Source of the DNA: Nitrospira sp.
GTDB taxonomy: Bacteria > Nitrospirota > Nitrospiria > Nitrospirales > Nitrospiraceae
DNA: 64,000 nt
Assembly (NCBI GenBank): GCA_029194665.1
Contig: JARFXO010000001.1
Coordinates: 1,030,484-1,094,483, forward strand
Reading direction: 5' to 3'
In this document: positions 1 to 64,000 of the stretch, piece by piece
Layout: each line of letters begins with the position of its first letter
Numbering within the stretch: the first letter of the stretch is position 1
Notes under the pieces: model-generated
Told to the model about the DNA's origin: nothing
Databases searched by the model: none
What the model saw: the letters and a program-made list of their open reading frames with translations, nothing else
Made by a program: the position numbers and the translations under genes

Positions 1-114
1 CAACGAGACGAGTTTGATGGGCACGATGCGTTTCACCATCGTGGCATCCGGCAAGTAGTTCTGCCTGCTCGTCAAGAACCTGGGGCGAGCGATCGATCTC
101 CTGATCGAGGCTCC

Positions 115-606
115 ATGGCTAGAGCAATCATGCCGGCCGGTCCCTGTAGAATGGCAGCGGAGAAACCCTCACCTGGCAGAGTTATTCGAACGAACGATAT
201 AATGGCTTCTCTTTCGCGAGTGAGAGAGCCTCCCCATGGTTTCCATGATTGTGCCCATGTTTTGTCCGGCTATGGAACGGCTCCGGAGGGTGAAGTCCAG
301 GTCGCGTGCTTCAGCGCCGGCTTCCAGCGTCGCGAGCCGTGGATGTTTGTCTTCTTCGTCCTGCTGCAATTTCACGTAGGCATCCGCATGACACCCATCA
401 CCCAGGCACGGACGGGAATGTTCGATCCGTTGAAGGCCATGATCGCTATTCGCCGAGGGGCTGCAATGAACGTGGACCTAAACGACGGCTGGGATTATTG
501 GCCGGTCATGGGTGAGCAGGTCGAGGAGCTCCGGCATCGGTACAACATCCTGCCGGTTGAGGCCTTCCTGCCTGCAAAGCATGAGACGATTGCGGCCGTG
601 GCCTAA
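115..606 (+). CDS. Coq4-family-like protein
   Basis: The 163-residue product carries HDCAH at about residues 44-48, then eleven residues and a Glu, matching the HDxxHx11E zinc-ligand signature of the Coq4 family (PF05019). The following GYGTAPEGE segment and the C-terminal RHRYNILP also fit that family. Coq4 acts on the head group or scaffolds enzymes of ubiquinone synthesis; bacterial homologues are less well defined. The ATG at 115 has a GAGG four bases upstream. However, the frame is open to the window edge, and residues 1-30 do not look like the family, so the 5' part may be misframed or the gene may start further left. Family call is fairly firm; exact function is not known. Confidence 0.6.
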   Translation: MARAIMPAGPCRMAAEKPSPGRVIRTNDIMASLSRVREPPHGFHDCAHVLSGYGTAPEGEVQVACFSAGFQRREPWMFVFFVLLQFHVGIRMTPITQARTGMFDPLKAMIAIRRGAAMNVDLNDGWDYWPVMGEQVEELRHRYNILPVEAFLPAKHETIAAVA

Positions 607-826
607 ACGAAACCCTGTGATCCCTCTCATGGATGAAAGGTTCAGCAGCGCCAGCGTCAAAGGGTGACGATTGTCCGCCATTCGGCTGGTTTGGTTGGTG
701 GCATTGTCCCCACGGCCTTTCACCGAATTCACAATTCTTCTTGTTGTTTGACCCTCTCTTCACCTTCCGTTAGAATGCGCCGTTTCATATTGTAACCTTT
801 GGCTGTCCTTGGAGTTTTTGCGTACC

Positions 827-1561
827 ATGACGCCGTCATCTAGTTTGTGGGCTTCTGTCATCATCCCCATCAAGGATGAACGAGAGAACCTGTCTCCTCT
901 CATGGCAAGCCTGCTGAAAGTTATGGATTCGCACGAACGGTCACGCTCCCACCCTTACGAAATCCTCTTTGTAGACGATGGCAGCAGCGACGGCAGCAGC
1001 GACGAGCTGGACCGATTGGCACGCGAGCATTCCAACGTGCGGGTCTTCCACTTCGACCGAAATTACGGCAAGACCTGCGCGCTTGAAGCCGGCTTTCATC
1101 AATCTTCGGGCGAGATCATCATCCAGATCGACGGCGATCTCCAGCAAGACACCGAAGATATTTTGAAGCTGCTCCCCTATACAGCGTCGCACGACGTGGT
1201 TTGTGGGTGGAGGCAGCAGCGGCAAGACGGCCTCGTGAGGAAATTCTCCTCATTAATCGCCAACCGCATACGGAACATCTTTACGCATGACGGCATACAC
1301 GACACAGCATGCCCGCTCAAGATTTTCCGACGGCCTGTACTGGAGCGTATCCGACTCTTTGAGGGGATGCATCGCTTCTTTCCCGCTCTGGCTTTGATGC
1401 ATGGATTTACCGTGACGGAGGTGCCGGTCAGGCATTATCCACGCATCCATGGACTGTCCAAGTACGGGATGGGCAACCGCCTGTTCAAATCACTCTATGA
1501 TCTGATCGCGGTTCGATGGATGCAGGATCGCGTGTTGCTCTACAAATTCCGTGACGAGTGA
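827..1561 (+). CDS. Family 2 glycosyltransferase (DPM1/ArnC-like, soluble)
   Basis: This is a GT-A fold family 2 glycosyltransferase of about 244 residues. It shows the nucleotide-sugar binding start SVIIPIKDE, the VDDGSSDG motif and IDGDLQQD, which supplies the metal-binding acidic residues. These are typical of enzymes that load a sugar onto a polyprenyl phosphate (DPM1, ArnC). It lacks the C-terminal membrane helices of ArnC, so it is probably peripheral. A TTG at 809 in the same frame could add six residues; the ATG at 827 has a GGAG upstream and is preferred. It is followed by a LAB_N protein and an ArnT-like transferase on the same strand, suggesting one lipid-linked sugar pathway. Its sugar cannot be read from sequence. 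Confidence 0.85.
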   Translation: MTPSSSLWASVIIPIKDERENLSPLMASLLKVMDSHERSRSHPYEILFVDDGSSDGSSDELDRLAREHSNVRVFHFDRNYGKTCALEAGFHQSSGEIIIQIDGDLQQDTEDILKLLPYTASHDVVCGWRQQRQDGLVRKFSSLIANRIRNIFTHDGIHDTACPLKIFRRPVLERIRLFEGMHRFFPALALMHGFTVTEVPVRHYPRIHGLSKYGMGNRLFKSLYDLIAVRWMQDRVLLYKFRDE

Positions 1562-1633
1562 CATGAGTTGATTCGTTTCAGATGGTCCCCTGCACAATAC
1601 CAGACGTGATGACACCTTCCTCCCGACCACCTC

Positions 1634-1924
1634 ATGAGTACTGAGACAATCTGGATTGGTATCGGTTTCTTCGGCCAAGGACTTTTTTTCGGTCGTTGGT
1701 TGATTCAGTGGATCGCATCCGAGCGGAGCGCCGAAAGCCGTGTGCCCATTGCCTTTTGGTACATGAGTCTCATCGGAGGGCTGATCACGCTCAGCTACGC
1801 GATCTATCGAATGGACCCTGTGTTTATTTCAGGACAAGGCCTCGGAACGGTCGTGTATCTGCGCAATCTGATCCTCATTCACCGCTCGGATCAAACCAAA
1901 AACCAAGCTCGGCCGGCAGCATGA
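1634..1924 (+). CDS. LAB_N-domain membrane protein (lipid A biosynthesis N-terminal family)
   Basis: The 96-residue protein is nearly all LAB_N domain (PF07578). It has three hydrophobic segments and the signature RWLIQW near residue 22, followed by an SxxPxxFWYMS-type stretch. The domain is named for its occurrence at the N-terminus of some lipid-A-disaccharide synthases, but free-standing copies are common next to ArnC/ArnT-like genes. Here it sits between the GT2 and GT83 genes and shares an ATGA overlap with the latter, so translation is probably coupled. A role in the same inner-membrane glycolipid pathway is inferred from this position. It is not a catalytic LpxB. Confidence 0.85.
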   Translation: MSTETIWIGIGFFGQGLFFGRWLIQWIASERSAESRVPIAFWYMSLIGGLITLSYAIYRMDPVFISGQGLGTVVYLRNLILIHRSDQTKNQARPAA

Positions 1925-3750
1925 GCGCCTGGGAAACCAACGGCCATACCAAGCTTTCCACCACGCGCGAGCAACGGCCAGATCCGGGCATGGAACGCAC
2001 TTCCCCTCAATCAATACAACTGCTGCTCCTTCTGCTTCTGTCCTGCCTGCTTTTCTTCCTGAATCTCGGCAGCATGGGCCTGACAGATCGCGACGAGGGC
2101 CGCAATGCTGAAGCTGGGCGAGAAATGTTCGCCTCCGGCGATCTGGTTACCCCGACCTTTAATGGTGAGCTGCGCGTCGCCAAACCGGTTTTCGTGTATT
2201 GGCTGATGACGCTGTCGTACCATCTGTTCGGCGTGAACGAGTTTGCGGCACGTGCACCCTCCGCCCTGTTCGGGGTGGCATTGATCCTGATGCACTACCT
2301 GTTTCTTTCCCGGCTGCGCGGCTCGACTGCTGGGCTGTTCGGCGCTTTGATGTTGTTGCTGAACATCGAGATCCTAGCGCTGGGACGCATGGCGATCACC
2401 GATAGCGTCTTGATCTTTTTTACCACCCTGTCGCTCTACGGATTTTGGCTCGGGATCCACGAACAAGGCCGAGGGCGACATTGGATCTGGGCATTTTATG
2501 CCGGCATGGCCTTGGCGACCTTAACGAAAGGGCCGGTAGGATTCGCCGTTCCCCTGGTCACGGCTCTCTTGTACCTCGCTGCTGGCCGACAGTGGTTGGT
2601 GTTTTGGGAGAGAGGCGCACCCATCGCCGGCACGTTGCTCTTCCTGATCCTCGCAGGTCCCTGGTATGCAACCATGTTCCTGATCCATGGGGATGCCTAC
2701 TCCTCTCAAGCGAAGGTCCATACGGTGGGGCGATTCCTCGCTCCAATGGAGGGACATGGAGGCGGATGGTGGTTCTATTTCCCGGTCCTGCTGCTTGGTT
2801 TTTACCCTTGGAGCGCCTTCCTACCGGTAGGGTTGTTTCAAGCCTATCGGAGCTGGCGGGCATCTCGCGCGATGGTGAGCCATCAAGGCGAATCACATGA
2901 ATCGTGGCAGCCATCAGGTTCCGGCGATGAGTTGGAATGGTTCGCGGGATTGTGGATCATCGGGGTGTTCATCTTTTTTAGTCTTTCATCCACTCGCCTC
3001 CCCCACTATATCGGTCCCTTGTTTCCGGCCTGTGCGCTCTTGGCTGCTTCGTATTGGGCTCGGGGGTTAACAGATTCTTCGACACGGGGCCTACGCGGGT
3101 CGATCCACTTCATGATGGGGATCGGCTATCTCGTAGCGATCGGGCTCGCAAGCGCCTCTTCTCTGTTCAGCAAATTCTCCGGGAAGATGGTCAAAGAATT
3201 TCCGCTTGCCCCTCAATTCGATCTGGGCATCGGTCCTTACGTCGGCGCAGCGATCGTCGTAGTCTCGATGGGGCTGATCGGGTATTTCGGGTTGAACGAC
3301 AACAGACGCGGCATCGCCTTCGGGGTGGCCGGCGGTGCGCTGGCGAGTGTGTTTCTTGTCGCTATTCTGACGGTCATTCCAGGATTCAACCGATACGCGA
3401 TCGCGCCACCGCAAGAGTTGGCCTACGCAGCGGGGTTGAACCTGAATCCGACCGATCAACTGATCGCGTTCAGTTCGACCAGACCGTCCATCGCCTTCTA
3501 CGCGAGGCGAACGGTGAACTTTATCCCAGCCGGAGAAATCGACCGGTTGCGTACGGCTCTGGGCAAACCAGGCCGGACGATGATCCTCCTACCGGAATAC
3601 TCTCAAGATGCCCTGCCGAAGGAAGCCGCTGACTTTCAGCCGATTCTCAAGCGATACGGCTACGTCTTGTTGGGCAATCAACAGATGGTCACCGTACCTC
3701 AGGGTCCAGACGTTGTTTCACCAAACACACCCAAGACTCCTGGACCGTAG
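1921..3750 (+). CDS. ArnT-like family 39/83 membrane glycosyltransferase
   Basis: This 609-residue polytopic membrane protein has the PMT/ArnT signature: TDRDEGRNAEAGREM near residue 50 (acidic loop after the first helix), then a TPTFNGELRVAKP-type loop and repeated hydrophobic helices to about residue 480. A soluble C-terminal part follows. Family members move a sugar from a polyprenyl phosphate to lipid A or another acceptor on the periplasmic face. The frame is open further upstream (to 1696), but that extension runs inside the LAB_N gene out of frame. The ATG at 1921 overlaps the LAB_N stop and is the sensible start. With the upstream GT2 it forms a donor-making and donor-using pair. The sugar and acceptor are unknown. 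Confidence 0.88.
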   Translation: MSAWETNGHTKLSTTREQRPDPGMERTSPQSIQLLLLLLLSCLLFFLNLGSMGLTDRDEGRNAEAGREMFASGDLVTPTFNGELRVAKPVFVYWLMTLSYHLFGVNEFAARAPSALFGVALILMHYLFLSRLRGSTAGLFGALMLLLNIEILALGRMAITDSVLIFFTTLSLYGFWLGIHEQGRGRHWIWAFYAGMALATLTKGPVGFAVPLVTALLYLAAGRQWLVFWERGAPIAGTLLFLILAGPWYATMFLIHGDAYSSQAKVHTVGRFLAPMEGHGGGWWFYFPVLLLGFYPWSAFLPVGLFQAYRSWRASRAMVSHQGESHESWQPSGSGDELEWFAGLWIIGVFIFFSLSSTRLPHYIGPLFPACALLAASYWARGLTDSSTRGLRGSIHFMMGIGYLVAIGLASASSLFSKFSGKMVKEFPLAPQFDLGIGPYVGAAIVVVSMGLIGYFGLNDNRRGIAFGVAGGALASVFLVAILTVIPGFNRYAIAPPQELAYAAGLNLNPTDQLIAFSSTRPSIAFYARRTVNFIPAGEIDRLRTALGKPGRTMILLPEYSQDALPKEAADFQPILKRYGYVLLGNQQMVTVPQGPDVVSPNTPKTPGP

Positions 3751-3940
3751 CGTTACCTACGTCTTCTTTCACCCCCAGATAAGTGACGCAACTCGGCCAG
3801 TTTGCTTTAACTCTTCCGCTTCACCATCATTCTTGACTACGGCAGCACAATAGGAGTACTAACAAATCGCTTCCCTCGATCTTGTCGGACGTCCCGATTA
3901 CTGATCAACCGAGGGTGTCACCTTTAGTCGTGGGTGGAGG

Positions 3941-5368
3941 ATGTCAGCAAGGCCCCGGGTAAGTTACCTGATTGCGCTCCTCGCGACAGTCGTGGCCGTC
4001 GCCGTCCGACACCTGCTCGACTACTTCCTCGGCACACAGTTCAACTTCTTGCTGCCGTTGATCGTCGCGGTCATGGTGGCGGCGTGGCACGGCGGCCTTT
4101 GGTGCGGCCTCTTCGCGACGCTCCTCAACATGGTCGTCAGCGTCGCCTTCGCTGTGAATACGGACGACGGCCTACTCATCATGCCAAGCGAATGGGAGCG
4201 AATCAGTCTGTTTGCCGGGGTCGGCATCATCATCAGCTCGCTCAGCGAGTCGCTGCATCAGCAACGGCATATGGCCGAAGTCGCGGCAGCGGAGGCCGCC
4301 CGGCGATGGACGGAGCTCAAAGTGGAGGTCGTCGAGCGCCAGGAGGCAGAAAGCAAGGCCCGTCAGTGGGAGTCTGTATTCAACAAGGCGAGTTGGGCGG
4401 TGGCCGTGACCGACCCCGTTGACGACAGATTCAAGGCCGTGAACCCCGCCTTTGCCGCCATGCACTGCTTCACCATCGAGGATTTGCTGGGCAGGTCGCT
4501 GGCCGATGTGTGCGCCCCGCAGGGCCGCGCGGAGTTGCTGACGCACCTCCAGACCGCTCACCAGAGGACCGACTATGTGTACGAGTCGCTTCACGTCCGA
4601 AGGGACGGCACCCGCTTTCCCTGCGTGACTCATATGACAGCCTTGAAAGACGCCCATGGGAAGACTCAGCTTTATGCCGCCACCTTCGAGGACATCACCG
4701 AGCGCAAGCAGAACGAGTCGCGGTTGAGGGCTTCGCTGAAAGAGAAGGAGATCCTCCTCAAGGAAATCCATCACCGCGTCAAGAACAACTTACAGATTAT
4801 CTCTAGCCTGCTCGACCTCCAATCCGACCACACGCAGGACCGGCAGGCACAGGAAATGTTCAAGGAGAGCCAAGGGCGCGTGCGGTCGATGGCGCTGATC
4901 CACGAACGGCTTTACCGCTCACGGGACTTGGCCCGCGTGCCCGTCACCGAGTACGTCGAGCAACTCGCCCACGACCTCTACCGCGCCTACAAGGTGTCGG
5001 ATAACGACATCGTGCTGCATGTCGAGGCTGTCATGCCGCCGCTGCCTCTTGACATGGCCATCCCCTGCGGGTTGCTCCTGAACGAACTTCTCTCGAACTG
5101 CCTCAAGCACGGTTTCAAGGATGCCGAGCAGGGCTGGATCAGGGTGACGTGGCGCGGCGACGGTCCGAGCAACGTCTTGACCGTGGCCGACAACGGGGCG
5201 GGGTTTCCAACAGGCCTCACTTTCGGCAACGCCACGTCCTTTGGGTTGCAGTTGGTGAATACCCTCGTTGAGCAACTGGAGGGCAAGATCGAACTGGTAC
5301 ATAATAGGGGAACGGTGGTTACCATCACCTTCCCCGGTTCCGATAGATCGCAGGAGGAGCCCACATGA
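3941..5368 (+). CDS. Membrane sensor histidine kinase (DUF4118-PAS-HisKA_2)
   Basis: The 475-residue kinase starts with a four-helix membrane region of the DUF4118/KdpD type (about residues 8-105). A coiled linker, a PAS domain (about 145-255, ending DITERK) and a HisKA_2 dimerisation domain with phospho-acceptor motif EIHHRVKNNLQ (about 276) follow. The C-terminal ATPase domain has NELLSNCLKHGF as N-box and DNGAGF as G1. HisKA_2 kinases often phosphorylate single-domain or output-diverse regulators. GGAGG lies directly before the ATG. Its stop overlaps the ATG of the next kinase gene (ATGA at 5365), so the two are almost certainly one operon. The pair looks richer in G+C than flanking genes by eye. 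Confidence 0.9.
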   Translation: MSARPRVSYLIALLATVVAVAVRHLLDYFLGTQFNFLLPLIVAVMVAAWHGGLWCGLFATLLNMVVSVAFAVNTDDGLLIMPSEWERISLFAGVGIIISSLSESLHQQRHMAEVAAAEAARRWTELKVEVVERQEAESKARQWESVFNKASWAVAVTDPVDDRFKAVNPAFAAMHCFTIEDLLGRSLADVCAPQGRAELLTHLQTAHQRTDYVYESLHVRRDGTRFPCVTHMTALKDAHGKTQLYAATFEDITERKQNESRLRASLKEKEILLKEIHHRVKNNLQIISSLLDLQSDHTQDRQAQEMFKESQGRVRSMALIHERLYRSRDLARVPVTEYVEQLAHDLYRAYKVSDNDIVLHVEAVMPPLPLDMAIPCGLLLNELLSNCLKHGFKDAEQGWIRVTWRGDGPSNVLTVADNGAGFPTGLTFGNATSFGLQLVNTLVEQLEGKIELVHNRGTVVTITFPGSDRSQEEPT

Positions 5369-7269
5369 CCACGACCAGCATTCTCGTCGTCGAGGACGAG
5401 CGGATTATCGCGAAGAGCATCGAAAAGCGCCTCAAGGGGTTGGGCTATGAGGTAACTGGTCTGGCTTCGACCGGGGAAGAAGCCATCCGACAGGCGACGC
5501 AGGGGCGGCCCGACCTGATCCTCATGGACATCCAACTCGGCTCCGGCATGGACGGCGTAGAGGCGGCGAACCTGATCCGTACCAGGTTGGGCACTCCGAT
5601 TGTGTTCCTGACGGCCCACTCCGACGAAGCCACCCTCCAGCGGGCCAAGGTCACGGAGCCCTCCGGCTTCATCCTTAAGCCCTACGAGGATAGGGACATC
5701 CAAACAGCCGTCGAGATCGGGCTGTACAAGTCCATGATGGACCGTCGGCTGCGGGAAAACGAGCAATGGCTTGAGGGCATACTCACCAGCATCGGCGACG
5801 GGGTGATTGCGACGGATGAGGGCGGGCGGGTGCGGTTCATGAACCCAGTGGCCGAGCGACTGACTGAGTGGACAGAGGCCGACGCCCTGGGTAGAGAGGT
5901 GCTTGAGATTTTCCAGATCGTTGAGGAACAGACCCGTCAGCCCGTCCCGAACCCGGTTCTGGTCGCACTGGCAACGGGCTCTCCCGCTAATCTCTCCCAG
6001 AATACCATTCTGATCGGCAGGGCCGGGACGGAATTCCTCCTCGACGACATTGCGGCTCCCATCCGGAACGTGAACGGCAGAGTCGAGGGGGCGGTGCTGG
6101 TGTTCCGGGACGTCACGGAACGCCGCCGACTGGAAGAGCATCTGCGGCAGGCGCAGAAGATGGAGGCCATCGGGCGGCTGGCGGGCGGCATCGCTCACGA
6201 CTTCAACAACATCATGGCCGTTGTCATGTGGTTCGGCGAACTATTGCTCGCCGGCACCCAGCGCGCCAAACAGAGACAAGAACTGGCACGGAACATCCTC
6301 GAGGTCGGGAAGCAGGGCGCTATGCTCACCCGGCAGATCATGGCGTTCAGCCGTAAGCAACTCCTCATGCCATTTGCGCTGAGCCTGAACACCGTCCTGC
6401 GGGATATGGGGCCGATGGTGAAGAGCCTCATCGGGAGCGGTATCGAGCTCGTGGTCGAGCTGGCTCCGGACCTCGCCCTCATCAAAGCCGACCCGTCGCA
6501 AATAGGGCAGGTGGTCTTGAACTTGGCGGCGAACGCCCATGACGCCATGCCGAAAGGCGGGCGGCTGGTCGTTACCACAGCGAACGTCGAGTTGACGAGC
6601 CAGCAGCATCCCGACGTGACACCGGGTCGATATGTCCTGCTGTCGGTGCACGACAGCGGAAGCGGCATGTCTGAAGATGTGCTGTCTCACATCTTCGAGC
6701 CGTTTTTCACGACGAAAGATGCCGGCAAAGGAACCGGCCTCGGCCTCGCCACGGTATATGGGGTCGTCAAACAGAGCAGGGGCCACATCGCCGTGTCGAG
6801 CAAGGTGGGACAGGGAACCACGTTCCGGGTGTACCTGCCGGTGGTCAAGGAAGCACCGACCAAGCCGAGCAGTCCGAGTATCCAGCCGGCGACAAAGGGC
6901 CACGAAACGATCCTGATCGTCGAGGACCATGACACGGTCAGGAACATGATCGTCATGCTCCTCCAGCAGCACGGCTATACCGTGCTGGAGGCGTCGAACG
7001 GATCGGAAGGGCTGGCGGTGGCCGAGAACCACCGGGGACCGATCCATCTGGTGATCACAGACTTGGTGATGCCGAAGTTGGCCGGGCGGGAGATGGCCGA
7101 TCGGCTGACGGCGCTCAAGCCTGGGCTACGGGTGCTGTTTATGTCGGGATACACCGAGGACGTGGTGATTCAGCAGGGTGTGGAATCATCCACGGTGGAC
7201 CTCCTGCACAAGCCGTTCGACATCGCAGCCCTGACGCAGAAGATGCGGGAGATACTGGACCGGGACTAG
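5365..7269 (+). CDS. Hybrid sensor kinase REC-PAS-HisKA-HATPase-REC
   Basis: This 634-residue soluble hybrid kinase has an N-terminal receiver (about 5-120; phospho-Asp in LILMDIQLG, Lys in FILKPYE) and a PAS domain (about 130-250). A HisKA domain with GGIAHDFNNIM (about 275) and an ATPase domain containing EPFFTTK and GTGLGLATVYG follow. A C-terminal receiver (about 515-630; VITDLVMPK, LLHKPFD) ends the protein. The first receiver could take phosphate from the membrane kinase encoded just upstream, making a two-kinase relay. No DNA-binding output is present, so the final target lies elsewhere. Start and coupling are set by the ATGA overlap with the upstream gene. Confidence 0.9.
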   Translation: MTTTSILVVEDERIIAKSIEKRLKGLGYEVTGLASTGEEAIRQATQGRPDLILMDIQLGSGMDGVEAANLIRTRLGTPIVFLTAHSDEATLQRAKVTEPSGFILKPYEDRDIQTAVEIGLYKSMMDRRLRENEQWLEGILTSIGDGVIATDEGGRVRFMNPVAERLTEWTEADALGREVLEIFQIVEEQTRQPVPNPVLVALATGSPANLSQNTILIGRAGTEFLLDDIAAPIRNVNGRVEGAVLVFRDVTERRRLEEHLRQAQKMEAIGRLAGGIAHDFNNIMAVVMWFGELLLAGTQRAKQRQELARNILEVGKQGAMLTRQIMAFSRKQLLMPFALSLNTVLRDMGPMVKSLIGSGIELVVELAPDLALIKADPSQIGQVVLNLAANAHDAMPKGGRLVVTTANVELTSQQHPDVTPGRYVLLSVHDSGSGMSEDVLSHIFEPFFTTKDAGKGTGLGLATVYGVVKQSRGHIAVSSKVGQGTTFRVYLPVVKEAPTKPSSPSIQPATKGHETILIVEDHDTVRNMIVMLLQQHGYTVLEASNGSEGLAVAENHRGPIHLVITDLVMPKLAGREMADRLTALKPGLRVLFMSGYTEDVVIQQGVESSTVDLLHKPFDIAALTQKMREILDRD

Positions 7270-7299
7270 ATCGGGCGCAAGGCGTAATGGTTACTATGG

Positions 7300-8388
7300 T
7301 CACTGAAGGGGCAGAACTCCTCGTGCATCAACGAGAATCAAAATGGCAATGGCCAAGCCCGCAATGAGAGCACTTTCCCGTATCATGGACCATCCAGGAG
7401 ATTTTTCGGCGTAGTCCCCGTTCCGACCTATCGCGTCGAGCCAAGCCGCCATGCAGGCGAATCCAACCGACGAGAGGACGAGAGGTGAGGTCGTCATGGC
7501 GGCCAGGCCGTACGCGATCAACAGCATCGAGGTATTCAAGTGCCGGCTCCCGCCTGTTCCTCCTCGACGAACCCATTGAGGTCGTCGAAGCCATAAGCCA
7601 CCCGCTACCGCCCCAGCCCCTAGCGTCAAGAAGAGGATACCCACCGCTCCGCTCTCCATTTGACGGGATAGGACCCAGAGCGAGCCAAACAGTGCCGACG
7701 CTCCCATCGCAGCATGTCGTAGCCCATCCTGGATTGAAGTGCGCCACTGTCTTAATGGAGCCGTAGCGATGAAGCCGCTGAGGATGCCGAGCACCGCCCC
7801 TCCGACAACATCAGTCAGGAAATGCGACCCTCGAAGGATACGACTGAGCGCGACGAACAGTGCGATCGCGATACAGAGCGGTCCGAAAAAAGGAAATTGT
7901 TTAGCCAGCACCGTGGCGACGGCAAAACTCGCCGTGCTATGTCCCGATGGAAATGAGTCCAACCCCGATACCAAGGAAGGAGTTATCTGCCAGTCTCCTG
8001 AGTGGACGAACTTCGGTCGGGGCCTTCCGATGAGATGTTTCAGTCCGTTGGCGAGTAATGCGGCGATGCCATGAGCGATCAGCGACTGAATGGCAACTAG
8101 CCTGATCGTCGGCTTTTCAAAAGCCCATGCCCCAAGGAGCAGTAGGATGCTTAAGGATGCCAGCCGCCATCCTTCGCCGATCCAGTCTCCCGTATCGCTG
8201 GTGAACGCCATCCACGGGACAATGAGTTGATCCCAGGGGAGATGAATGGTCACCGAACGCACGTACTTGGTGATCGGCAGATCAAACTGAGCCACGCCGA
8301 TAAGGCTGATGGTCAATGCGACGCAGGAACAACTGACTGCGGCGATCGAGGTAAGCTTATTCCGGGATGACTGTGACGGGGCACTCAT
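7300..8388 (-). CDS. PAP2-superfamily membrane phosphatase
   Basis: The 362-residue membrane protein contains the three PAP2 acid-phosphatase motifs in order: KHLIGRPRP, PSGHSTASF and SRILRGSHFLTDVVGG. The His of the second and the His/Asp of the third are catalytic. It has about ten hydrophobic helices in all; the C-terminal third beyond the PAP2 domain is a membrane extension without a motif I recognise. Family members remove phosphate from lipids such as undecaprenyl pyrophosphate or phosphatidate, or from lipid A. The ATG at 8388 is chosen over an upstream start that would add 17 polar residues. It is convergent with the kinase operon. The substrate is not deducible. Confidence 0.85.
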   Translation of the reverse strand: MSAPSQSSRNKLTSIAAVSCSCVALTISLIGVAQFDLPITKYVRSVTIHLPWDQLIVPWMAFTSDTGDWIGEGWRLASLSILLLLGAWAFEKPTIRLVAIQSLIAHGIAALLANGLKHLIGRPRPKFVHSGDWQITPSLVSGLDSFPSGHSTASFAVATVLAKQFPFFGPLCIAIALFVALSRILRGSHFLTDVVGGAVLGILSGFIATAPLRQWRTSIQDGLRHAAMGASALFGSLWVLSRQMESGAVGILFLTLGAGAVAGGLWLRRPQWVRRGGTGGSRHLNTSMLLIAYGLAAMTTSPLVLSSVGFACMAAWLDAIGRNGDYAEKSPGWSMIRESALIAGLAIAILILVDARGVLPLQ

Positions 8389-8463
8389 CAAGCCACGATC
8401 TATAGCAAGGCTCCCTGGAGTTCCGGAGCTGACCACCAATCGTTCATCACCGATTACCGTGCC

Positions 8464-9588
8464 CTACGGCACCCAGTCAGCCAGGAACACGTTGAATTCT
8501 CCAGGCTCCTTTGCATTTCGATCCGATACCCAGACGAGACGCTTACCGTCCGGGGAAAACATGGGGAAGCTGTTAAAGTGTCCATCCATCGTGAGACGTT
8601 CCAATCCGGTTCCGTCATCACGCACGAGATACAGATGGAAACTGGGGCGTCCTCCGTCCCCTCTCGTTTCTATGTTGGAGGAGAAGATGATGCGTGTGCC
8701 GTCGGGATGAAAATACGGAGAAAAGTTCGACGCGCCGGTCGTTGTGACCTGTTTCTTGTTTGACCCATCGGCATTCATGACAAAAAGTTCAAGCTGACCA
8801 GGCTCGACCAGACGTTGTGCCAACAACTCCTTGTATTTGGCCACTTCGGATGGATCGGTCGGATGGGCCGCCCGATAGACGATTCTCTTGCTGTCCGGTG
8901 AAAAGAACGCTCCGCCGTCGTATCCGACATCGTCCGTCAGGCGACGCACGTTCGAGCCGTCCAGATTCATCCTGTACAGATCAAGATCCCCATCCTTCAC
9001 GGATGTCCAGACAATGGTCTTCCCATCAGGCGAGATCGTCGCCTCCGCGTCATAGCCCGGCGACACCGTCAGCCTCCGCATGTCCTGTCCGTCGAGATTC
9101 GCAGAGTAGACATCGTAATCGTCGAGCGCCCATCGATAGGTGCCATCCCGTTTTGGTTTTGGCGGACAATCGGACCCGGCCGCCTGTGTGGAGGAGTAGA
9201 GCACCCGGCTGTCACCGGGAAAAAAATAGCCGCACGTCGTTGCGCCTTGTCCGGTACTCACCAAGCGCACGGTTCCGCTTTCCACATCCATCACATACAT
9301 TTGATAGCAGCCCAGGCCTGACTCGGCCGGTTGGCCGGTGGAGGCCGACGAATCTTTCAGCCAGTTGTTCGTCGATTGCAAAATCAACTTGGTCCCGTTG
9401 AAGGAAAAATAGGCCTCCGCGTTCTGGCGACCAAAGGTCAGCTGACGGATATTGGCGAGATGCCGTTCCATAGAACGCGCCGACGCCTCTGTCTCCTGCG
9501 GCTGAACAGCTGCCAGGGCAAAGGGGGAAATACTCACCAAGGCACAGACCCCCCAGAGCCAAATTTCCGCGGTCTTACGGCCTTGCAT
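8464..9588 (-). CDS. Secreted TolB-like beta-propeller protein (PD40/WD40 repeats)
   Basis: After a signal peptide (hydrophobic residues 10-28, ending ALAA), the 374-residue protein is built of repeated blades of the PD40 type. Examples are ISPDGKTIVWTS, FSPDSKRIVYRA, FHPDGTRIIFSS and FSPDGKRLVWVS, each followed by a DLYRMNLDGSNVRRLT-like strand. This is the propeller of TolB and related periplasmic proteins, but the N-terminal TolB domain is missing, so it is not TolB itself. It overlaps the end of the upstream M1 peptidase gene by 14 bases, indicating an operon. It probably works outside the cytoplasm, perhaps as a binding partner of the peptidase; that link is inference only. Confidence 0.82.
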   Translation of the reverse strand: MQGRKTAEIWLWGVCALVSISPFALAAVQPQETEASARSMERHLANIRQLTFGRQNAEAYFSFNGTKLILQSTNNWLKDSSASTGQPAESGLGCYQMYVMDVESGTVRLVSTGQGATTCGYFFPGDSRVLYSSTQAAGSDCPPKPKRDGTYRWALDDYDVYSANLDGQDMRRLTVSPGYDAEATISPDGKTIVWTSVKDGDLDLYRMNLDGSNVRRLTDDVGYDGGAFFSPDSKRIVYRAAHPTDPSEVAKYKELLAQRLVEPGQLELFVMNADGSNKKQVTTTGASNFSPYFHPDGTRIIFSSNIETRGDGGRPSFHLYLVRDDGTGLERLTMDGHFNSFPMFSPDGKRLVWVSDRNAKEPGEFNVFLADWVP

Positions 9589-11803
9589 CAATCCTGACCT
9601 CCTTCACATCCGACGTCCCCTGCCACACTTCGCGTTTCGTCACGGATCCGTCCTCAAAGACGACGATACTATGCCACCCATAATAAAACAGGAACCGCGA
9701 AACTTTTTCGACTGCGCCTGAAGTCACACCATACAGAACTGTGATGACGCTGTCCGGCACATTCGCCCGATGGCAAGACAAGAGCACGGCCATCTTCGGC
9801 CCATCATACCTCTGACCATCGATCTGGAAACCTCCCTCTCCGAGTACAACTCGGTCATCACATGATTCCCGCACCGCGGACTGAATAGCCTGTCGCTCGT
9901 CGGCTTCCGCCAATATCAGGATCGATCCATCGTGGGGGAGGGAATGCTCTTTGAGAGAGATCACCGTCGTTTTATGCGATCCCGTTTGTTCGTGATCAAT
10001 GATACGAGACACAACCTGCTGCAACGGTGAAGCAGGGTCGGAAAACGCCCGCACCACTGTCCTCTGTTGATCCGTCACATAGCCGTTCAGCATGGGAGTC
10101 AGCTGACGTCTCGTCAGCCGACGAAAAGCCATCAGATCAGGATCAAGCTCCACCAGTAGCGGCTGATCGGGAAGGACGAATTCCTCAACGCTCGTTTGCG
10201 AGAGTCCAAGTACGATCGGCTTGATGGCCGTCGATTCTTTCATCATGATGCGGATGGGGATCGCCATCCGAAACGACTTCCCAGCCTGCTCCACCTGAAC
10301 CGTCAATCGCCAAGCTGCTCTGCTATCCTCTCCTTTCACACGGCGGGCGTGGACATCGCCCAAGGATAATAGAGGGGCGCCTGGCTGTTCGACCCACTGC
10401 TCGAAAAACCATCGCAAATCCTGCCCGCTTTCTCGAGAAAAGACTTCTTCGATCGATTTCCAGTCCGCCGGCTGATTGCGATAGGCGCTGACGAAGGCCT
10501 TCAAGCCTCGCCAGAATGACTTGTCTCCGATTTCTTGGCGAAGGAGGTGAAACACGAAGGCCGATTTCTGATATCCGATGGCATTGTCCTTCTCGTCGTG
10601 TTTTCTGAGGAACTGCGCCACTGCATAATCTTCGTCCGGTTTCACATAGAGATTGTACCCTTGAAGCATCATTCGTCTTTGCTCAAAAGCCTGTCGGGTG
10701 TCCTGAACCAACTCGTGCCAATAGTAATTTGCCAGGTAGGTCGTCAATCCTTCGACCCAGTTGCCGTGATCATCGCGATTGAACACCGAATTGCCGATCC
10801 AGGAATGGACGATCTCATGACCCAACGCATAGGGTTGCACGTAGTGCCGCTTGATGCTCCCGCTACCGAGGAGAGTGAACGAAGGCAGACCAAGACCGCT
10901 CGGAAAAAAATTCTCGACTACCGCAAATTTCTCAAACGGATAGTCCCCCAATATCTTGACATACGCGTCGAGGTATCTTGCCGCCGCATCCAAATACTCA
11001 TCGGCCAAACCGGCATTGTCGGGAAAGAAATAGGTCTGGAGCTCAACCCGTTGTCCTGTCGGACCTTTCCATTCTCTCAATTTGGCCACAAACTTATTGG
11101 CGACGAGGGTGAACGCTTCTGACCCGTCCTGAAGGACCCAGGTCGAGGAGACCTTTCCTGCATTCGTCGTCTCCGTTTCCTTCCGCCCCGATGCGATCGC
11201 GGTCCATTCCTGCGGAATCTGAGCAGTCACTCGATAGGTACTGAGTGAGCCGGCGACGTCGGGGTACCATAGGCTTTCACCGCTCAGGTACACGCCCTCC
11301 AAGCCGATGTGTCCCGCTGTTTCGCTGGGGGTGACGAACCGCAAGTGACGTGGTTCCTTAGGCGGCTCATTAATCTGGCCGCGATAGCGTATGACCAATA
11401 TGACCCTCCGGCCACGCTCTGTTGGAAGGGAGACTGTGATGCGCTGAACCGTGGTCTCAGCAGGACGCAGGCTCGTGAATGGGACGACGCCGCCCCCGTT
11501 TCGTTGCCCGCCCGAGATCGGGTGCGTTCGCGAGGCGATGGACTCGACATGCAGCGTAGGCGCAAGTGTGAACGTGACCGACGTGACCTGTGGATCAACC
11601 TCCAGCTCGATCTGATCACTCGCCGTCAATTCGTGCGCAGCGGGATTCAGCTCGACAGAGAGGTCATGGTGAACGAGTGTGAAACTTTCATTGGATGGTG
11701 AGGCCAAAGCGTCCCGAATCGGGACGACGGAGATCACTAGAAGATTAATGAGACAAGATTGAAGAGCCAATTTCCCGATAGACATCAGGAAACTTTTTAA
11801 CAC
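9575..11803 (-). CDS. M1-like zinc metallopeptidase, secreted
   Basis: The 742-residue protein has an N-terminal hydrophobic signal region, a beta-rich domain, and a gluzincin active site ALGHEIVHSWIGN near residue 335. NWVEGLTTYLANYY follows, giving HExxH plus the downstream Glu zinc ligand of family M1. The usual GAMEN substrate-binding motif is replaced by a GLGLPSFTLLG segment, as in some divergent M1 relatives, so aminopeptidase activity should not be assumed. The start is uncertain: GTG at 11803 overlaps the end of the receiver gene upstream, and an in-frame ATG lies at 11785; neither has a clear ribosome site, which fits translational coupling. The TolB-like gene follows with overlap. 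Confidence 0.85.
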   Translation of the reverse strand: MLKSFLMSIGKLALQSCLINLLVISVVPIRDALASPSNESFTLVHHDLSVELNPAAHELTASDQIELEVDPQVTSVTFTLAPTLHVESIASRTHPISGGQRNGGGVVPFTSLRPAETTVQRITVSLPTERGRRVILVIRYRGQINEPPKEPRHLRFVTPSETAGHIGLEGVYLSGESLWYPDVAGSLSTYRVTAQIPQEWTAIASGRKETETTNAGKVSSTWVLQDGSEAFTLVANKFVAKLREWKGPTGQRVELQTYFFPDNAGLADEYLDAAARYLDAYVKILGDYPFEKFAVVENFFPSGLGLPSFTLLGSGSIKRHYVQPYALGHEIVHSWIGNSVFNRDDHGNWVEGLTTYLANYYWHELVQDTRQAFEQRRMMLQGYNLYVKPDEDYAVAQFLRKHDEKDNAIGYQKSAFVFHLLRQEIGDKSFWRGLKAFVSAYRNQPADWKSIEEVFSRESGQDLRWFFEQWVEQPGAPLLSLGDVHARRVKGEDSRAAWRLTVQVEQAGKSFRMAIPIRIMMKESTAIKPIVLGLSQTSVEEFVLPDQPLLVELDPDLMAFRRLTRRQLTPMLNGYVTDQQRTVVRAFSDPASPLQQVVSRIIDHEQTGSHKTTVISLKEHSLPHDGSILILAEADERQAIQSAVRESCDDRVVLGEGGFQIDGQRYDGPKMAVLLSCHRANVPDSVITVLYGVTSGAVEKVSRFLFYYGWHSIVVFEDGSVTKREVWQGTSDVKEVRIDARP

Positions 11804-12582
11804 TCGCGGCAGACGAGTACAAGCTGGATCGCGGTCAAGAGTCGTTCAAGGTCGACCGGTTTTATAAGAATCTCCTGAGGCCCTAGACTCCACGCTTCTT
11901 GAAGCAATTCCTCATTGTGACTTCCGGTCATGATGATGACACCACCCGAATAACCCTTGTCACGCAGAGCGCGAAGAACTTCGATCCCGGGCATTCCGGG
12001 CATGATCAGGTCGAGCACAATCGCATCGGGCGACATATCTTCGACTATCCGCAGAGCCTCATGACCATCTTTGACACCAACGACTCGATAACCGCGCAGA
12101 CCGAGAAAACGAACCAAGAGGTCGCACAGGAGAGGTTCGTCATCGATTATCAAGACGGATTCATCGATCTGCTCGGTGACATTCCCGTTACCAAGGAAGG
12201 GCTGCGCGGTCGTTGGCGGCACAGGTAGCTTTGAGAGTCGGCTGACGGCTTCGACGAGGATGTCCAGCGACAATCCTTTTCTGATAAAATCCGTTGCTCG
12301 TAGAGCGCGTGCTTGATTCTCCTGAATTTCGGTTGCTCCTCCGCCCAGGATAATCACCGGCGCATGGGGGTCGATAGCCCGGATTTCCTTCAAAACAGTT
12401 AATCCGTCCATCTCGGGCATCCGAAGATCCAGCAGGGTGACTCGGGGATTGTGTGCACGAAAGAGATCAAGACCTTCTCGTCCACTGGTCGTCGAAATGA
12501 CGTGGCATCCTTGGCGGGTAAATACACTTTGCAGTAGATCGCAATTCATCTGATCATCATCCACTATCAAGACTTTGATCAT
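11797..12582 (-). CDS. Tandem receiver-domain response regulator (REC-REC)
   Basis: The 261-residue protein is two CheY-like receivers joined by a Pro-rich linker (about residues 118-138). Domain 1 has DDD, the phospho-Asp in LLDLRMPEMDG and a Lys in FIRKGL. Its conserved Thr/Ser switch position reads IILGGG, so signalling may be altered. Domain 2 has IDDEP, VLDLIMPGMPG, IIMTGS and LIKPVD, a complete set. There is no output domain, so it probably acts by protein contact or as a phosphate relay. The ATG at 12582 follows AGGAAGGG; a TTG at 12591 is the alternative. Its end overlaps the M1 peptidase start. Confidence 0.88.
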   Translation of the reverse strand: MIKVLIVDDDQMNCDLLQSVFTRQGCHVISTTSGREGLDLFRAHNPRVTLLDLRMPEMDGLTVLKEIRAIDPHAPVIILGGGATEIQENQARALRATDFIRKGLSLDILVEAVSRLSKLPVPPTTAQPFLGNGNVTEQIDESVLIIDDEPLLCDLLVRFLGLRGYRVVGVKDGHEALRIVEDMSPDAIVLDLIMPGMPGIEVLRALRDKGYSGGVIIMTGSHNEELLQEAWSLGPQEILIKPVDLERLLTAIQLVLVCREC

Positions 12583-12671
12583 AGCTGCCAACCCTTCCTC
12601 AACCTGAAAACCCGCACTCTAGGAAAAAAGAATAGCACGAGACCGTGAACGATGCGAAGACAATGCGTGCT

Positions 12672-13607
12672 TTATGAGCGGGAAGTCGGCTGTCCGAACA
12701 GAGCCGCGACGAACGCCTCAGCATTGAAGTCCTGGAGGTCCTCGGCTCCTTCTCCCACACCGATGAGGCGTAAGGGAAGCTTCAATTCTTCGGCAATCGC
12801 GACGACGATACCCCCTCGTGCGGTCCCATCAAGCTTTGTCAGAGCAAGTCCAGTGATCCCCACTGCATCGTGAAATTGACGGGCCTGCGCCAGTGCGTTC
12901 TGTCCGACCGTGGCATCCAAGACCAGCAACACTTCATGTGGCGCACCGGGTAACTCCTGGGCGATCACCCGTTTGACTTTCCGCAGCTCGTCCATCAGAT
13001 TAAACTTGGTGTGCAAGCGGCCCGCGGTATCGACTAGAACCATGTCCACCATCCTGGCTTTGGCTGCAACGATGCCGTCGAACGCCACGGCAGCCGGATC
13101 GGCGCCGTGCCGTTGACGAATCACTTCCGCTCCGATCCGATCCCCCCAAACTTGAAGTTGTTCAATGGCGGCTGCACGAAAGGTATCTCCTGCGACGAGA
13201 AGAGATCGTCGTCCAGCCTGACTCACTCGCTGTGCGATTTTGGCGATGGTGGTTGTTTTTCCTACGCCGTTGACTCCGACGACAAGGGCGACAAACGGTT
13301 TGGGGCTTTCATTGACCAGCTGATCGATTGTAGGGCCTGACACGGTTTGTAGAATACTATAGAGCGACCGACTTAAGACATTCTGAAGCCCTTCCGAAGT
13401 TTTTGCGTCCGCCCCGCGCGTCTCTTCCCGGACCCGCTGCATCAAACGATCGACAGCGCAGACGCCGAGGTCTGCAGCGAGCAAGGCCGCCTCCAGATCT
13501 TCAAGCAGTTCCTCGTCCGGTGTACGCCCGAGGAATTGATCCAGGGATTGCCGCACGACGTTGCGTGTTCTACCTAGCCCTTCGCTCAGCCGTTGAAACC
13601 ATCCCAT
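12672..13607 (-). CDS. ftsY: Signal recognition particle receptor FtsY
   Basis: This 311-residue SRP GTPase receives ribosome-nascent chain-SRP complexes at the inner membrane. The NG domain is complete: P-loop GVNGVGKTTTIAKIA, DTFRAAA, DTAGRLHTKFNL, TKLDGTARGG and the closing GVGEGAEDLQDFN. The acidic N-terminal A domain of E. coli FtsY is essentially absent, leaving a short helix, as in many other phyla. The ATG at 13607 has AGAGGT at good spacing. The gene starts two bases after the end of ybeY, placing it in a phoH-ybeY-ftsY transcription unit. Confidence 0.95.
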   Translation of the reverse strand: MGWFQRLSEGLGRTRNVVRQSLDQFLGRTPDEELLEDLEAALLAADLGVCAVDRLMQRVREETRGADAKTSEGLQNVLSRSLYSILQTVSGPTIDQLVNESPKPFVALVVGVNGVGKTTTIAKIAQRVSQAGRRSLLVAGDTFRAAAIEQLQVWGDRIGAEVIRQRHGADPAAVAFDGIVAAKARMVDMVLVDTAGRLHTKFNLMDELRKVKRVIAQELPGAPHEVLLVLDATVGQNALAQARQFHDAVGITGLALTKLDGTARGGIVVAIAEELKLPLRLIGVGEGAEDLQDFNAEAFVAALFGQPTSRS

Positions 13608-13609
13608 CG

Positions 13610-14104
13610 TCAACGACCTCTTGTTGCCCGTCCAGCGCGATAGATGACCATGCGAGGGACAGGAGAAATCAGATGAATCAGGGCTCGTTCTCGACGCGAC
13701 ATTCTAGCCGCTTCTCGTGGATTACCTTCATGATCGTACCCGCAGAGATGGAGCACTCCATGCACCAACAGCATGGCCAGCTCATTGTCGATCGATCGTC
13801 CGGCTTCTTTCGCTTGGCGAAAGGCGGTCGGTAACGAAATCACGACGTCACCAAGCATCTGGGTTGGAGGACCCGCACCTCGCGGCATAACGGCTTTGCG
13901 GATAGGGAAAGCCAATACATCAGTAGTTCGATCCTTCTTGCGGTATTCACGGTTCAGCCGTCGCATACGTCCGTCTCCAATCAATTCCAGACTCAGTTCC
14001 GATCGAGACTCTCCGACTGCCGATAAGACACGTTCAACTAGATAGGCCAGCGTTGTTTGTCGGACGACCGGCCGCGTGAGACGTACGCGAAGATAAACCG
14101 CCAT
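13610..14104 (-). CDS. ybeY: Endoribonuclease/rRNA maturation factor YbeY
   Basis: The 164-residue protein has the zinc-binding HGVLHLCGYDHE motif near residue 112, diagnostic of the YbeY family (UPF0054), and the upstream LNREYRKKDRTTDVLAFP block. YbeY takes part in 16S rRNA 3' end maturation and 70S quality control. The ATG at 14104 overlaps the stop of the PhoH-like gene (ATGA), the usual arrangement of this pair. A C-terminal tail of about 30 basic residues goes beyond the typical family length. Confidence 0.95.
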   Translation of the reverse strand: MAVYLRVRLTRPVVRQTTLAYLVERVLSAVGESRSELSLELIGDGRMRRLNREYRKKDRTTDVLAFPIRKAVMPRGAGPPTQMLGDVVISLPTAFRQAKEAGRSIDNELAMLLVHGVLHLCGYDHEGNPREAARMSRRERALIHLISPVPRMVIYRAGRATRGR

Positions 14105-15171
14105 CAATGAGAACTGCCGGATAGATCGGGCGGCGACGAGCCGGCAGCGGACGATTTGCGTGGGTTGGATGATGGGCGCTGGTGGGAGGCGACCTGCCCT
14201 CGAGCATGTCGAGAATCACTGCTATTGACGGGCTGATGACGATCATAGGCCTTGATAATCTCTTGAACCAGTCGATGTCGGACCACATCCTTTTCATCGA
14301 AGTACACGAACTCAATACCCTCAACCTCCCGGAGAACGTCTTTCACCTGAATGAGGCCGGACACTCGATCACTCGGTAAATCGACTTGCGTGATGTCGCC
14401 GGTAACGACAACCTTTGAATGGAACCCCAATCGGGTGAGAAACATTTTCATCTGTTCTGCGGTAGCATTTTGTGCTTCATCTAGAATGACAAAGGAATCA
14501 TTGAGCGTCCTTCCGCGCATGAAAGCTAGGGGTGCAATTTCAATATCTCCCCGCTCGATCAAACGATTCGCTCGTTCCATGTCCATCATATCAAACAATG
14601 CGTCGTAGAGTGGCCGCAGGTAAGGATTCACTTTTTCGTATATGTCGCCGGGCAGAAAACCGAGTTTTTCCCCTGCCTCAACCGCCGGCCGAGCAAGAAT
14701 GATCCGGCTTACCTCTTTGTTCATCAGGGCACTGACGGCCATCGCCATAGCTAGATAAGTTTTCCCCGTTCCGGCCGGTCCGATGGCGATCACAATATCA
14801 TGCCCCTCAATCGCTTCGATGTAGGACTTCTGTGTGGGCGACTTGGGACCAACGAACCGTTTTTTTGTGACGATCATTGCCGACTCGCCGAGCAGGTTCA
14901 TGAGCGAAGCTTCGGGAGCTCGGCGCAATGCGCTGAGCGCATGGGTTATATCTTCAGCTTGGAGTGATATCCCTTGGTTGGTCAGGGAGGCAAGTTCGAC
15001 GAGGATGCGTTCTGCCTGACGGACAGCCTCGGGAAGACCGTCCAACGTAAGCTCTTCCCCACGCGCAGAGAGCCGGACTCCGAACTCGTCCTCGATCAAC
15101 TTGAGATGCCGGTCATGATGACCGAACAGAATAGCGGTATTGGTGCCTTCTCGTAGCTTGAGCTTACGCAC
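14104..15171 (-). CDS. PhoH-like ATPase (YbeZ type)
   Basis: This 355-residue P-loop ATPase has Walker A GPAGTGKTYLAMAMAV (about residue 135), Walker B FVILDEAQNAT and the PhoH-family FLTRLGFHSKVVVTGD segment. An N-terminal KH-like region occupies residues 1-90, as in YbeZ, an RNA-linked ATPase that partners YbeY. The last 45 residues are a low-complexity Ser/Pro/Arg-rich tail. The start appears to be GTG at 15171; a GGAGG is 17 bases upstream, longer than ideal. The ATGA overlap with ybeY supports joint translation. Confidence 0.92.
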   Translation of the reverse strand: MRKLKLREGTNTAILFGHHDRHLKLIEDEFGVRLSARGEELTLDGLPEAVRQAERILVELASLTNQGISLQAEDITHALSALRRAPEASLMNLLGESAMIVTKKRFVGPKSPTQKSYIEAIEGHDIVIAIGPAGTGKTYLAMAMAVSALMNKEVSRIILARPAVEAGEKLGFLPGDIYEKVNPYLRPLYDALFDMMDMERANRLIERGDIEIAPLAFMRGRTLNDSFVILDEAQNATAEQMKMFLTRLGFHSKVVVTGDITQVDLPSDRVSGLIQVKDVLREVEGIEFVYFDEKDVVRHRLVQEIIKAYDRHQPVNSSDSRHARGQVASHQRPSSNPRKSSAAGSSPPDLSGSSH

Positions 15172-15262
15172 GAGTGTAGGGTGCTCTCCCTCCTATATCA
15201 TGAAGAGATTGTAACAGACTAGAAAAAGCAGACACAAGCGGAGACAACATTCGGAGGAGATT

Positions 15263-16225
15263 TCAGGTTCCTGACGGCTTAGCGGGACCTGAGCTGGTCA
15301 AAGTCAAATCGAATTCCTGTGTGGCCATACCGCCATGCACGTCTTTGGCCGTTACTTTGACATGGAAGATTCCTTCTTGATCGGACGGGATCTGCCATAG
15401 AATATGGCCGGATGTTTCATTGATGCTCATTCCGATTGGAGCGGCCTCTAGATAATAAATCACCCGGTCGCCATCCGCATCCATAGCTTTCACAGTGTAG
15501 TCGAAATGGCCTTGAGAGTCTGAGATGGGAGGAGTGGAGACGATCCTCGGAGCACTATTCCCCAAAACGAGTGGTTCAGACTTCGACGAATTGCCCGTAA
15601 CGGCGGGATCATGTCCTGTCACCTCAACCATAATTTTATCGTGAACCACAAATCCAGCCGTATTGAGAAAGGATTCTTCTCCTTCCTTAATCACGATTTC
15701 ATTACGATACCATTTGTAGGTCAAATCAACCCGATCATGGTCTGGGTCGCTTGCCTCAACCTGGGCTTCAAGTTTCTCCCCACTTCGTGCAGCCTGAGGC
15801 GTCAGGGAAACAGCCGTTACTTTCGGTGAAGTATTCCCAACGACAGCAACTTTTGTGCGGTAGGATTGGCCGTTGTTGGTACCGTCTGAGGGGACAATTT
15901 CCACAAAAACTGACTGCCCGCGTCTTAACACTTCAGCCGGCAAGGTAGCATGGGTTTGTCCGGCAAGAGGGGTGTTATCCACGTACCACTGATATAAGAA
16001 TGACACCGCCTCTCGCTCAGGATCTTGTGCATCGACCTGAACACCTACAGGCCCGGTCAGCTGGATAGGTTCGATAAGGATCTTCGCAGAAGTAATGGTT
16101 GGAGGCTGGTTCCCCTTAGCCGAAGTTGATCCATTGGCCGCACCCGGAGAAGAAGCGGTACATGACGTGCTGAAGACTACTGCCCACATACTCAAAGACA
16201 GGAGTGAATACCGAGTAACGTTCAT
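15263..16225 (-). CDS. Putative lipoprotein with Ig/cadherin-like domains next to PilY1
   Basis: The 320-residue product starts with a signal peptide ending in FSTSC, a reasonable lipobox with Cys at about residue 21. Three repeated beta-sandwich modules follow. The first two share a pattern of D(P/H)xxE or DPDHDxV followed by YxWYxxxxxL; the third, at about 230-320, has DADGDRVIYYLEAAP and SGHILWQIPSDQEG, close to cadherin-like Ig folds. The reading frame extends to 16327, but the added residues lack a signal and the ATG at 16225 gives a clean lipoprotein. It lies directly downstream of the PilY1 gene. Adhesion or anchoring of the pilus-tip protein is a guess from position. Confidence 0.7.
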   Translation of the reverse strand: MNVTRYSLLSLSMWAVVFSTSCTASSPGAANGSTSAKGNQPPTITSAKILIEPIQLTGPVGVQVDAQDPEREAVSFLYQWYVDNTPLAGQTHATLPAEVLRRGQSVFVEIVPSDGTNNGQSYRTKVAVVGNTSPKVTAVSLTPQAARSGEKLEAQVEASDPDHDRVDLTYKWYRNEIVIKEGEESFLNTAGFVVHDKIMVEVTGHDPAVTGNSSKSEPLVLGNSAPRIVSTPPISDSQGHFDYTVKAMDADGDRVIYYLEAAPIGMSINETSGHILWQIPSDQEGIFHVKVTAKDVHGGMATQEFDLTLTSSGPAKPSGT

Positions 16226-16333
16226 AGATGACGTGTGCACATCGGTCGCTATCGATTCGTTGCACTCACGGAAGTCATGGCGAGAATGTTCCACGCCCAT
16301 GACCTGTTTAAACAACATTCCCATCATGGCATC

Positions 16334-19300
16334 CTAGTCCCGTTGATGGACCCAGCTGACAAACCTACTATACATGTCGCCTTTGCCAGTATTCGTGCAT
16401 ATGGTGCTGCTGTTACTCATCTGCGAACATACCTTCGCTCCTGGGCCGGTTCCTCCGCCTCCGCCCCCTTCGTAGCCGAAGTGGACTGACAAGGCAGAGG
16501 CCATACCAACTCCAAGCGAGACTTTCGTCGTCACATTGGTATTGCTACCAAAAGTCGAAGTTCCAATAACCGGTGACGTGGAGGCAGTTCCAGTCTTGTA
16601 GAAGAGAGCATAGAGATAGCTGGCTCCATCCGAGGCGCAGAAATCGGATGTCGGAGTGAAGGTTGGGAAAAAGACCGTCCCTCCAAACAAAGCCGGAATC
16701 ACGACAGACCGTTCAGCTGAGTAGTTCGTGACGATGCTTCCATTCGTAATACTGACCGGACCTGGCAAGGTGACGCGCCAACCATCTTTCGAGGCCACCA
16801 AGCCGACCATTGAGGTCGTTCCCGTTCCATTGAACGTTGTGACACCAGGATTGGTCGGATCAGTCACTTGATTGGTGGAGCCGCTGCAAACGATGCAGAC
16901 TACCGCGTTCGTTGCATCGACAAGATCATTCGTCCAACAACTGAGCTGGTTGGACTGTGTGCAGAATCCGTTCACCACCTTGTCTTTCATGCCGTACAAA
17001 CGCTGGATAGCGTTATCCACCTTGTCGGAATTCCCGATATATCGTCCCGTCCCAAAGAAGACCCACACTTGGTTGCTGTCATCGATCGTCCAGGTCGGAG
17101 CAGCGGTCACAGGGCCTATAGGAACCGTTCCAAGTAGAGGGTCGTTGAAGGTATCGATCATTTCGGTCGGTACGCGAGTGCCTCCGTTTGGGATGCCCCA
17201 GCTGATCGGCAAACAGGGAGCTGCAGTACAGCCCATCGTGAGGCGATACATTTTCCCTCTCCAAGGCAGAGATCCATCGTGCAAGGTTCGTCCCGCATAC
17301 ACAACGTCCGTCCTGAAATCGAGATCCTTATCGGCCGAGATCAGGCCAGTCATGAAGGATCGGAGAGTCCCTACAGGCATACGGGTTACATTGATGTTGC
17401 CTATGCCAGGTCCCGCAGCCAGATCCACCGTGTAGAGAGCAGCGGTCTGGGTCGGCGGGGTTGGAAGGTCTCCTTGATAACTATTAGGACCAGACCCGAA
17501 CACGACATACCACTTCTCATTGACCTTGCTCGTTATGGCATCACCTGTCGGATTCGTCCGCACGACGGTCGGAGTGCTAGTTGTCAGACCGAGGTCAATA
17601 TCGGAGAAGGTCCATAAGAGTTTCGGATCGACTTCGGGGTTGGTGATGTCGAGGACAAAAAACGCGCTATAGAACGTACGAGGGACACCACTGATAGTGG
17701 CAGTCGTGGGAGGTGCACCAGACCCCACGGCACATCTTCCGCAACTCCCACCCATGCGGAACCCACCGATCAGAATCGTGCCCCATCCTCCGGGGTGATC
17801 GGCATCCGGCGTGAAGATACGGACATCTGCCACAGTCGGCTTGAGATCGACGTAATAGACGTGTGTATAGTCAGTCTTTGCCAACCATTGCAATTGAGGA
17901 AGCAATTGCATCGGAACAAATCCCCACAGCTCGGCTCCCAGACTTGGCCCGCTTGAATTATCAGTAGGATTCTTGGTAAACCACCCATGCTCGACGGTTC
18001 CGGGAGTCGCAGGGTCATCGCCCCTGTGATAGAACCCGCCGTTGAAGGCGTGGAGCATCCCATCATTCGCTCCCAGGTACATCACCTGGCGTCTGCTACG
18101 ATACTGCACGTAGTAGGCATTGTAGTCTTTATCGCCATATACCAGATCAAATCGAGCCCTCGGCGCGGCAACAATCGTCGGCGTGGAGTGAATCGCGTCA
18201 CCGAGTTTCCAAACCTTGAACGTTCCGCTACCGAGCGGAGACTCGATCATCCTGGTGCGCAACCCTGCCACTTCATCGCCACGGATGAAGTTGATGAGAT
18301 TCATAGCATTACTGCCACCGGAACAAACATCGCCCGGGTAGCGAAGATAGTCCCTCAAGGCGTTACAGTTCATCGTACTGAAATCGACCTGCTCAGTAGG
18401 ATCCACGAGGCCATTACTATTTGAATCAACCCATGTGAGAATCTTGCGCGATGCGGAGGGGGTGTTGGCGAGTTCCGCACCTGCCTCCCAGATCGGCTTG
18501 ATGTTCTTCAGGTCATCGCCCAGGATGGTCGGCGTGGGATTATCAGCAACACCGTCGCCGTCGAGGTCGAGGTACTTATCCACGAGCACTTTTCTATAGG
18601 TTGAGCTAAGCGGATTATTATCGTACCTCGTCGTAATGATGAGGTCGTTTTTGTAATCGAGGACGCCATCCTTTACGGTATCTTCTCTGAAGTTGCCGAA
18701 CCCATCGACGAACAGGCCATGAGCATAGCCCGTCCACTTGACGTTCGCTCCACCCTGTCCGATGTCGCTAGTGAAGAAATAGGCCTGGTAGATCGACCCT
18801 TCACCCGTCGATGATGACGACAACACGGAGACCGACGTGCCTGAGGCACTCTTTCTCAAGATGGCTGTGATCGTTGCCATCAGCCGATCTTGAAGATCGT
18901 TGACGTTCGAAGACTCGAAATAGTTGTCCGGAATTCCATCGGCTCCAGGTGCGCCTGTTGCATTGATGACCTTGTCCCATTCCGAAACCAAGTCTGGAAG
19001 ATTGTTGCTGTTGCTGTCCTCAAATCCACCGAGCTGAGCCGCGTGCATCAAAATTTCACGGCCTGCAATATTTCCGAAGGCAAAGAAGGTATAGACCGTC
19101 ACATTTTGGAATCCCTGCAAGCAATGGCCACTGACGTTCAATACAGGGATCAAGCCATCGGCTGTTCCATTGCAAGGCCGAAGGTCATTGGTATGCGCCC
19201 AATAGGCCACGTCATCAAGATAGTGATTTCCGCTGTCGGCATAATCGGTCTTATGCTCACCTAACAGAAATGGTGCCGCGGTTGACGGATGGGCGTTACA

Positions 19301-20692
19301 AGTCGTGTCGATAGGAGCCGTGGGACTGCTCGTATCTGCATTCGTGCAGTGGACTCCATGTTGACCATGGGCATAGTCCCGTATCCCAACCGGTATATTG
19401 GTGTCCTGAGTAGGCGCCCCATCAGTGACTAGAATGATGAAGGTCTTGCAACAGGCCACTTGTGTAGAAGTTGATGCCCACGCCGGCGTGTGGTTACTCC
19501 CAAAGAAATAAGGATCTCGCCCACAGGCATTCGCGATATAACCAGGAGGGCAGACTTCCGTTCCTGTCAATGCCGAGATTTCTGAACCTCCGATCGAGCC
19601 GACTCCATTGGCTTGAAACGACACTCCGTTGGAATTTCCTCCTGAAAAGGCGATGGGATAGACATACGACCCGGCCAAGTACGTAGAATTGATTTGAGCC
19701 ACATAGCGAATCGTTTCATACAACGACTCGGAAAGCGGGGTCCAGGTGGAGGGGAACGACTCCTGAACCGCATCAACCATGGCAGCTAGGTTGGTGTTGA
19801 ACGTCTCTACTCCAGAACCTGAAAAGTCGATCGACTGGCGGGACCCCACACCCACCAACATACGGGCGCCGTCACCAGTCGGTTTAAATTCAAACAGGCC
19901 GAATCGGGCAGAGGCCCCGATTTGTTGGATGACCCCTGTCGGCTCGGTGCCATATCCGATTTTTAGCCAATATTTTCCTTGACTGTAGCCATCTCCGCAA
20001 TTGCTGTCGAAAGTACTGTCATTATCAACACAAAAGTAGGCGGGACCTGTGCCTATATAGAGTGTTCCTGGAGTACCGCTGGTATCTGCCGTAGGAATTC
20101 TTCCGGCATAGGTATTGGCTCCGGATCCGGCATTATAATTCACGAGAGCAAGCTCGACATTCACTCCATTTGCCTGTGCCCGGACAGTCTTCAACGCCGG
20201 AGTTCCATTCGTAGGGCAGGTTCCATCCGCCGCCCGAGGCACGAAACAGTCACCGCCGATCATCGCTTTTTTCATCGCGTCGAATCGCCGAAACGTCGCC
20301 CAATTCAAGAAATTCCCATCCCACTCTGTGTTGCCGCAAGCTGCTGCGAGTGTCGCTTTGACCGTCGCTGGCTCGAACCGTGCGTCGGCACCCGAGTCAT
20401 AGGTGTAACAGCGCAACGTATCGAAATAGCCTGACCAACTGGTCGCGTTGTTGAAGTCCAGATCAATTGGATCCCTACAGTCCCCATCATCGTTGTTATC
20501 GCATGCGAGTCCACTCATACTGCCGGAGTTATCAAGCAATAAAACGATGTTGGGCGCAACCTGGTCGCTGACGAAGGGGGGCACGGCATAGTATTGATCC
20601 ATCGTCTGGGCTTCACCCACCCCAGACTGCACAAGACAACCGATCAGCATCAGTATGGCGGTTCCACGAAGTGCAACGTTCTCACTATTCAT
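16334..20692 (-). CDS. pilY1: PilY1-type pilus tip adhesin/assembly protein
   Basis: At 1452 residues this is a full-length PilY1/PilC1-type protein. A signal peptide (about 8-28) is followed by a von Willebrand A domain with the MIDAS start DNSGSMSG (about 55). The second half is the PilY1 beta-propeller, with segments such as MYLGANDGMLHAFNGG and WGFVPMQLLPQL. Two EF-hand-like calcium loops are visible, DLDGDGVADN (about 709) and DSNSNGLVDPTE (about 755). PilY1 sits at the tip of type IV pili with the minor pilins, controls extension and retraction, and mediates adhesion. GGAGGGTGCC precedes the ATG at 20692. It ends the set A pseudopilin operon. Confidence 0.92.
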   Translation of the reverse strand: MNSENVALRGTAILMLIGCLVQSGVGEAQTMDQYYAVPPFVSDQVAPNIVLLLDNSGSMSGLACDNNDDGDCRDPIDLDFNNATSWSGYFDTLRCYTYDSGADARFEPATVKATLAAACGNTEWDGNFLNWATFRRFDAMKKAMIGGDCFVPRAADGTCPTNGTPALKTVRAQANGVNVELALVNYNAGSGANTYAGRIPTADTSGTPGTLYIGTGPAYFCVDNDSTFDSNCGDGYSQGKYWLKIGYGTEPTGVIQQIGASARFGLFEFKPTGDGARMLVGVGSRQSIDFSGSGVETFNTNLAAMVDAVQESFPSTWTPLSESLYETIRYVAQINSTYLAGSYVYPIAFSGGNSNGVSFQANGVGSIGGSEISALTGTEVCPPGYIANACGRDPYFFGSNHTPAWASTSTQVACCKTFIILVTDGAPTQDTNIPVGIRDYAHGQHGVHCTNADTSSPTAPIDTTCNAHPSTAAPFLLGEHKTDYADSGNHYLDDVAYWAHTNDLRPCNGTADGLIPVLNVSGHCLQGFQNVTVYTFFAFGNIAGREILMHAAQLGGFEDSNSNNLPDLVSEWDKVINATGAPGADGIPDNYFESSNVNDLQDRLMATITAILRKSASGTSVSVLSSSSTGEGSIYQAYFFTSDIGQGGANVKWTGYAHGLFVDGFGNFREDTVKDGVLDYKNDLIITTRYDNNPLSSTYRKVLVDKYLDLDGDGVADNPTPTILGDDLKNIKPIWEAGAELANTPSASRKILTWVDSNSNGLVDPTEQVDFSTMNCNALRDYLRYPGDVCSGGSNAMNLINFIRGDEVAGLRTRMIESPLGSGTFKVWKLGDAIHSTPTIVAAPRARFDLVYGDKDYNAYYVQYRSRRQVMYLGANDGMLHAFNGGFYHRGDDPATPGTVEHGWFTKNPTDNSSGPSLGAELWGFVPMQLLPQLQWLAKTDYTHVYYVDLKPTVADVRIFTPDADHPGGWGTILIGGFRMGGSCGRCAVGSGAPPTTATISGVPRTFYSAFFVLDITNPEVDPKLLWTFSDIDLGLTTSTPTVVRTNPTGDAITSKVNEKWYVVFGSGPNSYQGDLPTPPTQTAALYTVDLAAGPGIGNINVTRMPVGTLRSFMTGLISADKDLDFRTDVVYAGRTLHDGSLPWRGKMYRLTMGCTAAPCLPISWGIPNGGTRVPTEMIDTFNDPLLGTVPIGPVTAAPTWTIDDSNQVWVFFGTGRYIGNSDKVDNAIQRLYGMKDKVVNGFCTQSNQLSCWTNDLVDATNAVVCIVCSGSTNQVTDPTNPGVTTFNGTGTTSMVGLVASKDGWRVTLPGPVSITNGSIVTNYSAERSVVIPALFGGTVFFPTFTPTSDFCASDGASYLYALFYKTGTASTSPVIGTSTFGSNTNVTTKVSLGVGMASALSVHFGYEGGGGGGTGPGAKVCSQMSNSSTICTNTGKGDMYSRFVSWVHQRD

Positions 20693-20753
20693 GGCACCCT
20701 CCCTCTTCTCCAACATCATCATGGATCTCTCGCAAGTGAGTTCCGCCGGAAGA

Positions 20754-21098
20754 CTATTCCGGCAAAAATAGAATCATCCGATCAATCTTGTCTTTCGAAT
20801 CCTTTTGGAGATGGAACTTCACTTCAATGTCCATTCTGAGATAACTGGCGTTCAACTCGTCGCCGTGGCGATCCAGCAGAACCGCATCAGGGGCTAAGCT
20901 ATAAGTCCTGTGGTCGATCTGAAAAGTGGTTTCATCGATACCCGTGATCATCCCGCTCTGATATCCGACCGTCATCATCGGAGGCTGTTGATCCGCACAA
21001 GTCGTCCCGGGAGCAAGCCCAACCATCGCCACAATTCCGAAGGCCACTGCATACGCTACCTTCCTATTCCAAGCGTTCTTTCGATTTAGCTTCGTCAT
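20754..21098 (-). CDS. Small exported protein between PilX and PilY1 genes
   Basis: The 114-residue product has a signal peptide (about residues 12-34, ending GTTCADQQ). A short beta-rich domain follows: GMITGIDETTFQIDHRTYSL, then DRHG and VKFHLQKDSKDKIDRMILFLP. The pattern resembles small proteins encoded next to pilY1 in other type IV pilus clusters, but I cannot name a family with certainty. The frame extends to 21167, overlapping pilX; the ATG at 21098 places the signal peptide at the N-terminus and is preferred. Periplasmic location is probable; function unknown. Confidence 0.6.
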   Translation of the reverse strand: MTKLNRKNAWNRKVAYAVAFGIVAMVGLAPGTTCADQQPPMMTVGYQSGMITGIDETTFQIDHRTYSLAPDAVLLDRHGDELNASYLRMDIEVKFHLQKDSKDKIDRMILFLPE

Positions 21099-21145
21099 GA
21101 CGCCCGGTCTCCTCTTTTCTAGCGAGTCTTGCTCATGGATACGGC

Positions 21146-21739
21146 CTATAAGAAGCGTTGCAGACAACTATCACCGCTCTTGAGGCATTGATACACGGCT
21201 ATGACGCGGCTCGTCGCGCCAGTCGCGGCATTCACAGCCCGACAGTCTATCCGGTAAACCATGTCCATCGCGGGAGTTTGTTCATCAGTTGATCCACCAG
21301 CACGCTGCTTCCCAAACTGTAGGTCGATGTCACCGCTCACATCATAATTGTTGACATTCATGACAATGTTCGGAGCAGCACCAACTCCCCAAGCCACGTC
21401 CGGACTGTTACGAATAAAATTGATCTCTTGCCCTAAAATGGCCGCGTTGGCGGCAGGAACCGGTCCGTTGGGAGCGATCAACCAGGGCATGACCTGTCCA
21501 TCGTCGATTGAATCTTTGATAACCTTGACACTCATCCCTACGCATGATTCAGCCGCGTCAGTCCCCTCTTCCACCATGCGCATGGCCCCGGCCGTCGAAT
21601 TTTCCAGACCGGTCATCGTCAATGCTGCAACACCCAGCGCTCCGGCCATGAGCATGATCATCATGACCGTCAGGAATGACACCCCTCGTTCATCAACCGC
21701 TCTCTGCCTCAGCCTCTCCAATCTGCTACATGACTTCAT
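21146..21739 (-). CDS. PilX-like minor pseudopilin (set A)
   Basis: The 197-residue protein has a prepilin-like N-terminus: a basic leader, then ERG followed by VSFLTVMMIMLMAGALGVAALTM, with cleavage expected after the Gly near residue 19. As usual for PilX, the Glu5 of mature pilins is absent. The order pilV-pilW-pilX-(small)-pilY1 matches the minor pilin operon that primes pilus assembly in Pseudomonas and relatives. It starts two bases after the end of the PilW-like gene. Confidence 0.8.
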   Translation of the reverse strand: MKSCSRLERLRQRAVDERGVSFLTVMMIMLMAGALGVAALTMTGLENSTAGAMRMVEEGTDAAESCVGMSVKVIKDSIDDGQVMPWLIAPNGPVPAANAAILGQEINFIRNSPDVAWGVGAAPNIVMNVNNYDVSGDIDLQFGKQRAGGSTDEQTPAMDMVYRIDCRAVNAATGATSRVIAVYQCLKSGDSCLQRFL

Positions 21740-21741
21740 CG

Positions 21742-23010
21742 TTAGTACCTCTGGTTTCTGAGCTCGACTGTCCTGGTCAGGATTCGTCTCCTAAACTGTA
21801 GATATGCTTGTTGCTGAGCAGGTGTGCTGTTATCGCCGAGGGCAAACACCCCATTCGCATGATTATGATCGCTGATCGTGAGTATCGTATTGGTGTTTTG
21901 GACAAGTGTTGATATTCCTTCGCCCGTTCCTTGATCGGTCCTGGTTTGTCTCGCCACGATGCTGACCTGAGCCATGCGTATTTTGTTCGTTGTCATCTTG
22001 CTGCCAGGGGGCTGAAGGAACCAGTTGACGCCGGTGATACCGGCCATAAAATCTCCCTGATCGAATGAGTTGGACCCGTTCATGTCATCGATGGTACCGT
22101 CCGGCTCTCCTCCGTTAATGTTGGCGTTACAACCGTCGCAGGCATAGGCCAGCTGGAGGTCTTCTACCCCATCCATAATCGGCACACAGGGATGAGGAAG
22201 GGGAGGACTTGGATTTGGGTTAGCACAATTGGGTGGAGTCCCAGGAAGCGGGACACCCGGTGCTACTCCGCGGACCAGGCAAGGCGCATTACCCTGACAG
22301 AGATTGAGAGGATCCGGTGGAGGAATCACTTGGTAAGTGATGCATTGGAGCAAATAGACTTGTGTGCCGTGGCCAAATGTCGATGGAGCTGGTATGGCTG
22401 GGTTCAGGTTCAAGCTTGAAGGGGTTCCTCCGGCGGCGATTCGTGATCCTGCAACACCTCCAATGGTTACCGCCATCCCAGGCAACACAGAGGCTCCGCC
22501 TGGAATCACCGCTCCCATGCCATTGACCGCATTGTTCATCAAAGGGAGCGTGGCAATCGATTGATTCGGACCGCCAATCGTCCCTGGTACAGCCGGGATG
22601 TTCAACTGCCACAGCGCCCCGACCGCGGCAATCGAATTCGTCATCGGCACAACCATTGAGATTGAATCTGGCCCAAGATCGGGGCCGCCAGGAGTATTAT
22701 CAGCTGGAATCAACGCCGCAGGCATTCCATTCACGACGCAATTGCCCACCCCTCCAAGTACCGCCCCTCCCACCAGCCCCTGCATGCCGAAACCTGCGAG
22801 CTTCAAGTCCGCCGTGATCATATCGAGGCCGGTTCTCGCTGTCGCCTGAGTATTCACCACTTGATTGGTCATTCTGGTGGTCTTTTGGGTGACCGTGAGG
22901 GCCCCTAAGCCCGCCGCTATGATCGCTGTGGTCATCATGGTAGCAACCATAATCTCAGTGAGGGTAAATCCCCGCTGGGTAAATATGATTGGATTGTGAG
23001 ATGCGATCAT
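21742..23010 (-). CDS. PilW-like minor pseudopilin (set A)
   Basis: The 422-residue protein has a type III signal, QRGFTLTEIMVATMMTTAI, with cleavage after Gly14 and Glu5 present in the mature chain. A long, Gly/Pro/Asn-rich soluble domain follows, with an insertion around residues 225-300 containing clustered Cys (LLQCITYQ, ACDGCN). PilW-type minor pilins form the initiation complex under PilY1. It is longer than typical PilW (about 270-350 residues). It is followed directly by the PilX-like gene and preceded by PilV-like. Confidence 0.82.
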   Translation of the reverse strand: MIASHNPIIFTQRGFTLTEIMVATMMTTAIIAAGLGALTVTQKTTRMTNQVVNTQATARTGLDMITADLKLAGFGMQGLVGGAVLGGVGNCVVNGMPAALIPADNTPGGPDLGPDSISMVVPMTNSIAAVGALWQLNIPAVPGTIGGPNQSIATLPLMNNAVNGMGAVIPGGASVLPGMAVTIGGVAGSRIAAGGTPSSLNLNPAIPAPSTFGHGTQVYLLQCITYQVIPPPDPLNLCQGNAPCLVRGVAPGVPLPGTPPNCANPNPSPPLPHPCVPIMDGVEDLQLAYACDGCNANINGGEPDGTIDDMNGSNSFDQGDFMAGITGVNWFLQPPGSKMTTNKIRMAQVSIVARQTRTDQGTGEGISTLVQNTNTILTISDHNHANGVFALGDNSTPAQQQAYLQFRRRILTRTVELRNQRY

Positions 23011-23043
23011 GAATCCACCTATCTTGTCCTTTGGCTGTTCATG

Positions 23044-23556
23044 TCATTCAGCAACAAGAGTCGTCTGCAAGCGAACCATTCTGAGCCGTTGGCCTGCGCC
23101 TCGATCATTCCACTGTACCTGTACAACCACTTGCCTCGCCCCTAGTGATGGATTGGCCGGAACGCCGTTAGTAACCTGAACCAGTCCTTGTACATTGACC
23201 AGATTGGATGCTTGAACCAAGTTCAACCATTGCGTACAGTCACCTTGAATCACTCGAACAACGTTGAGGGAAGCGAGCGTGGTCACGCCGGTGGGCGGCG
23301 GAGCAGGAAGGGCTGCACAATTCCCTGGACCTAGTGCCTGGAGATTGTGGTATCCCCAGGCGTACTGCCGATTGGCCTGAATGCGTTCCATCATGTCCGA
23401 CGCGATGTTCGTAACAATCGACAGGTCGTTCGCATCAACATTCTTGGTAAAGGCCATGCCTTGCATCGCCGCCATCCCCATTACGCCAACTCCGAGAATG
23501 GCGGCCGAGACCAAGACTTCCACGAGAGTAAAGCCTTTCTCACTCTGGGCATTCAT
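23044..23556 (-). CDS. PilV-like minor pseudopilin (set A)
   Basis: The 170-residue protein begins with a prepilin signal, SEKGFTLVEVLVSAAILGVGVMGMAAMQ, the canonical G/FTLVE cleavage site. The helix then gives way to NDLSIVTNIASDMMERIQANR, the pattern of PilV proteins. The start is set at ATG 23556, preceded by AGGTGA; a GTG three codons upstream is possible. It lies between the FimT-like and PilW-like genes in the same direction. Confidence 0.85.
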   Translation of the reverse strand: MNAQSEKGFTLVEVLVSAAILGVGVMGMAAMQGMAFTKNVDANDLSIVTNIASDMMERIQANRQYAWGYHNLQALGPGNCAALPAPPPTGVTTLASLNVVRVIQGDCTQWLNLVQASNLVNVQGLVQVTNGVPANPSLGARQVVVQVQWNDRGAGQRLRMVRLQTTLVAE

Positions 23557-23574
23557 CACATTCACCTGCCTTCT

Positions 23575-24084
23575 CTACTGGTTCTGAATACAAGGAGTAA
23601 TCTGTACACTGCACCATGTGACTTTGCCTGAGGGAGCCAACGAGATCGAATAGATCAAAGTAGGGTCTCGAACGCTTTGCAGCTGTATCGTCACAGGCTG
23701 CCCAGAGATCGTGCTTAATCCTCTCGGCGTAAAGCCAATCGGCGTAGCCGGCAGCGGCAGAACAAAGGTCACGTTGAGCGGCAATGTTTCGACACCCAGA
23801 GGGGCCGTGAATGTAACTTGACTCTGGGAGCCCGGGACATTGGCGGGTGTCGCCACAATCATGGCGTTGCGGCTGATGGCCGACGAGCGAGCAAACACAA
23901 GTCTATTATAGAGGCTCGTAGTCGTCTGATAGAGTTCGTGGCGAGCGTACATCATCGTGAAATTAGGAACAGCTAATGCAGCGCTTATCCCTATAATCGC
24001 GACAACGATCATGATCTCCAGCAGGGTGAACCCTTGCTGATCGTTCAGCAGTCGTCTGTCGCGTATTGCTTGCCGAACCAACAT
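23575..24084 (-). CDS. FimT/GspH-type pseudopilin (set A)
   Basis: The 169-residue product has the signal QQGFTLLEIMIVVAIIGISAALAVPN, cleaved after Gly19, then a GspH/FimT domain. The soluble part includes SSAISRNAMIVATP and ends with a short Cys-containing tail (WCSVQITPC) that may form a disulfide. It is the first gene of the set A minor pilin operon, which runs on through PilV, PilW and PilX to PilY1. Set B, upstream on the same strand, begins with a paralogous protein. Confidence 0.82.
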   Translation of the reverse strand: MLVRQAIRDRRLLNDQQGFTLLEIMIVVAIIGISAALAVPNFTMMYARHELYQTTTSLYNRLVFARSSAISRNAMIVATPANVPGSQSQVTFTAPLGVETLPLNVTFVLPLPATPIGFTPRGLSTISGQPVTIQLQSVRDPTLIYSISLAPSGKVTWCSVQITPCIQNQ

Positions 24085-24369
24085 GGCTTCTCCTCATCGA
24101 GCAAAGGGCATGCCGCTCTGAGCACCGCTGCTCCATCGCGTAACCCCTTGATGTGATGGTATTCTCACGCTACCGAACCCAAGTAAATGCGGTCATTTTT
24201 CGTGCTCAGCAGGGACAATTTTCCGCTGGGACGTTGTACGGTTTTTGTACACGGAGCGGTTGTGTAGCGTTCAGAATGCTTGAACAATCGCTCCGGCAGA
24301 TGACAGAGAGTTATGACAACAGACGTATGATCGGGTAGGATTCAACCTGGAGAGGTGAAAAGGAATCGT

Positions 24370-24690
24370 ATGAAACAAGATTCTCGCAAGGTCCAGCGGT
24401 TCGCCGTCCAGCTTCCTTGCAAATTTGGGAGCGATAAGGACAAGTTGAACGGAATGGTCTTAAACCTTTCAGCACAGGGATGTGCCATGCTGGCGGAGCA
24501 ACTTCCGTCCGTATCGACCTACATTTCTCTGGAGATCGATCTCTTGAACGGCGAAGCTCCTGCCGACATTGAATTGGCTGGAGTTCGCTGGATATCCGGA
24601 CAACGATGTGGGCTGGAGTTTATCCGCGTCTCACCCGAAATGTTGACGCGGTTACAGGCTTTCGTTTTGCTGCTGGAGAAGACGTCTTAA
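24370..24690 (+). CDS. PilZ-domain protein
   Basis: This 106-residue single-domain protein has a PilZ signature in reduced form: RKVQRFAVQLPCKF (the RxxxR c-di-GMP region is partly kept), then MVLNLSAQGCAML in place of (D/N)xSxxG, and the closing GLEF. PilZ proteins bind c-di-GMP or control pilus ATPases. It lies on the opposite strand between the set A pilins and the PilB-like ATPase, and probably modulates this pilus system. The ATG at 24370 has AAGGA upstream; the GTG at 24355 is an alternative start. c-di-GMP binding needs testing because the second motif has Ala-Gln-Gly spacing. Confidence 0.8.
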   Translation: MKQDSRKVQRFAVQLPCKFGSDKDKLNGMVLNLSAQGCAMLAEQLPSVSTYISLEIDLLNGEAPADIELAGVRWISGQRCGLEFIRVSPEMLTRLQAFVLLLEKTS

Positions 24691-24698
24691 CCTGAGCC

Positions 24699-26525
24699 TC
24701 ACTTTATCGCCACAGCCCGGACCTGCCGATACGTCGTCAGACCTTTCAGGACTTTCTGGATGCCATTCTGCAACAAGGTGACCATACCATCCCGCATCGC
24801 CACGCTAAGTATTTCGGCCGTCCTCGCTCTAGCTTGGATCAGATTCTTAATCTCCTCCGATCCAACTAGGAGTTCATGTAGCGCCACCCTTCCCTTGAAC
24901 CCACTGTGATTGCAAGCCTCGCAACCTCTTCCACGATAGAGAGCTAAATCGTCGGTGTAGGTCACTCCGAGCTTATCCCAATAACGCGCTCCATAGCCTT
25001 GCACGAGCTCGTCATACTCTTGCTGAGTCGGGCGGTAGCTTTCTTTGCACTGAGAGCAAATGCGCTTGCAGAGGCGCATCGCCAGCACCCCTAACATCGC
25101 GTCAGCAAAGTTGAACGAGTCGCAACCCATGTCCAGCAATCGAGTGACGGTTTCTACCGCGCTGTTCGTATGAAGCGTGCTCATCACCAGATGACCGGTG
25201 AGCGAAGCTTCTATCGCGACATCGGCCGTTTCTTTGTCACGCATCTCCCCGATCATGATCACGTCCGGATCGGCACGAAGGAAGGCACGCATCGCTGCAG
25301 CAAACGTAAATCCGATTTTCGGATGGACCTGAACCTGTCTCAAACCTTCTTGCGTGATCTCGATGGGGTCCTCTGCAGTCCAAATCTTTCGCTCGTCGGT
25401 ATTGATGTCCTTCATGACGGCATGCAGGGTGGTGGTTTTCCCTGAGCCAGTCGGACCCACGCACAGGAATATGCCATGCGGACGTTCGGACAATTCTTTA
25501 ACCATCTGCAGAACGTCTTGGGAAAAGTCCATGGCCTCTAAAGGCATGGTTTCCTTTGCCGTTAGGAGACGCAGCACCACATCTTCGTTGTTCCCTGCTG
25601 TAGGCAATGTAGCTACCCGCAATTCGATTTCACGATCCTTCGCCAATTTGTAGCGGATTTTGCCGTCCTGAGGCTTCCGTCGTTCGGCTATATCGAGGTT
25701 GGCCATGATCTTCAACCGCGAAACAATGGCGCGCCGATAGACTGCAGGAATATGCATGTAGGTAAAACAGGTCCCATCGACCCGGAACCGTACTGCCGTC
25801 TCCTTGCGATCAGAATAGGGCTCAATATGGACATCCGAGGCGCCTAATCGATACGCCTCGGCAATCACCTGGTTCGCGAGACGCACGATGGCCGAATCGT
25901 TTTCATCGATCTCTCCGGGCTCGGCGTCCCCGTTCCGTTCGAGGCCCGCTTCATCGACGAGTTCTCCAAGAATCTCGGTTATCGATCCCCCGTTGGCCTG
26001 CCCTGTTGCGACAAGGAGATATTGTTCGATATCCCGCCGAAGCCCGACGGAAAATCGTATCGTCGTCCCAGGGAACGCGCGTCGTATATCGAGGCCCTTC
26101 TCCAGATCGTGCGGGTCATTGATGACAATGTCGAGGATAGTCCCCTGTCGTTTCAACGGAATCCAGGCACTCCTTCTGAGATAATCGAAACTGAGATTCT
26201 TCAAAAGCTCCGGGTCGATGACGGTTCGCTCATCATAGGAGACGTAGGGGCATTGGTAAAACTCGCCGAGCGCGGACCCGAGTGCGGACTTCGGCACACG
26301 ATACTTATCGAGCAAGAGGGTTTCTAGATCAATTTCCCGCGACAGAGATTCTTCTATTGCTGCATCGAGGTCGGTCTGTTTGATAAGCCCCCGATAGGCG
26401 ATGCAGTCTAGAAGACTGCGTCCCATCGTCATCTTACGAGATTGTTTGGCCATCGACGACTTCTTCAGACTGGGTACCGCGAGGATCTGCCGTTTCTGAT
26501 GTCTTTCAACGCCTTGCGTGATCAT
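24699..26525 (-). CDS. PilB/GspE-family secretion ATPase
   Basis: The 608-residue assembly ATPase has an N-terminal MshEN/GspE_N region (about 35-190). The ATPase core carries Walker A GPTGSGKTTTLHA (about 365), an Asp box, Walker B DVIMIGEMRD and a His box STLHTNSAVET. A zinc tetracysteine module (CSQC, later CEACNHSG) sits near residues 500-550. These motifs place it with PilB/GspE, the extension or secretion motors; no retraction PilT is visible in this window. It follows the set B pseudopilin genes on the same strand and faces the PilZ gene, whose end lies nine bases beyond its stop. Whether it powers pili or a type II-like system is undecided. Confidence 0.9.
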   Translation of the reverse strand: MITQGVERHQKRQILAVPSLKKSSMAKQSRKMTMGRSLLDCIAYRGLIKQTDLDAAIEESLSREIDLETLLLDKYRVPKSALGSALGEFYQCPYVSYDERTVIDPELLKNLSFDYLRRSAWIPLKRQGTILDIVINDPHDLEKGLDIRRAFPGTTIRFSVGLRRDIEQYLLVATGQANGGSITEILGELVDEAGLERNGDAEPGEIDENDSAIVRLANQVIAEAYRLGASDVHIEPYSDRKETAVRFRVDGTCFTYMHIPAVYRRAIVSRLKIMANLDIAERRKPQDGKIRYKLAKDREIELRVATLPTAGNNEDVVLRLLTAKETMPLEAMDFSQDVLQMVKELSERPHGIFLCVGPTGSGKTTTLHAVMKDINTDERKIWTAEDPIEITQEGLRQVQVHPKIGFTFAAAMRAFLRADPDVIMIGEMRDKETADVAIEASLTGHLVMSTLHTNSAVETVTRLLDMGCDSFNFADAMLGVLAMRLCKRICSQCKESYRPTQQEYDELVQGYGARYWDKLGVTYTDDLALYRGRGCEACNHSGFKGRVALHELLVGSEEIKNLIQARARTAEILSVAMRDGMVTLLQNGIQKVLKGLTTYRQVRAVAIK

Positions 26526-26607
26526 TCTATCTCATCCTTTCTCATCGACAATAGGAAGTCGTTTTTATGTGGCGTTCTTCTTCACACGTTCGATCTTCGA
26601 CTATGGT

Positions 26608-28080
26608 TCAATATCGTGCCATCCAGGTACCAGGAGCACCATAGACCACGGGCAACCCACGATATAACCCTTGACCGAGATCGTGGTCATACCACACCTC
26701 CAATCTGCCTCCTGAACTGGCTGAGGTAATTGTCCCATCCGCTGCCACCGCTCCATATAACCTGACTCGTCCGGCTACCGTAATATCCCCACTTGCGTGG
26801 AGTACTCCATTGAAATGCATGTGCGCAAGTTGAACGGGCATCCGAGCGACATCCTTACCTTGGTCTGTTGGTGGAGGACTCAATACCCAGATCGACTGTC
26901 CTGCTCCACTGGGAGGCGCAAGCACAACGTGGCCTTGCACGATCGCCATGCCCTCAAAGTACGGCACCTGTAATTTGACAACCCCGAGATTGTCCGGACG
27001 GGGAGCCGTCTGATCGAGCGTGTCGATGAATATCAGCCCAAGCTGATCGCCACTTCCTTGTGACCGAAATACCTCGTCCGCCGAAATTCCGTGTCCTGGT
27101 TCTACAAAACCTTGTGGATAGAGCAGACCTGCTCGATCAATCGCGAAGTACCGGCCGAATCTTTTTGCCACCCGCTTTATGTCTTCATAAGGCCATTGAT
27201 CGAGGCGAACTCCCGGAATCGGATTCTGGGCCGTGTGAAGGTTATTAGAGAAACTAGGAGTCTGTCCCACAGGTGCCTGCGTAACTTGAACCGTTCCCCC
27301 CACCCATCCTTCCATCCACCGATCTGCTGGTTGCGCCATTTCGTCATAGGCCTGCCCTGTTACCGGAGCAAGCGTACTCTTCAGCGGGATCTCATCAGCC
27401 CGTGTGAGAACCAGATCGCCTCCTACCTTTAACTCACCCCAATGCGCAGAGACCGGTGATTCGCTTCCTGGCTGGAACCGACCAAGATGCTGCCCCACTT
27501 GCACAGCGGCTCGTAACGGCGGCAACTCCAGCGCGCCCAATTGCATGAGTATCGATTGCCTGACTGGAGGATTGGTATTGGTTGCAACCGTAGCGTCGAT
27601 GGTGCACAGGAGACCAGGTTTGGACGGCGCGTAGACTTTGAGTTCTTCCACCTGCCCTAGATGTGTCAATGAGCGAAACATGCCGGTCTCTGAATCGTTC
27701 AACAGTTGATTGTCTGAGGGATTGCCAGTTTGGAGTCGTACATCCGGCTGCTCCGCCGTACCGACGAATTGCGAGCGACCGGACGCATCGAAAAAGGTTG
27801 GCGCTCCGCCTTCATCGCGATGTCTTTTTTCACGAAGAGACGAAAGTTGAGATACGCCCGCAGTTGTCTCGGGGCTGTGAAACCAAGCCACCACCAATTC
27901 GCCCGCCGCATCGGCCAGTTGCTGGGCAACCACCGAATGGCCAGCTAGCCCAGCACTGACGGTTTCTTGTCCTGCCAGATTGAGAAGTGTCGCACCCAGC
28001 AGCGATAGTATGAGCGCGACGACCATGGCTCCCAGAAGTGCAATTCCCTGTTGACGATCATTGATCCTTGAATACAACAT
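26608..28080 (-). CDS. PilX-like large pseudopilin (set B)
   Basis: The 490-residue protein has a leader ending RQQG, then IALLGAMVVALILSLLGATLLNLAGQETVSAG, the helix of PilX-type pseudopilins without Glu5. Its soluble part (about 440 residues) is much larger than usual PilX and carries no motif I recognise; a stretch with VRLYGAVAADGTI near the C-terminus looks beta-helical. The ATG at 28080 is preferred because the upstream extension overlaps the PilW-like gene and has no export signal. It ends the four-gene set B. Confidence 0.7.
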   Translation of the reverse strand: MLYSRINDRQQGIALLGAMVVALILSLLGATLLNLAGQETVSAGLAGHSVVAQQLADAAGELVVAWFHSPETTAGVSQLSSLREKRHRDEGGAPTFFDASGRSQFVGTAEQPDVRLQTGNPSDNQLLNDSETGMFRSLTHLGQVEELKVYAPSKPGLLCTIDATVATNTNPPVRQSILMQLGALELPPLRAAVQVGQHLGRFQPGSESPVSAHWGELKVGGDLVLTRADEIPLKSTLAPVTGQAYDEMAQPADRWMEGWVGGTVQVTQAPVGQTPSFSNNLHTAQNPIPGVRLDQWPYEDIKRVAKRFGRYFAIDRAGLLYPQGFVEPGHGISADEVFRSQGSGDQLGLIFIDTLDQTAPRPDNLGVVKLQVPYFEGMAIVQGHVVLAPPSGAGQSIWVLSPPPTDQGKDVARMPVQLAHMHFNGVLHASGDITVAGRVRLYGAVAADGTITSASSGGRLEVWYDHDLGQGLYRGLPVVYGAPGTWMARY

Positions 28081-28090
28081 GTCTTCACTC

Positions 28091-28849
28091 CTATGATCGA
28101 AGGCATACCTCCCGCACCATACGATGCAGGGATTGATTCGACTCGATTTCAAGCACGACTCGCCTCACGAGCGAGGGCTGCTGCGTCGCATGACCATGCT
28201 CGTCCCAATACGAAAAATGAAGATCTGCTAAGCCCTCGATGAGAGTATTCGCTCCTCCATCGACCATCCGCATCAGCTTCATCGTTCCGTCATCCTCTCG
28301 CTTGGTGTAATAGCCCACCCGATTGCTCACTTCTACCGAGGCACCAGCGGGAAACGACAAGGCTACCGGTTCAGTTAGAGTCAGCTGATACCGTTGCCCT
28401 GAACGGGAGAGTTGATGCGCTTCACAGGCTTGGTGCCCACAAATGATTACGGTCTTCGCCTCACTCCATCCACTACCGTCCTGCACTGCAATGACTGATT
28501 GGCCCGGCGCAACCGCACCGGTGGTGACCGTTCGATGGGCGCTGACATTGGCATGAAACCGAACTTCGTCCGGAGTCGCCGAGACGATAGAATCAGCCAC
28601 CGCTAATCGAACTTCTTGTTCGAATACCTCTAACCCCAGGCGAAGGTCTTGCTGATGTCTCAGATCATGGTGCTGTTTGCCCACATGGGACTGCGCGACA
28701 TTCAGCGCATTCAACGCGGCGGCCAATACGATCGCTCCTGCCGTCAAACTAATCATCACTTCGGTCAGACAAACAGCGCGCTCCTCGAACATCACGTTGA
28801 TCGATCTCCGGTGCTGCTCGTGAGATTTGGCCATTTCTCTTTGGTTCAT
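28091..28849 (-). CDS. PilW-like pseudopilin (set B)
   Basis: The 252-residue product has a degenerate prepilin signal: FEERAVCLTEVMISLTAGAIVLAAALNAL. Ala stands where Gly normally precedes the cleavage site, though LTEVM keeps the Glu. After the helix, RLGLEVFEQEVRLAVADS and VSNRVGYYTKRED fit PilW/GspJ-type proteins. The ATG at 28849 overlaps the stop of the PilV-like gene (ATGA). Cleavage by prepilin peptidase is uncertain because of the missing Gly. Confidence 0.72.
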   Translation of the reverse strand: MNQREMAKSHEQHRRSINVMFEERAVCLTEVMISLTAGAIVLAAALNALNVAQSHVGKQHHDLRHQQDLRLGLEVFEQEVRLAVADSIVSATPDEVRFHANVSAHRTVTTGAVAPGQSVIAVQDGSGWSEAKTVIICGHQACEAHQLSRSGQRYQLTLTEPVALSFPAGASVEVSNRVGYYTKREDDGTMKLMRMVDGGANTLIEGLADLHFSYWDEHGHATQQPSLVRRVVLEIESNQSLHRMVREVCLRS

Positions 28850-29343
28850 CGTTGTCCCACAAAGTTGGGATTGGCTCGAATGGTTGCCACCTGTACTTCC
28901 CGCTTGTGCCCGTTGAGCCCGACATAGGACGCGACTGCCCGAATCATCACCTGAGCGGCCGAGCCCAGCGGTCCTGGGCGTTCTGTTTCGATCATCCACA
29001 CGACTGTCACTCCGTCACGTTCATACCGGGCTGTGTAGATCCCATCACCCGCAGTTATGTCGGCCCCTTGGCCGTCATCCGCCATGAACGTTTCCGGGGT
29101 GCCATCGTGATCGAGATCATCTTCCAGAAGGGACTGCCAATGAGCGGACCGCTTCGCTTCCAACCTTGCCTGGGCCAACTCGATCGCCTTACTGGTTAAG
29201 GCTCCCTGCTGGACGTGCCTAGCGGAAATTTCCACTGCAGCGAGAGTACCCACCAGCGCCACTCCTGAAATCACCATTGCCACCATCACTTCGATCAAAC
29301 TGAAACCATCATTCTTGATCGCATTCTTCATCGTTCGACTCAT
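28846..29343 (-). CDS. PilV-like pseudopilin (set B)
   Basis: The 165-residue protein has a clean type III signal, NDGFSLIEVMVAMVISGVALVGTLAAVE. ALTSKAIELAQARLEAKRS follows, the helix continuation typical of PilV/GspI. It carries ATGA overlaps at both ends, with the GspH-like gene before it and the PilW-like gene after it, so set B is a tightly coupled unit. A predicted acidic loop, DDLDHDGTPETFMADDGQ, could bind calcium. Confidence 0.82.
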   Translation of the reverse strand: MSRTMKNAIKNDGFSLIEVMVAMVISGVALVGTLAAVEISARHVQQGALTSKAIELAQARLEAKRSAHWQSLLEDDLDHDGTPETFMADDGQGADITAGDGIYTARYERDGVTVVWMIETERPGPLGSAAQVMIRAVASYVGLNGHKREVQVATIRANPNFVGQR

Positions 29344-29771
29344 AGGATCGATACCCGACCCGTGATACTCACGGTGAGCTGCTGGGTCTGCCCTTCCAAG
29401 CTGTGAAGTTGAATCGTCGTGGCACTGGCCGAGCGTCCGCTTGGATGGAAGAGGATCTCCGGCCCGGCGCTTGGCTCTTCGATAACAATCCCTTTTCCCC
29501 CATAGTGATAGGCGTGATGCGTGGTGGCGTTGTTGATGAACTCAGTAGTAAGGACTTGTTGATCCAGGTCGACGACGATTCGAACGCGATCCCGATAGGT
29601 CATCGCCAGCTGCCGAGCACCACGCAGTTCCGAAGCAAGTTCCTCGGTCGTACAACGAAGCTGATTGCGGGTGTTGAGGATCGAATAGTTGGGAACCGCC
29701 ATTGGGGCGACCATCCCTATGATCGCGACGACCACCATGAGCTCCGTCAATGTCTTACCTTCTTGCTTCAT
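29340..29771 (-). CDS. GspH/FimT-type pseudopilin (set B)
   Basis: The 143-residue protein has a short leader and signal EGKTLTELMVVVAIIGMVAPMAVPN. Lys replaces the hydrophobic residue right after the cleavage Gly, an unusual choice at mature position 1. The soluble part has the GspH pattern (CTTEELASELRGARQLAMTYRDRV). It is first in set B and overlaps the PilV-like gene by ATGA. It resembles the set A FimT-like protein in plan but is shorter. Confidence 0.8.
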   Translation of the reverse strand: MKQEGKTLTELMVVVAIIGMVAPMAVPNYSILNTRNQLRCTTEELASELRGARQLAMTYRDRVRIVVDLDQQVLTTEFINNATTHHAYHYGGKGIVIEEPSAGPEILFHPSGRSASATTIQLHSLEGQTQQLTVSITGRVSIL

Positions 29772-30057
29772 ATCCTTCTCATCATCCCGTGCCGATTAGG
29801 TAATCCGACGCTATGTCAAGACTCGTGCCAGTCATCGTTAAATCATTTAGAAGTTATGTGCTTACCGAACAACTGTTGGATGAAGATCCCTAAGCCATTG
29901 AATCGATAGGGTCACAATGAGATGGACCTGGGATGACCTCGAAGGGATGCCGTCTATCAGGGAAGCGAGAAACGCAGATGGCAGTAGTACCGCAAGAGAT
30001 ACAGTTGTTGACTGAAGAGATACAGTACGAAAGGGTGGGAATCGGCCAGGGGAGCCG

Positions 30058-30843
30058 TTATCCGGCCAAGATCCCCTGATACCAATCAAGGATCGATTGG
30101 CCAAAGAATAATGCCACCAGCGCACCGCAAACCAGAAACGGACCGAAGGGAATGTAATCCTCGCGTTTGATCACCTGTGTGGCAAGAAGGGTAAGCCCCA
30201 CGAGTGATCCCAGGAACGACCCTACCATGATGGTCATCAGCGCGGGTTTCCATCCCAGAAACGCCCCGATCATCGCCAGCAGTTTGATGTCCCCCCCACC
30301 CATCCCCTCCTTACCAAAAAGATAGGGACTGGCCCAGGCCAGAAGCCACAGAATTCCTCCGCCGACGAGAACCCCCAGCATGCCCCCCAGGAACCCGAGA
30401 GGTAAGACAATGGTGGCGCAGACGAGGCCTACAATGATCCCTGGAAACGTCACGACATTGGGGATGATCTTATGCGAAAGATCGGTCCCAGCTACCACGA
30501 GGAGAGCTGAATAGAGCAGGCCGTACGCCACAGCAACCCAGCTTGGGCCGAAAAACCAAATGAGCCCTACATAACCAGAGGCATTCAGGATCTCCACCAA
30601 GGGATAGCGGAAGGGAATGCGCTGGGTACAATGCCTACAACGTCCAGCCAATATGAAGTAACTCAGAATGGGAATGTTATCGTACCAAGCAATGGAATGA
30701 GAGCATCTCGGGCAATGGGAGCCTGGCCATACGATCGACTCCCGCCGTGGCAGGCGGTAGATACAGACATTGAGAAAGCTACCGATGAGTGCGCCGAAAA
30801 GACCGGCCATCGGCAGCCACAATAGAACCTTGCTCTCATGCAT
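30058..30843 (-). CDS. pilD: Prepilin leader peptidase/N-methyltransferase
   Basis: The 261-residue membrane enzyme has the N-terminal domain with two CxxC pairs (CPRCSHSIAWYDN and CRHC), needed for methyltransferase function. Eight or so helices follow, with catalytic aspartates at GTDLSHKIIPN and GGGDIKLLAMIG. It removes leader peptides from, and methylates, prepilins, and so would process both pseudopilin sets encoded downstream. It lies 286 bases upstream of set B on the same strand, with no other gene in between, and is divergent from the LuxR-type gene. Confidence 0.93.
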   Translation of the reverse strand: MHESKVLLWLPMAGLFGALIGSFLNVCIYRLPRRESIVWPGSHCPRCSHSIAWYDNIPILSYFILAGRCRHCTQRIPFRYPLVEILNASGYVGLIWFFGPSWVAVAYGLLYSALLVVAGTDLSHKIIPNVVTFPGIIVGLVCATIVLPLGFLGGMLGVLVGGGILWLLAWASPYLFGKEGMGGGDIKLLAMIGAFLGWKPALMTIMVGSFLGSLVGLTLLATQVIKREDYIPFGPFLVCGALVALFFGQSILDWYQGILAG

Positions 30844-30898
30844 AATTGCTCAGAGTCATTACCCTACCCAGCAACCCTACTAGGGCCGAAGTCCCGCA

Positions 30899-30927
30899 TT
30901 TACTTTCTCGCCCATTCCTTCCATAAT
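30899..30927 (+). promoter_or_regulatory. Possible sigma-70-like promoter for the LuxR-type gene
   Basis: TTTACT and CATAAT are separated by 17 bases, and the second element ends about 70 bases before the ATG at 31000. It is a moderate match found by eye only. Confidence 0.3.
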
Positions 30928-30999
30928 GACCTAGTGGGTTATACGATCTCACACCGAGTATACCTGAAACGTACACCTGTCAAAGGAGAACTCAGCATC

Positions 31000-31278
31000 A
31001 TGGCCAAAGCAATTGGGAAGCCGCGACCTCGGAAATCGTTAGCCGATCTTGAACCTCCTCCCCGCACAAAACGGCCTGAGTCGCTTACGTCACGCGAGCA
31101 GGAAATTTTGGAGCTGATCTGGGCTGGATTTAAGAACAAGGAAATTGGTCACCGGTTGAAGATCAGCGTCAAGACCGTCGAAGCCCACCGCGCCAATATG
31201 ATGAAGAAAATGCGCGTGTCGAATACGGCTCAACTGCTGAAAACCGCCATCCAGGGCGGTGCGCTGAGGGTCAGGTAA
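31000..31278 (+). CDS. Small LuxR-type HTH regulator without receiver
   Basis: The 92-residue protein is essentially one GerE/LuxR helix-turn-helix: SLTSREQEILELIWAGFKNKEIGHRLKISVKTVEAHRANMMKKMRV. A basic N-terminal arm precedes it. No receiver or ligand domain is present. The ATG at 31000 follows AGGAG at ideal spacing; a longer frame back to 30838 has no ribosome site. It is divergent from the prepilin peptidase gene and could control the pilus cluster; that is inference from position. Confidence 0.85.
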   Translation: MAKAIGKPRPRKSLADLEPPPRTKRPESLTSREQEILELIWAGFKNKEIGHRLKISVKTVEAHRANMMKKMRVSNTAQLLKTAIQGGALRVR

Positions 31279-31285
31279 CATCATC

Positions 31286-32047
31286 CTAGGTCGGACGACG
31301 CTGACGAACCGCCTCAAACAGGACTATTGCGGCAGCGGCCGACACATTCAGCGATTGGACATGGCCCCTCAGAGGAATGCGGACACGGTCATCGCAATGT
31401 TGCAGGACGCCAGGCCTGATGCCCGTTCCCTCCCCTCCAAGGACCAGCCCGACCGCTTCTCGTAGGTCGATGTCCGTATATATCTTATTCGCTGACGGTG
31501 TCACTCCGTAGAGCCATACTCCAGCTGCTTTCAACGACTCGATCGATCTGCTCATGTTGGTCACGCGTGCAACGGGAATATGGTCGATCGCGCCGGCCGA
31601 AGCCTTGGCAACCACGGATGTAAGTCCGGCGGCCCGTCGTTCAGGGACAAATACGCCGTGGGCACCAGCCCCCTCCGCCGTGCGCAGCACGGCGCCGAGA
31701 TTGTGTGGGTCTTCGACTCCATCCAAGACTACCAAGAGTGGCGCTTCATGCCTTTCGGCAGCTCGAGCGAGGATCGACTCCTCCGTCTGATAGGCCTTTG
31801 CTGAGGTAAAGGCCACCACCCCTTGATGCTTGCCGTTGGGAACCAGACGGTCGAGGGAGGTCAGGGGCTGAACATGAATCGGAACATGGCGTGATCGAGC
31901 CAGTTGCACTAGGTCGGTGAACTGTTTAGCGGTCCGAAGGACCAATATACGCTGCAATGGTCTGTTTCCGGCTTTCAGCGCTTCCCGTACGGCATGGAGG
32001 CCGTAGAGAATTTCTTGCGCCTTAGCGCTTCCACCGGGTCGTGCCAT
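31286..32047 (-). CDS. rlmB: 23S rRNA 2'-O-methyltransferase RlmB (SpoU/TrmH family)
   Basis: The 253-residue protein has the substrate-binding N-terminal domain (YGLHAVREALKAG) and the knotted SPOUT domain. Its three motifs are NLGAVLRTAEGAGAHGV, LVLGGEGTGI and SLNVSAAAAIVLFE. RlmB methylates G2251 of 23S rRNA. The ATG at 32047 gives the normal family length; a longer frame to 32149 runs inside cysS. It overlaps the end of cysS by 26 bases, indicating one operon. Confidence 0.9.
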   Translation of the reverse strand: MARPGGSAKAQEILYGLHAVREALKAGNRPLQRILVLRTAKQFTDLVQLARSRHVPIHVQPLTSLDRLVPNGKHQGVVAFTSAKAYQTEESILARAAERHEAPLLVVLDGVEDPHNLGAVLRTAEGAGAHGVFVPERRAAGLTSVVAKASAGAIDHIPVARVTNMSRSIESLKAAGVWLYGVTPSANKIYTDIDLREAVGLVLGGEGTGIRPGVLQHCDDRVRIPLRGHVQSLNVSAAAAIVLFEAVRQRRPT

Positions 32048-33503
32048 CTGGCTTGTCCTCGATGATGATGCCTTGCGAGTGAAGCTCTGTTCTGATTTCG
32101 TCGGCTCGTTTGAAGTCTTTTCGCCTCTTAGCTTCGATACGATCGTCAAGTTTCTGCTTAATCTCAGGCTCGGAGAGCATCGTGGCTGTAAAACTGAGGG
32201 TCGTTTTGGCTGATGGTTCTCGCGCAGGATAGCTTATTGCCTGTCTGGGATTGAACTGCCAACGGTCCAACTGAAGCAACCCCAGCACATTGCCGATCGA
32301 TCGAAACTCCTGTCTGGCTTGCTTGCGTCCTTCGGTTAGCAAGCCTTTCTCGAGTATCTTATTCGCATCGCTGCGCAGTCCCTGCAACGCCGCCATCGCG
32401 GCCGGGGTGTTGAGATCGTCATCCATCGCCCGGACGAATGATGCCCTGGCCTGCTCGATCGCAGCCGTGAGAGAAGCGCCATCGCCTCCTACCGATTCGC
32501 CCGGCTCATTCAACCGGTTGAACAGATCATAGAAGCCGTTCAACGCATTCTTGGCTTCTGTCAATGCCTGGTCCGAAAAATCCAGCGGCCCATGGTAGTG
32601 CGTCGAAAGGAGAAAGTATCGAAGAATTTCACCTGTGATGGCTTCCGGCCAGTCCGACTTCTCAAAGATCTCTCGGATCGTGAAAAAGTTCCCCAGAGAC
32701 TTGGACATCTTCTCTTTGTTGATCTGAACGAACCCATTGTGAACCCAATAGCGCGCAAATTCTTTTCCCGTCGCTCCGCACGATTGCGCGATCTCGTTCT
32801 CGTGGTGGGGAAAAATCAAATCCATTCCACCGCCGTGAATATCGAATGTTTCACCGAGGTGTCGGATCGACATGGCGGAACACTCGATATGCCAGCCCGG
32901 ACGCCCTAGTCCCCAGGAGCTTTCCCATGCCGGCTCGCCCGGCTTACTGCTCTTCCACAGGGCAAAGTCCATGGGATGACGCTTTCGTTCATCCACGTCC
33001 ACACGAGCGCCGGCTTGCAAGTCATCGAGTCGTCGTTTTGATAGCCTTCCGTATTCCGGATATTTCGAGACTTCAAAATACACGTCCCCATTCACTACGT
33101 ACGCCAGCCCTTTCCCGATCAATCGTTCTGTCAGCTGAATAATATCGGCAATGTGCTCCGTGGCTTTTGGCTCTTCCGTCGCAGCTCGGATTCCCAGCCT
33201 ACCCATATCGTCATGGTAGGCCTGAATGAACTTGGCCGTCACAGCACCACAAGAGACGCCCTGTTCATTCGCCCGCTTAATGATCTTGTCGTCCACATCC
33301 GTGAAGTTCTTCACGAAGGTCACAGCGTAGCCACTGTATTCCAGGTACCGCCGGAGCACATCGAATACCAACGCGCTACGGGCATGACCGATGTGGCAAT
33401 AGTCATAGACCGTCACACCGCACACGTACATACGTACTTTCTGCGGTTCAATCGGCTCGAACACTTCTTGCCGGCCAGTCAGCGTATTGAACAGCTTAAG
33501 CAT
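32022..33503 (-). CDS. cysS: Cysteinyl-tRNA synthetase
   Basis: This 493-residue class I synthetase has [16 protein letters not shown] (a zinc-binding Cys and the HIGH motif), GWHIECSAM and [11 protein letters not shown] with further zinc ligands, and KMSKSLGN. It charges tRNA-Cys. The ATG at 33503 starts the canonical [10 protein letters not shown] sequence; an upstream in-frame extension runs into the DedA gene. It lies four bases downstream of that gene. Confidence 0.96.
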
Positions 33504-33507
33504 GTGT

Positions 33508-34146
33508 TTACGCTTCCGGACTCGTTCGTCGCCTTGGCCAGTGAGACCAGAGAAAGTACCCAATGGCTGCAGCCAGGACAAGTCCGATGACGATGTCAAA
33601 TTGATGAAAGTAATCCCGAAGATGTTCCCACTGTTCACCCATACGAAGGCCGATATAGGCCAACAGATAGCACCAGGGCAGCGCCCCTACAAATGTGAAG
33701 ACAACAAACCGTGGGAAGTTCATCCTCGCAATGCCGGCCGGAAGCGATATGAACGTCCGCACCACCGGAAGCATTCTGCCGAAAAAGACAGCCGCCTCTC
33801 CATATTTGGCGAACCAGCGATCGGCAATATCTAAATCGTGTTGCGAGAGCAGGAAATACGCTCCATAGCGCTCCGCAAATGGTCGCCCCCCCCAGACACC
33901 AGCATAGTAGGCTACAATCGAACCGAGCACATTGCCGACCGCGCCGGCCAACGTGACCCCGAGCATCGTAAACTGTCCGGTCACGACCAGATAGCCTGAA
34001 AACGGCATGATAATTTCACTGGGAAGCGGAATGCAGGCGCTTTCGACGGCCATCGTGAAGAGGATCCCGCCATAGCCGAACCTGGAAATGCAGGCAATGA
34101 TGAATCGACTCAGCTCGCTGATGATGGTTTCGATCAGTCCTCCCAT
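33508..34146 (-). CDS. DedA-family membrane protein
   Basis: The 212-residue inner-membrane protein has the SNARE-associated/VTT domain: ESACIPLPSEIIMPFSGYL and FFGRMLPVVRTFISLPAGIARM, with the conserved Glu and the GRxxPxxRxxxxxxAG block. DedA proteins are now linked to flipping of undecaprenyl phosphate or phospholipids and to membrane potential. The ATG at 34146 overlaps the surE stop (ATGA). It lies in a surE-dedA-cysS-rlmB operon. Confidence 0.92.
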   Translation of the reverse strand: MGGLIETIISELSRFIIACISRFGYGGILFTMAVESACIPLPSEIIMPFSGYLVVTGQFTMLGVTLAGAVGNVLGSIVAYYAGVWGGRPFAERYGAYFLLSQHDLDIADRWFAKYGEAAVFFGRMLPVVRTFISLPAGIARMNFPRFVVFTFVGALPWCYLLAYIGLRMGEQWEHLRDYFHQFDIVIGLVLAAAIGYFLWSHWPRRRTSPEA

Positions 34147-34958
34147 CACGTCCCTAACCGCCCGGTGCGGCCGATCGCTGCTCGATCGGTTGAAGACTTC
34201 TTGACACCCCTGGCAATGATCGGCACCCACTCGCGGAATTGATCCAGCACGCCATGGTGCGTCGTATCCAGCCGGATCGGCGTGATGGAGACAAAGCCTT
34301 CTTCGATCGCCTCGTGATCAGCATCTTTGCTGCGACTCCAGGATATCCGCTCGCCGGCAATCCAATAATATTTACGTCCGCGCGGATCGAGCTTCTCGAT
34401 GATCGGATTATGAAACCGCCTTCGGCTGAGACAGGTAACCCGCACGCCGCTAATTCCGCGTTGCGGGCGATTTGGGATATTCACGTTCACGAGCGTCTCC
34501 TCCGGCAGACCCTGACCAAGGACAAGGCGGACCACACGTACCGCATAGGTCGTGCCAACGCCGAAGCGAAATGTCTCCACTCCTTCTTGGGATACCGCCA
34601 CGGACGGTATTCCAAGGATAGTCCCTTCCATCGCCGCCGACACGGTGCCCGAGTACATCACATCATCGCCGAGGTTGACCCCTTTGTTGATGCCGGACAC
34701 GACGATCGCGGGCGGTTGTGGCATGACCTTGAGCAGCGCAAGATTCACACAATCCACAGGGGTTCCATTCACGGCATATGTGCGTGGACTCAGTTCATGG
34801 ACCCGCAACGGCTTGTGTAATGTCACGGCGTGAGCCACTGCCGTGCGCTCCCGATCCGGGGCGACAATCCAGACTTCACCGATCGCAGCAAGCGCCTTCG
34901 CCAATGTCGTGATCCCCGGCGAGTGGATACCGTCGTCGTTAGTCACGAGGATACGCAT
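34146..34958 (-). CDS. surE: 5'/3'-nucleotidase SurE
   Basis: The 270-residue enzyme opens with MRILVTNDDGIHSPG, the metal-binding signature of SurE. It continues with VVSGINKGVNLGDDVMYSGTVSAAMEG, also diagnostic. SurE is a survival-stationary-phase nucleotide phosphatase with broad specificity. It is the first protein gene of the operon, 95 bases after the tRNA-Pro gene on the same strand. Confidence 0.95.
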   Translation of the reverse strand: MRILVTNDDGIHSPGITTLAKALAAIGEVWIVAPDRERTAVAHAVTLHKPLRVHELSPRTYAVNGTPVDCVNLALLKVMPQPPAIVVSGINKGVNLGDDVMYSGTVSAAMEGTILGIPSVAVSQEGVETFRFGVGTTYAVRVVRLVLGQGLPEETLVNVNIPNRPQRGISGVRVTCLSRRRFHNPIIEKLDPRGRKYYWIAGERISWSRSKDADHEAIEEGFVSITPIRLDTTHHGVLDQFREWVPIIARGVKKSSTDRAAIGRTGRLGT

Positions 34959-35053
34959 GATCAGCCTTCAGCAGAAAGAGCTGCGCGTGGCAGGTCTTTG
35001 GATCAAGACCGAGCCGGTGGATACAGCCGCTCAGTCCTCATCACTGTGGAAAT

Positions 35054-35130
35054 TGGTCGGGGCGGCGGGATTTGAACCCACGACCACTCGCACCCCAAGC
35101 GAGTGCGCTACCGGGCTGCGCTACGCCCCG
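35054..35130 (-). tRNA. tRNA-Pro (anticodon GGG)
   Basis: The minus strand folds as a 77-base cloverleaf with encoded CCA. The acceptor stem pairs CGGGGCG with CGCCCCG. The anticodon arm pairs CTCGC with GCGAG around loop TTGGGGT, whose central triplet is GGG. The T arm contains GGTTCAAATCC. GGG reads CCC/CCU proline codons. It is flanked by merR-like and surE genes. Confidence 0.95.
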
Positions 35131-35203
35131 ACACGTTCTTAACTCCGTAGGTACCCATCCTGGCAGATGAGCGTGCGACCGTCTTCGGTGAACTGCCCTT
35201 TAC

Positions 35204-35554
35204 TCACAATGAATGGGCGTCAATAATCTTGAGAATCACTTGGAGATCGCCCCTCAACTTTTTGGCGACCTCCTGCGGGCGCAGCCGACGTGAAGCAGCC
35301 TGGCCACGACGGACCCAATATCGCTTGACGCCCTCAAGGGTATGCCCCTCCTCATAGAGCATGCGCTTGATTTCCAGCACAGTTTCGACATCCCGTTGAA
35401 TATAGAGGCGTTGGTTCCCTCGACTCTTTTTGGGGTTCAAAAAAGTGAATTGAGATTCCCAGAAACGAAGGACATACGCGGGAAGCTTTGTCAATCGACT
35501 CACTTCGCCGATTTTATAGAAAACCTTGCTCCCCAGCCTGGGTTCAGTTCCCAT
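35204..35554 (-). CDS. MerR-family transcriptional regulator
   Basis: The 116-residue protein has a MerR winged helix: KIGEVSRLTKLPAYVLRFWESQFTFLNPKKSRGNQRLY. A short dimerisation helix with YEEGHTLEGVKRYW follows. There is no metal- or drug-binding C-terminal domain. The ATG at 35554 has TGAGG six bases upstream. MerR genes of this short type commonly lie next to ihfA in many phyla, as here; its targets are not known. Confidence 0.88.
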   Translation of the reverse strand: MGTEPRLGSKVFYKIGEVSRLTKLPAYVLRFWESQFTFLNPKKSRGNQRLYIQRDVETVLEIKRMLYEEGHTLEGVKRYWVRRGQAASRRLRPQEVAKKLRGDLQVILKIIDAHSL

Positions 35555-35634
35555 GACCGGCCTCACACTGTTCCTTGCCGTTTGTCGACTGAGCCGAGCT
35601 GGTTGTTGACCTGTCTATTTTGTTTACGCAGGAA

Positions 35635-35802
35635 GATCAAAAATGCCACCCGCAAGGCCGCAGCGAGCGAGCAGCCGCGCTGTGGACTGTCATCACCCGC
35701 CCACCCATCGCCTGTGTGAACAGGCGTTTGCTCAGGCTGTACGGTGCGGCTTTGAGCGATACGAGAACGAAGCGGGCGGTTATGTCCAGCATCCTGCTAT
35801 GA
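35635..35802. repeat. Suspected dispersed intergenic repeat element with hairpin
   Basis: The spacer between the IHF and MerR genes holds a G+C-rich block from an AAGGCCGCAGCGAGCGAG segment to a CAGCATCCTGC segment. It includes a perfect 7-bp stem, CGCCTGT/ACAGGCG, at 35709-35726. The flanking phrases resemble an intergenic element I recall as recurrent in Nitrospira genomes. It has no convincing reading frame. Status as a repeat cannot be shown from one copy. Confidence 0.4.
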
Positions 35803-36072
35803 ATTGACGTATTTCTTGAATACCTGGCTCGGACGAAACGTCACCACTCGACGGGGGGTAATACCGATTTCTTCTCCAGTTCGAGGATTTCGTCCTTTAC
35901 GGGCTCCCTTGCTACGGACAACAAAATTTCCAAACCCAGCGATTTTGACCGATTCGCCCTTCTGCAAGACGGACTTCAGCAAATTCAGCACAAACTCAAC
36001 GATGTCAGCTGCTTCATTTTTTGAGATGCCGACTTGCTTGAAAATTTCGTCACCGATATCCGCCTTTCTCAT
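35797..36072 (-). CDS. IHF-alpha/HU-type DNA-bending protein
   Basis: The 91-residue product is a complete bacterial DNA-binding protein of the HU/IHF family: MRKADIGDEIFKQVGISKNEA at the start, then KIAGFGNFVVRSKGARKGRNPRTGEEI with the DNA-inserting NPRTG loop, and TFRPSQVFKKYVN at the end. The sequence is closer to the IHF alpha type, which fits the merR-like neighbour. GGGGGGTGGC precedes the ATG. A good sigma-70 promoter lies upstream. Confidence 0.9.
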   Translation of the reverse strand: MRKADIGDEIFKQVGISKNEAADIVEFVLNLLKSVLQKGESVKIAGFGNFVVRSKGARKGRNPRTGEEIGITPRRVVTFRPSQVFKKYVNS

Positions 36073-36151
36073 GCCACCCCCCTACGTGACCACTGCAACC
36101 CGCCGCGTTTCAGCCTGACGGGCTCCTCTCGCAATGCGATGAGTTTTGCTT

Positions 36152-36180
36152 AAGTTACGTGAGGTTATGAGACCTGTCAA
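36152..36180 (-). promoter_or_regulatory. Sigma-70-type promoter for the IHF/HU gene
   Basis: On the minus strand TTGACA and TAACTT are separated by exactly 17 bases. The -10 element lies about 80 bases upstream of the ATG at 36072. The perfect -35 box makes this the clearest promoter in the window, although it was found by eye only. Confidence 0.6.
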
Positions 36181-36212
36181 GAATTAATTTGGTGAATGTT
36201 TGCGAAAATGCT

Positions 36213-37862
36213 CTAGCCCTTGGCGAGAAGCTTGTATTCAATACTGTCTACGAGTGCCTGCCAGGTCGCTTCGATGATGTTTTCTGAGACCCCCACGGTC
36301 CCCCACTTGTCCTTGTGGTCTCCTGATTCGATCAGCACACGCACTTTTGATTCGGTCCCTCGATTGGCGGCCAGCACGCGCACCTTATAGTCAAGCAGCT
36401 TTACTTCTCGAAGCTGAGGGTAGAATTTTTCCAATGACTTACGCAGCGCATGGTCAAGTGCATTGACCGGTCCGGCCCCGACAGCCGCCGTATGTTCGAT
36501 GGCCTCTCCCACCTTGACCATTACCGTCGCCTCAGAAAGAGGAGCTCCATTCTCCTGTTTTTTTTCAATGATGACTCGGAATCCAAGCAATTCAAACGAA
36601 GGCTTGTGGCTCCCCATCGCCTTCCGCATCAACAGTTCGAACGATCCTTCTGCACCTTCGAATTGATAGCCCTGGTTTTCACGGTCTTTCAGCGTATGTA
36701 TCAGCTCGTCGACCTTGGAATGGTTCTTTGGAAGCTTGATTCCGTAAGCTTCGATCTTATCGAGCAGGCCGCTCCGTCCCCCATAATCCGAGATCAGCAT
36801 CCGCTGTCGATTACCGACTTTGGTCGGATCGACATGCTCATAGGTAGCAGAATTCTTCAACACCGCATGAATATGGACTCCGCCTTTGTGAGCAAACGCA
36901 GCATCGCCGACATAGGGCTGATGCTTGTTCGGCATCAGATTTGCCACCTCGGTGACGAAACTCGAAACAGTTTTCAGATGGCTCAAGCGATCGGCCAAGG
37001 CAGGCCGCTTCATCTTCAACTCCAAATTGGGAATGATCGAACAAAGATTCGCGTTCCCACATCGCTCGCCGATCCCGTTGATCGTACCCTGCACCTGCAC
37101 GATGCCGGTCTCGATCGCCATCAGTGAATTGGCCACCGCCATTTCGCAGTCATTATGAGCGTGAATTCCGAGCGGAATCGGGCATTCTCGTCGAACCACT
37201 CGGCAAATCTCTCCGATCTCCCACGGCATCGTTCCACCGTTAGTGTCACACAGGATCACTCGCTCAGCTCCGGCCTCTACCGCTTTTCTGATGGTGGTGA
37301 GCGCGTACTCGGGATTCGTCTTGTATCCGTCGAAGAAATGTTCCGCATCGTAGAACACCCGGCGTCCCTTCCCGTGAAGGTATGCGATGGAGTCCGCGAT
37401 CAACTCCAGATTCTTAGCCAGCGAGATCCCGAGGGCATCCGTCACATGAAAGGACCAGGTTTTCCCGAACAGAGTGATCGTCTTCGTTTCGGCCCCGAGC
37501 AATGCCTGAAGATTGGGGTCCTTGCGGGCTGCATGGCTGGCTTTTCTGGTAGAGCCGAACGCGATGACCTCGGCATGTTTCAGTGGGATCGTCTTAATAA
37601 TCCGGAAGAACTCAATGTCTTTCGGATTCGCTCCGGGCCAGCCGCCTTCAATAAAATGAACCCCAAGGCTATCCAACTTTTGGGCAATGAGCACTTTGTC
37701 TTCCGCTGAAAAACTGACATCCTCCGCCTGGGCACCATCACGCAGCGTCGTGTCGTAGATTTCCAACGACGCTGCGTGATCGGCAGACAGCTTTCGCTCA
37801 AGAACCGGCTGTTGCTCACTCGAAGCGCGGGAAGAGCCGGATGGTGAGGTTCTGCGAGCCAT
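36213..37862 (-). CDS. cimA: (R)-citramalate synthase CimA
   Basis: The 549-residue enzyme belongs to the HMG-CoA lyase-like/IPMS family. It has YDTTLRDGAQ near residue 36, HAHNDCEMAVANSL and the NGIGERCGNANL segment, then a C-terminal LeuA allosteric domain (about 400-549) with DHALRKSLEKFYP. CimA joins acetyl-CoA and pyruvate to make citramalate for isoleucine, bypassing threonine; isopropylmalate synthase is the relative it could be confused with. Its length and the DGAQAEDVSFS start favour CimA. Feedback inhibition by isoleucine is typical of the C-terminal domain. Confidence 0.9.
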   Translation of the reverse strand: MARRTSPSGSSRASSEQQPVLERKLSADHAASLEIYDTTLRDGAQAEDVSFSAEDKVLIAQKLDSLGVHFIEGGWPGANPKDIEFFRIIKTIPLKHAEVIAFGSTRKASHAARKDPNLQALLGAETKTITLFGKTWSFHVTDALGISLAKNLELIADSIAYLHGKGRRVFYDAEHFFDGYKTNPEYALTTIRKAVEAGAERVILCDTNGGTMPWEIGEICRVVRRECPIPLGIHAHNDCEMAVANSLMAIETGIVQVQGTINGIGERCGNANLCSIIPNLELKMKRPALADRLSHLKTVSSFVTEVANLMPNKHQPYVGDAAFAHKGGVHIHAVLKNSATYEHVDPTKVGNRQRMLISDYGGRSGLLDKIEAYGIKLPKNHSKVDELIHTLKDRENQGYQFEGAEGSFELLMRKAMGSHKPSFELLGFRVIIEKKQENGAPLSEATVMVKVGEAIEHTAAVGAGPVNALDHALRKSLEKFYPQLREVKLLDYKVRVLAANRGTESKVRVLIESGDHKDKWGTVGVSENIIEATWQALVDSIEYKLLAKG

Positions 37863-38145
37863 GGGAAGAAAGGGTATCAGGAGCGGGACTCTCCTGTCGA
37901 GACGTCAAGGTCCGGCAATTCGCGGCAGCCTGAGTCACTGGCGATCAGCCGAAATTCGTCAAGACGTCCCCCCGTGCTTGTGTGCATGATGGGATTAAAG
38001 GGAGCCAAACTTTGAATGTATCCTCGAAACTCTTGATCAGGCAGCCGATCCACCTATCCGTCCCACCCCTCAAATCCATTTTTTCCATAGCATCGACTCA
38101 CCGGTGATGCAGGCTCCGTCGAGAACGGACATCGACGGTCGCTTG

Positions 38146-38754
38146 TCACTGTGGATGTTGATCCCCTCCACCGGATCCCCCACTCCCATGACCGCTACCA
38201 CCCTGCCCGCTGCCTCCCATCATTCCACCTCCCATGCCCCCACGACCCATGCCGCCCATCATCCCTCCCATTCCACCTCCCTGCCGCGTATCGCTCTTCA
38301 TTTGCTCGTGATGGGCACGGTCCTTTTCTCGTTGATCAGGAGTCAATAGGGCCATGGCGCTGCGCTTACTTTTGATCGCCTCGAATAAACAGGCCCCTTC
38401 CGCTTTTTTTAGTTGCTCGACTTTCGCCTGAATCGCATTGAGGTCGGCCTGCTCATCTTCCGCCAGCGCATGGAGTTCAAGTTTTGCCACCTTGACATCG
38501 GCTTCCAGCCGAGCTTCGGTTCGTCTGAAATCAAGCTGCAAGGCCTTGAGCTTGCCGATTTGTTCCGGCGTCAGCCCGATCTCCTTGGCATGTTTCAGCA
38601 GATGTTTCAGATAGTGCCCGCTATGGTCATCTTGGGCCTCCTGATCATGACCACCGTGCATCATCATTCCCTGGCCTTCGTCCGCAAGGCCCAGGAATGC
38701 GACCATCGCGATAATCACCGTCGCTCCCCTTAGCCCAACAATCCGCTTCGTCAT
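38146..38754 (-). CDS. Spy/CpxP-like periplasmic protein with Gly/Met-rich tail
   Basis: The 202-residue protein has a signal peptide, then a helical domain with the Spy-type pattern GLTPEQIGKLKALQLDFRRTEARL and LTPDQREKDRAHHEQM. The domain closest to LTxxQ heavy-metal resistance proteins (CnrR/ZraP/Spy) covers about residues 50-150. The last 50 residues are a Gly/Met/Ser/His-rich repeat (GGMGGMMGGMGRGG), which could bind copper or other soft metals. AGAGGTG precedes the ATG at 38754. Confidence 0.8.
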   Translation of the reverse strand: MTKRIVGLRGATVIIAMVAFLGLADEGQGMMMHGGHDQEAQDDHSGHYLKHLLKHAKEIGLTPEQIGKLKALQLDFRRTEARLEADVKVAKLELHALAEDEQADLNAIQAKVEQLKKAEGACLFEAIKSKRSAMALLTPDQREKDRAHHEQMKSDTRQGGGMGGMMGGMGRGGMGGGMMGGSGQGGSGHGSGGSGGGDQHPQ

Positions 38755-38837
38755 AACCATCACCTCTCACGTTAGACAATCGGAGATCCTGTATCCGTGG
38801 TGTTAGGGCCTGTTCCTAGGCACCCAACACCCTCCAC

Positions 38838-39422
38838 TCACTCAGATACCGGGATTGAAATCAGCACACCGCCCAGCACGTCGTTGAGCTTATAGTCACG
38901 CCTCGTGCTACGGGGGTCGGCGTTATGACAGGTCACACAACTTGGCGAAACGGCTTGGTCTGCGTAAACGGCTTGGAAGGATCGACCGCCGCCCTCCTTG
39001 ACGAAGCCCTTGTACGGCTGCTCGGGATGAGCCATTACCGCCTCGAGTGCCTTCTGTTCAAACTCGGTTCGCGGGCCGCTCTGCTTGTTGATCGGATTGA
39101 GGCTGATCAACCGATAACGCACCTTGCTTCCCGTCAGCTCGGCCAAGCTCGAGGATTCCTGAATGAATTGAGCCGGCAGAGGAAGCGCGTTTTCCAAACG
39201 CCATTTCTCCGACGATTTGATCGCGCCCGTCCCCCGCATTCGCTCCACGACGTGGACTGTATAAAATGTCCTGTCGGCTGACAGGACTGAATAGATATAA
39301 TCCGTCACGGTCGCCAATGGAACGCTCTCGGGCGATTCCTTCCCGGCGTTACCCGCTTCCCAACTGCCAAGCACACAGACCGTGACGCTCAAGGCTCCAA
39401 CAAGCCATTTCCTTGTTGACAT
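38838..39422 (-). CDS. Tll0287-like haem-domain protein (DUF3365)
   Basis: The 194-residue exported protein has a signal peptide (about 5-25) and a PAS-like DUF3365/Tll0287 domain. The domain carries the core FKxxS-like helix and the haem c attachment site SCVTCHNADP near residue 163. It keeps YKGFVKEGGGRSFQAVYADQ, a typical Tll0287 stretch. Such proteins are periplasmic single-haem sensors or electron carriers. GGGAGGGTGTC precedes the ATG at 39422. It lies near other small redox genes. Confidence 0.82.
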   Translation of the reverse strand: MSTRKWLVGALSVTVCVLGSWEAGNAGKESPESVPLATVTDYIYSVLSADRTFYTVHVVERMRGTGAIKSSEKWRLENALPLPAQFIQESSSLAELTGSKVRYRLISLNPINKQSGPRTEFEQKALEAVMAHPEQPYKGFVKEGGGRSFQAVYADQAVSPSCVTCHNADPRSTRRDYKLNDVLGGVLISIPVSE

Positions 39423-39690
39423 GACACCCTCCCTTCGACCGAACCTCATCCAGCTGGGAGACCGACACAACAAGATGATAAAAAATGGCGAATCCCTCTC
39501 CTCTCGCTTGTGGGACGGTGGAAGTTCTTCTCTTGAAGATTATCCCCTGCCCTCGCAGTTCTTTCATCTCAGACGTCACTAGCTCCCACCCTGCTTAAAC
39601 CCTACCTCCAAGGGTTTCGCCAAGATGTGTAATGTCGTGCTCCATGTGAAGCGGTGCCGGCCCAGTCATGCGCACCCGCGACCCTCGCCC

Positions 39691-40134
39691 TCAGCCCGCA
39701 TCGTCTTCGATGGATACTCCAAGTCCGATCCAGGCCCTTAAGAGATCGTGGCGAGTGATTGAGTACGCCACCTTCCCATTCTTCTTCACCGGCAAGCTCA
39801 AGAGTCGTTTGTCCTCCATGATTTTCACCGCATCATCGACACTCGTCTCCTCGGTCACGGCGATGTGCTCCTTCACCATCACCTCTTCGGCTGTTAACCG
39901 GTTGAGATCCTTTTTGGCTTCCAGCGCCCGAAGAATATCGAACTCACTGATGAAGCCGACGAAAACACCTTGTTCGTCAACGATCGGTGCACCGGGCGTA
40001 TGAGTGGCCAGGAGTTCAACGGCAACTCCCATCGCATTTTGATCACGACGAAACACTAGGTCGTTCGTTGCACGCAACTGCCCGACGGTCTTGAACCCTC
40101 CCATAGGAACCCCTGGCCCGGTTAGCGTAGTCAT
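39691..40134 (-). CDS. CBS-domain pair protein
   Basis: The 147-residue soluble protein is two CBS domains: the first with HTPGAPIVDEQGVFVGFISEFDIL, the second with VTEETSVDDAVKIMEDKRLLSLPVKKNGKVAYSITRHDLLR. Such pairs bind adenine nucleotides and regulate partner enzymes or channels. AGGAGGAGG precedes the ATG at 40134. It has no fused catalytic domain, so its target is unknown. Confidence 0.88.
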   Translation of the reverse strand: MTTLTGPGVPMGGFKTVGQLRATNDLVFRRDQNAMGVAVELLATHTPGAPIVDEQGVFVGFISEFDILRALEAKKDLNRLTAEEVMVKEHIAVTEETSVDDAVKIMEDKRLLSLPVKKNGKVAYSITRHDLLRAWIGLGVSIEDDAG

Positions 40135-40511
40135 TGCGCCTCCTCCTGATTGATGGCTGATAGAGCTGAATTCGTTGTTTGTACGAAAGCCTCTCTCTCC
40201 TCTAATGATTGAGAGCCGTCCTCCTCAACATTGGATTCAGAAAAATTGAGTACGATTCTGATACCGTCACCACAATGCAAGACATGTGCGATGGGTATTG
40301 AGTGAAACTGCGGCTGGGGAGAGCTAACCCAAGCGGTGGGAGACCGATGTGATGCAGGAATACCCAGAACGAAATGGTCAGGTGGGGAAAAACGCGACAA
40401 AAGAGTGTGATGGGCCGATGGCTTCTGAGCGCTTAGTCAGTGCTTCCAATGACCTCGTAATCGACCCTCGGTCAGGTGATGCATGCTTCGTTAAGAAACG
40501 GCCAAAGACTT
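40135..40511. other. Intergenic stretch without a supported gene
   Basis: These 377 bases contain only a weak minus-strand frame (to 40400, TTG start) that overlaps the CBS gene start and resembles nothing known. I see no repeat, tRNA or clear terminator here. It may hold the CBS gene promoter. Confidence 0.4.
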
Positions 40512-41048
40512 TCACTCATCTATACCGTCTCTTCGCCCTTGATGTCCCCTGCCTTGCATCCCATCCATACCTTCACCCGGTCCCATGCCTCCTCTATGAC
40601 CCCTCATGCCTGGTCCATGTCTCCGGGAAAAGGTCCGCTCATACTGAATGAGGGCCCAGATCTCTTCATCGGACAAGACCTGACCAAACCCGATCATCCC
40701 GGTGCCGGGCGAGCCATGTTTGATGACCCAGAAGACTTCTCCTTCCGTGCGATGCCGCCAAAACCCGTGGTGCTGAAAATTCCGAGGAGCGGGATTCAGT
40801 TTGGTGCCGGCAGGCCCTTTGCCGTCTCCGTTTGCTCCATGACAGGTGAAGCAGGTGCCCTTGCCGTTGTAAATCACCTTACCTTGCTCAATGACCTCGG
40901 GAGTATTCGACAAGGGGCTCCTGAGAGCCCTAGCTTCGGCCAGCTTATCGGCGGGCACTCTCGGCTGCATCATGTGCCGCTCTGCTGCAGCGGCGGGGAT
41001 CGCAAAGACAACCACGACAACCAATAACAGGAACCGGCTCATCTTCAT
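40512..41048 (-). CDS. Monohaem c-type cytochrome with Gly/Met/His-rich tail
   Basis: The 178-residue protein has a signal peptide (about 4-20, AIPAAAA), then a class I cytochrome c domain with haem site GTCFTCHGANGDGKGP and a likely axial Met in GTGMIGFGQ. The closing LSDEEIWALIQYERTF helix is typical. The C-terminal 35 residues (GPGMRGHRGGMGPGEGMDGM) form a Met/Gly/His-rich tail like that of the Spy-like protein nearby. It is probably a periplasmic electron carrier. Confidence 0.85.
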   Translation of the reverse strand: MKMSRFLLLVVVVVFAIPAAAAERHMMQPRVPADKLAEARALRSPLSNTPEVIEQGKVIYNGKGTCFTCHGANGDGKGPAGTKLNPAPRNFQHHGFWRHRTEGEVFWVIKHGSPGTGMIGFGQVLSDEEIWALIQYERTFSRRHGPGMRGHRGGMGPGEGMDGMQGRGHQGRRDGIDE

Positions 41049-41076
41049 CACCCTGTTCCTCCATTCATTCCACAAA

Positions 41077-41436
41077 TCAGAACATCACGTTCCGATCACG
41101 CTCGGCGACGGCTTTGACGTAATCCGGCATGCCTTTGATGGAAGCGCCGGCCACCAGATCTGCTACGCCAATTTGTCTGGCCACGGCACAGGCGCCACAC
41201 ACCCAGATCGGCACACCAGACGCCTGGATCGCGGCGAGTAGTTCTTTCAACGGAGTCAGGTTCACACCAGTTATGTGATCAGCCACGCCTTTCCTCCCCA
41301 ACGTCACAGCTTCATTCCACAGCCACAGCACCACGTCATGTCCTTGTTCCTTGGCCGTCTTGGCTGCCATGAACGGCAAGGTTGCCATCGTGGGATCGTC
41401 TGTTCCTCGGCTGCCGGAAATGATGAAAGTCGCCAT
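41077..41436 (-). CDS. DsrE/DsrF-like sulfur-relay family protein
   Basis: The 119-residue protein starts MATFIISGSRGTDDPT and has the Rossmann-like DsrE fold. Its GVPIWVCGACAVARQIGV segment contains Cys residues at the position where family members carry persulfide. The spacing of hydrophobic strands fits DsrE/YchN. Partners such as TusB/TusC are not seen here. It is 28 bases from the cytochrome c gene on the same strand. Confidence 0.8.
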   Translation of the reverse strand: MATFIISGSRGTDDPTMATLPFMAAKTAKEQGHDVVLWLWNEAVTLGRKGVADHITGVNLTPLKELLAAIQASGVPIWVCGACAVARQIGVADLVAGASIKGMPDYVKAVAERDRNVMF

Positions 41437-41465
41437 CGTCTAGTACTCCCTTCCTGTGTGGAATG

Positions 41466-41880
41466 TCATGGTTTGAGTGACGCTATCGTTTCCAGTGATG
41501 GCGCGAAGAATGTCGCGCCTGTGACGGCCCGGCTGAATTCCATTAATCGATCGTGTTTCCCATCGTCTGCCGTCCCCATCATGCGAGCCAACATCAGGTC
41601 GAAAATGTCGAGAGACTTCGTATAGGCGCCGAAGTTACGCCCCGCTGCATGGGCGGTTCCCCGACGAGAGCCGATCCCAGAGGCCGGAACCGATACCAAA
41701 CGTGCGGAAGAGTCATGCCCTCGTCTCACGAATTGCGAGCGCCTTCGCCGTCGGGAGAATATCCCCTATTGCCTTGACCCATGCCGAGCGCTCGGCACCA
41801 TGGCCGAATGTAAAGGTGAGAAAATAGGCATGAGGGCTCCCTGCCACAAGGACGTCGATTGCGATGTCGGCATCAGCCAT
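41466..41880 (-). pseudogene. Dyp-type peroxidase remnant with internal deletion
   Basis: Two disconnected frames resemble the ends of a Dyp-type peroxidase. A 55-codon piece at 41713-41880 has GSPHAYFLTFTFGHG, like the N-terminal strand. An out-of-frame piece ending at 41466 has YTKSLDIFDLMLARM and FSRAVTGATFFAPSL, like the C-terminal end. The middle of the enzyme, including the GxxDG segment and the haem-ligand His, is missing. The most direct reading is an internal deletion plus frame change. Alternatively the first piece is an unrelated small gene. Confidence 0.5.
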
Positions 41881-41947
41881 TCCGTTCTACTCCGTCGTTC
41901 CTCAATCGCATCCGGCTGCATCCAGCTGTCGGCTCTTAGACTGGACC

Positions 41948-42166
41948 TCATTTCTTCACACCGGGCGCTGGAGAGCAGGTATTGATCCCCAACAGCGAGG
42001 ACAGAGGGCAATATCCCACCACCCCGGTGAGCAGTAGTATAACCCCCACCGCAAGGGAGGCTCCTGCAACGGCGGTTGAAACCCCCGCAAAGAGGCCGAT
42101 CATGATCGCCAGTAGTCCTGCTCCAATTCGAATTGGTCTCTCAATCCCTCCCACATTGCACTTCAT
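41948..42166 (-). CDS. DUF2892 (YgaP-type) small membrane protein
   Basis: The 72-residue protein has two hydrophobic helices and the signature MKCNVGGIERPIRIGAG, then VVGYCPLSSLLGINTC near the end, diagnostic of DUF2892. Family members often accompany rhodanese or sulfur and metal stress genes. AGGAGG lies seven bases before the ATG at 42166. Its role is not known. Confidence 0.85.
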   Translation of the reverse strand: MKCNVGGIERPIRIGAGLLAIMIGLFAGVSTAVAGASLAVGVILLLTGVVGYCPLSSLLGINTCSPAPGVKK

Positions 42167-42250
42167 TGCCACACCTCCTCGCTAAATCTGAGCGCTGTTG
42201 ATTCGCCTGTCACGATGATATGAGACAACGCGCGCACATTGGATTCACCT

Positions 42251-42463
42251 TTATGGTTGTCCACGAGACTCAACCCCGAGCGTGCGCACATAAGCCAAGA
42301 CCTCCCACATCTCTTCATCAGGGAGGCTGTATTTCCACGCACCCAGGGCAGTATTCGGTTTGCCTTCATGAATGCGTCGGGACAACGTGCCGTCGAATCG
42401 ATTTTGGACAACAGACGAAATGAGATCGATCGGCGTACCATTAGCCGTCAATGCGTATGACAA
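42251..42463 (-). pseudogene. 5'-truncated cytochrome c fragment
   Basis: The frame encodes the C-terminal half of a class I cytochrome c: an NRFDGTLSRRIHEGKP segment and a closing helix LPDEEMWEVLAYVRTLG. There is no CxxCH haem site, and a TAA codon lies four codons upstream of its first possible start (TTG at 42463). It is most simply a 5'-deleted gene. Similar small fragments flank it, suggesting rearrangement here. Confidence 0.6.
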
Positions 42464-42630
42464 TGTGCGTCTTTATTCGTCAATCACTTATGTTGTTTTG
42501 TTGATATCGCGCGGAGAACCAGGAGTCGATCGGCAAAAACCTCCGCAGAGCCGCTTCGCCCAATGATGCGGAATGCTACAGAGTTTAACCTTGAATCACT
42601 TGAACTAATGTTTAGTGGGTAGTATCCTGG

Positions 42631-42708
42631 CTCATTTCCACCGCTCATTTCCACCGCTCATTTCCACCGCTCATTTCCACCGCTCATTTCCACCGCTCAT
42701 TTCCACCG
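42631..42708. repeat. Six perfect tandem copies of a 13-bp unit
   Basis: The unit ctcatttccaccg is repeated six times without change or spacer. It ends 173 bases before the start codon of the lipopeptide synthetase. It is not an array with spacers, so not CRISPR. Copy number could vary by slippage, and the repeat may serve as a regulator site or be neutral. Confidence 0.95.
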
Positions 42709-42812
42709 ACCGCAAGTCGACGGCAGATCTTACATAAGGAAAGATGTGCCCTTCGAGTGAGGATGAAACGTTCGGGAAGAAACTCATTTGCGGTTAGAAA
42801 CAGGGAAATTCT

Positions 42813-42840
42813 TTGAATTTGCTATCAAGCACACTACCCT
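42813..42840 (+). promoter_or_regulatory. Weak possible promoter for the lipopeptide synthetase
   Basis: TTGAAT and TACCCT are separated by 16 bases, about 40 bases before the start. The -10 element is poor. Other sites are not excluded. Confidence 0.2.
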
Positions 42841-42881
42841 AGTCATCGGTGAAGGGATAACCGGTAACAGTTATTAGAGTT

Positions 42882-45800
42882 TTGTCAGAGTCGAAGTCTG
42901 GGTGTCGCGCGTACATGTTTAAGCTTCCTCCCCGGGCCATCCATAGCCTCCCTGATCTCTTCGAACTTCGATGCCGGCAGGAGCCGGATAGGCTTGCCTA
43001 TGCCCTCATTCGTGACAACCTCGAAATCGAGAGTCAGCTGACCTATGGTCAGCTTGAACGCAGGGTGCGCTCGCTTGCCGGCCATCTCGCGCGGGCGGTT
43101 TCACCGGGAACCAAAGCTCTGCTGCTCTACCCACAGGGACTCGAGGCCGTGTGCGCCTTCTGGGCATGTGTCTGTGCCGGTGTCGTGCCGGTTCCCGCCC
43201 CGGCTCCCGATCCCGTCAGACAGAAACACAGCCTGCCGAGACTTCGCTCTATTATTGAGGATGCCCAGGCGTCGCTTGTGCTCACGACCTCCGGCATCCA
43301 GACTCTGTCTTCTGAGCTCTCAATCGCGAAGGGAGTGGGTCAGATTCAATGGGTGACGACTGATCAACCCAACGATGAGGTCGACTCGATTGAGTTGCCC
43401 TGCCCTCCCAGCACCGCTCTTGCCTATCTGCAATATACCTCAGGATCGACGGCCGCTCCTCGTGGGGTCATGATCCGTCATGGGAACGTGCTTGCCCATT
43501 GCAAAGCCTTGAGTCTGGCCGGAGAAGTGTCGGACAACAGCCGGTCACTCTGCTGGTTGCCGTACTTCCATGACTATGGGTTACTGCATGGAATCATCGC
43601 GCCGTTCTATGCCGGTATTCCCGCCTATCTGATGTCGCCCATCACGTTTCTGCGGCGGCCGCTACGCTGGCTTGAAGCGGTGGCCCGATTTGCCATTACC
43701 CACAGCGGGGGACCGAACTTTTCCTATGAAGCTTGCCTCAGGACTGTACGGCAGCAAGAAGGGTGGCAGGGTGACTTGAGCAAGTGGATGGTCGCCAGTT
43801 GCGGCGCCGAACCAATTCATCCGGATACGGTTGAGCAGTTTATCGCCATTTTTGGTTCGCGTGGCTTCCGAAGCAAGGCATTTGCCCCGGGGTATGGGCT
43901 TGCGGAGGCCACGCTGTTGGTAACGATGAAGCGGGCCGGAGCCGAACCGAGCTTCTTGCATGTAGACGCCGACTCCTTGGCCGACTCGATCGTTAAAGAG
44001 TCCCCCGCATCGCAACAGCGAACTCGGACATTGGTCGGATGTGGGGAGCCCCTCGAAGAGACTCATATACGGATTGTGAATCCTACGACTCACCGCGAGT
44101 GCCCGCCAGACCTTGTGGGAGAAGTGTGGCTGGCTGGAGCCGGGGTCGGTTCTGGATACTGGGACAAACCGGAAGAAACCGACACCACATTTAATGCCAC
44201 GATCGCTGGGTCAGGAGAGGGTCCCTATTTACGAACCGGCGATCTGGGATTCCTCCACTGCGGAGAGCTGTTCCTGACTGGACGTCTCAAAGATCTGATC
44301 ATCGTACGTGGGCGAAATTATTATCCTCAGGATCTGGAGTGGTCGGCCCAACAGGCGCATCCCGGCTTGCGACATGGAGGTGGAGCAGCCTTCTCCGTTG
44401 AGGGCGAGACCGGAGAGCTGGTGGTGCTGGTCCATGAGATCGAGAAACAGCTGCCTGAATCCAACCTGAGGGAAGTGGTGAGCTGCATCCGTCGCGCGCT
44501 GGCCGACGAATATGAACTCGAAATCCACAGGGTGGTGCTGGTCAAGTCCGGCACGATCCCCAGAACCTCCAGCGGAAAAATTCAGCGGGGCGCCTGCAGA
44601 GCCGCCTTTGAGTCAGGCCGACTTGCCGTAGTCATGGCGAGCACGCTCGACCTGGCTCCGGAGTCGGAAACCGATGGAGCGCCGAACGAGACTCCGCAAA
44701 CTCCCGTCGAGAAACGACTGGCCGATATTTGGCAAGAGGTGCTCGGAGGACAGCATCCGCACCGCCATGCGAACTTCTTTGCACTCGGAGGCAATTCGCT
44801 CCTCGCAGCACAGGTTGTTGCACGCATCCTCGATATCTTCCACGTCGAGCTCCCGCTCAGTGTGCTGTTCGAATGCCCGACATTGTCCGCGCTCGCCGCT
44901 CGGATCGGTCAACCGAGCACGAGTCTGAATGCCTCAGATCGTGCCGGGGAGGGAGATGGGTACAGCAATGTCGACGGTGGAACAGGGAGTTCACCCGTTC
45001 CGCTTCCTTCGGCATCCCCAAGAGAAGGCAGGATTCCCCTTAGTCCTTCGCAACAGCGACTGTGGTTCCTGGAACAAGTTCGCCCTGGGAGCGCGATCAA
45101 CCATATTTCCATGGAGGTGCGCCTACGCGGGGCGGTCAACCCAGAGGTGTTGGAGCGGTCCGTGCAGGAAATCGCCCGTCGTCACGAGATTCTTCGAACT
45201 CGTTTCGGATCGGAGCGAGGCGAGGGATTCGCAGAAGTTTCCTCTGAGGCAATCGTCACGATCAGACGGCAAGATTTCCAAACATTGGACCCTCTAGAGC
45301 AAGAAATGCAGGTACGGCAATTCCTACGAGCGGAGAGGAGCCGGCCGTTCGACTTACGACAGGGGCCGCTATTCAGAGTGACCCTGCTGGCCCTTGAACC
45401 GACTGTGAATGTCCTCGCTCTGACGGTCCACCGTCTGGTCGCCGATGGGTGGTCTCTCCGTATCTTCTGGAAAGAATTGGCCCTTCTCTGGGAAGCCGGT
45501 GGCGATGTTCAAGGGGCTCGCCTTCCCACATTGACCGTTCAGTATGCGGACTATGCCGATTGGCAGAGAGCCAGGCTTGATCACGGCCTTCGTGAGGTCC
45601 ATCGAGCCTACTGGGTTCGGCAGTTGAGCGGCGCTCGTTCTCCCGCTGAACTACCGGCCGATCGTCAGAGGCCGCGAGTGCGCACGTTCGAGGGAGGTCT
45701 GCGATCGCGATCGCTTTCTCCGAAACTTTCGGCCGACCTCGACCTCTTCTGTCAGCAACAGAACGTCACAACGTTCATGGTGCTGTATGCCGTCTTTGCG

Positions 45801-48800
45801 ACTTGGCTGCGTCGTTACACACAAGAGTCGGATATCGTCATCGGATCGATCGTGGCCGGCAGGCGTCGGAGAGAGATCGAAGACATGATGGGCTATTGCG
45901 TCAATACCGTAGCGTTGCGGTCCGAGCTCTCGAATGGGATGACAGGACAAGAATTGCTGAAGCAGGTCCGCCGGGTGGTGGTGGACGCCTATGACCATCA
46001 GGACCTACCATTTGAAGAGGTCATCGAGGCGCTGTCGTTACACCGAGAGCGTCAGCTGTCTCCGCTGTTTAACGTCATGATCGTGTGTGAAGATGACCCC
46101 TTGTCCACGTTCACCGTCAGGGATCTTGAGGTCGCTCATCTCCCCTGGGAGCCGACTGCGTCGGAGTTCGATCTTGTGTTGATGGTGGTCAACAAGGCTG
46201 ACGGCCTGGACTTGGCGTTGCTCCATGATTCCACGATTTTCGATGACTCGACGATCGACCGCATGTTGGGGCAGCTTGAGATCCTTCTTGAGGAATTTCT
46301 CGCGAAACCTGAGGCTCCGCTTGACCAACATTCATTGCTGACCACCGAGGAGAAACGGCACATTCAACTGACGTGGAACGAACCACGTCACTCGGCCTCG
46401 GGTATCCATGCGCTCATCGAGGCGCAAGTTGATCGGACTCCTCATGCACCGGCTGTCACGTGCGGAGACCAGTCTATCAGCTACCAAGAACTGAACCGAC
46501 GAGCGAATCGAGTCGCTCGCGCGCTCCAGAAATTAGGGGTCGTTCCAGATCTCCCGGTGGGTCTCTGTGTCGAGCGCTCGGTGGACGCCCTCGTGGGCCT
46601 CCTGGGCATTCTCAAAGCCGGGGGCGGGTATGTTCCCCTGGATCCCTCCTTCCCCAGTCATCGTCTCCAGCTCATGTTGGAGGACGCCCAAGTTTCCATC
46701 GTCGTCACACAGGCACACCTCCGTACCCACCTACAGAGTTATCGAGGCCAAATCTGTGATCTAGAAACCCTGTGTACATCCACTCTGGGCGGAGCGGAAG
46801 AGGAGAACTTAGCACTTCCTGTTTCCCCTGATCAGCTCGCCTATATCATCTACACTTCTGGCTCGACAGGGCACCCCAAGGGCGTGGCCGTGCCACACCG
46901 CGGTCTGGTGACCTCTCTTCAGGCCAGACTTCAGTACTATCAGGAACCGGTTTCCAGGTTTTTACTGACCTTCTCGCTGGCCTTTGATGGGTCCGTGACG
47001 GGCATATTTTGGACCTTGCTGCAGGGAGGGGAACTGGTCATTCCATCAGAGACCGCCCATCGAGACCCAACAGAGCTGGCAACGCTCATCGAGCACCATC
47101 GCATCTCGCACATCGTGTGGGTCCCTTCTTTGTACCGTGTCGTGCTGGGTGAGGTGTTGAGTACTCAGCTGGAATCGCTGCTTGTCGTCATTACTGCCGG
47201 AGAAAACCTGCCTCTTGAACTTGTGCAACGGCATTACCAGCTCCTGCCTCATGCCGTGCTGTACAACGAGTATGGACCAACGGAGACCACGGTCTGGTGC
47301 AGTGTGTATCAAACGACTCGTGAGGAAACGGGGGCCCGCGTACCGATCGGCAAACCCATCGACCATATGCAGCTCTATGTGCTGGATGGACGCCTGCAAC
47401 CGATGCCGATCGACGTACCGGGAGAACTCTATATCTCGGGAGAGTGTCTGGCCCGCGGCTATGTCAACCAGCCGCAGTTGACCCAAGAGCGGTTTCTTGC
47501 GAATCCCTTCGTGGCCGGCACCAGGCTCTATCGGACCGGTGACCTAGCGCGGTACCGCGCCGACGGCAATGTGGAGTTTCTGGGAAGAGTGGATCAACAA
47601 GTCAAGCTGCGTGGATATCGGATCGAACTGGGCGAAATCGAATATGTGTTGAGTAACTTCCCGGGCGTGCATCAAGCGGCGGCGCTCCTTCGGGAGGATA
47701 AACCGGAACAGCACCGGTTGGTAGGCTATGTCGCCGGCGAGCCATCACTGAGAGAGACGCTCGACCAGGTTCGCAGTCATCTTGCAGCTCGGTTACCGCA
47801 CTACATGGTGCCATCCGTCATTCTGTGGCTGGAGACGATGCCGCTCAGTGCTACCGGGAAAGTGAATCGACATGCGCTTCCCACTCCGGAACTCACAGCC
47901 GGTCGGGCGGCAGCCAGGATAGCTCCAAGAAATCAGGTCGAAGAATCATTGGCTGAGCTGTGGAAATCAGTGCTTCAAGTCCCCGAGGCAGGCATCCACG
48001 ACCATTTCTTCGAGCAGGGAGGCCACTCTCTGGTGGCGACCCAGCTCGTCTCCCGGATACACGAGCTTTTTGAGGTCGACGTCTCCCTACAGGCGCTTTT
48101 TGAGCGCCCGACCATCGCGGCATTGGCCGAAGAAGTCATACGGTTGCGCCAGAGGGAAAAGGCTTCCGTGATGCCGCCGATCGTTTCGGTGCCCAGGGAC
48201 CAGCCGCTCCCGCTTTCCTATTCTCAACAACGCATGTGGCTCATGCATCAGCTGGCTCCTCAGAGCACGGCGTATAACATGCCGTTCGCGTCTCGGCAAA
48301 TGGGACGCCTCAACAAAGCAGCCCTTCGGAGTACGATCGATGCCATCTGTAGCCGACATGAGGCATTTAGAACGACGTTCATGATGAGGGGTGATGGACC
48401 GGTCCAAGTGATCCACCCCTTTCGCTCTCCCCATTGGACAGAGGTGGATCTTCAGGACGTGCCCCTCGAACATCGACGACAGCAGGCGGCTCGGCTTGTC
48501 GAGCAGGAAGCGAACCAACCGTTCGATCTTGAGAAGGGCCCACTGGCACGGTTCCTCTTGATTGAGATCGAGCCCGAGGACTATGTGTTGGTCCTCACGA
48601 TGCATCATATCATCGGAGATCAGTGGTCGTTCGGGATCATCGGGTATGAGTTTGCATTCTTCTACAATGCGTTTTCGCAAGGAGAAATGCCTGCGCCAAA
48701 GGCGATCCCGCTTCAATATGCCGACTATGCGGTGTGGCAGCGGCGTTGCCTGACCGACGACCGCCTCAGCACACAATCGGATTATTGGCAGAAGAAGCTG

Positions 48801-51800
48801 GCCGGACTGCCGAAGCTTTCCTTGCCGACCGATTACACACGACATCTGGTGCAGACATTTAACGGCTCACATCGCATGCTGGAGTTGCCTACCTCGTTGA
48901 TCGAGCGACTGAAGCAATTCAGCGCTGAGCACAATGTGACGGTGTTCATGACCCTGTTGGCCTGTTTCCAGATTCTCCTGAGTCGCTATTCCGGCCAATT
49001 CGATGTGGCCGTAGGCTCTCCTATCGCCAACCGGACTCAATCCGCGGTCGAGTCGATCATCGGCTCGTTTGTCAATACGCTCGTCCTGCGTACCGATCTC
49101 TCCGGCGATCCGACGTTCATCGAGTTGATGGCGCGGGTGCGGGAAACGGCGCTGGAGGCCTATGCCAATCAGGACTTCCCCTTCGATAAATTGGTCGAGA
49201 CGATGCACTCCGCTCGCGACCATAGCTCTGCCCCGCTCGTGCAGGTGCTCTTCAATGTACCGAATGCTCCTATCGGAGAAATCAACGTCCAAGGATTGAG
49301 CTGGGTGCCGTTCGAGGTGGAGACACAAGCGGCGCAATTCGACTTGAGCTTGACGATCGAGACGGAGTTTTCCCGGAAAGCTTACTTGACGTTCAATACC
49401 GATCTCTTTGAGCCCCAGACCGCTGAACGGATGTTGGGTCAGTATAAGGTCTTGCTGCTGACCGCCTTGGCGAATCCGGACAGTAAGTTATCCGAGCTTC
49501 CGACCGTAACGGCAATCGAACGCCGACAGATGTTGCAGGATTGGAACCGCACGCAAAGAGATTACCCACAGTCTGAATGTTTCCCCCAACTGTTTGAGGC
49601 ACAGGTCGAGAGGACGCCTGACACCGTGGCGTTGTCGATGGGACGAGAGGTGCTGCGGTACGGTGAGCTCAATGCCCGAGCTAATCAGTTGGCGCGATAT
49701 CTCCAAACGCTGGGCGCCAAGCCTGGCGTGACGGTGGGTATTGGTCTAGAGCGATCCTTCGAGATGGTGATAGCGTTGATGGCCGTGATGAAAAGCGGTG
49801 CGGCCTACGTGCCCCTTGACCCTGACTATCCACGTGATCGTCTTCGGTATATGTCGGAGAACGCCTCGCTCGCCATTGTGCTCACATCTGAAGCGCTGGC
49901 GGATCGGTTTGATGCTCAAGTCTGCCGCAGGGTGTGCCTCGATCGAGAATCGGGTAGGATCGCACGGGAGTCGGACCATAATGTTCCTCCGTCCGCCACG
50001 CCTCATGATTTGGCGTACATCCTGTACACGTCTGGGTCGACGGGCCAGCCCAAGGGAGTGGAAATTCCACACCAAGCACTGGTGAACTTCTTGTGTTCGA
50101 TACGACAGGAGCCGGGATGTTTACCCGAGGACGTCATGCTCTCCGTCACGACGCTCTCTTTCGATATCGCCGGATTGGAGTTGTATGTGCCGTTACTGGT
50201 TGGAGCCCGTGTCGAGATCGCCGATCGCGCCGTTGCCATGGACGGACGACAACTGCGGGTTCTTTGTGAAGCTGTTCAGCCGACGATCATGCAAGCGACT
50301 CCTGCCACATGGCGAATGCTCGTTGAGGCTGGATGGCAAGGCAGTAACAGATTGACGGTACTCTGCGGTGGAGAGCCCCTTCCACCCGATCTTGCGACGC
50401 TCTTGTTGGATCGGAGCGTCGCCCTCTGGAATATGTATGGCCCGACCGAAACCACGATTTGGTCTACGATCGAGAGAATCGAGCGGAGCGATGGGGAAAT
50501 CACTATCGGAAGACCGATTGCCAATACGGAAGTGTATATCCTGGATCAATTCCTCCAACCGGTTCCCATCGGAGTCTCCGGGGAGCTCTATATCGGAGGC
50601 CATGGGTTAGCCCGAGGCTATTGCGGGAGGCCGGATTTAACGCAGGAGCGGTTCATTCCTCATCCATTTTCTCAAGAGCCGGCGAGATTGTATCGAACGG
50701 GAGACTCGGCACGGTATCGCCCGGATGGACGCATCGTGCACCTCGGCCGATTGGATCACCAAGTCAAGATCAGAGGGTTCCGAATCGAATTGGGCGAGAT
50801 CGAGACAGCGTTGAACCGCCATCACGCCGTCCGTCAGACCGTCGTCATAGCAAGGGACGATGACCACGGTGTGAAGCAATTAGTGGCGTATCTGGTCTGC
50901 CAGGAAGGCTCTATTCCAAGCCAGCCGGAACTTCGCGCGTTTCTGCGGGCCGAGATTCCTGAGTATATGGTCCCGTCGCTCTTCGTCTTTTTGAAGGCCA
51001 TGCCCTTGACCGCGAATAACAAGGTCGACAGGAAAGCATTGCCGGCTCCGGACTCCACTCGCGCGAGTAGCCCCGTTCACGTCGCGCCTCGCGATCGGAT
51101 GGAGATACAGATGGCGGCCTTGTGGCAACAAGTGTTCGAGGTCGACAAGGTCGGCATTCACGACAACTTTTTCGATCTCGGAGGCCATTCACTCAAAGCG
51201 GCTCAACTGTTCCATCTCATTGAACAGGTATTCGCCCGGCATCTTCCGCTTTCCACGCTGTTTCAAGCGCCGACTATCGCCGGTCTCACGTCGCTTCTTG
51301 TGGAGGAGCACCGGACACCCCCATGGCAATCGCTCGTCACCCTGCAACTCGGAAGATCGGCCGCCCCGGTGTTTCTGGTGTCGGCAGCAGCAGGAGGAGT
51401 GTTGTGGTATGCGCAGCTGGCGAGGCTTTTGGGTCAGGCACATCCGGTGTATGGTCTACAAGCCAGAGGGTATGATGGGACAGCGGAACCGTACGACTCC
51501 ATGTATGAGATCGCGAGGCATTACATCGCTGAATTGCGTTCGCGCCACCCCCATGGTCCATACGTGATCGTCGGCATCTGTACGGGCGGGCTGGTCGCCT
51601 ATGAGATGGCGCAGCAATTGGCCGAGCAGAACCAAGAAGTCACCTTGGTTATCGCGAACAGTTGGCATCCGACTTCGTATACCTCCTATAAGTACAGTTA
51701 TGATCTCCCAGCTGCGCTCGCGTTCCCGCTGGAAATCCTTTCCGTCACGCTGAGCGCCTGCGGCGAGCTCCGTCGAATGCCTATCACCCAGTGGGGTCAA

Positions 51801-52163
51801 GTCCTGAAGTACCACGGCAGTTTGCTTTTGTCACGGTTACGACAACCGGCCCCGAAGGAACCGGTGGAGCTTCGGTACAACCATATGCGACTCGCGATAT
51901 TCCGCGCGGCCGCCCGTTATACGATACGTCCCTATCGCGGACACATACTGAACATTGTGGCAGCGAAACGGATCATGGAGCATGATACCAGGCGTGTCTG
52001 GAGCGAACTGGCGGCCGAAGGGTGCCGGACTGTTGAGATTGCGACTCGGCGCACGACGGACCTGCTTATTTCACCGCACGTCGAAGAGATATCCTCCCAC
52101 ATTCGTCGCTATATCGCCGAGCGTTCTCTCGATGCCCCTCGGCCGCATAATAGGGCTGCGTGA
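42882..52163 (+). CDS. Lipopeptide synthetase FAAL-ACP-C-A-PCP-C-A-PCP-TE
   Basis: This 3093-residue nonribosomal peptide synthetase begins with a fatty acyl-AMP ligase (about 15-590; YTSGSTAAPRG, WLPYFHDYG). A carrier (Ser639), condensation C1 (about 710-1140), adenylation A1 (1185-1660), carrier (Ser1716), condensation C2 (1765-2190), adenylation A2 (2230-2700), carrier (Ser2770) and thioesterase (2820-3080) follow. A fatty acid is thus joined to two residues. Read by eye, the A1 pocket is D-G-T-W-I-A-E-V-W, partly Tyr-like; A2 is D-I-L-Q-L-G-M-I-W, close to glycine codes. C1 has HRLVADG instead of HHxxxDG; C2 has HHIIGDQ. The thioesterase has Cys2900 (GICTGG) for Ser and Asn2926 where Asp is usual; His3066 is present. 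The start is uncertain: TTG at 42882 or ATG at 42915. No epimerisation domain is seen. Confidence 0.93.
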   Translation: MSESKSGCRAYMFKLPPRAIHSLPDLFELRCRQEPDRLAYALIRDNLEIESQLTYGQLERRVRSLAGHLARAVSPGTKALLLYPQGLEAVCAFWACVCAGVVPVPAPAPDPVRQKHSLPRLRSIIEDAQASLVLTTSGIQTLSSELSIAKGVGQIQWVTTDQPNDEVDSIELPCPPSTALAYLQYTSGSTAAPRGVMIRHGNVLAHCKALSLAGEVSDNSRSLCWLPYFHDYGLLHGIIAPFYAGIPAYLMSPITFLRRPLRWLEAVARFAITHSGGPNFSYEACLRTVRQQEGWQGDLSKWMVASCGAEPIHPDTVEQFIAIFGSRGFRSKAFAPGYGLAEATLLVTMKRAGAEPSFLHVDADSLADSIVKESPASQQRTRTLVGCGEPLEETHIRIVNPTTHRECPPDLVGEVWLAGAGVGSGYWDKPEETDTTFNATIAGSGEGPYLRTGDLGFLHCGELFLTGRLKDLIIVRGRNYYPQDLEWSAQQAHPGLRHGGGAAFSVEGETGELVVLVHEIEKQLPESNLREVVSCIRRALADEYELEIHRVVLVKSGTIPRTSSGKIQRGACRAAFESGRLAVVMASTLDLAPESETDGAPNETPQTPVEKRLADIWQEVLGGQHPHRHANFFALGGNSLLAAQVVARILDIFHVELPLSVLFECPTLSALAARIGQPSTSLNASDRAGEGDGYSNVDGGTGSSPVPLPSASPREGRIPLSPSQQRLWFLEQVRPGSAINHISMEVRLRGAVNPEVLERSVQEIARRHEILRTRFGSERGEGFAEVSSEAIVTIRRQDFQTLDPLEQEMQVRQFLRAERSRPFDLRQGPLFRVTLLALEPTVNVLALTVHRLVADGWSLRIFWKELALLWEAGGDVQGARLPTLTVQYADYADWQRARLDHGLREVHRAYWVRQLSGARSPAELPADRQRPRVRTFEGGLRSRSLSPKLSADLDLFCQQQNVTTFMVLYAVFATWLRRYTQESDIVIGSIVAGRRRREIEDMMGYCVNTVALRSELSNGMTGQELLKQVRRVVVDAYDHQDLPFEEVIEALSLHRERQLSPLFNVMIVCEDDPLSTFTVRDLEVAHLPWEPTASEFDLVLMVVNKADGLDLALLHDSTIFDDSTIDRMLGQLEILLEEFLAKPEAPLDQHSLLTTEEKRHIQLTWNEPRHSASGIHALIEAQVDRTPHAPAVTCGDQSISYQELNRRANRVARALQKLGVVPDLPVGLCVERSVDALVGLLGILKAGGGYVPLDPSFPSHRLQLMLEDAQVSIVVTQAHLRTHLQSYRGQICDLETLCTSTLGGAEEENLALPVSPDQLAYIIYTSGSTGHPKGVAVPHRGLVTSLQARLQYYQEPVSRFLLTFSLAFDGSVTGIFWTLLQGGELVIPSETAHRDPTELATLIEHHRISHIVWVPSLYRVVLGEVLSTQLESLLVVITAGENLPLELVQRHYQLLPHAVLYNEYGPTETTVWCSVYQTTREETGARVPIGKPIDHMQLYVLDGRLQPMPIDVPGELYISGECLARGYVNQPQLTQERFLANPFVAGTRLYRTGDLARYRADGNVEFLGRVDQQVKLRGYRIELGEIEYVLSNFPGVHQAAALLREDKPEQHRLVGYVAGEPSLRETLDQVRSHLAARLPHYMVPSVILWLETMPLSATGKVNRHALPTPELTAGRAAARIAPRNQVEESLAELWKSVLQVPEAGIHDHFFEQGGHSLVATQLVSRIHELFEVDVSLQALFERPTIAALAEEVIRLRQREKASVMPPIVSVPRDQPLPLSYSQQRMWLMHQLAPQSTAYNMPFASRQMGRLNKAALRSTIDAICSRHEAFRTTFMMRGDGPVQVIHPFRSPHWTEVDLQDVPLEHRRQQAARLVEQEANQPFDLEKGPLARFLLIEIEPEDYVLVLTMHHIIGDQWSFGIIGYEFAFFYNAFSQGEMPAPKAIPLQYADYAVWQRRCLTDDRLSTQSDYWQKKLAGLPKLSLPTDYTRHLVQTFNGSHRMLELPTSLIERLKQFSAEHNVTVFMTLLACFQILLSRYSGQFDVAVGSPIANRTQSAVESIIGSFVNTLVLRTDLSGDPTFIELMARVRETALEAYANQDFPFDKLVETMHSARDHSSAPLVQVLFNVPNAPIGEINVQGLSWVPFEVETQAAQFDLSLTIETEFSRKAYLTFNTDLFEPQTAERMLGQYKVLLLTALANPDSKLSELPTVTAIERRQMLQDWNRTQRDYPQSECFPQLFEAQVERTPDTVALSMGREVLRYGELNARANQLARYLQTLGAKPGVTVGIGLERSFEMVIALMAVMKSGAAYVPLDPDYPRDRLRYMSENASLAIVLTSEALADRFDAQVCRRVCLDRESGRIARESDHNVPPSATPHDLAYILYTSGSTGQPKGVEIPHQALVNFLCSIRQEPGCLPEDVMLSVTTLSFDIAGLELYVPLLVGARVEIADRAVAMDGRQLRVLCEAVQPTIMQATPATWRMLVEAGWQGSNRLTVLCGGEPLPPDLATLLLDRSVALWNMYGPTETTIWSTIERIERSDGEITIGRPIANTEVYILDQFLQPVPIGVSGELYIGGHGLARGYCGRPDLTQERFIPHPFSQEPARLYRTGDSARYRPDGRIVHLGRLDHQVKIRGFRIELGEIETALNRHHAVRQTVVIARDDDHGVKQLVAYLVCQEGSIPSQPELRAFLRAEIPEYMVPSLFVFLKAMPLTANNKVDRKALPAPDSTRASSPVHVAPRDRMEIQMAALWQQVFEVDKVGIHDNFFDLGGHSLKAAQLFHLIEQVFARHLPLSTLFQAPTIAGLTSLLVEEHRTPPWQSLVTLQLGRSAAPVFLVSAAAGGVLWYAQLARLLGQAHPVYGLQARGYDGTAEPYDSMYEIARHYIAELRSRHPHGPYVIVGICTGGLVAYEMAQQLAEQNQEVTLVIANSWHPTSYTSYKYSYDLPAALAFPLEILSVTLSACGELRRMPITQWGQVLKYHGSLLLSRLRQPAPKEPVELRYNHMRLAIFRAAARYTIRPYRGHILNIVAAKRIMEHDTRRVWSELAAEGCRTVEIATRRTTDLLISPHVEEISSHIRRYIAERSLDAPRPHNRAA

Positions 52164-52200
52164 TCTTCGTCGCCCAGCTTCGTCCACCCGCGAAGCGACT

Positions 52201-52986
52201 ATGGGCATTAATGGCAACAGCGTGGTGATTTCCTTCCTACCCATTGAGCGCCTCACCGATACAAGGCAACTGGATCATATCCGTCTTGAAGAGAATGCCG
52301 TTCACCTGTGGGGGATCGAGCTCACCGGGTCGCGACACTGTCTGGAGCGATGCGGTGGCTGGTTGGATGAAGTCGAGCGGCACCGAGCGGCTCGCCTAAT
52401 CCGGGAGGATATCCGGCAGCGGTACGTGTTGGCTCACGGAGGCCTCAGGGCAGTGCTGAGTCGGTACCTTGGAGTCGACGCCGATGTGATCGCGCTGAAT
52501 CGCAACGCAACAGGCAAACCCTTCCTGACGAAGGAGTTACGAGACCGGTCGCCGATCACCTTCAATTTGTCTCATGCCCATGACCGTGCGCTCATTGCAA
52601 TCTCAAAAGGGCAGGAGGTCGGAGTTGATCTTGAGTTCGTTCGTGCGGATATCGAGGTTGCGAATCTATCCAAGCGTTTTTTTACTCCCTCCGAACATAC
52701 GGCGATCATGGAGGCGAGCGAGGAGCGGCGCGCCACGATCTTCTTCCGCTACTGGGTCGCCAAAGAGGCGCTGCTCAAGGCACAAGGTGTCGGCCTCGGA
52801 GGACTACCCGACTGCGAGATTGTCCTTGAGGGAAATGGAACCGACACAGAGGTTCAGGCCCGATTGGGCGCTCAGTTTTTAAATATGTTGAGGGTTCAGC
52901 TGGTTCCCTGTGAAACGGGATGGGAAGCAGCGGTGGCTGCTCAGCAGCTAGATGAGGTTAAACATTGCAGCCTCGACAGCCTGTAA
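52201..52986 (+). CDS. Sfp-type 4'-phosphopantetheinyl transferase
   Basis: The 261-residue enzyme has NATGKPFL, FNLSHAHDRALIA, VGVDLEF (magnesium-binding Asp/Glu) and FRYWVAKEALLKAQG, the ordered motifs of Sfp/Gsp transferases. It transfers phosphopantetheine from CoA to the Ser of carrier domains and should activate the three carriers of the synthetase just upstream. The ATG at 52201 lies 37 bases after its stop. The frame runs further upstream inside the synthetase gene (to 51955), but that part does not match the family. ATG at 52138 is another possible start. Confidence 0.9.
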   Translation: MGINGNSVVISFLPIERLTDTRQLDHIRLEENAVHLWGIELTGSRHCLERCGGWLDEVERHRAARLIREDIRQRYVLAHGGLRAVLSRYLGVDADVIALNRNATGKPFLTKELRDRSPITFNLSHAHDRALIAISKGQEVGVDLEFVRADIEVANLSKRFFTPSEHTAIMEASEERRATIFFRYWVAKEALLKAQGVGLGGLPDCEIVLEGNGTDTEVQARLGAQFLNMLRVQLVPCETGWEAAVAAQQLDEVKHCSLDSL

Positions 52987-53035
52987 TCGCGCGCTGTTGA
53001 GTTCAAGTTTTCCGCCGAATCCCACACCGGCTCCA

Positions 53036-53674
53036 TCAGCGTCTGCACTCAGGCGAGTGCTGCACGCATTGCCTGAGCCAAGAGCCGATTTGATCGAGCA
53101 ACCCGGCAATCGCTCGGTTGGCAGCCTGCACGCCCCCATAGGGATTCTCGCTCGTGGCGTTCTCCACGACCTCGAAAGTCCGCGTGCTCAAGATCGTCGA
53201 CCCTTGCAGGTCGATGAGCTGCGTTCTGACCATCACCCTCACGCGACTGGGATGTTGGAGAAACTCCTGCTGCAACAGAAATCCGTGGGTATCAAGACGA
53301 TACTCTCCGCGGATCGAGCTCGGCAACGGAATCACAGCACGCCACACATCATTCTGCTGATTGAGCGCCTGGACCATTAACGGGGCGAACATACGCGCCG
53401 GCGTGTCGGCCCATTGATTCACCGCGTAGTACTCCAGTTCGTAAGGACGCTTGACATACACCATGCGTTGCGTCTCAAATCCTGGCTCAGCTTGAGGCGG
53501 ACTCACGAGGAGCACAGGTCCGTCAAGCTTGCCAGGCCGGACCTCGCTGGGCCATCCATCAAGGCTCAATTGATAGGTATGGATATTCGAAGCATCCGTG
53601 CGAGGCGACAGGCAACCAGCCGCCGTCAACGCCACCAGCCCACACACGACATGTGCCAGACGATATTTCATCAT
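53036..53674 (-). CDS. ABC-type transport auxiliary lipoprotein (MlaD-associated, PqiC-like)
   Basis: The 212-residue protein has a signal peptide with lipobox LTAAGC (Cys about residue 21) and the ABC_trans_aux/PqiC fold: VLLVSPPQAEPGFETQRMVYVKRPYELEYYAVNQWADTPARM is the family core. Such lipoproteins dock on the outer membrane and work with MCE proteins in lipid trafficking. It follows the MCE gene by 25 bases. The frame extends upstream to 53779, overlapping the MCE gene, but the ATG at 53674 starts the signal. Confidence 0.85.
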   Translation of the reverse strand: MMKYRLAHVVCGLVALTAAGCLSPRTDASNIHTYQLSLDGWPSEVRPGKLDGPVLLVSPPQAEPGFETQRMVYVKRPYELEYYAVNQWADTPARMFAPLMVQALNQQNDVWRAVIPLPSSIRGEYRLDTHGFLLQQEFLQHPSRVRVMVRTQLIDLQGSTILSTRTFEVVENATSENPYGGVQAANRAIAGLLDQIGSWLRQCVQHSPECRR

Positions 53675-53699
53675 CTCATGACCGTTCGCGATTTCGGTG

Positions 53700-54662
53700 C
53701 TATTCCCCCGGTCCACGTGACGGGGACTTTCGTCCAAACACCAGCGAGCTCGGCTCTCGCTCCAACTCCCGCGCCACACGGCTCAATGTACCAGTAAGCT
53801 GCCGCAGCTCCGTCACTAACAAGCCGGCCTCGGGCAGAGTCCGTCGGGTGAACTGTTGCAGTTCGGGTCGGGCTTCATTGACGACGGCTCCAACCGTCTT
53901 GCTCGTGCGAGCCAGTTCGTCCGTCGCCGCGCCCAGCGCCACAACGCTCTTGTTGATGCCGGCGAGCAAGGTCGGAACCTCCGCATTCAACGACGCCGTC
54001 AGCTTCACCAGATTGTCGGCGCTCCTGGCAGCACCATTCAAGCTCTGCTCAATCTGAGTTTTGTGGGCCGCAATGGTCTTGGCTACATCGGAGAGATCCT
54101 TGATCGTTTGTTTCAGCGTGGCGCGATTGTCGTCATCCAAGACCTTCGCCGCCCCTTTTGCCGCTGCATCAAGATCACGCAACAGTTGAGACAAGCGTTC
54201 TTCCGAAAGCAAACGGGAGACGGCTTCATCCAAGCGGAAGAAGAGAGAGGGGCCGGTCTTGATGACCGGATACGCCTGTCCCTCCTGGGCCTGCAGCGGG
54301 GGAGCGTCTCGGCTTCCTCCGGTCAAATTGATGGTGGCTAGACCGGTAAGCCCCTGCGTCTCGAGTACGGCAATCGTATCGGTCTTGATCGGCGTCCCAT
54401 GCATAATGTCCATGGTCAGCAGAACTTCCTCTGGGTTATTAGGATTCAAGTCAATGGTCTTGATTCGCCCCACGTCGACACCACGATACTTGACGGTGGA
54501 ATTGACGCTCAATCCTGCGACCGACTCCTTCATATAGGCCTCATAGCGATCGTAGGAACCACGGTAGTCCGTCTTCCCTAGCCACAAGATTCCAACCAGG
54601 ACAGCCGCGCCCAGAAACGCCACGAACGAGCCGACCAGAATATAGTTGACCTTGGGTTCCAT
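53700..54662 (-). CDS. MCE/MlaD-family substrate-binding protein
   Basis: The 320-residue protein has one N-terminal helix (YILVGSFVAFLGAAVLVGILW), then an MCE domain (about 38-120; VKYRGVDVGRI, GLTGLATINLTGG). A long helical region with many Leu/Ala heptads follows, ending in a Pro/Arg tail. MlaD proteins form a hexameric lipid channel in the periplasm. The position between the ATPase and the lipoprotein genes fits an Mla system. Confidence 0.9.
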   Translation of the reverse strand: MEPKVNYILVGSFVAFLGAAVLVGILWLGKTDYRGSYDRYEAYMKESVAGLSVNSTVKYRGVDVGRIKTIDLNPNNPEEVLLTMDIMHGTPIKTDTIAVLETQGLTGLATINLTGGSRDAPPLQAQEGQAYPVIKTGPSLFFRLDEAVSRLLSEERLSQLLRDLDAAAKGAAKVLDDDNRATLKQTIKDLSDVAKTIAAHKTQIEQSLNGAARSADNLVKLTASLNAEVPTLLAGINKSVVALGAATDELARTSKTVGAVVNEARPELQQFTRRTLPEAGLLVTELRQLTGTLSRVARELEREPSSLVFGRKSPSRGPGE

Positions 54663-54737
54663 CGTTTGTGCCTTCAGCCGGGCGAATTTCGCCGCTCGTC
54701 TCTCATCAGATGAACGATTCTTCCATCAAGGTATGCT

Positions 54738-55547
54738 TCACGCGCGGCCCCCCTCGTGGTTCCAGGCCGCCTGTTCGCGCGCCGCCCTTCCGCGTGGACC
54801 TTGGAAGTATTCACGGATGACGGGGTCGTCCGATCGAGACAATTCCTGCATCGTGCCGATGCCTAACACCGTTCCACGACCGAGCACCGCCACGCGATTG
54901 GCGATCCGCCACAAGGAATCCAGGTCGTGTGTCACCATCACCACCGTCAGCCCTAAGAGACTCTTCAGAGAGAGGACGAGATCATCGAATCCTGCGGCGA
55001 TGATCGGATCGAGACCGGCTGTCGGCTCGTCGAGAAACAACAACTCCGGATCCATGACGATCGCTCGGGCGAGCGCGGCCCTTCTCCGCATCCCTCCGCT
55101 GAGTTCGTTGGGATATTTCGCGGCACTGTCCGGCGGCAATCCCACCATCGCGATTTTGGCAGCGACGATGTCGCGGATCAATCCGGCACTCAGCGGCGTA
55201 TGCTCGCGCAAGGGCACGGCAACATTCTCCGCCAGGGTGAACGAACTGAACAGCGCGCCATGCTGGAACATCACACCGAACCGGCGGTGGATGGGATGGA
55301 TATCGCACGCTTCCAATTGCCGGCTGTCCACTCCAAACAGCCGGATCGTTCCCGCCGACGGTGTGATCAGGCCGATGATTTCCCGCAACAACGTGGTCTT
55401 GCCGCACCCGTTGCCGCCCGCAATTGCGAAGATTTCGCCCCGACGAATAGACAAACTCACGTCCTCATGCACGACAGCCTGTCCAAACTTCGTCGAGACA
55501 TGCTGCACGTCGATCACCGGTATTTCGATGCTCGTGGCAGATGGCAT
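54738..55547 (-). CDS. MlaF-type ABC transporter ATPase
   Basis: The 269-residue ATPase has Walker A GGNGCGKTTLLREI, signature LSGGMRRRAALARAI, Walker B LLFLDEPTAGLDPI and a switch His in VTHDLDSL. The sequence around PFxxxTxxENVAVPL is typical of MlaF/Ttg2A. It powers lipid movement with the MlaE permease encoded upstream. The ATG at 55547 follows AAAGGTAG. Two short intergenic gaps separate it from its partners. Confidence 0.92.
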   Translation of the reverse strand: MPSATSIEIPVIDVQHVSTKFGQAVVHEDVSLSIRRGEIFAIAGGNGCGKTTLLREIIGLITPSAGTIRLFGVDSRQLEACDIHPIHRRFGVMFQHGALFSSFTLAENVAVPLREHTPLSAGLIRDIVAAKIAMVGLPPDSAAKYPNELSGGMRRRAALARAIVMDPELLFLDEPTAGLDPIIAAGFDDLVLSLKSLLGLTVVMVTHDLDSLWRIANRVAVLGRGTVLGIGTMQELSRSDDPVIREYFQGPRGRAAREQAAWNHEGGRA

Positions 55548-55632
55548 CAGGGACTACCTTTCAACCGACCGGACCAAAGACTGAGGTGAAGGGTTTCGCT
55601 TCAGCCTGAACGTCAACCTTCCTACTGCACCT

Positions 55633-56751
55633 CTACAAGTCCCACCAATTGAGCAGGATGCTGCAGATCGCGTCGAATACGATCACCAAAAAAATCCCCT
55701 GCACGACACTGATGGTGGTGTGTCGGCCCACATCGTCCACGCCGCCTCGAATTTGGAATCCTTGATAACAGCCCACCAAGGCGATGATCGCCGCAAAGAA
55801 CGGCGCCTTCCCCAAGCCGATGAGAAAATGCCGCACCGGAACGGCTTCCTCGAAGCGAGAGACAAACTCTACGAAGCTCACGTTGAGCTCCCCTAAAGCA
55901 ATCAACATGCCGCCGAACACGCCCACCACATCGGCGTACACTGTCAACAGAGGCAGAGCGATGACCAAGGCCAGCGCGCGAGGCAACACGAGCAGATTCA
56001 TGGGCGAGATGCCCAAGGTCCGCACCGCATCCAATTCTTCCGTCACCTTCATGGTGCCTATCTCAGCCGCATAGGCGGAACCCGAACGACCGGCGATGAG
56101 GATCGCCACGATCAACGGGGCAATTTCACGCAACAGCGAGATGCCGACCAGATCCACGATAAAAATGTTCGTGCCGAACTTACGGAGCTGTTCCGCGCCC
56201 TGATAGGCGATCACGACACCGACCAGAAACGTCAGCAGGCCGGTGATCGGCAAGGCGCGCACGCCGTCCAGTTCGACGATCCGCAAGAGCGTCCGCCATC
56301 GAATGGAACGTGGCCGCACCAGTGCTCGGCCGAACGCGATGGTGCTTTCTCCGACGAATGCGAGTGCGCGAATCGTGGCCGTGCGTCGAGACCGCAGCAC
56401 GTCCGCCATACGATCGATCCACCCAGACCGACGGACGGCGGTTCCACGCTCGAGTTGGGTCCATTGCGACTCCACCATCTCAAGCAGTTCGGCGAATTCA
56501 GGTTTCAACCCTTGCAGAGCGGTCTGCTGCCCCTTGCGTCGTACGCCGTCGATGCAGCGCTGCAGGATGAGCGCGCCGCCCGTATCCATCGCGGTCACTT
56601 CGCCGACATCGTACTGGACGGTGGAAGTTTCAGGCCATCGGAGCGCTCGGCCTCCCCGTTCCAATTGAGACAAGTGTGGGAGCGTCCAAGACCCTCGGCA
56701 GTGGATCACATTATCTTTGACGGAGATGGTTGCCTCTTCCACCTGGTTCAC
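55633..56751 (-). CDS. MlaE-type permease with N-terminal STAS domain
   Basis: The 372-residue protein fuses an N-terminal STAS/MlaB-like domain (about 1-95; VTAMDTGGALILQR) to a six-helix MlaE permease (about 150-372; LREIAPLIVAILIAGRSGSAYAAEIGTMKVTEELDAVRTLGI). In E. coli the STAS protein MlaB is separate; fusion of the two is common elsewhere. GTG at 56751 is the start. It is the first gene of the mla operon. No MlaC-like periplasmic carrier is seen next to it. Confidence 0.92.
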   Translation of the reverse strand: MNQVEEATISVKDNVIHCRGSWTLPHLSQLERGGRALRWPETSTVQYDVGEVTAMDTGGALILQRCIDGVRRKGQQTALQGLKPEFAELLEMVESQWTQLERGTAVRRSGWIDRMADVLRSRRTATIRALAFVGESTIAFGRALVRPRSIRWRTLLRIVELDGVRALPITGLLTFLVGVVIAYQGAEQLRKFGTNIFIVDLVGISLLREIAPLIVAILIAGRSGSAYAAEIGTMKVTEELDAVRTLGISPMNLLVLPRALALVIALPLLTVYADVVGVFGGMLIALGELNVSFVEFVSRFEEAVPVRHFLIGLGKAPFFAAIIALVGCYQGFQIRGGVDDVGRHTTISVVQGIFLVIVFDAICSILLNWWDL

Positions 56752-56839
56752 TCCATCAGCCGCCTTGACTCTTCACGTCATCGAACATTCTCTCGATCAC
56801 CATCCTCTCCGACGACTGCGGGAAATCATCATGCTCGAT

Positions 56840-58642
56840 TCAGGCTGCCTCCAGGATGGTTTTGAGCTCGGCTCCGGTAATCACTTCGCGTTCCAACAAG
56901 AGCTGCGCGCCTTGTTGGAGCGTCGTTTTCCTTTCCTCCAGCAATCGCCTCACCCGCCCGTACTGCTCGTCGATGATCCGTCTCACTTCGCAATCTATTT
57001 CACGGGCGGTCGCTTCGGAATAATCGCCCTTTTCAGAAGCGACCGGAAGCTGAAGGAATTGAGGCTGTCGCTCTCGTTCCAACGTGATGGTGCCGAGCTT
57101 CTCGCTCATGCCGTAGGCCTTCACCATGCTTTTTGCGATGTCCGTGGCCTTGACGAGGTCGTTTTGCGCTCCCGTGGAGGCTTCTCCGAAAATCGTTTCT
57201 TCGGCAATCCTTCCACCGAGCAGCACGGCAACTTTATTCTCCAATTCCGATTTCGTCATCAGAAACCGGTCTTCCGTCGGAAGCTGCAACGTGTAGCCGA
57301 GCGCCGCCACGCCGCGAGGAATGATGGAGATCTTTTGTACCTGATCGGAACCTGGTATGGAAAGAGCGACGAGTGCATGGCCCGTCTCATGGTAGGCCAC
57401 TCGCTCCTTTTCCATCTTATTCAAGACACGATTCTTCTTTTCCAAGCCGGCGATGACTCGCTCGACCGCCTCGTGTAATTCAGAAAGCCCGACCTGATCC
57501 TTTCCCCGGCGCACCGCCAGCAACGCCGCCTCATTGATGATGTTGGCCAAATCGGCTCCGGAGAACCCGGGGGTCATCGCTGCGATGTTTTCGAGATCGG
57601 CATCGGGACCAAGCGTCACCTGTTTGGCATGTACACGAAGAATGGCGAGGCGACCGACCTTGTCAGGACGGTCTACTACCACATGACGATCGAACCGGCC
57701 TGCCCGAAGCAACGCAGGGTCAAGAATCTCGGGGCGATTGGTCGCCGCCATGAGAATGACCCCGATGCGAGGATCGAAGCCATCCATCTCGACCAGCAAC
57801 TGGTTGAGCGTTTGCTCCCGTTCCTCATGCCCCATGGGGCCAGCGCCACGCGCTTTTCCGAGCGCATCCAGCTCATCGATGAAAATAATGCAGGGAGCTT
57901 TGCCCTTTGCTTGTTCGAATAGATCACGAACCCGTGCCGCGCCGACCCCGACGAACATTTCGACGAATTCCGAGCCGCTGATGCTGAAGAACGTCACGCC
58001 GGCTTCACCGGCTACGGCGCGGGCCAGCAAGGTCTTCCCGGTGCCGGGCGGGCCGACCAGCAGGATTCCTCTGGGAATCTTCCCCCCCAGCTTGGTGAAC
58101 TTTTCCGGTGTCTTCAGGAACTCAATGACTTCCCGCAGTTCCTCCTTGGCCTCATCCACCCCGGCAACATCCGCAAACGTCACCTTGATGTCCTTCTCCA
58201 CATAGACCTTCGCCTTGGACTGACCGACCTGCATGAAACCACCCTGAGCCTGACCCAGTCGACGAAAGATGAAGAACCAGATACCGCCGAAGAGGGCGAC
58301 CGGGATGACCCATGACAGGAGATCGCGCCAAAAGGTGGATTCAATGACACCGGTAAACGTCACTCCATGTCGGTTGAGCTCACGGACGAGGTCCGGATCC
58401 TCGACCCGCACGGTCGCAAAGGCTTGTTGCTCTTTGGATTCACCCTCGGGCTTCAATTTTCCGGTCAACACTTGGCTGGTCACGGAAACTTCCGCCACCT
58501 TCCCGGCATCCACCAATCGCTTGAATTCACTGTACGGAAGTTCTTCGATTTTATTCAAGGCGTGAATAAAATCGTGCACGATCACCACCGCCATGATGGC
58601 GAGCAGGACGTACCAGATGGAAAAGGAGACTTTCTTATTCAT
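56840..58642 (-). CDS. ftsH: ATP-dependent zinc metalloprotease FtsH
   Basis: The 600-residue membrane protease has two helices (about 5-25 and 105-125). The AAA domain has Walker [14 protein letters not shown], Walker [12 protein letters not shown] and the SRH ending [19 protein letters not shown]. The M41 protease domain has HETGHAL and the third ligand region [13 protein letters not shown]. FtsH degrades misfolded membrane proteins and regulators such as LpxC. The ATG at 58642 has GGGGGAG eight bases upstream. An extension to 58729 overlaps the DUF1207 gene and is rejected. Confidence 0.93.
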
Positions 58643-58725
58643 CGGCATTGCTCCCCCACAAAGATGAAGAGGGTTCGTCTCGACGCAGGTTGAACCTTGG
58701 CTGATTCCCCGGTCTACCCACGATT

Positions 58726-59708
58726 TCAAAACATAAAATAGACGCCGACTCCCAACGATTGGGTCTTCTGCGAATAGAAGAACTGCCCATAGGGATTATA
58801 TCCATGATAGTAGTTGAAGAGAATCCGAAAACGCCGAAAGGAAACGAGCTGAGACATATCGAAGCCCATCAACAGATTCGTGTTGATATACCAATCCTGC
58901 GCCTCGACCGACTTAAAGTCCGCCGTCAGGACCGGCGTAAAGAGGATCGGATTCGTGAGCACGCCAAAGAGATAGGATTGGCCCCATGCGGTCGGTGCCC
59001 GCGCCTCGAACCCCCAGTGTATTGTACCGCGGTCGAGCGTGGACGGTTGGCGGTTGATCTTCACCGCTCCTCCCCCGTACAGGCGCATCCATTTCTGGAA
59101 ATCATAGGACAGAATCAGGTCGACTTCTTCAAATTGAAGACCAATCGACTTAAAACCAGGGTTGGCTCCAAGGAATTCATCTCCGATGTGACTGCTCTGG
59201 TGATAAAACCGCAGCCTCGCCGACCAGTTTTCCTGACGCCAGGTCAGCGGGATGCCGGCATTGAAATCGACGTTCATGAGTTCGGCATTCGACGTGTCCA
59301 AGTCAAACTGTCCGAATATCCCGGTCAGGAAGCTGATCTGCCATCCGTTACATCCGTTGCGCCTGGTATACACCCCAAAGTTTCCCCCAATGGCGACCGT
59401 TCCGATGTTCGCGGTGGTCCCTTTGCTGAGTGATTGCGTGGATTGCCAGAGGGCAAAGGACTGTAGCTGCTGCGGGTCGGCCAAGAGGGGACGGAAGACG
59501 TCGTCCGCCGGAAGCACTTCGCTTTTCGCGTTGTCAACTGATTCCTCAGGACCTTGCTGAAACCGGCAATCCAGCAACTCCCTTGGCTTCCTGTCATCCG
59601 GCTTCTTGTCATCCGACTCGTCCGCCCAGGCTGGTCCTGTCAAAAAAAAACCCCGATGCCGAGCAATCCGATAACCCACCGATGGCAGGAAAGCACTGTG
59701 CGTCCCAT
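58726..59708 (-). CDS. DUF1207 outer-membrane protein with frameshifted signal peptide
   Basis: The mature region (about 300 residues) matches DUF1207: FRPLLADPQQLQSFALWQ, FRLRFYHQSSHIGDEFL-type and LILSYDFQKWMRLYGGGAV, ending in an aromatic VGVYFMF as in beta-barrels. The intact frame starts only at a GTG (59679) with a poor leader. If the run of nine T at 59642-59650 had ten T, an ATG at 59708 preceded by AGGAAGG would give a perfect signal peptide, WVIGLLGIGVFFLTG then PAWA-DES. With nine T the frame reaches a stop at once. It is a real or sequencing frameshift; function of the family is unknown. Confidence 0.75.
59642..59650. repeat. Homopolymer of nine A/T in DUF1207 signal peptide
   Basis: Nine A on the plus strand (nine T in the gene) lie at the point where the signal-peptide frame and the mature-protein frame part. 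One more base joins them. Confidence 0.95.
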
Positions 59709-59982
59709 CCTTCCTCTCTCACTCCGGCCCTCGTGCATGGCGCAAGCTGGACGCCGTTCCCTACGTCTCTTCGATAGCACATTTCTGTCGTGGAATTCAC
59801 ATGTTTTGTCGCGCATCGCAGCCGGTCGGTGGAGATTTTGCCGAAGAATATCCCCCTACGCCAAGGGCTCGGAGAACACCCACTGCGCATATCTCCTCGG
59901 CTTCGCAACCGTGACTTCTTGCATAGGTGGGTAAGGAGTTGATCGATGCGCGAGTGAGGCGCTAACGATTCGCGCAGGGCCG

Positions 59983-60399
59983 CTACAAATCATAACGGCC
60001 GGCTGCCTCGGGCTGGTAGAGGACTGCTTCGATCCGCACCTTGCGCGTCCCCGCCGGCACAAGCCAGTCCACCGTATCGCCGGCCCGGTAGCCGAGAATG
60101 GCGGTGCCGATCGGGGCAAGAATCGAGATGCGGTTCTTCTCAATATCGGCATCGGCGGGGAAGACAAGCGTATAATTTTTCTCCTCGCCCGATTCCATAT
60201 CCTTGAGGCGAACTTGAGAATTCATCGTGACCACGTTATCAGGAATCGCGGTGGGCTCAACGATATGGGCCCTGTCCAGCTCATTCTGCAAACTTTCCAG
60301 ATAGTCCCGGTCCCGCTCCTTGAAACTGATCCCGACCTCCAGCAGTTCCTTTAAGCGAGCCAGATCGAACTTGGTGATGTAAATGTCCCGAGATTCCAT
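59983..60399 (-). CDS. GreA/GreB C-terminal-like protein (Rnk type)
   Basis: The 138-residue protein has a short N-terminal coiled coil (LARLKELLEVGISFKERD) and a GreA/GreB FKBP-like C-terminal domain: NSQVRLKDMESGEEKNYTLVFPADAD and ISILAPIGTAILGYRAGDTVDW. This is the plan of Rnk, which binds RNA polymerase without cleaving RNA. The ATG at 60399 has AGGAG at seven bases; other in-frame starts lie just upstream. It is close to a universal stress gene. Confidence 0.87.
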   Translation of the reverse strand: MESRDIYITKFDLARLKELLEVGISFKERDRDYLESLQNELDRAHIVEPTAIPDNVVTMNSQVRLKDMESGEEKNYTLVFPADADIEKNRISILAPIGTAILGYRAGDTVDWLVPAGTRKVRIEAVLYQPEAAGRYDL

Positions 60400-60559
60400 A
60401 TCCATGCTCCTTCTGTTCATAAGTCCAGCTTCGTCGAAACCACCGGGCGAAAGCCCGAGGCAAAGTTCGACGTCCTCTCGGAAGATCAGAGGCGACCATG
60501 CACCGTCTCTTGCCGAAGTTGCCCCGCCATCGATGGCCCCCTCGTTGCGCATTCTTTTG

Positions 60560-61513
60560 TTATGGCTCTGCCACCGACAGCGGCATCATGCGGCTGTGGT
60601 TGGCGGTGAACTTCGGGCTTCGGACCGTGAGGACGGGACAGGGAGCCTGACGAAGCACAGATTCAGCCACGCTGCCGTACCGCAGACGCGTCAGCCCACG
60701 CCGTCCGTGAGTGCCCATGACGATCAAATCGGAGCGCTGCCCGCGAGCATAGGTCACAATCGACTCCGATGGAATCCCCCCGAGCACGACCGACCCTGCC
60801 TCCAGACCACGCCCCCTCACCACTTGCGCAAGGCCATCCAGTTGAGTCTCCCAATGCGTCCGCTTCTGGACCTCCTGCTCGATCCGGCCCAACCCCAATT
60901 CCAGGTCGAAGTAGATCGGTTCCAACACATGGACGATCGTGAGTCTGGCTCCAAAGCGATCGACCACCTGAATCGCATACTCCAGCGCATCAAGAGACGG
61001 ACTCGAGAAGTCGACCGGCACCAGCACATGCCGGATGCATGGCGGAACATCCGCATCCTTTTCACCATGAATCGGGGCGACCCGGACCGTCAGCGTCGGA
61101 CACGGAGCCTGCTTGATGACACGCTCTGCCGTGCTGCCCAGCATGATATGGTCCAATCCGGTCCTCCCATGGGTGCCGACGACGACAAGGTCGGCGCGCT
61201 GTTCGAGCGCAGTCTGCCCGATCTGTTCGCTGGGAATGCCTTCGCCCAGATGCCAATCCACGTCCAGCCCTTCCTGTTTCACACGAGCCGCCAGCTCGCC
61301 CAAGAGTCGCTCCGCCTCCTTCCGCCTCGTCTCCAGCAACGGATCGGCGAAGGGCGCGTCGAACTCCAGCCTCCGCAACTCCTCGACCACGTAGAGTAAG
61401 TCCACATGAGCAGAACAGGCCCGGGCGACACACATGCCGTAATCAACGGCGCGCCTCGCACAGGCGGAGAAATCCGTGGCGATGAGGATCCGATTAATCA
61501 ACAAGTCGTTCAT
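60560..61513 (-). CDS. Tandem universal stress protein (UspA-UspA)
   Basis: The 317-residue protein holds two UspA domains (about 5-145 and 160-300). Each starts ILIATDFS or VLVPVDFS and ends in the ATP-binding motif GTHGRTGLDHIMLGSTAERV or GTHGRRGLTRLRYGSVAESV. Tandem Usps bind ATP and help in stress survival. AGGAG precedes the ATG at 61513. It is separated from the Rnk-like gene by 160 bases on the same strand. Confidence 0.93.
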   Translation of the reverse strand: MNDLLINRILIATDFSACARRAVDYGMCVARACSAHVDLLYVVEELRRLEFDAPFADPLLETRRKEAERLLGELAARVKQEGLDVDWHLGEGIPSEQIGQTALEQRADLVVVGTHGRTGLDHIMLGSTAERVIKQAPCPTLTVRVAPIHGEKDADVPPCIRHVLVPVDFSSPSLDALEYAIQVVDRFGARLTIVHVLEPIYFDLELGLGRIEQEVQKRTHWETQLDGLAQVVRGRGLEAGSVVLGGIPSESIVTYARGQRSDLIVMGTHGRRGLTRLRYGSVAESVLRQAPCPVLTVRSPKFTANHSRMMPLSVAEP

Positions 61514-61839
61514 GCAGACTCCTTTGCTTGCGCGCCGTCCACTGTTCCTCGGCATCCGAGAAGCAGCGGAATGGTCGGTACCGGGCAACCGGTGGATCGC
61601 ATTACATGCTCCACCGTGCCGTAAAAAAATATGTCATAGTTGAGTCGATTTTTTCCAACGCGGACACACATCGTCTACGAGGAGATACCGCGGCTTCTCC
61701 AACAAGCCAAACGCCGTGACATGAGCCGCCTGCCTGAGCTGGACATGCAGCTTCATCCACCAGACCGGCGCAGTGCGACGTCATGGTGACGGCCGACGGT
61801 TGCCATTGGCAGTATACAAACTTCCGGTCGAGCGGCGCC

Positions 61840-62832
61840 ATGCCTCAATTCATATTCAAGCTCCTTCTCAGCTTGATCATCGCCTGTCTCTGCCTTCCGG
61901 AGGCAGTGTGGGGCGAACACTCAGAGAACCGCCAACCAGAGCCCGCCGGTCCCTGGTTCACCGGTACGCTGCTCTCGACCAGAGGTCTGACTCTCGATCG
62001 GGGGCACGCCGTTGTTCAACCCTACTTCTATTTCACACAATACGGTGGATTGTACAATGACAATTGGCGCCTTCAATCAGCGACGGTCTCGGACACGATC
62101 GTCCAGCAAACATACCTCATCTATGGCTTAACGAACCGGATCGACGTGGAGATTGCGCCGCAATGGCTCAAGAATTCCGCGGAAGGCGAGTCCATCTCCG
62201 GGTTCGGTGATCTGCCGATTCAACTCGGCTTTCAAGCGCTGAGAAGTGGTTCCGATTCCTGGGTTCCCAATGTCCGGATCTGGGTCCAGGAAATCTTTCC
62301 GACCGGACACTACAACCATCTCAGTCCCTCCATCAACGGTCTGGCCGGAACCGGAGGCGGCGCTTTCGCGACGACGCTGGGCATCGGAATGCAGAAAGCG
62401 ATACCGCTCGGAGGGGATCATGTGTTCAGATACCGTGTGAATGCGACGTACGGTTTCTTCTCGTCCGTCACGGTACAGGGATTCAATGCCTACGGCGGAG
62501 GCTTCGGCACGGAGGGTCGTGTGGATCCTGGATCGGTGACGACTCTCATTGTCGCAGGAGAATATAGCCTCACGAAGCATGTGGATCTCGCGCTCGACAT
62601 CGGGTTTCAGACGATCAATGCGACGGAGTTTTCCGGAACAACGGGGGTCGGAGTGAACGGTGAAGCGGCGGCGGTTGGAAGGGGATCCGGCAATTTGCTC
62701 ACGATCGCTCCAGCCGTGGAATACAACTTCAATCAACACGTCGGCCTGATTGCCGGTCCATGGTTCAGCCTCAGGGGCAAGAACACCACGGAATTCTTCG
62801 GCGTTGTGGCGGCTCTCTTCCTGTACATGTAA
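61840..62832 (+). CDS. Outer-membrane beta-barrel transporter-like protein
   Basis: The 330-residue protein has a signal peptide (IFKLLLSLIIACLCLPEAVWG, cleaved about residue 25). Repeated amphipathic strands follow, with a terminal aromatic residue pattern (FFGVVAALFLYM). Phrases such as QTYLIYGLTNRIDVEIAPQW and FGDLPIQLGFQAL match the family annotated as MetA-pathway phenol-degradation-like transporters. That name is historical and does not show phenol uptake. The frame opens at 61783, but the ATG at 61840 begins the signal. No neighbour suggests a substrate. Confidence 0.75.
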   Translation: MPQFIFKLLLSLIIACLCLPEAVWGEHSENRQPEPAGPWFTGTLLSTRGLTLDRGHAVVQPYFYFTQYGGLYNDNWRLQSATVSDTIVQQTYLIYGLTNRIDVEIAPQWLKNSAEGESISGFGDLPIQLGFQALRSGSDSWVPNVRIWVQEIFPTGHYNHLSPSINGLAGTGGGAFATTLGIGMQKAIPLGGDHVFRYRVNATYGFFSSVTVQGFNAYGGGFGTEGRVDPGSVTTLIVAGEYSLTKHVDLALDIGFQTINATEFSGTTGVGVNGEAAAVGRGSGNLLTIAPAVEYNFNQHVGLIAGPWFSLRGKNTTEFFGVVAALFLYM

Positions 62833-62956
62833 CCCCTTGCCTGCGCAATAGTCATGGCACCGACAGATTCCGTGGTTGAACGGATGTGATCAGGGGCTAG
62901 CGATCAGAACCTGTCGAAAACTGCGGGTAATGACGCGGTCTGCCGGAGGAATGGTC

Positions 62957-63023
62957 ATGCCCGCCGAGGCGGGCATCCAGTCGTTCAGGATTTTCCTGGA
63001 TTCCCGCGTGAAACATGCGGGAA
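62957..63023. repeat. Palindromic intergenic element (REP/MITE-like)
   Basis: A perfect 9-bp stem, ATGCCCGCC/GGCGGGCAT with a 2-base loop, lies at 62957-62976. A second stem, TTCCCGCGTG/CATGCGGGAA with one G-T pair, lies at 63001-63023. The ends of the two (GTCATGCCCGC and GCGGGAACGAC) are also largely complementary, so the whole can fold as one long hairpin. This is the plan of widespread 'gtcattcccgc' elements. It lies between two genes and may end transcription of the beta-barrel gene. Confidence 0.6.
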
Positions 63024-63087
63024 CGACGAGAAGAAAAGAAAATGGTCGACTGCGGAATCAGGGCTCAATTATCGATGCCCCTGGACA

Positions 63088-63432
63088 TCACGGACCTTTC
63101 CGCATCAATGAGCTGTGTCGTCGGGCCAAATCTCGAGCTTCATGGCTGGCTTTCCGATAGTCTTCCGCCATGGCGCGAACATTGTTGATATGCATCTGCA
63201 CAGTCGCGGGGTCGCCGGCAAAATCTTGCGGAAACTTTTCGTAATATTCGGCAATAAACTCCCATCGATCCGCTTTTGTTTTGAGGTTTTGCGCCTCTTC
63301 GCGATAGTACATCTCCAACTTTCGATGGTCGCCGGCCTTGATCATAGCCTCAAGGTCGTCCGAGGCAAGGGCCGGCACGCTCATCAGAAAACCGAGAGCC
63401 AAGCATACGCAGGTCCATTTCCCTATCATCAT
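63088..63432 (-). CDS. Small periplasmic protein of unknown function
   Basis: The 114-residue protein has a clear signal peptide (CVCLALGFLMSVPALAS, cleaved about residue 23). A helical, charged domain follows, rich in Lys/Glu/Tyr (HRKLEMYYREEAQNLKTKADRWEFIAEYYEKFP). It resembles small helical periplasmic proteins of unknown role. AGGAGG lies six bases before the ATG at 63432; the longer frame to 63633 has no such site. Confidence 0.7.
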   Translation of the reverse strand: MMIGKWTCVCLALGFLMSVPALASDDLEAMIKAGDHRKLEMYYREEAQNLKTKADRWEFIAEYYEKFPQDFAGDPATVQMHINNVRAMAEDYRKASHEARDLARRHSSLMRKGP

Positions 63433-64000
63433 CGTAGGCCTCCTGCTATGTTCCGAACAATTCATCGTCTCCAGTACGAAACAGCCAGTCAATTCATCCG
63501 GCTCACAGGTCTTGCTTGCACCCTCCTTTCTGTCGAGCAAGAGCTTGATCGTGGCCTCTCTCGGCCATACCGATGACAATTCATCAACTGAGTCACATTT
63601 CACTCCGACCTGGCGCTGGGCCAAAGCCGCCACTGAACCGCCGAGAGGGGAGGAATATTCGCATGCTCAGCCCCCATGAATCCAGTGGATATTTTGTAGG
63701 CGCAGAACCCTACTTGCTCATCGGTGAGACCCGTCGGAGTCAATGGCAAATTCCCTTGCGTATTGTTGAGCTGGACGATTCCGCGTGGTTTCCATCCTTA
63801 CCGCCTTTGGTCAAAATATCCTCATGGTCTAGAAATGATCACCTCACTCATGGCAAAACCATCCAAACTGGCGATTGGCTGGTCGGCGGCGGGATGGAAG
63901 ATCAGAAGGACTGGGCTCGCACGTGGTGAACGCGGGATCGACACATAAAAGAGTAGAGAGATGAGAAAGGAAGGCTCCGGTCCGAAACAACATCCACATG
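63433..64000. other. Right-edge stretch without a supported gene
   Basis: The only sizeable plus-strand frames (ending 63929 and 63948) overlap each other, lack ribosome sites and resemble nothing I know. The promoter of the small periplasmic gene is presumably here. No repeat or RNA gene is visible. Confidence 0.35.

Follow-up and report, generated by a model that had tools for sequence, protein, structure and literature searches.

The leader of a synthetase gene in Nitrospira sp. carries a minisatellite that, with a probability we put at roughly three in four, arose by slippage from one 13-bp unit to six in this lineage and has little or no effect on the synthetase. This reading starts from what was observed, namely that the array is the sole one of its unit in the genome, that ten relatives have at most one unit each, that the flanks of the array can be aligned with theirs, and that the units are perfect; slippage as the cause, the recency of the expansion, and a nil or small effect on expression are what we infer from it. 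The array lies in a stretch of 64,000 nucleotides that is called the window here (Table 1). TRF reported it with a period of 13, 6.1 copies, 100% matches and a score of 158, the top of the eight rows in the window. The preliminary description had placed six copies at 42631-42708, which is the same array read in another register (CTCATTTCCACCG six times), and the six perfect 13-bp copies were thus confirmed. When up to two mismatches were allowed, the unit gave eight matches in the window, comprising the six array copies and two scattered sites with two mismatches, where chance yields a mean of 2.2, counting all matches. A tandem repeat with a unit of more than 10 bp is defined as a minisatellite in the cited portion of a review (PMC3899988), and the array belongs to this class with its head-to-tail copies (13 bp, 6.1 times, 100%). 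Its copy number also differs among genomes, with six here versus at most one in all ten aligned relatives, which are all other species.

Table 1. Coordinates of the array and of the features around it in the window
Feature	Position	Strand	Basis
Tandem array: 13-bp unit GCTCATTTCCACC, six times without mismatch, with one extra base (6.08 copies)	42630..42708	+	TRF and the sequence itself
Promoter-like element P1, TTGAAC-17 bp-TATCCT; weak candidate	42600..42628	+	Comparison with ten relatives
Final unit with the adjoining downstream bases, which align with the single diverged unit of the relatives (G021: CCTCACTTCCACCGACCTC)	42695..42713	+	Alignment
Longest strongly conserved leader block; may be the core promoter or an operator of the synthetase	42805..42851	+	Alignment of 11 sequences
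Synthetase with AMP-binding, condensation, carrier and thioesterase domains	42915..52163	+	Pfam; start by comparison with relatives

A genome search for further copies, as proposed in the preliminary description, returned this locus alone and not the many unrelated loci that had been considered there: no second array of the unit was detected in the genome itself (4.80 Mb in 17 contigs; 23-bp query, up to three mismatches). Furthermore, a 26-bp query with up to two mismatches matched only one of the 79 genus genomes (49 of them with a completeness of 90% or more and a contamination of 5% or less), namely the window's own, and none of the other 78. Exact 26-mers of the array gave zero matches in genome_contigs and viral_contigs, scans that may omit records very close to the window's genome, and the 281 bp surrounding the array had no match to plasmids by BLAST with the low-complexity filter on. 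Within the 464 kb that were scanned, made up of the window and twenty 20-kb stretches of contig C1, this was the sole exact array of at least three copies (unit 7-60 bp), which indicates that such slippage products are rare here; since a rare slippage product is located in a regulatory leader, some room is left for selection. The copy number comes from one assembly, and the six copies might therefore be an assembly artefact. We find this highly improbable, as 78 bp lie within the span of ordinary reads. In addition, assembly errors are expected to collapse repeats and not to expand them, as argued in the cited part of PMC12817950.

The DNA of the leader and the gene start matches 23 of the 79 genus genomes, the window's own included. 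The alignment comprises the 10 relatives whose match extends well into the leader, while 12 of the 22 other matching genomes, with short and mostly coding matches, were left out. In seven of the ten, the BLAST alignment flanks the array on both sides, and in three it covers the downstream side alone. As a result, a second unit was present in none of the ten aligned leaders, each of which has at most one, diverged unit, and exact arrays of at least three copies (unit 7-60) were absent from the 10-17 kb stretches of all ten. Compared with the last unit of the array, the aligned counterpart differs at 2 of 13 positions in both G021 and G056, at 3 in G055, at 4 in G053, at 5 each in G052, G063 and G054, and at 6 in G031; G034 (7 of 13) and G077 (8 of 11) are too diverged at the unit and show only the absence of the array. 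With no more than one unit in each of the ten relatives, the array is, as far as these alignments reach, a lineage-specific expansion that would have grown from a single segment, and on the same alignments there is no telling which of the six units is the ancestral one. The proposed history from one unit to six rests on one genome.

The purity of the units bears on the age of the expansion. G021, the nearest relative compared, differs from the window at 56 of 329 positions in the pooled leader, or at 25 of 199 in the part downstream of the array. In a simple Poisson estimate that assigns half of the G021 distance to each branch, 6.3 (pooled) or 4.5 (downstream) substitutions should have accumulated in the 65 extra bp along this branch, versus zero seen, and the probability of an unmutated 65 bp is 0.002 or 0.011. 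This deficit suggests that the expansion is younger than the split from G021, or that turnover of copies keeps the units alike. Together with the lack of a second unit in the relatives, it supports the recent expansion that had been proposed from the window alone, and the expansion is probably recent. Under the slippage reading, the starting point would have been one 13-bp segment already within the conserved synthetase leader, which replication slippage, or unequal recombination between copies, would have multiplied from one unit to six after separation from the nearest relative compared, thereby moving a weak distal promoter-like element and a strongly conserved proximal block 65 bp farther apart.

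The same alignment speaks to the idea that the units are putative sites of a regulator, forming a binding-site array multiplied by selection for stronger control. The multiplication did occur in a leader, and the units are identical; however, the single unit varies among the relatives by 2 to 8 differences, a variation that argues against strict conservation of a binding site. Furthermore, the 13-bp period corresponds to 1.24 helical turns (computed) and would set adjacent units about a quarter turn apart, and a regulator of this kind is not suggested by a genome in which the unit forms no further array. We thus regard a binding-site array as very unlikely.

Within the conserved leader, the array lies 206 bp before the ATG at 42915, and a repeat within a promoter, leader or reading frame is one feature of phase-variable contingency loci. 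All three forward frames are open across the array (42, 66 and 45 codons between stops), and the reverse frames have 12 codons from stop to stop; we do not suspect a gene running through it. The promoter-like element P1 stops one base short of the array. None of the ten relatives has an insertion or deletion within it, and TTGAA is kept in eight of them, the exceptions being G077 and G021; in G021, the nearest relative, the counterparts of the two hexamers read TCGAAT and TTCCTT. By manual count P1 reaches 8 of 12, under the 9-of-12 limit of the promoter scan, and the consensus scan of the region returned zero promoter-like and zero terminator-like sites, for chance expectations of 1.0 and 0.7.

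Closer to the gene, the longest conserved block sits about 65-110 bases before the start codon and contains a perfect inverted repeat, AAATTC-TTT-GAATTT (42806-42820). The majority fraction in the 11 sequences is 0.86-0.99 per ten columns across 42800-42859, and columns 42600-42609 also reach 0.94. The first 17 bp of the block, its palindromic core, have this single match in the genome when up to two mismatches are allowed, with no similar sites elsewhere. A degenerate pattern from the aligned leaders retrieved eight genome_contigs records, all titled Nitrospira, and in all eight loci a similar protein start lies 49-64 bases after the block; these loci form no independent sample, since the alignment itself supplied the pattern and the loci that were compared show the same leaders again. 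The block is probably a more informative regulatory feature of the leader than the array.

It had been suggested that changes in copy number could alter promoter spacing. In the sense of the distance between -35 and -10 elements this was not borne out, since the sole adjacent pair, P1, is weak and lies wholly upstream of the array; with P1 in that place, or with the promoter in the conserved block, copy number would leave the -35/-10 spacing unchanged either way. If P1 is the promoter, the transcript would start within the first unit and include the array as leader RNA, whereas with a promoter in the conserved block the array would stand about 100 bp farther upstream. A longer or shorter array could still change how far apart the distal and proximal leader elements lie.

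Folding predictions for the leader RNA gave an unpaired fraction of 0.53-0.55 at the start codon for one to eight copies (computed around 42914, the base preceding the A of the ATG), and the predicted accessibility of the start codon is independent of copy number. The predicted folding energy goes from -74.5 kcal/mol with one copy to -84.2 kcal/mol with five and six, and the array itself has a predicted mean unpaired fraction of 0.91 with one copy versus 0.43-0.55 with two to eight. With this lower energy and the partly paired array at higher copy number, an effect on leader RNA may exist. A consensus fold of the 11 sequences lent no support to a conserved RNA structure after the array (1 of 30 pairs changed on both sides; covariation +0.34), and an Rfam search of 41400-43100 with E up to 1 retrieved nothing.

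These results bear on a copy-number switch, in which slippage in living populations would tune or switch transcription of the synthetase, by analogy with the hmwA or Mycobacterium tuberculosis repeats. The repeat is pure, it lies between a promoter-like element and the gene, the predicted folding energy of the leader shifts with the number of copies, and comparable systems are described in the cited parts of PMC2424069 and PMC12817950. However, with more than one unit in none of the ten aligned relatives, a switch kept across those species was not observed, and start-codon accessibility is predicted to stay unchanged. Such a switch seems unlikely to us; the number of units may conceivably tune the synthetase, but this finds little support beyond the position of the array.

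Upstream of the synthetase, a DsrE gene and a cytochrome c gene precede it in the same order and orientation in seven of the ten relatives (G021, G053, G055, G056, G052, G063 and G034), and CBS and further genes are also collinear before it in six of those seven. In G077, CBS is present with no DsrE match, and the stretches of G031 and G054 are truncated by contig ends. Gene order downstream of the synthetase could be followed in G031 only, where it agrees with the window for the transferase and the genes beyond it; all other stretches break off within the synthetase.

The interval from DsrE to the leader is longer than that of the window in all seven comparable relatives. At 41873-41928 the window has about 55 bp versus about 2.9 kb in G021, and at 42427-42435 a further 0.23 kb or so of DNA present in G021 is missing here. 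The extra stretch of G021 encodes a cluster of cytochrome c proteins and an OsmC-like protein, which are missing at the window locus, while a small cytochrome c gene survives in its 3' part at about 42251-42435, as indicated by alignment to G021. Among the genes missing at the locus, the search of the own genome covered the 581-aa cytochrome only, and it found no full-length relative, the best matches having 38-41% over 118-133 residues at the end of the protein. Since the stretch is longer in all seven relatives and a cytochrome c 3' part is left over, the "decayed fragments" of the preliminary description are best read, from this alignment, as remnants of local gene loss. In the leader of G055 (L041 7555-9002), roughly 1.4 kb of DNA flanked by 17-bp direct repeats is inserted at the 5' edge of the promoter-like element; this insertion contains a 424-aa frame that we take, by its look, to be a transposase.

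The preliminary description had further offered the array as a possible mark of an island junction. The array does adjoin gene remnants, and the insertion in the G055 leader would be in keeping with a genomic island or mobile-element junction. However, the flanking gene order is not broken in the relatives: the upstream genes and the synthetase are collinear in seven of the ten, the other three stretches being too incomplete to show the order in full. Since this order is kept, the array does not appear to be an island junction. The single copy of the array in the genome, the lack of a plasmid match for the surrounding 281 bp and the lack of an exact viral-contig match also count against a junction, to which we give hardly any credence.

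The synthetase itself has three AMP-binding domains, two condensation domains, three carrier stretches and one thioesterase domain according to Pfam. Its longest frame runs from a TTG at 42882, whereas the ATG at 42915 aligns with the start in the relatives. A phosphopantetheinyl transferase gene follows, and both genes are within 42915-52986. The first AMP-binding domain has a DIP2-like C-terminal part, which suggests a fatty-acyl starter unit and hence a putative lipopeptide-like product. Among the matches listed, the Nitrospira literature on nonribosomal peptide synthetases or tandem repeats held none on this locus.

As a minisatellite, the array is unremarkable. Strains of this species could be typed with it, and it offers a natural comparison of one unit versus six in an otherwise conserved leader. 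We consider it quite unlikely that the array forms a contingency locus, its copy number fluctuating within living Nitrospira populations and thereby setting how much of the putative lipopeptide-like product is made. If copy number does vary and does change expression, contingency-type control would be extended to a Nitrospira natural-product gene, and a contingency locus would serve secondary metabolism in a free-living nitrifier and not a pathogen surface antigen.

Expression is known to change through tandem repeats that lie upstream of genes, as stated in the cited portion of the review (PMC3899988), and the systems compared below are likewise taken as the cited portions of their sources present them. 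The TAACTGA intergenic direct repeats of Beggiatoaceae (PMC4679880) resemble the array as direct repeats upstream of start codons, with two to six per set, but they are dispersed over many loci, with 169 sets in one draft genome, whereas the Nitrospira array occupies a single locus. The promoter tandem repeats of M. tuberculosis, which have been proposed to tune or switch transcription (PMC12817950), are alike in that units lie upstream of a gene and their number differs among genomes; there, however, the variation is among isolates and within populations, while here one genome is compared with other species. The 7-bp promoter repeats of Haemophilus influenzae hmw1A and hmw2A (PMC2424069) also comprise several tandem units upstream, and their transcript generally drops as copies rise, with 9-28 copies among isolates, in contrast to the 13-bp unit here, with six copies in one genome. 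Repeats upstream of uspA1 and uspA2 are described as an example of such repeats changing expression (PMC4679880). In Moraxella catarrhalis uspA2, the AGAT repeats are in the 5' untranslated region (PMC4679880); the promoter next to the Nitrospira array is, by comparison, a weak candidate, and if P1 is indeed that promoter, the two arrangements would be alike, with the repeats between promoter and start codon.
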